This document shows, piece after piece, positions 1 through 10,152 of a stretch of DNA of 10,152 bases. This stretch comes from Acidimicrobiales bacterium. GTDB taxonomy: Bacteria > Actinomycetota > Acidimicrobiia > Acidimicrobiales > Poriferisodaliceae. Every line of letters begins with the position of its first letter. The stretch's first letter is position 1. The position numbers and the translations under genes are program-made. The DNA lies in assembly GCA_020631315.1 (NCBI GenBank), contig JAHDHM010000103.1, positions 1 to 10,152 of the forward strand, in the 5' to 3' direction. The notes beneath the pieces were generated by a model. It was not told where the DNA came from and searched no databases. It saw only the letters and a program-made list of their open reading frames with translations.

Positions 1-36
1 ATGGCCCGGATGTTGCTGCGTCGCCGCAAGAGCTGA
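1..36 (+). CDS. probable C-terminal tail of an upstream gene (partial)
   Basis: Reading frame 1 gives M-A-R-M-L-L-R-R-R-K-S and a TGA stop at 34-36. Ten of the eleven sense codons end in G or C, as in the real genes of this window. Frame 3 is also open, to a TAA at 51-53, but its third positions are less GC-biased and it would overlap the end of the convergent gene. The ATG at position 1 is probably just an internal codon. A basic tail is common at the end of membrane proteins, but no function can be assigned. Confidence 0.35.
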   Translation: MARMLLRRRKS

Positions 37-40
37 ACTC

Positions 41-673
41 TCAGAGCGAGTAACGCTCGAAGTCGTCCTCGCTCAGCGCACCGAACACCAGCTGTGGGTT
101 GGCGCCCGGGTCAGCCGGGATGATCAGCCACGACGGCTGGCCCCGCACACCGAGTTGCGCCCACAGATCACCGGAGAAGTCCGGGAGCTGGACGACGTCC
201 TGGAGCGAGTGGCGGGACACGAAGTCCTCCATCGCCTCTCGCTGGTCCCGACCGGGAATGCCGACGATGTTGATGTCGTCGCCGAACTTGGCCTTCGCCT
301 CTGCGACCGCAGGGGCTTCACGATTGCAGGTGCCTCACCAGGGAGCCCAGAACCACAACAACACGTCTTCGCCGACGAAGGCGGTGTTGTCGAAGGCCGC
401 TCCGTCGAGCGCCTCACCCGGAAGCGACAGCAGCACCTCTCGGATCTCGGCGCCGCTGGCGGTCTCTGCCGCGGCTGCGGCCGTCGTCGTGGAACCGTCG
501 GCGGCAGCGGTGGTCGCGGTGGCGTCGGCGGCTGCTGTGGTCGTGGCTGCCGTGGTCGGTGCGCTCGTTGCCTGGCTCGTGCTGGTGTCCTCGGAGGAAC
601 CACCGCACGCCGCGAGCAGCGTGGCGGCCGCGAACGCCGGAACGGCGAGGCGGCGACGCACTCGGTAGGGCAT
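41..673 (-). CDS. thioredoxin-fold lipoprotein (MPT53/DsbE-like) with in-frame TGA, probable selenocysteine in a UxxC active site
   Basis: Predicted 210-residue exported thiol-disulfide oxidoreductase, read through a TGA at 337-335 (residue 113). Residues 1-23 are a lipoprotein signal: M-P-Y-R-V-R-R-R, a hydrophobic stretch, then lipobox L-L-A-A-C with Cys23 as lipidation site. A Ser/Thr/Ala-rich linker runs to about residue 72. The thioredoxin fold follows: L-L-W-F-W-A-P-W, then U113-G-T-C116, then N-R-E-A-P. Cis-Pro180 lies in G-Q-P-S-W. The part after the TGA (V-G-I-P-G-R-D, E-A-M-E-D-F-V-S-R-H, a final SEDDFERYSL) resembles mycobacterial MPT53, which from memory has W-C-P-T-C at this site. 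The TGA thus sits exactly at the nucleophilic cysteine. The start at 673 fits the signal peptide; an in-frame ATG at 730 would add 19 residues before it. No clear Shine-Dalgarno is seen. Convergent with whatever ends at 36. Alternatives are a TGC-to-TGA mutation (pseudogene) or a sequencing error; the hairpin after the TGA argues for selenocysteine. Confidence 0.8.
297..316 (-). promoter_or_regulatory. candidate bacterial SECIS hairpin
   Basis: On the mRNA, 18 nt after the TGA, GCC (316-314) pairs with GGC (299-297) and CUGC (312-309) pairs with GCAG (304-301), with one C-A mismatch (313/300) between the two helices. The apical loop is GGUC (308-305). It begins 26 nt after the TGA and starts with G. 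As I recall the bacterial SECIS description, it is a short stem-loop just downstream of UGA, loop about 16-37 nt away, with a G in the first two loop positions. The U-G-C / GGUC / G-C-A apex also resembles the E. coli fdhF element. No bulged U like that in fdhF is evident. The fold was made by eye. Confidence 0.65.
335..337 (-). other. in-frame TGA at the active-site cysteine position (candidate Sec codon)
   Basis: The - strand reads TGG-TGA-GGC-ACC-TGC, that is W-(U)-G-T-C. Thioredoxin-like oxidoreductases have Cys at this codon as the attacking thiol. There is no other stop in frame between the TGA and the TAA-free end of the gene at 43-41, and the downstream frame is clearly thioredoxin-like. 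TGA differs from the cysteine codon TGC by one base, so a point mutation must be kept in mind. Confidence 0.75.
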
Positions 674-689
674 CACGTCGTGTGGGGGA

Positions 690-714
690 GATGACACGGT
701 CTCGGATGACACGG
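690..714. repeat. tandem direct repeat upstream of the Sec lipoprotein gene
   Basis: GATGACACGG occurs at 690-699 and again at 705-714, an exact 10-bp repeat with a 15-bp period, 17 bp upstream of the chosen start at 673. It may be a protein-binding site or a leader element. If translation began at 730 instead, it would simply encode a repeated V-S-S. Confidence 0.5.
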
Positions 715-719
715 AGTCG

Positions 720-725
720 AATGTA
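720..725 (-). promoter_or_regulatory. possible -10 box for the Sec lipoprotein gene
   Basis: The - strand reads TACATT (725-720), which fits the TAnnnT pattern. A start of transcription about 7 nt further on would give a leader of about 40 nt to the ATG at 673. It would also exclude the upstream ATG at 730. No convincing -35 box is visible. Confidence 0.25.
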
Positions 726-816
726 CGCATCGTCGGATCCGAACCCGTCGCGGCCGGGTTCTGTTCCGGGATCGTTCACATTCGCGGCGACCGTGGGTTG
801 GGTCCCGTCGCGCCGA

Positions 817-822
817 TAGCGT
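817..822 (+). promoter_or_regulatory. -10 box of a leaderless promoter for the 29-residue ORF
   Basis: TAGCGT (817-822) lies 7 nt before the GTG at 830, so transcription should begin at or next to that codon. This is the usual layout of leaderless genes in actinobacteria. The -35 region is unclear. Confidence 0.4.
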
Positions 823-829
823 CTCGGCC

Positions 830-919
830 GTGAGTACTCGTGCGCTGATCATCACCTCGCTCGTCACCGGGCTGGTCATCCTCGTCGCCTTCACCGTCCA
901 GGTCCTGCTCGCGACCTGA
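830..919 (+). CDS. 29-residue single-pass membrane peptide (hypothetical)
   Basis: A GTG start and TGA stop enclose 29 codons reading M-S-T-R-A-L-I-I-T-S-L-V-T-G-L-V, then I-L-V-A-F-T-V-Q-V-L-L-A-T. After a short N-terminus with one Arg, nearly the whole peptide is one hydrophobic helix, enough to span the membrane once. Codon third positions are almost all G or C. A TAGCGT -10 box 7 nt upstream suggests a leaderless transcript, which explains the missing Shine-Dalgarno site. It lies between the divergent Sec lipoprotein gene and lpd. It is not recognised as a known family. It could be a real small membrane protein or a chance hydrophobic ORF; the promoter placement is the main support. Confidence 0.45.
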   Translation: MSTRALIITSLVTGLVILVAFTVQVLLAT

Positions 920-984
920 GCACTGCACCTGGCCCGGCGAGCGTCGCGGGACCGACGTCACGTCCGAACCCAGGCGCGTTCTCG

Positions 985-990
985 TAGTGT
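985..990 (+). promoter_or_regulatory. probable -10 box of the lpd promoter
   Basis: TAGTGT fits the TAnnnT consensus seen elsewhere in this window. Transcription from about 997 would give a leader of about 57 nt to the lpd ATG. No good -35 box is seen at 16-18 bp. Confidence 0.4.
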
Positions 991-996
991 GGGATC

Positions 997-1013
997 ACTG
1001 CCTCGACGGCAGT
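997..1013 (+). promoter_or_regulatory. hairpin at the predicted 5' end of the lpd mRNA
   Basis: ACTGCC (997-1002) and GGCAGT (1008-1013) pair perfectly around the 5-nt loop TCGAC. The stem begins where the transcript would start from the -10 box at 985-990. It could stabilise the mRNA 5' end or act as an operator, since it is also an inverted repeat in DNA. Confidence 0.4.
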
Positions 1014-1053
1014 CGCGACCGCGGTTCCCCTTCCCCCGTCCGGTCGCCTTCGC

Positions 1054-2460
1054 ATGAGTGACGCACACTTCGACCTGGTCATCATCGGCGGCGGTCCCGC
1101 CGGTTATGGCGCCGCCCTCTACGCCGCGTCGGCGGGCCTGTCGGTCGGTCTCGTCGAGCGGGACAAGATGGGTGGCACCTGCCTCCAGCGTGGCTGCATC
1201 CCCGCCAAGGAGCTGCTCGAGACCGCTGCGGTGACCCGCACGGTCCGCGAGGCACATCACTTCGGCGTGTTGACCAGCGAGCCGGGTCTCGACTTCACCA
1301 AGACCATGGCCCGCAAGCAGGGCGTGATCGACCAGCTGACCAAGGGTGTCCAGGGCCTGCTGAAGCGTCGCAAGGTGCAGTCCTACGACGGCACCGGCCG
1401 CCTCGGCCCGAACCGCACGGTCACCATCGATCTCGCCGACGGCTCGTCCACGACGATCAGCGGCGAGCGGGTGCTCCTGTGTGCCGGCTCGGTACCGCGA
1501 CAGCTGCCCGGCTTCGAGGTCGACGGCCGACTCGTGATGACCTCCGACGAGGTCCTGTCGATGCCCGCAGTCCCCGCTCGGGCCGCCGTCATCGGTGGCG
1601 GCGCCATCGGCTGCGAGTTCGCGTCGATGATGGCCGACCTCGGCGCCGAGGTCACGATCCTCGAGGGCATGGACCAGATCGTCCCGGGCGTCGATCCCGA
1701 CATCTCCAAGGCGCTGGCCCGCTCGTTCAAGAAGCGCAACATCACGGTGACCCCCGGCGTGCGCGTCACCGGCCACACCCCGTCGGCCGACGGCTCCGAG
1801 ACCACCGTGCACCTCGACGGCGCCGACGACATCACTGTCGAGACGGTGGTCGTGTCGATCGGCCGCCGACCCTTCGCCGATCTCCTCGGTCTCGAGGGCA
1901 CCGCCGTCGCCGTCGACGAGCGCGGCTACATCCAGGTCGACGACCGCTGCCGCACCGCGGAGCCAGGCGTCTACGCCCTCGGCGACATCATCAACACGCC
2001 GCAGCTGGCCCACGTCGGCTTCGCCGAGGCGATCATGGTCGTGAAGGACGTGCTCGGCGAGCCCACCATGCCCGTCGACTACGACAAGGTCCCGTGGGCC
2101 ATCTACTGCCACCCCGAGATCGCCTTCGCCGGCATGACCGAGGAGCAGGCCAAGGCGGCCGGCTACCAGGTGGTCGTCTCGAGCCACAAGTTCATCGGCA
2201 ACAGCCGCGCCCAGATCGTCAACGACACCGACGGCCTGGTGAAGATCATCGCCGAGGACCAGGGCGACGGCACCGGCGGCACGATCCTCGGTGTCCACAT
2301 GATGGGCCCGTGGGTCACCGAGCAGCTCGGCCAGGGCTATCTCGCGGTGAACTGGGAAGCCACGGTCGACGAGGTCGCGCAGTTCATCCAGCCCCACCCG
2401 ACGCTGTCGGAGCTGTTCGGCGAGACCGTGCTCGGCCTCACCGGCCGCAGTCTCCACTGA
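1054..2460 (+). CDS. lpdA: dihydrolipoyl dehydrogenase (E3)
   Basis: Flavoprotein of 468 residues that reoxidises the dihydrolipoamide arm of E2, passing electrons through a disulfide and FAD to NAD+; it serves 2-oxoacid dehydrogenase complexes and is cytoplasmic. Visible features, in order: FAD motif G-G-G-P-A-G (12-17); redox pair Cys43 and Cys48 in G-T-C-L-Q-R-G-C-I-P; NAD motif G-G-G-A-I-G (181-186) followed by E-F-A; second FAD motif A-L-G-D (Asp311); C-terminal dyad His448 and Glu453 in H-P-T-L-S-E, which comes from the partner subunit of the dimer. Length is normal for the family and no key residue is missing. The ATG at 1054 puts the FAD motif at its usual place; no Shine-Dalgarno is evident. 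It is followed after about 109 nt by the E2 gene on the same strand, in line with joint function. The related mercuric and glutathione reductases are less likely given the E2 and lipoate neighbours. Confidence 0.95.
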   Translation: MSDAHFDLVIIGGGPAGYGAALYAASAGLSVGLVERDKMGGTCLQRGCIPAKELLETAAVTRTVREAHHFGVLTSEPGLDFTKTMARKQGVIDQLTKGVQGLLKRRKVQSYDGTGRLGPNRTVTIDLADGSSTTISGERVLLCAGSVPRQLPGFEVDGRLVMTSDEVLSMPAVPARAAVIGGGAIGCEFASMMADLGAEVTILEGMDQIVPGVDPDISKALARSFKKRNITVTPGVRVTGHTPSADGSETTVHLDGADDITVETVVVSIGRRPFADLLGLEGTAVAVDERGYIQVDDRCRTAEPGVYALGDIINTPQLAHVGFAEAIMVVKDVLGEPTMPVDYDKVPWAIYCHPEIAFAGMTEEQAKAAGYQVVVSSHKFIGNSRAQIVNDTDGLVKIIAEDQGDGTGGTILGVHMMGPWVTEQLGQGYLAVNWEATVDEVAQFIQPHPTLSELFGETVLGLTGRSLH

Positions 2461-2569
2461 TCGACCCCACCCCGGTTCACACAAGCCGCCGCGTGGACGT
2501 CTCAACGCGGCACAATCAGACACAGGTTCCACACCACCCGCCGCCGACGCGGCAGACAGGATGACGATC

Positions 2570-3979
2570 ATGGCCAACGTGGAGATGCCCCAGCTCGGCG
2601 AAACGGTGACCGAGGGGACCATCACCCGATGGTTCAAGCAGGTCGGCGAGTCCGTCGCCGCCGACGAGGTGCTGTTCGAGGTCTCGACCGACAAGGTCGA
2701 CTCCGAGGTGCCGTCGCCGGTCGCCGGTGTGCTGACCGAGATCAAGGTCCCCGAGGGTGAGACCGTCGAAGTCGGTGTGGTGCTGGCCGTCATCGGCGAC
2801 GCGGGCAGCGCTCCGGCTCCCGCTGCAGCCCCCGAGCCGGCCGCGGCGCCTGAACCCGAGCCGGCACCGGCGCCTGTCGCTCCCGCCCCTGCCCCCGCTC
2901 CGGCACCCGCACCCGCTGCCCCTGCGCCCGCACCCGCACCAGCCCCGGCGCCCGCGGCTCCTGCCCCGGCCGCTGCGGCGTCGACGCCCGACGACGACCG
3001 GTTGCTGTCGCCCGTCGTGCGCCGGCTGATCCGAGAGAACGGTCTCGATCCGGCCTCGCTCACCGGAACCGGTGTCGGCGGCCGCATCACCCGCAAGGAC
3101 GTCCTCGACGCCCTCGATGCCGGCGCCGGTCAGGCCCCCGCCGCGGCTCCTGCACCCGCTCCCGCAGCAGCGCCGGCTCCCGCCCCGGCGCCTGCACCCG
3201 CACCGGCTCCCGCCCCCGCTCCTGCTCCGGCAGCTCCCGCCGTCGCGGCGTCGGCTGCGCCGGCGACCCGTTCGGAGTTCGTGCCGTTCAACAACATCCG
3301 TCGCCGTACCGCCGAGCACATGGTGGCGTCGAAGGCCATCTCACCGCACGCCATGACGGTGATCGAGGTCGACTACGAGGGCGTGCACCAGGTGCGCCAG
3401 GCCCACAAGGGCGCCTTCAAGGCCGACGAGGGATTCAGCCTCACCTTCCTGCCGTTCATCGTCCGTGCCGTCGTCGACGCGCTGGCCGAGTACCCGTACC
3501 TCAACGCCTCCGTCGAGGGTGACGGTCTGCGGGTGCACCACGACATCAACATCGGCATCGCCGTCGACCTCGAGGGTGAGGGCCTGATCGTCCCGGTGAT
3601 CCGTCAGGCCGACGGCCTGCGTCTCCGTGCGATCGCTCGTTCGATCAACGAGCTCGCCCAGAAGGCGCGCAGCAAGTCGCTCGGCATCGACGACATCAGC
3701 GGCGGCACGTTCACGCTGTCGAACAACGGCTCGTTCGGCACGCTCACCACCGCAGCGATCATCAACCAGCCGCAGGTCGCCGTGCTGTCGACCGACGGCA
3801 TCGCCCGCAAGCCGGTCGTCGTGAACGACTCGTTCGGCGGAGAGTCGATCGCCATCCACAGCGTCGGCAACCTGGCGATGGGCTGGGATCACCGTGCCTT
3901 CGACGGTGGCTACGCCGCCGGCTTCCTCCGGTCGGTGAAGCAGATCATCGAGACCCGCGACTGGGCGGCCGAGCTCTGA
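2570..3979 (+). CDS. sucB: dihydrolipoamide acyltransferase, E2 of a 2-oxoacid dehydrogenase complex
   Basis: Core acyltransferase of 469 residues. Domains: one lipoyl domain (1-77) with lipoylation site Lys42 in S-T-D-K-V-D; Ala/Pro linker (78-139); peripheral-subunit-binding domain (about 145-183, L-L-S-P-V-V-R-R-L to T-R-K-D-V); second Ala/Pro linker (183-237); catalytic domain (238-469) with His441 and Asp445 in D-H-R-A-F-D-G-G. The E2 moves the acyl group from the E1 product to CoA. I cannot tell succinyl (SucB) from acetyl (DlaT) or branched-chain specificity. Mycobacterial DlaT lies beside lipB and lipA, so this may be its counterpart, although it has just one lipoyl domain where DlaT, as I recall, has more. 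The ATG at 2570 is preferred: AGGA lies 8 nt upstream and the product begins M-A-N-V-E-M-P-Q-L-G-E. An in-frame ATG at 2561 adds three residues. LipB-LipA follows 37 nt later, so they are probably one operon. Confidence 0.93.
   Translation: MANVEMPQLGETVTEGTITRWFKQVGESVAADEVLFEVSTDKVDSEVPSPVAGVLTEIKVPEGETVEVGVVLAVIGDAGSAPAPAAAPEPAAAPEPEPAPAPVAPAPAPAPAPAPAAPAPAPAPAPAPAAPAPAAAASTPDDDRLLSPVVRRLIRENGLDPASLTGTGVGGRITRKDVLDALDAGAGQAPAAAPAPAPAAAPAPAPAPAPAPAPAPAPAPAAPAVAASAAPATRSEFVPFNNIRRRTAEHMVASKAISPHAMTVIEVDYEGVHQVRQAHKGAFKADEGFSLTFLPFIVRAVVDALAEYPYLNASVEGDGLRVHHDINIGIAVDLEGEGLIVPVIRQADGLRLRAIARSINELAQKARSKSLGIDDISGGTFTLSNNGSFGTLTTAAIINQPQVAVLSTDGIARKPVVVNDSFGGESIAIHSVGNLAMGWDHRAFDGGYAAGFLRSVKQIIETRDWAAEL
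2801..2983 (+). repeat. Ala-Pro repeat coding region, E2 linker 1
   Basis: Low-complexity DNA encoding alternating Ala and Pro with a few Glu residues, between the lipoyl and subunit-binding domains. Such linkers are stiff and extended and let the lipoyl domain swing between active sites. The repetitive GC-rich sequence also creates long false open frames on the other strand. Confidence 0.85.
3116..3280 (+). repeat. Ala-Pro repeat coding region, E2 linker 2
   Basis: A second low-complexity Ala/Pro stretch joins the subunit-binding domain to the catalytic domain. It is close in sequence to linker 1, so unequal recombination between the two could change the number of mobile domains. Confidence 0.8.
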
Positions 3980-4016
3980 CCCTGTCGACGTCTCGCCGTG
4001 TGATCGGGGCGCATTG

Positions 4017-5735
4017 ATGCTGCGCCAGCGCTGGCTCGGCCGCGTTCCCTACGCAGAGGCGATCGACCTGCAGCGCGCCCTGTTCGAGCAGCGGCGGGGC
4101 GACCATCTCCTGTTGCTCGAGCACCCGCACGTCTACACGATCGGTCGTTCCGGCGATCCGTCGAACGTGTTGGTCGAGCCCGAGTCCGTCGGTGCGACCC
4201 TCGAGCGCGTCGATCGGGGAGGCGACGTCACCTATCACGGACCCGGACAGCTGGTCGGCTACCCGATCATCGACGTGCCGGGCCGGCGCGGTGGCGGCAT
4301 GGCCGACACGGTCGCCTATGTGCGTTCCGTCGAACAGCTCATCATCGACACGTTGGCGGAGTTCGGTCTGACCGGAGATCGCCTCGACCGGTATCCGGGG
4401 GTGTGGGTCGACGTCGAGACGCCGACGCCACGGAAGATCGCTGCGATCGGTGTACGGCTGACCCGCGGCCGTTCCATGCACGGCTTCGCGTTGAACGTCG
4501 CACCTGATCTGGGCATGTTCGGCCACATCGTGCCGTGCGGCATCGCCGACAAGGGCGTGACCTCGCTGGCCGCCGAAGGAGTCGACGCGAGCATGGACGC
4601 CGTCGTCGACGTCGTGATGCGCCTCGCCGCCGAGCGCTGGGGCCGATCGGGCGCAGAGCGACAGGACGTCACCGGCCGATCGGCGGGCGACGTCGACCTG
4701 TCGCCGTTCTCTCGGGGTCTCGGTGCCGGCGAGCTCGTCCGCCCAGACCAGCACGGCGCTGTCTCCAAGAGCTCCGACTCCGGCTCGGTCGTGACCGGCC
4801 TGTCCATCGGTCGGGCGCCCTCTCGTCTGGAACGCCGCCGGGCGCAGGCCGGGGTCGAGGGCGAGATCGGGGTACGTGAACGCAAGCCCGACTGGTTGAG
4901 GGTCTCGGCCGACATGGGTCCGGAGTTCCTCGAACTCAAGCGGACCATGCGTCAGCACTCGCTCGTGACGGTGTGCGAGGAAGCCGCCTGCCCGAACATC
5001 TTCGAATGCTGGAACGAAGGCACCGCCACGTTCATGATCAACGGCGAGCGGTGCACACGGGCGTGCGGTTTCTGCCATGTCGACACCCGCAAGCCGGAAC
5101 CCCCTGATCCGGGCGAAGCGGGCCGCATCGCCGATGCGGTCGTGGCGATGGGTCTGCAGCACGCGGTCATCACGACCGTGGCGCGTGATGACCTGGCGGA
5201 CCACGGGGCGTCCGGGTTCGTCGACAGCATCGCCGCGATTCGTGCCGCCTCGCCTGCCACGGCGATCGAGGTGTTGATCTCGGATTGTCGTGGCGACGTC
5301 GCTGCGCTCGAAGCGATCTTCGACGCTCGACCCGATGTGATGAACCACAACCTGGAGACGGTCGCCCGTCTGCAGCGTGTGGTCCGCCCGTCGGCGGGTT
5401 ACGCCCGAAGCCTCGCCGTGCTCGCCCGCTCCAAGGCGGCCGGTCTGGTGACGAAATCGGGGCTCATCGTCGGCATGGGCGAATCTGACGATGAGGTCGC
5501 CGGGGCGCTGGCCGACCTCGCTGCCGTGGGGTGCGACATCGTCACGATCGGTCAGTACCTGCGGCCGACGACGAACCACCTTCCCGTGCACCGCTGGGCC
5601 GAACCGGCCACCTTCGAGCGGTACGTCGACATCGGACGCGAGCTCGGCATCGCGCACGTCGAGTCGAGTCCGCTCACGAGGTCGAGCCACCACGCCGGAG
5701 TGGTCGCCGAACGCGTCGGCGTCGTCACCGTCTGA
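4017..5735 (+). CDS. lipB-lipA: fused octanoyltransferase (LipB) and lipoyl synthase (LipA)
   Basis: One 572-residue frame carries both steps of lipoate assembly. The LipB part (1 to about 215) moves octanoate from acyl carrier protein to the target lysine. It has R-G-G-D-V-T-Y-H-G-P-G-Q-L and the catalytic pair Lys140 (K-I-A-A-I-G) and Cys174 (V-P-C-G-I). A linker rich in Ser, Gly and Asp (about 216-262) follows. The LipA part (about 263-572) is a radical SAM enzyme that inserts two sulfurs into the octanoyl chain. Its auxiliary iron-sulfur cluster ligands are Cys320, Cys325 and Cys331, and the SAM-cluster ligands Cys346, Cys350 and Cys353 (C-T-R-A-C-G-F-C). The C-terminal R-S-S (555-557) supplies the serine ligand. 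All key residues are present in both halves. The ATG at 4017 is chosen over the TTG just before it; GGGG lies upstream. It is 37 nt after the E2 gene. LipB and LipA are usually separate proteins. A sequencing error that fused two adjacent genes is possible, but the linker codons look normal. Confidence 0.92.
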   Translation: MLRQRWLGRVPYAEAIDLQRALFEQRRGDHLLLLEHPHVYTIGRSGDPSNVLVEPESVGATLERVDRGGDVTYHGPGQLVGYPIIDVPGRRGGGMADTVAYVRSVEQLIIDTLAEFGLTGDRLDRYPGVWVDVETPTPRKIAAIGVRLTRGRSMHGFALNVAPDLGMFGHIVPCGIADKGVTSLAAEGVDASMDAVVDVVMRLAAERWGRSGAERQDVTGRSAGDVDLSPFSRGLGAGELVRPDQHGAVSKSSDSGSVVTGLSIGRAPSRLERRRAQAGVEGEIGVRERKPDWLRVSADMGPEFLELKRTMRQHSLVTVCEEAACPNIFECWNEGTATFMINGERCTRACGFCHVDTRKPEPPDPGEAGRIADAVVAMGLQHAVITTVARDDLADHGASGFVDSIAAIRAASPATAIEVLISDCRGDVAALEAIFDARPDVMNHNLETVARLQRVVRPSAGYARSLAVLARSKAAGLVTKSGLIVGMGESDDEVAGALADLAAVGCDIVTIGQYLRPTTNHLPVHRWAEPATFERYVDIGRELGIAHVESSPLTRSSHHAGVVAERVGVVTV

Positions 5736-5818
5736 ACCACACGATCGGTCACTGCACACGGGTGGTCGAACGTCCATCTGCGCGCACACGGCGACGCTGC
5801 GTGGCCGATGTGACCTGA

Positions 5819-5832
5819 GCCACATATGTGGC
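5819..5832. promoter_or_regulatory. 14-bp perfect palindrome, candidate operator
   Basis: GCCACATATGTGGC reads the same on both strands. It lies 84 bp after the lipB-lipA stop and about 68 bp upstream of the promoter -35 box at 5900. It has no loop and no T run, so it fits a dimeric regulator site better than a terminator. The regulator is unknown. Confidence 0.45.
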
Positions 5833-5899
5833 GAACAATGATCCTCTCACCGACACAGAGAGTTCACGAAACAGGTGTCATCTGATCGCCGGGGCGACG

Positions 5900-5927
5900 T
5901 TGTACCTCGAGATCGCCTGGCTAGGCT
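5900..5927 (+). promoter_or_regulatory. promoter, TTGTAC - 16 bp - TAGGCT
   Basis: The -35 box TTGTAC (5900-5905) and the -10 box TAGGCT (5922-5927) are separated by 16 bp and match the housekeeping sigma consensus fairly well. Transcription would begin near 5934 and give a leader of about 160 nt to the Calx-beta gene, including the hairpins at 5948 and 5963. Confidence 0.5.
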
Positions 5928-5947
5928 CACCTGCTGCGGCTCGTGAA

Positions 5948-5960
5948 CACACGCTGTGTG
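5948..5960 (+). repeat. small hairpin in the leader
   Basis: CACAC (5948-5952) and GTGTG (5956-5960) pair around a 3-nt loop. The stem is short; it is listed because it sits 2 nt before a stronger hairpin in the same predicted leader. Confidence 0.3.
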
Positions 5961-5962
5961 GC

Positions 5963-5979
5963 CGTTGCGTGTCGCAACG
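5963..5979 (+). repeat. 7-bp stem hairpin in the leader
   Basis: CGTTGCG (5963-5969) and CGCAACG (5973-5979) form a perfect 7-bp stem with loop TGT. It lies about 30 nt into the transcript predicted from the promoter at 5900-5927. It lacks a T tail, so a terminator is unlikely. A role in mRNA stability or as a protein-binding inverted repeat is possible. Confidence 0.4.
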
Positions 5980-6023
5980 ACACGGAGCGTGAAGTTTTCT
6001 CGCTTCGGGTCGGCACGTCCGCC

Positions 6024-6029
6024 TAGGGT
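6024..6029 (+). promoter_or_regulatory. second possible -10 box for the Calx-beta gene
   Basis: TAGGGT preceded by GTCCGCC resembles the GCGCC-TAGGCT context upstream of the next secreted gene. Transcription would begin near 6036, a leader of about 59 nt. The -35 region is poor. Confidence 0.3.
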
Positions 6030-6094
6030 GTGGCCCCACTCCGGTGGACGGCGTTGTCGCCGTGTGTGGTTGCACGTCGCGGTGCAGAGAAGGG

Positions 6095-9000
6095 ATGACG
6101 GTGGAGACGAAGAACGAACGACGAATGCTCTCGATGCGGCACCTGGGCCGCGTGCTCGCCGGGGGCCTGTTGATGGCGGCCACCGTCGCTGTCCCGGTCA
6201 CGCCGGCCGGCGCGGCCACGGGCACGATCCAGTTCTCGACCGCCACGACGGCGGTCGACGAGGACGCCGGGACGGTCGACATCACGGTCACCCGCTCGGA
6301 CACCACCGACGAGGTGACGGTGGACTATCTGGTGGCCGGCACCAACTCGGACGGCAACGGCGGGCGCGATTTCACCATTCCGACCGGCAACGCAGCCGGC
6401 ACCCTCACCTTCGCGCCGGGCGTCTCGTCGGTCGACATCTCCGTGAACGTGAACGACGACCTTCGTGGTGAGGGCGGTACCGAGACGTTCACGTTCACCC
6501 TGCAGAGTCCCGAGAACCTGAGCGTGCCCGGCGACGCCTTCACGATCGGTGGACAGAACACGCACTCGCTCGAGATCACCGACGACGGTGACGCCGGTTC
6601 GATCGTCTTCTCCACGAACGCCAGCTCGGTCGCCGAGGGCGACAGCGGCACGACCACCCGCTCGGTGTCGGTCACCCGGACGGGCGGCTCAGAGGGAGCA
6701 GTCACGGGCCAGGTCGCCTCGACCGGTGGCAGCGCCACTGCAGGTGTCGACTACGTCGCCGTCAGCTCCGGACTGTCGTGGCCCGACGGTGTCTCGACCG
6801 CTCGGACGGTCGACGTGGTCGTCAACGGCGACAACGCGCTCGAGGTCGACGAGCAGATCGATCTCACGATCACCGCCGCAGGTGGTGGTGCCTCGATCGG
6901 TGGCAACGACTCGCACACCGTCACGATCACCGACGACGACGCCGCCGGTGTCGTGAGCTTCGCCGCCACGTCGGACAGTGTCGGTGAGGCCGACGGCACG
7001 CTGAGCGTGACCCTCAACCGCACCGGCGGTTCCGACGGCTCCGTGTCCGTGACCTACGCGACCGTCAACGGCACCGCCGTGGCCGGTTCGGACTTCGTCG
7101 CCGAGACCGACACCATCGTGTTCTCCCAGGGGGAGACCACCAAGCAGTTCGACATCGCGATCATCGACGACCTCGAGAACGACGACGCAGAACAGTTCGT
7201 CATCTCGATCTCGGGTGACGTCACGGGTGACACCACTGCGACGATCTCGATCGTCGACGACGACGATGCGCTCGAGGCGGTCTTCGACTCGTTCACCACA
7301 CCCGAGGACACGACCCTCACCACGCCCGTCAGCGTGCTGGCCAACGACAACGGTCCGAGCGGCGCCACCTTGACGGTCCAGTCCTTCGGTGCGCCGACCA
7401 GTGGTTCGATCACCAGCTCGAACCTCACCGCCGGCACGTTCGTCTACGAACCGGCCGCGAACTTCGAGGGCGACGTCTTCATCTCGTACGTCGTCACGGA
7501 CGGTACGAACACCGACAGCGGTGTGATCCGCGTCGTCGTCACGGACGACAACGCCGCGCCGGTCGCCGCCGACGCCGTCGTGCCGCTGGCCTCGCGCATC
7601 GACCCGACCGAGATCGACGTCCTCGCCAACGATTCAGACCAGGACGGCGACCCTCTGTCGATCGTGCCGGAGACGTTGACCTCCTCGGGTGGCAACGAGG
7701 TCGTGTGCACGACCTCGGTGTGCACGTTCACCCCCGAGGTCGGTTTCGTGGGTGCGGACGAGTTCGTCTACACGGCACAGGACTCGTCCAACGTGACCGA
7801 CTCGGCGACGGTGACCGTGTACGTCGGCACGCCGCGAGACTGCGATGTGACGGTGACCGCGGGCGTGCCCTTCGTCGGCACCTCGGCGAGCGAGGTGATC
7901 TGCGGAACCGCAGGCGACGACGTCATCGACGGTGGCGGGGGTGACGACTACATCCTCGGCCTCGGTGGTGACGATGTGCTGCGCGGCGGCGACGGCAGTG
8001 ACCTGCTCGCCGGTGGGCCGGGAAGTGACCTGCTCGAGCCTGGTCCTGGCGACAGCGACGAGAGCGTCGGCGGTGCCGGGGTCGACACGGTCAGCTACAC
8101 CGGCTCGGCTCCGGGCGCGACGGCAACGGCGACGGGCAGCGACAGCGTCGTCGTCGGTGCGACGTCGATCACCATCGACACGGCGAACGACGCCGACGGT
8201 GGTGCCGATGACGCCGACTCCCACGAGTCCGTCGAGACGGTGCTCGTCGATCTTCTCGGCGGCAACGACATCGTGACGGTGTCGCCGAGCACTGTCGTGT
8301 CCTTCGACCTTCGAGGTGGTGACGGCCTCGACCGACTCAAGTACGACACGACCGGGATCGACGGCGAGACCGACAGCGGCACGGTGATCACCGCGACCGG
8401 TCAGCAGCCGGTGCAGCACACGAGCTTCGAGATCCGCGAGGTCGGTGTGTTCATGCGGATCGGCACCCCCGGTGTCGACGACTGGTTCTTCACCTCGCAG
8501 CCACTGGTCGAAGGTCTCATCATCGACCAGGCCGAGTCCGGCGACCGTCTGACCGTGCAGTTCGGTGCGTTGACGGGTCCCTTCACCGTGAACGACTCCG
8601 GCGTGTTCGGCGAGGACACGGTCGTGGCGCTCGGTACCGGCTCCGCCGACGACTTCGAGATCCGTGCCCGTCAGGTTCGGACCGACGACGAACAGGTCAC
8701 CTTCGGCGGTATCGAGGTCCTGCGAGTCGAAGGCCGCGGCGGAGACGACGCCTTCACCATCGACGTGACCGCTGCGTTCCGTCAGCAGTCGTTCGCAGTC
8801 GACCTCACCGTCGATGGCGGTGACGGTCACGACGTGCTGCGTCTCACCAGCGACGAGGCCTGCTCCGTCGACGCCGCCGGCAACGTGGTGATCGGATCGG
8901 TCGGACTGTTCCGCATCCAGCTGGTGGAGACCGTCGAGTTCACGTGCGCGGGCGAGTCGGGCATCACGTCGCTCGTCGACGGCTACTGGCTCGTCGGCGC

Positions 9001-9742
9001 CGACGGCACGGTCTACGCCATCGGCAGCGTGCCGCACCTGGGCAACCGCGAGAACCCCGACGCCCCCGTCGCCGGCATGGACTCGCTGATCGACAAGCGG
9101 GGCTACTGGGTCGCCCAGGCCGACGGCAACGTCGCGGCCTTCGGGACCGCGGTCGATCACGGTGACCTTCCGGACATCGGCGTCGACCCGGCGTTCCCGA
9201 TCGTCGACATGTCGGCGCTGGTCGACGGCAGCGGCTACTACCTGCTCGGCTCCGACGGCGGCGTGTTCGCCTTCAAGGCACCGTTCTACGGTTCGACCGG
9301 CGATCTGCGGCTCGACCAGCCGGTCGTGGCGATGTCGACCAGCCCGAACGGCGGCTATTGGTTCGTCGCCAGCGACGGTGGCATCTTCGCCTACGGTCCC
9401 GGCGCTGCCTTCCACGGCTCGGTGCCGGAGTACGTGGCATTCGAGGACCTTCAGGCGCCCATCGTCGGCATGGCGGCCACCACGTCGGGCAACGGCTACT
9501 GGCTCGTCGCCGCGGACGGCGGCGTCTTCGCCTTCGGCGATGCCGTGTTCTACGGCTCGGTCCCCGGGGCGCTGCCGCCCGGCACGCCGCTCGCAGCCGA
9601 GATCGTCGGCATCGTCGCCACCGCCTCGGGCAACGGCTACTGGATCGTGGGCGCCGACGGTGGCGTGTTCGCCTTCGGTGACGCTCAGTTCCAGGGCGCC
9701 GTCGTCGTTCCTGCCAATGACGTCGTGTCGCTCACAGGGTGA
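6095..9742 (+). CDS. secreted mosaic protein: Calx-beta x3, cadherin/Ig-like x2, RTX stretch, six GYWLV-type repeats
   Basis: Large exported protein of 1215 residues, probably a surface or matrix calcium-binding adhesin-type protein. A signal peptide (1-40) has basic R-R-M-L-S-M-R-H, a hydrophobic core and cleavage after A-G-A. Calx-beta domains lie at about 43-168, 169-285 and 286-391, each closing with a T/V-D-D-D/G calcium-type motif. Two cadherin/Ig-like domains follow (392-483, 486-578), with V-L-A-N-D-N and V-L-A-N-D-S-D-Q-D-G. RTX-like repeats G-G-D-D-V-L and G-G-D-G-S-D span about 601-668. Residues 669-955 are Asp/Gly-rich and beta-like, not assigned. Six repeats of G-Y-W-x-V-x-x-D-G-G-V-F-A-F-G from residue 963 to the end look like beta-propeller blades. 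The mature part has six cysteines in three close pairs, suggesting disulfides. No LPXTG or membrane anchor is seen, so attachment is unclear. Start: the ATG at 6095 directly follows GAGAAGGG; a GTG at 6101 has better spacing; a GTG at 6044 would spoil the signal peptide. Partner and substrate are unknown. Confidence 0.88.
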   Translation: MTVETKNERRMLSMRHLGRVLAGGLLMAATVAVPVTPAGAATGTIQFSTATTAVDEDAGTVDITVTRSDTTDEVTVDYLVAGTNSDGNGGRDFTIPTGNAAGTLTFAPGVSSVDISVNVNDDLRGEGGTETFTFTLQSPENLSVPGDAFTIGGQNTHSLEITDDGDAGSIVFSTNASSVAEGDSGTTTRSVSVTRTGGSEGAVTGQVASTGGSATAGVDYVAVSSGLSWPDGVSTARTVDVVVNGDNALEVDEQIDLTITAAGGGASIGGNDSHTVTITDDDAAGVVSFAATSDSVGEADGTLSVTLNRTGGSDGSVSVTYATVNGTAVAGSDFVAETDTIVFSQGETTKQFDIAIIDDLENDDAEQFVISISGDVTGDTTATISIVDDDDALEAVFDSFTTPEDTTLTTPVSVLANDNGPSGATLTVQSFGAPTSGSITSSNLTAGTFVYEPAANFEGDVFISYVVTDGTNTDSGVIRVVVTDDNAAPVAADAVVPLASRIDPTEIDVLANDSDQDGDPLSIVPETLTSSGGNEVVCTTSVCTFTPEVGFVGADEFVYTAQDSSNVTDSATVTVYVGTPRDCDVTVTAGVPFVGTSASEVICGTAGDDVIDGGGGDDYILGLGGDDVLRGGDGSDLLAGGPGSDLLEPGPGDSDESVGGAGVDTVSYTGSAPGATATATGSDSVVVGATSITIDTANDADGGADDADSHESVETVLVDLLGGNDIVTVSPSTVVSFDLRGGDGLDRLKYDTTGIDGETDSGTVITATGQQPVQHTSFEIREVGVFMRIGTPGVDDWFFTSQPLVEGLIIDQAESGDRLTVQFGALTGPFTVNDSGVFGEDTVVALGTGSADDFEIRARQVRTDDEQVTFGGIEVLRVEGRGGDDAFTIDVTAAFRQQSFAVDLTVDGGDGHDVLRLTSDEACSVDAAGNVVIGSVGLFRIQLVETVEFTCAGESGITSLVDGYWLVGADGTVYAIGSVPHLGNRENPDAPVAGMDSLIDKRGYWVAQADGNVAAFGTAVDHGDLPDIGVDPAFPIVDMSALVDGSGYYLLGSDGGVFAFKAPFYGSTGDLRLDQPVVAMSTSPNGGYWFVASDGGIFAYGPGAAFHGSVPEYVAFEDLQAPIVGMAATTSGNGYWLVAADGGVFAFGDAVFYGSVPGALPPGTPLAAEIVGIVATASGNGYWIVGADGGVFAFGDAQFQGAVVVPANDVVSLTG
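7897..8100 (+). repeat. RTX (hemolysin-type) calcium-binding repeats
   Basis: The encoded stretch contains successive nonapeptide-like units such as G-T-A-G-D-D-V-I-D, G-G-G-G-D-D-Y-I-L, G-L-G-G-D-D-V-L-R and G-G-D-G-S-D-L-L-A. In the known family these bind Ca2+ in a parallel beta-roll. The array is short and degrades toward its end. Confidence 0.75.
8981..9712 (+). repeat. six tandem GYWLV...DGGVFAFG repeats
   Basis: Repeat units begin with the GY codons at 8981, 9101, 9233, 9353, 9494 and 9635, spaced 120, 132, 120, 141 and 141 bp (40-47 residues). Each has Gly-Tyr-aromatic, an Asp-Gly turn, a Phe/Ala-Phe-Gly strand and a closing F-x-G. Such repeats are common in secreted actinobacterial proteins and are likely propeller blades. 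Units 1 and 2 are the most diverged (D-G-T-V-Y-A-I-G and D-G-N-V-A-A-F-G). Confidence 0.8.
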
Positions 9743-9777
9743 CGATCATGAGGGCGGACGAACACACAGAGCGAACA

Positions 9778-9819
9778 ATCGACACCAAGTGTGACCAGCA
9801 AGGGTCCTCGCGTGTCGAT
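9778..9819 (+). repeat. 8-bp inverted repeat after the Calx-beta gene
   Basis: ATCGACAC (9778-9785) and GTGTCGAT (9812-9819) are perfect inverted copies with a 26-bp loop. It begins 35 bp after the stop codon. Without a T tail it is a weak terminator candidate; a regulatory site or chance is as likely. Confidence 0.3.
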
Positions 9820-9841
9820 CGTGTGAATCTCGGTCGGACAT

Positions 9842-9871
9842 GTGACACCACAGTTGGTGCGCGCCTAGGCT
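9842..9871 (+). promoter_or_regulatory. promoter, GTGACA - 18 bp - TAGGCT
   Basis: GTGACA (9842-9847), one base from TTGACA, and TAGGCT (9866-9871) are 18 bp apart. Transcription would begin near 9878 with a leader of about 50 nt to the gene at 9928. The -10 box is identical to the one upstream of the Calx-beta gene (5922-5927). Confidence 0.55.
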
Positions 9872-9927
9872 CCGGCCACGCCGGGTGGCACGTGGGACGC
9901 ACGGCGCGCGTTGGTGGTGAGGATCGG

Positions 9928-10152
9928 ATGTCGCAGCCGAAGAACGAGCAGACGTTGATGACGAGACGGAGTGTCGGGCCCCTGGCTGCAGTCGTCTCGG
10001 TGTGCGCGCTCGTCGCGAGCGTGTTCTTCGCATCGTCTGCGGCGGCCCAGGTGTGCTTCGACGGCATCGACGAGGTCCCCTGCCCGACAACCACCGCGCC
10101 GCCGACCACGACCGAGGCTCCGGCGCCGACGACCACGCAGGCGCCGACCACG
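9928..10152 (+). CDS. secreted Thr/Pro-rich protein, N-terminal part (runs off the window)
   Basis: The first 75 codons of a gene that continues past the window edge. The ATG at 9928 has GAGG 5 nt upstream. The product begins M-S-Q-P-K-N-E-Q-T-L-M-T-R-R, followed by a hydrophobic core and S-S-A-A-A, so a signal peptide is probably cut after Ala40. The mature start, Q-V-C-F-D-G-I-D-E-V-P-C-P, has two cysteines close together. From about residue 53 the sequence becomes T-T-T-A-P-P-T-T-T-E-A-P type, a flexible wall-spanning or glycosylated linker in many actinobacterial proteins. Its N-terminus (K-N-E, then a short basic stretch before the core) resembles the preceding gene's T-K-N-E-R-R. The functional domain lies outside the window, so no function is assigned. 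Confidence 0.8.
   Translation, partial: MSQPKNEQTLMTRRSVGPLAAVVSVCALVASVFFASSAAAQVCFDGIDEVPCPTTTAPPTTTEAPAPTTTQAPTT

Follow-up and report, generated by a model that had tools for sequence, protein, structure and literature searches.

Does the gene at the left end of this 10,152-nucleotide stretch of Acidimicrobiales DNA (hereafter the window) encode a lipoprotein cut short by a stop codon, or a selenoprotein in which that codon is read as selenocysteine (Sec)? From the ATG at 673, on the minus strand, translation gives 112 residues (MPYRVRRRLAVPAFAAATLLAAC...LLWFWAPW) up to a TGA at 337-335; beyond it, the frame continues for 97 sense codons, beginning with G-T-C, to a second TGA at 43-41. 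The selenoprotein frame could instead start further upstream, from an ATG at 730. A preliminary description of this DNA had proposed the selenoprotein reading, and its frame, coordinates and codon counts agree with the translation of the window.

The selenoprotein reading is strongly supported. Its sequence basis is the conserved catalytic TGA in a column otherwise held by Cys, purifying selection, and the presence of Sec machinery in relatives, to which a hairpin, the fold and the signal peptide are added. It is very likely that the gene is functional, that UGA113 is read as Sec, and that the product is an exported, lipid-anchored thiol-disulfide oxidoreductase of the DsbF/MPT53/TlpA type. 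The features discussed below are the following:

41..673, minus strand: predicted selenoprotein gene, TlpA/DsbE-like thioredoxin-fold lipoprotein of 210 residues with Sec113 (frame, Pfam and alignment)
608..673, minus strand: lipoprotein signal peptide, residues 1-22, with LAA directly before C23 (sequence, read by eye)
605..607, minus strand: Cys23, predicted lipidated residue, conserved in at least 90% of alignment A1
335..337, minus strand: putative Sec-UGA codon, residue 113, position one of the UxxC active site (frame, homologue column)
326..328, minus strand: Cys116, second active-site residue, invariant in alignment A1
297..316, minus strand: bSECIS-like hairpin GCC-C-CUGC-[GGUC]-GCAG-A-GGC, loop 26 nt past the UGA (sequence and folding)
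134..136, minus strand: Pro180 after Gln179, at the cis-Pro position of the thioredoxin fold, preceding strand 181-185 (alignment, model)
41..43, minus strand: actual terminator of the selenoprotein gene, likewise TGA (frame)
1054..2460, plus strand: lpd, dihydrolipoyl dehydrogenase, divergent from the selenoprotein gene (an arrangement seen again in relatives)

Lipoprotein signal, fold and proposed mechanism

Lipoprotein signals are recognized by the established lipobox rule. LAAC at residues 20-23, identified by eye, provides the lipobox cysteine after a signal peptide, and Cys23 is conserved, in agreement with the lipoprotein character claimed earlier. Cys23 is predicted to carry the lipid anchor, and a Thr/Ala-rich linker joins the lipoprotein signal to the thioredoxin-fold domain.

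When the TGA is translated as a residue, the protein scores above the Pfam cut-offs for Redoxin (PF08534, E 1.1e-9) and AhpC-TSA (PF00578, E 5.3e-9), as well as for Thioredoxin and Thioredoxin_8. In an alignment of the window protein with 26 full-length homologues (alignment A1), the TGA column is Cys in 26/26 homologues and C116 is invariant, which places the TGA at the nucleophilic position, as had been suggested. Bacterial selenoproteins are recognized by this pattern, a UGA in frame where homologues have Cys. AlphaFold2, run on the same alignment, gave a mean pLDDT of 81, with ten-residue means of 90-98 over residues 91-200. The top fold matches of the model are 3ios (TM 0.84) and 1lu4 (TM 0.85, both by target length), with ResA next, and the same two are the best sequence matches among solved structures (E 8.9e-27 and 3.6e-19, respectively). 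These closest solved structures are DsbF and MPT53/DsbE of Mycobacterium tuberculosis, and the MPT53/DsbE-like fold named in the preliminary description is thus recovered by sequence and fold alike. Both chains were presumably solved as Cys proteins, unlike the window protein with its predicted Sec113. Pro180 lies at the cis-Pro position in alignment and model, again as described earlier, and its cis-Pro role is predicted from the fold family. A Redoxin/AhpC-TSA domain, a [CU]xxC motif, the cis-Pro position and the fold, all present here, define membership of the TlpA/DsbE-like thioredoxin superfamily.

No NCBIfam model was matched above cut-off by the window protein or by the four relatives scanned; for TIGR00385 (DsbE), the window scored 40.5 against a cut-off of 123.15 bits. 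Judged from its sequence, the protein probably works like DsbF, MPT53 or TlpA, as an exported [U/C]xxC oxidoreductase, and is not filed as DsbE. Two NCBIfam families resemble it by name. The 'ResA-like WAxxUGC motif-containing protein' (NF041054) is thioredoxin-like and, by its name, contains Sec as the window protein would; however, the window scored 23.2 against a cut-off of 300, and the motif name implies a different Sec spacing. The 'Rcas_1661 family thioredoxin-like (seleno)lipoprotein' (NF041057) is, by name, a precedent for a selenolipoprotein, and was matched below its cut-off (22.8 versus 190) by one of the four relatives scanned. DsbE and DsbF of M. tuberculosis have been reported to assist oxidative folding in vitro (PMC3853704).

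In the mechanism that we propose, the SelA/SelB/SelC/SelD system would decode UGA113 as Sec, steered by the stem-loop whose GGUC loop begins 26 nt past the UGA, and translation would continue to the second TGA. The product would then be exported and anchored by lipid via Cys23. Outside the membrane, it would serve as a DsbF/MPT53/TlpA-type thiol-disulfide oxidoreductase, with Sec113 making the first attack and Cys116 closing the selenenyl-sulfide. We infer Sec insertion in the source organism, lipidation and catalysis from the features described above.

The TGA codon in relatives

In GC-rich DNA, open frames arise easily and carry no weight alone, as is seen from a 712-codon antisense ORF in the window (958-3096, minus strand) that lies over lpd and its neighbour. 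What takes the selenoprotein gene beyond chance is the homology on either side of the TGA, together with the recurrence of this TGA in other genomes. Among the 395 Acidimicrobiia genomes searched, with at most seven candidates scored per genome, 211 had matches at E<=1e-8; of the best 80 places listed, 67 had an in-frame TGA and the other 13 did not. The preliminary description had considered such a protein unusual in an actinobacterium. This view has to be abandoned: the gene turned up often in the Acidimicrobiia genomes searched, where truncated gene calls conceal it.

The site itself was read in 132 whole-genome loci (L017-L018, L019-L048 and L059-L158), of which L059-L158 were picked to cover both TGA and Cys kinds, so that the TGA:Cys ratio is not a prevalence. 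In the column of residue 113, whose alignment across homologues had been proposed earlier as a check, TGA occurs 92 times and Cys 40 times (TGC 32, TGT 8), with no TAA, no TAG and hence no other stop. The 16 named loci from genome contigs all have Cys, in a biased set for which one search pattern of six held Cys. At position U+3, Cys is found in 90 of the 92 TGA loci, in which the downstream frame is open for 94-104 codons, and a second TGA in the other two. The latter (L082, in G274:C36, and L099, in G315:C8) have the UxxU motif WAPW-U-PH-U, with two in-frame TGAs three codons apart, and are possible diselenide forms.

Past the TGA, dN was lower than dS in 36/36 pairs of relatives, which are more than 70% identical downstream and share sequences; the window, which has no close DNA relative, was left out of these pairs. 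Purifying selection acts beyond the TGA in close relatives. The next stop in the 92 TGA loci is TGA in 55 cases (two of them the second TGA of UxxU), TAG in 25 and TAA in 12; UGA therefore serves these genes as an ordinary terminator too. A quick tree of few columns, with 142 rows (93 Sec and 49 Cys; seven distant or duplicate rows omitted), required 12 Sec/Cys changes, at least five of them forced by well-supported branches, versus 40.6 in shuffles, which indicates that Sec is clustered yet exchangeable with Cys.

A paralogous Sec subfamily (L097, L101, L104-L106, L108, L110 and others) was also observed, with the motif FWAEW-U-xxC...RELPV(I/V)(D/E) and hairpins at +16, in some members also at +35. 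A tblastn search of plasmids gave nine matches, the best at 37% identity, and none of 90 pattern matches in viral contigs was a relative.

Ordinary annotation had been predicted to yield a 112-residue truncated lipoprotein, and this is what protein databases hold: the window's truncated form (P0002), P0003 (84% identity) and P0026 all stop at WFWAPW. A profile made from 14 N-terminal halves, in which the query limited candidate size to about 59-189 residues, retrieved 162 proteins at E<=1e-8, 120 of them among the matches listed. All 121 proteins considered (118 new ones among the matches listed, plus P0002, P0003 and P0026) end exactly one residue ahead of the site. Given the query-size limit, and because protein records are silent on which stop codon ends each truncated protein, this result speaks for an abundance of truncated forms and not for a lack of full ones. 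The listed proteins with a named source are mostly called 'hypothetical protein', and several come from Ilumatobacter.

Hairpin, Sec machinery and competing explanations

Published rules for bacterial SECIS elements (bSECIS) call for a loop of 3-9 nt, a stem of 4-16 bp, a G in the first two loop positions, a distance of 16-37 nt after the UGA and an MFE <= -7.5 (PMC13188914). Folded alone, the window hairpin conforms to them (4 bp, a mismatch and 3 bp, loop GGUC, spacing 26, -9.9 to -11.3 kcal/mol); in RNAfold of a 45-nt stretch of the window, a competing fold at -14.4 beats the proposed hairpin at -11.3 kcal/mol. The hairpins of Sec genes fall into three registers: a GGUC loop at +26 (window type), a loop at +34 that is mostly AGUUU or AGUUC, and a loop at +16, with the sequence AGUUG in one group of paralogues. 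When these three registers, chosen after inspecting the Sec set, were screened for a stem of at least 4 bp without any loop rule, 86 of 91 distinct Sec sequences had one, versus 3 of 55 Cys sequences; in 200 synonymous shuffles of the Sec set, the mean number with a hairpin was 25.8 and the maximum 36. Of the five Sec misses, L030, L076, L078 and L086 have, by eye, a GGUC hairpin with one mismatch, and L024 has none.

Covariation was assessed by five measures in all 49 Sec sequences with GGUC at +26 (48 distinct), misses included. In the window-type stem, 90.5% of cells were paired versus 75.3% in shuffles, and the covariation score was 0.461 versus 0.195 (0/500 shuffles as high in each case). 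Two measures failed to beat the shuffles: there was no excess of pairs with two-sided change (4 versus 3.4, with 228/500 as high) or of further pair types (11 versus 9.4, with 86/500 as high). In addition, the covariation partly follows amino-acid changes (PSVE/PAVA), and the RNAalifold consensus is weak, with 3 pairs retained at -1.14 kcal/mol. In Cys genes with GGUC at +26, the hairpin was found in 0/5 rows (one gene is represented twice).

The window, a 10-kb contig, has no tRNA-Sec or Rfam match (Rfam, ARAGORN), as expected at such a size. The lpd nearest to that of the window among the 395 genomes is 67% identical, which means that a close relative with a genome was not found; the machinery was examined in the more distant ones. 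With strict filters and the Rfam cut-off of 47 bits, tRNA-Sec was called in 280/395 genomes but also in 5/14 controls. This cut-off thus overcalls tRNA-Sec, and a threshold of E<=1e-10, where the values show a gap, was used instead; SelB was above cut-off in 2/14 controls. At E<=1e-10, 80 of the 93 genomes for which a TGA place was listed had a tRNA-Sec, versus 15 of the 28 with only Cys places listed (Fisher p 0.001), a comparison that covers 121 of the 211 matched genomes and in which the TGA lies inside the match, the site itself having been read only in part. Incomplete assemblies or the strict filters may explain the 13 of 93 genomes without tRNA-Sec at this threshold. ARAGORN identified tRNA-SeC(tca) in 14/14 loci given.

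SelA, SelB and SelD were searched with curated cut-offs in 20 genomes, 16 that have a TGA place (by reading of the site in 15 of them, and from the match listing alone for G241) and 4 comparators. In the former, SelB was found in 16/16, SelA in 16/16 and SelD in 15/16; G216 has no SelD above cut-off, and its SelA is in three pieces. In most relatives with the gene, the selB and selC named as a check in the preliminary description are thus present. No TGA place was listed for the comparators: all three proteins were above cut-off in G108, SelA and SelD in G198, and none in G111 or G020. Eight of the 15 selD genes contain one in-frame TGA of their own (G028, G315, G158, G224, G369, G371, G274 and G241), so that some members of the class probably have a SelD that is itself a selenoprotein. 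The whole set can be seen in G028, which has two Sec genes of the family (213270-213878 and 3305136-3305744), adjoining SelA and SelB, a SelD with an in-frame TGA, and tRNA-SeC. The lpd-linked Sec gene of G028 reads WFWAPTUSICNR around the site. Four genomes of about 1 Mb (G006, G012, G018 and G026) have a strong tRNA-Sec (about 75 bits) and no family match at E<=1e-8; other selenoproteins may keep the Sec code there.

Several explanations other than Sec were weighed. The change from TGC or TGT to TGA takes a single base, and the Cys form exists in 40 of the 132 loci, as would suit a gene that once had Cys here and acquired the stop by chance, through decay to a pseudogene or a sequencing error. 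However, at this one position the same loci have 92 TGA and not a single TAA or TAG, dN is below dS past the TGA in all 36 relative pairs, and proteins from other contigs share the same end; on these grounds a pseudogene or error is rejected and considered very improbable. A frame would likewise be left open by genome-wide reassignment of UGA to an ordinary amino acid, or by a suppressor tRNA. Such a code is at odds with the fact that UGA terminates the window gene itself and comes as the next stop in 55 of the 92 TGA-carrying relatives, and with a site that is otherwise Cys in every aligned sequence. Reassignment is therefore also rejected, as extremely improbable.

A further alternative concerns what is made at the UGA, which might be read as Cys, or passed by so few ribosomes that mainly the 112-residue lipoprotein is produced. 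SelB-mediated decoding of UGA is often inefficient, which lends this explanation some substance. It is nevertheless highly unlikely, because UGA is conserved instead of a Cys codon, because relatives have the hairpin and the Sec gene set, and because, in the AlphaFold2 model, the N-terminal part alone would be without the remainder of the thioredoxin fold. Insertion of Sec at UGA113 is thus the preferred reading.

Known selenoproteins and the lpd neighbourhood

The window protein is of a kind already known, the UxxC thioredoxin-like selenoproteins, of which it is a new, large member. A UxxC Trx-like family, which may or may not include that of the window, is described in the GOS study (PMC2398784). 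Similarly, Table 1 of a 2026 review contains a 'Redoxin family protein' (PF08534, HEU0032618.1) and a 'Thiol-disulfide isomerase-like protein' (cd02966, MGB1650493.1), which share superfamily and UxxC with the window protein (PMC13188914). Both were predicted by the same logic and are compared here by description; they may or may not overlap with the window family. Actinobacteria, actinomycetes and lipoproteins are not mentioned in the main text of that review.

Sec use in actinobacteria is not new, since 12 families and 19 selenoproteins were reported for the phylum as then drawn, with 12 selenoproteins in Symbiobacterium (PMC1794560), and Sec use has been named in Microlunatus, Nakamurella and Arthrobacter (PMC5029168). 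SelA and SelB were also reported in most sponge-symbiont bins of various phyla (PMC5649159). No link of Acidimicrobiia or Ilumatobacter to a selenoprotein was found in the open-licence papers searched. Ilumatobacter coccineum YM16-304 is described as aerobic and free-living in a paper whose main text has no selenium or selenoprotein terms, its one 'selen' word being an author name in a reference (PMC3910706). According to the 2026 review, aerobic bacteria rarely retain selenoproteins (PMC13188914); 40.4% of Sec users were counted as aerobic in another study (PMC5029168).

Very probably, the window gene encodes a working membrane-anchored selenium enzyme, and it belongs to a large family in Acidimicrobiia whose members are often listed as short unknown proteins. 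The family is larger than the preliminary description supposed and less exotic as a kind: many Acidimicrobiia genomes carry it, and the five members scanned were without an NCBIfam model over cut-off. Natural Sec and Cys relatives within one class offer a ready test of the choice of Sec outside the cell. A wider proposal is put forward only tentatively and is on balance doubtful: Acidimicrobiia, including free-living aerobes, may keep the Sec code largely for ancient, multi-copy selenolipoproteins outside the cytoplasm. These would use several SECIS registers, include an lpd-linked orthologue and two-Sec (UxxU) variants, and make up a major envelope disulfide-handling system and a selenoproteome missed by annotation.

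In the window, the selenoprotein gene and lpd are head-to-head, with starts 381 bases apart. In relatives, lpd lies within 2.5 kb of 24 of the 67 best TGA places, divergent every time, and of one of the 13 Cys places, this one being beside a TGA gene in G044; 50 of the 67 TGA places and 7 of the 13 Cys places are in genomes with a listed lpd. P0026 and the lpd homologue P0033 (89% identity) are both on contigs of 20234 and are probably neighbours too. In the tree, read by eye, the window and all 25 lpd-linked rows fall within one 71-row group (support 94, not starred). The placement of the window inside this group is loose, and the row nearest to it is a Cys protein, L020 (41%); for this reason, orthology of the window gene with the lpd-linked selenoproteins is considered probable rather than proved.

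ORFs were listed around 23 Sec loci, and two neighbours were scanned against Pfam. Between the selenoprotein gene and lpd, the window has a 29-residue hydrophobic ORF (VSTRALIITSLVTGLVILVAFTVQVLLAT; 830-919, plus strand), in place of which G028, L029 and L031 have a protein of 141-143 residues with a similar start, e.g., MKTRTLLLLS. This small protein had no Pfam match in the two loci scanned (L029 and L031). Downstream of lpd and an E2 acyltransferase gene, a 573-residue ORF (4014-5735, plus strand) with LplA-B_cat (LipB-type), LIAS_N and Radical_SAM (lipoyl synthase) domains is an apparent LipB-LipA fusion. Further along, at 6044-9742 on the plus strand, the window encodes a large surface-type protein with Calx-beta domains (three stretches), Ig-/cadherin-like domains and RTX calcium-binding repeats.
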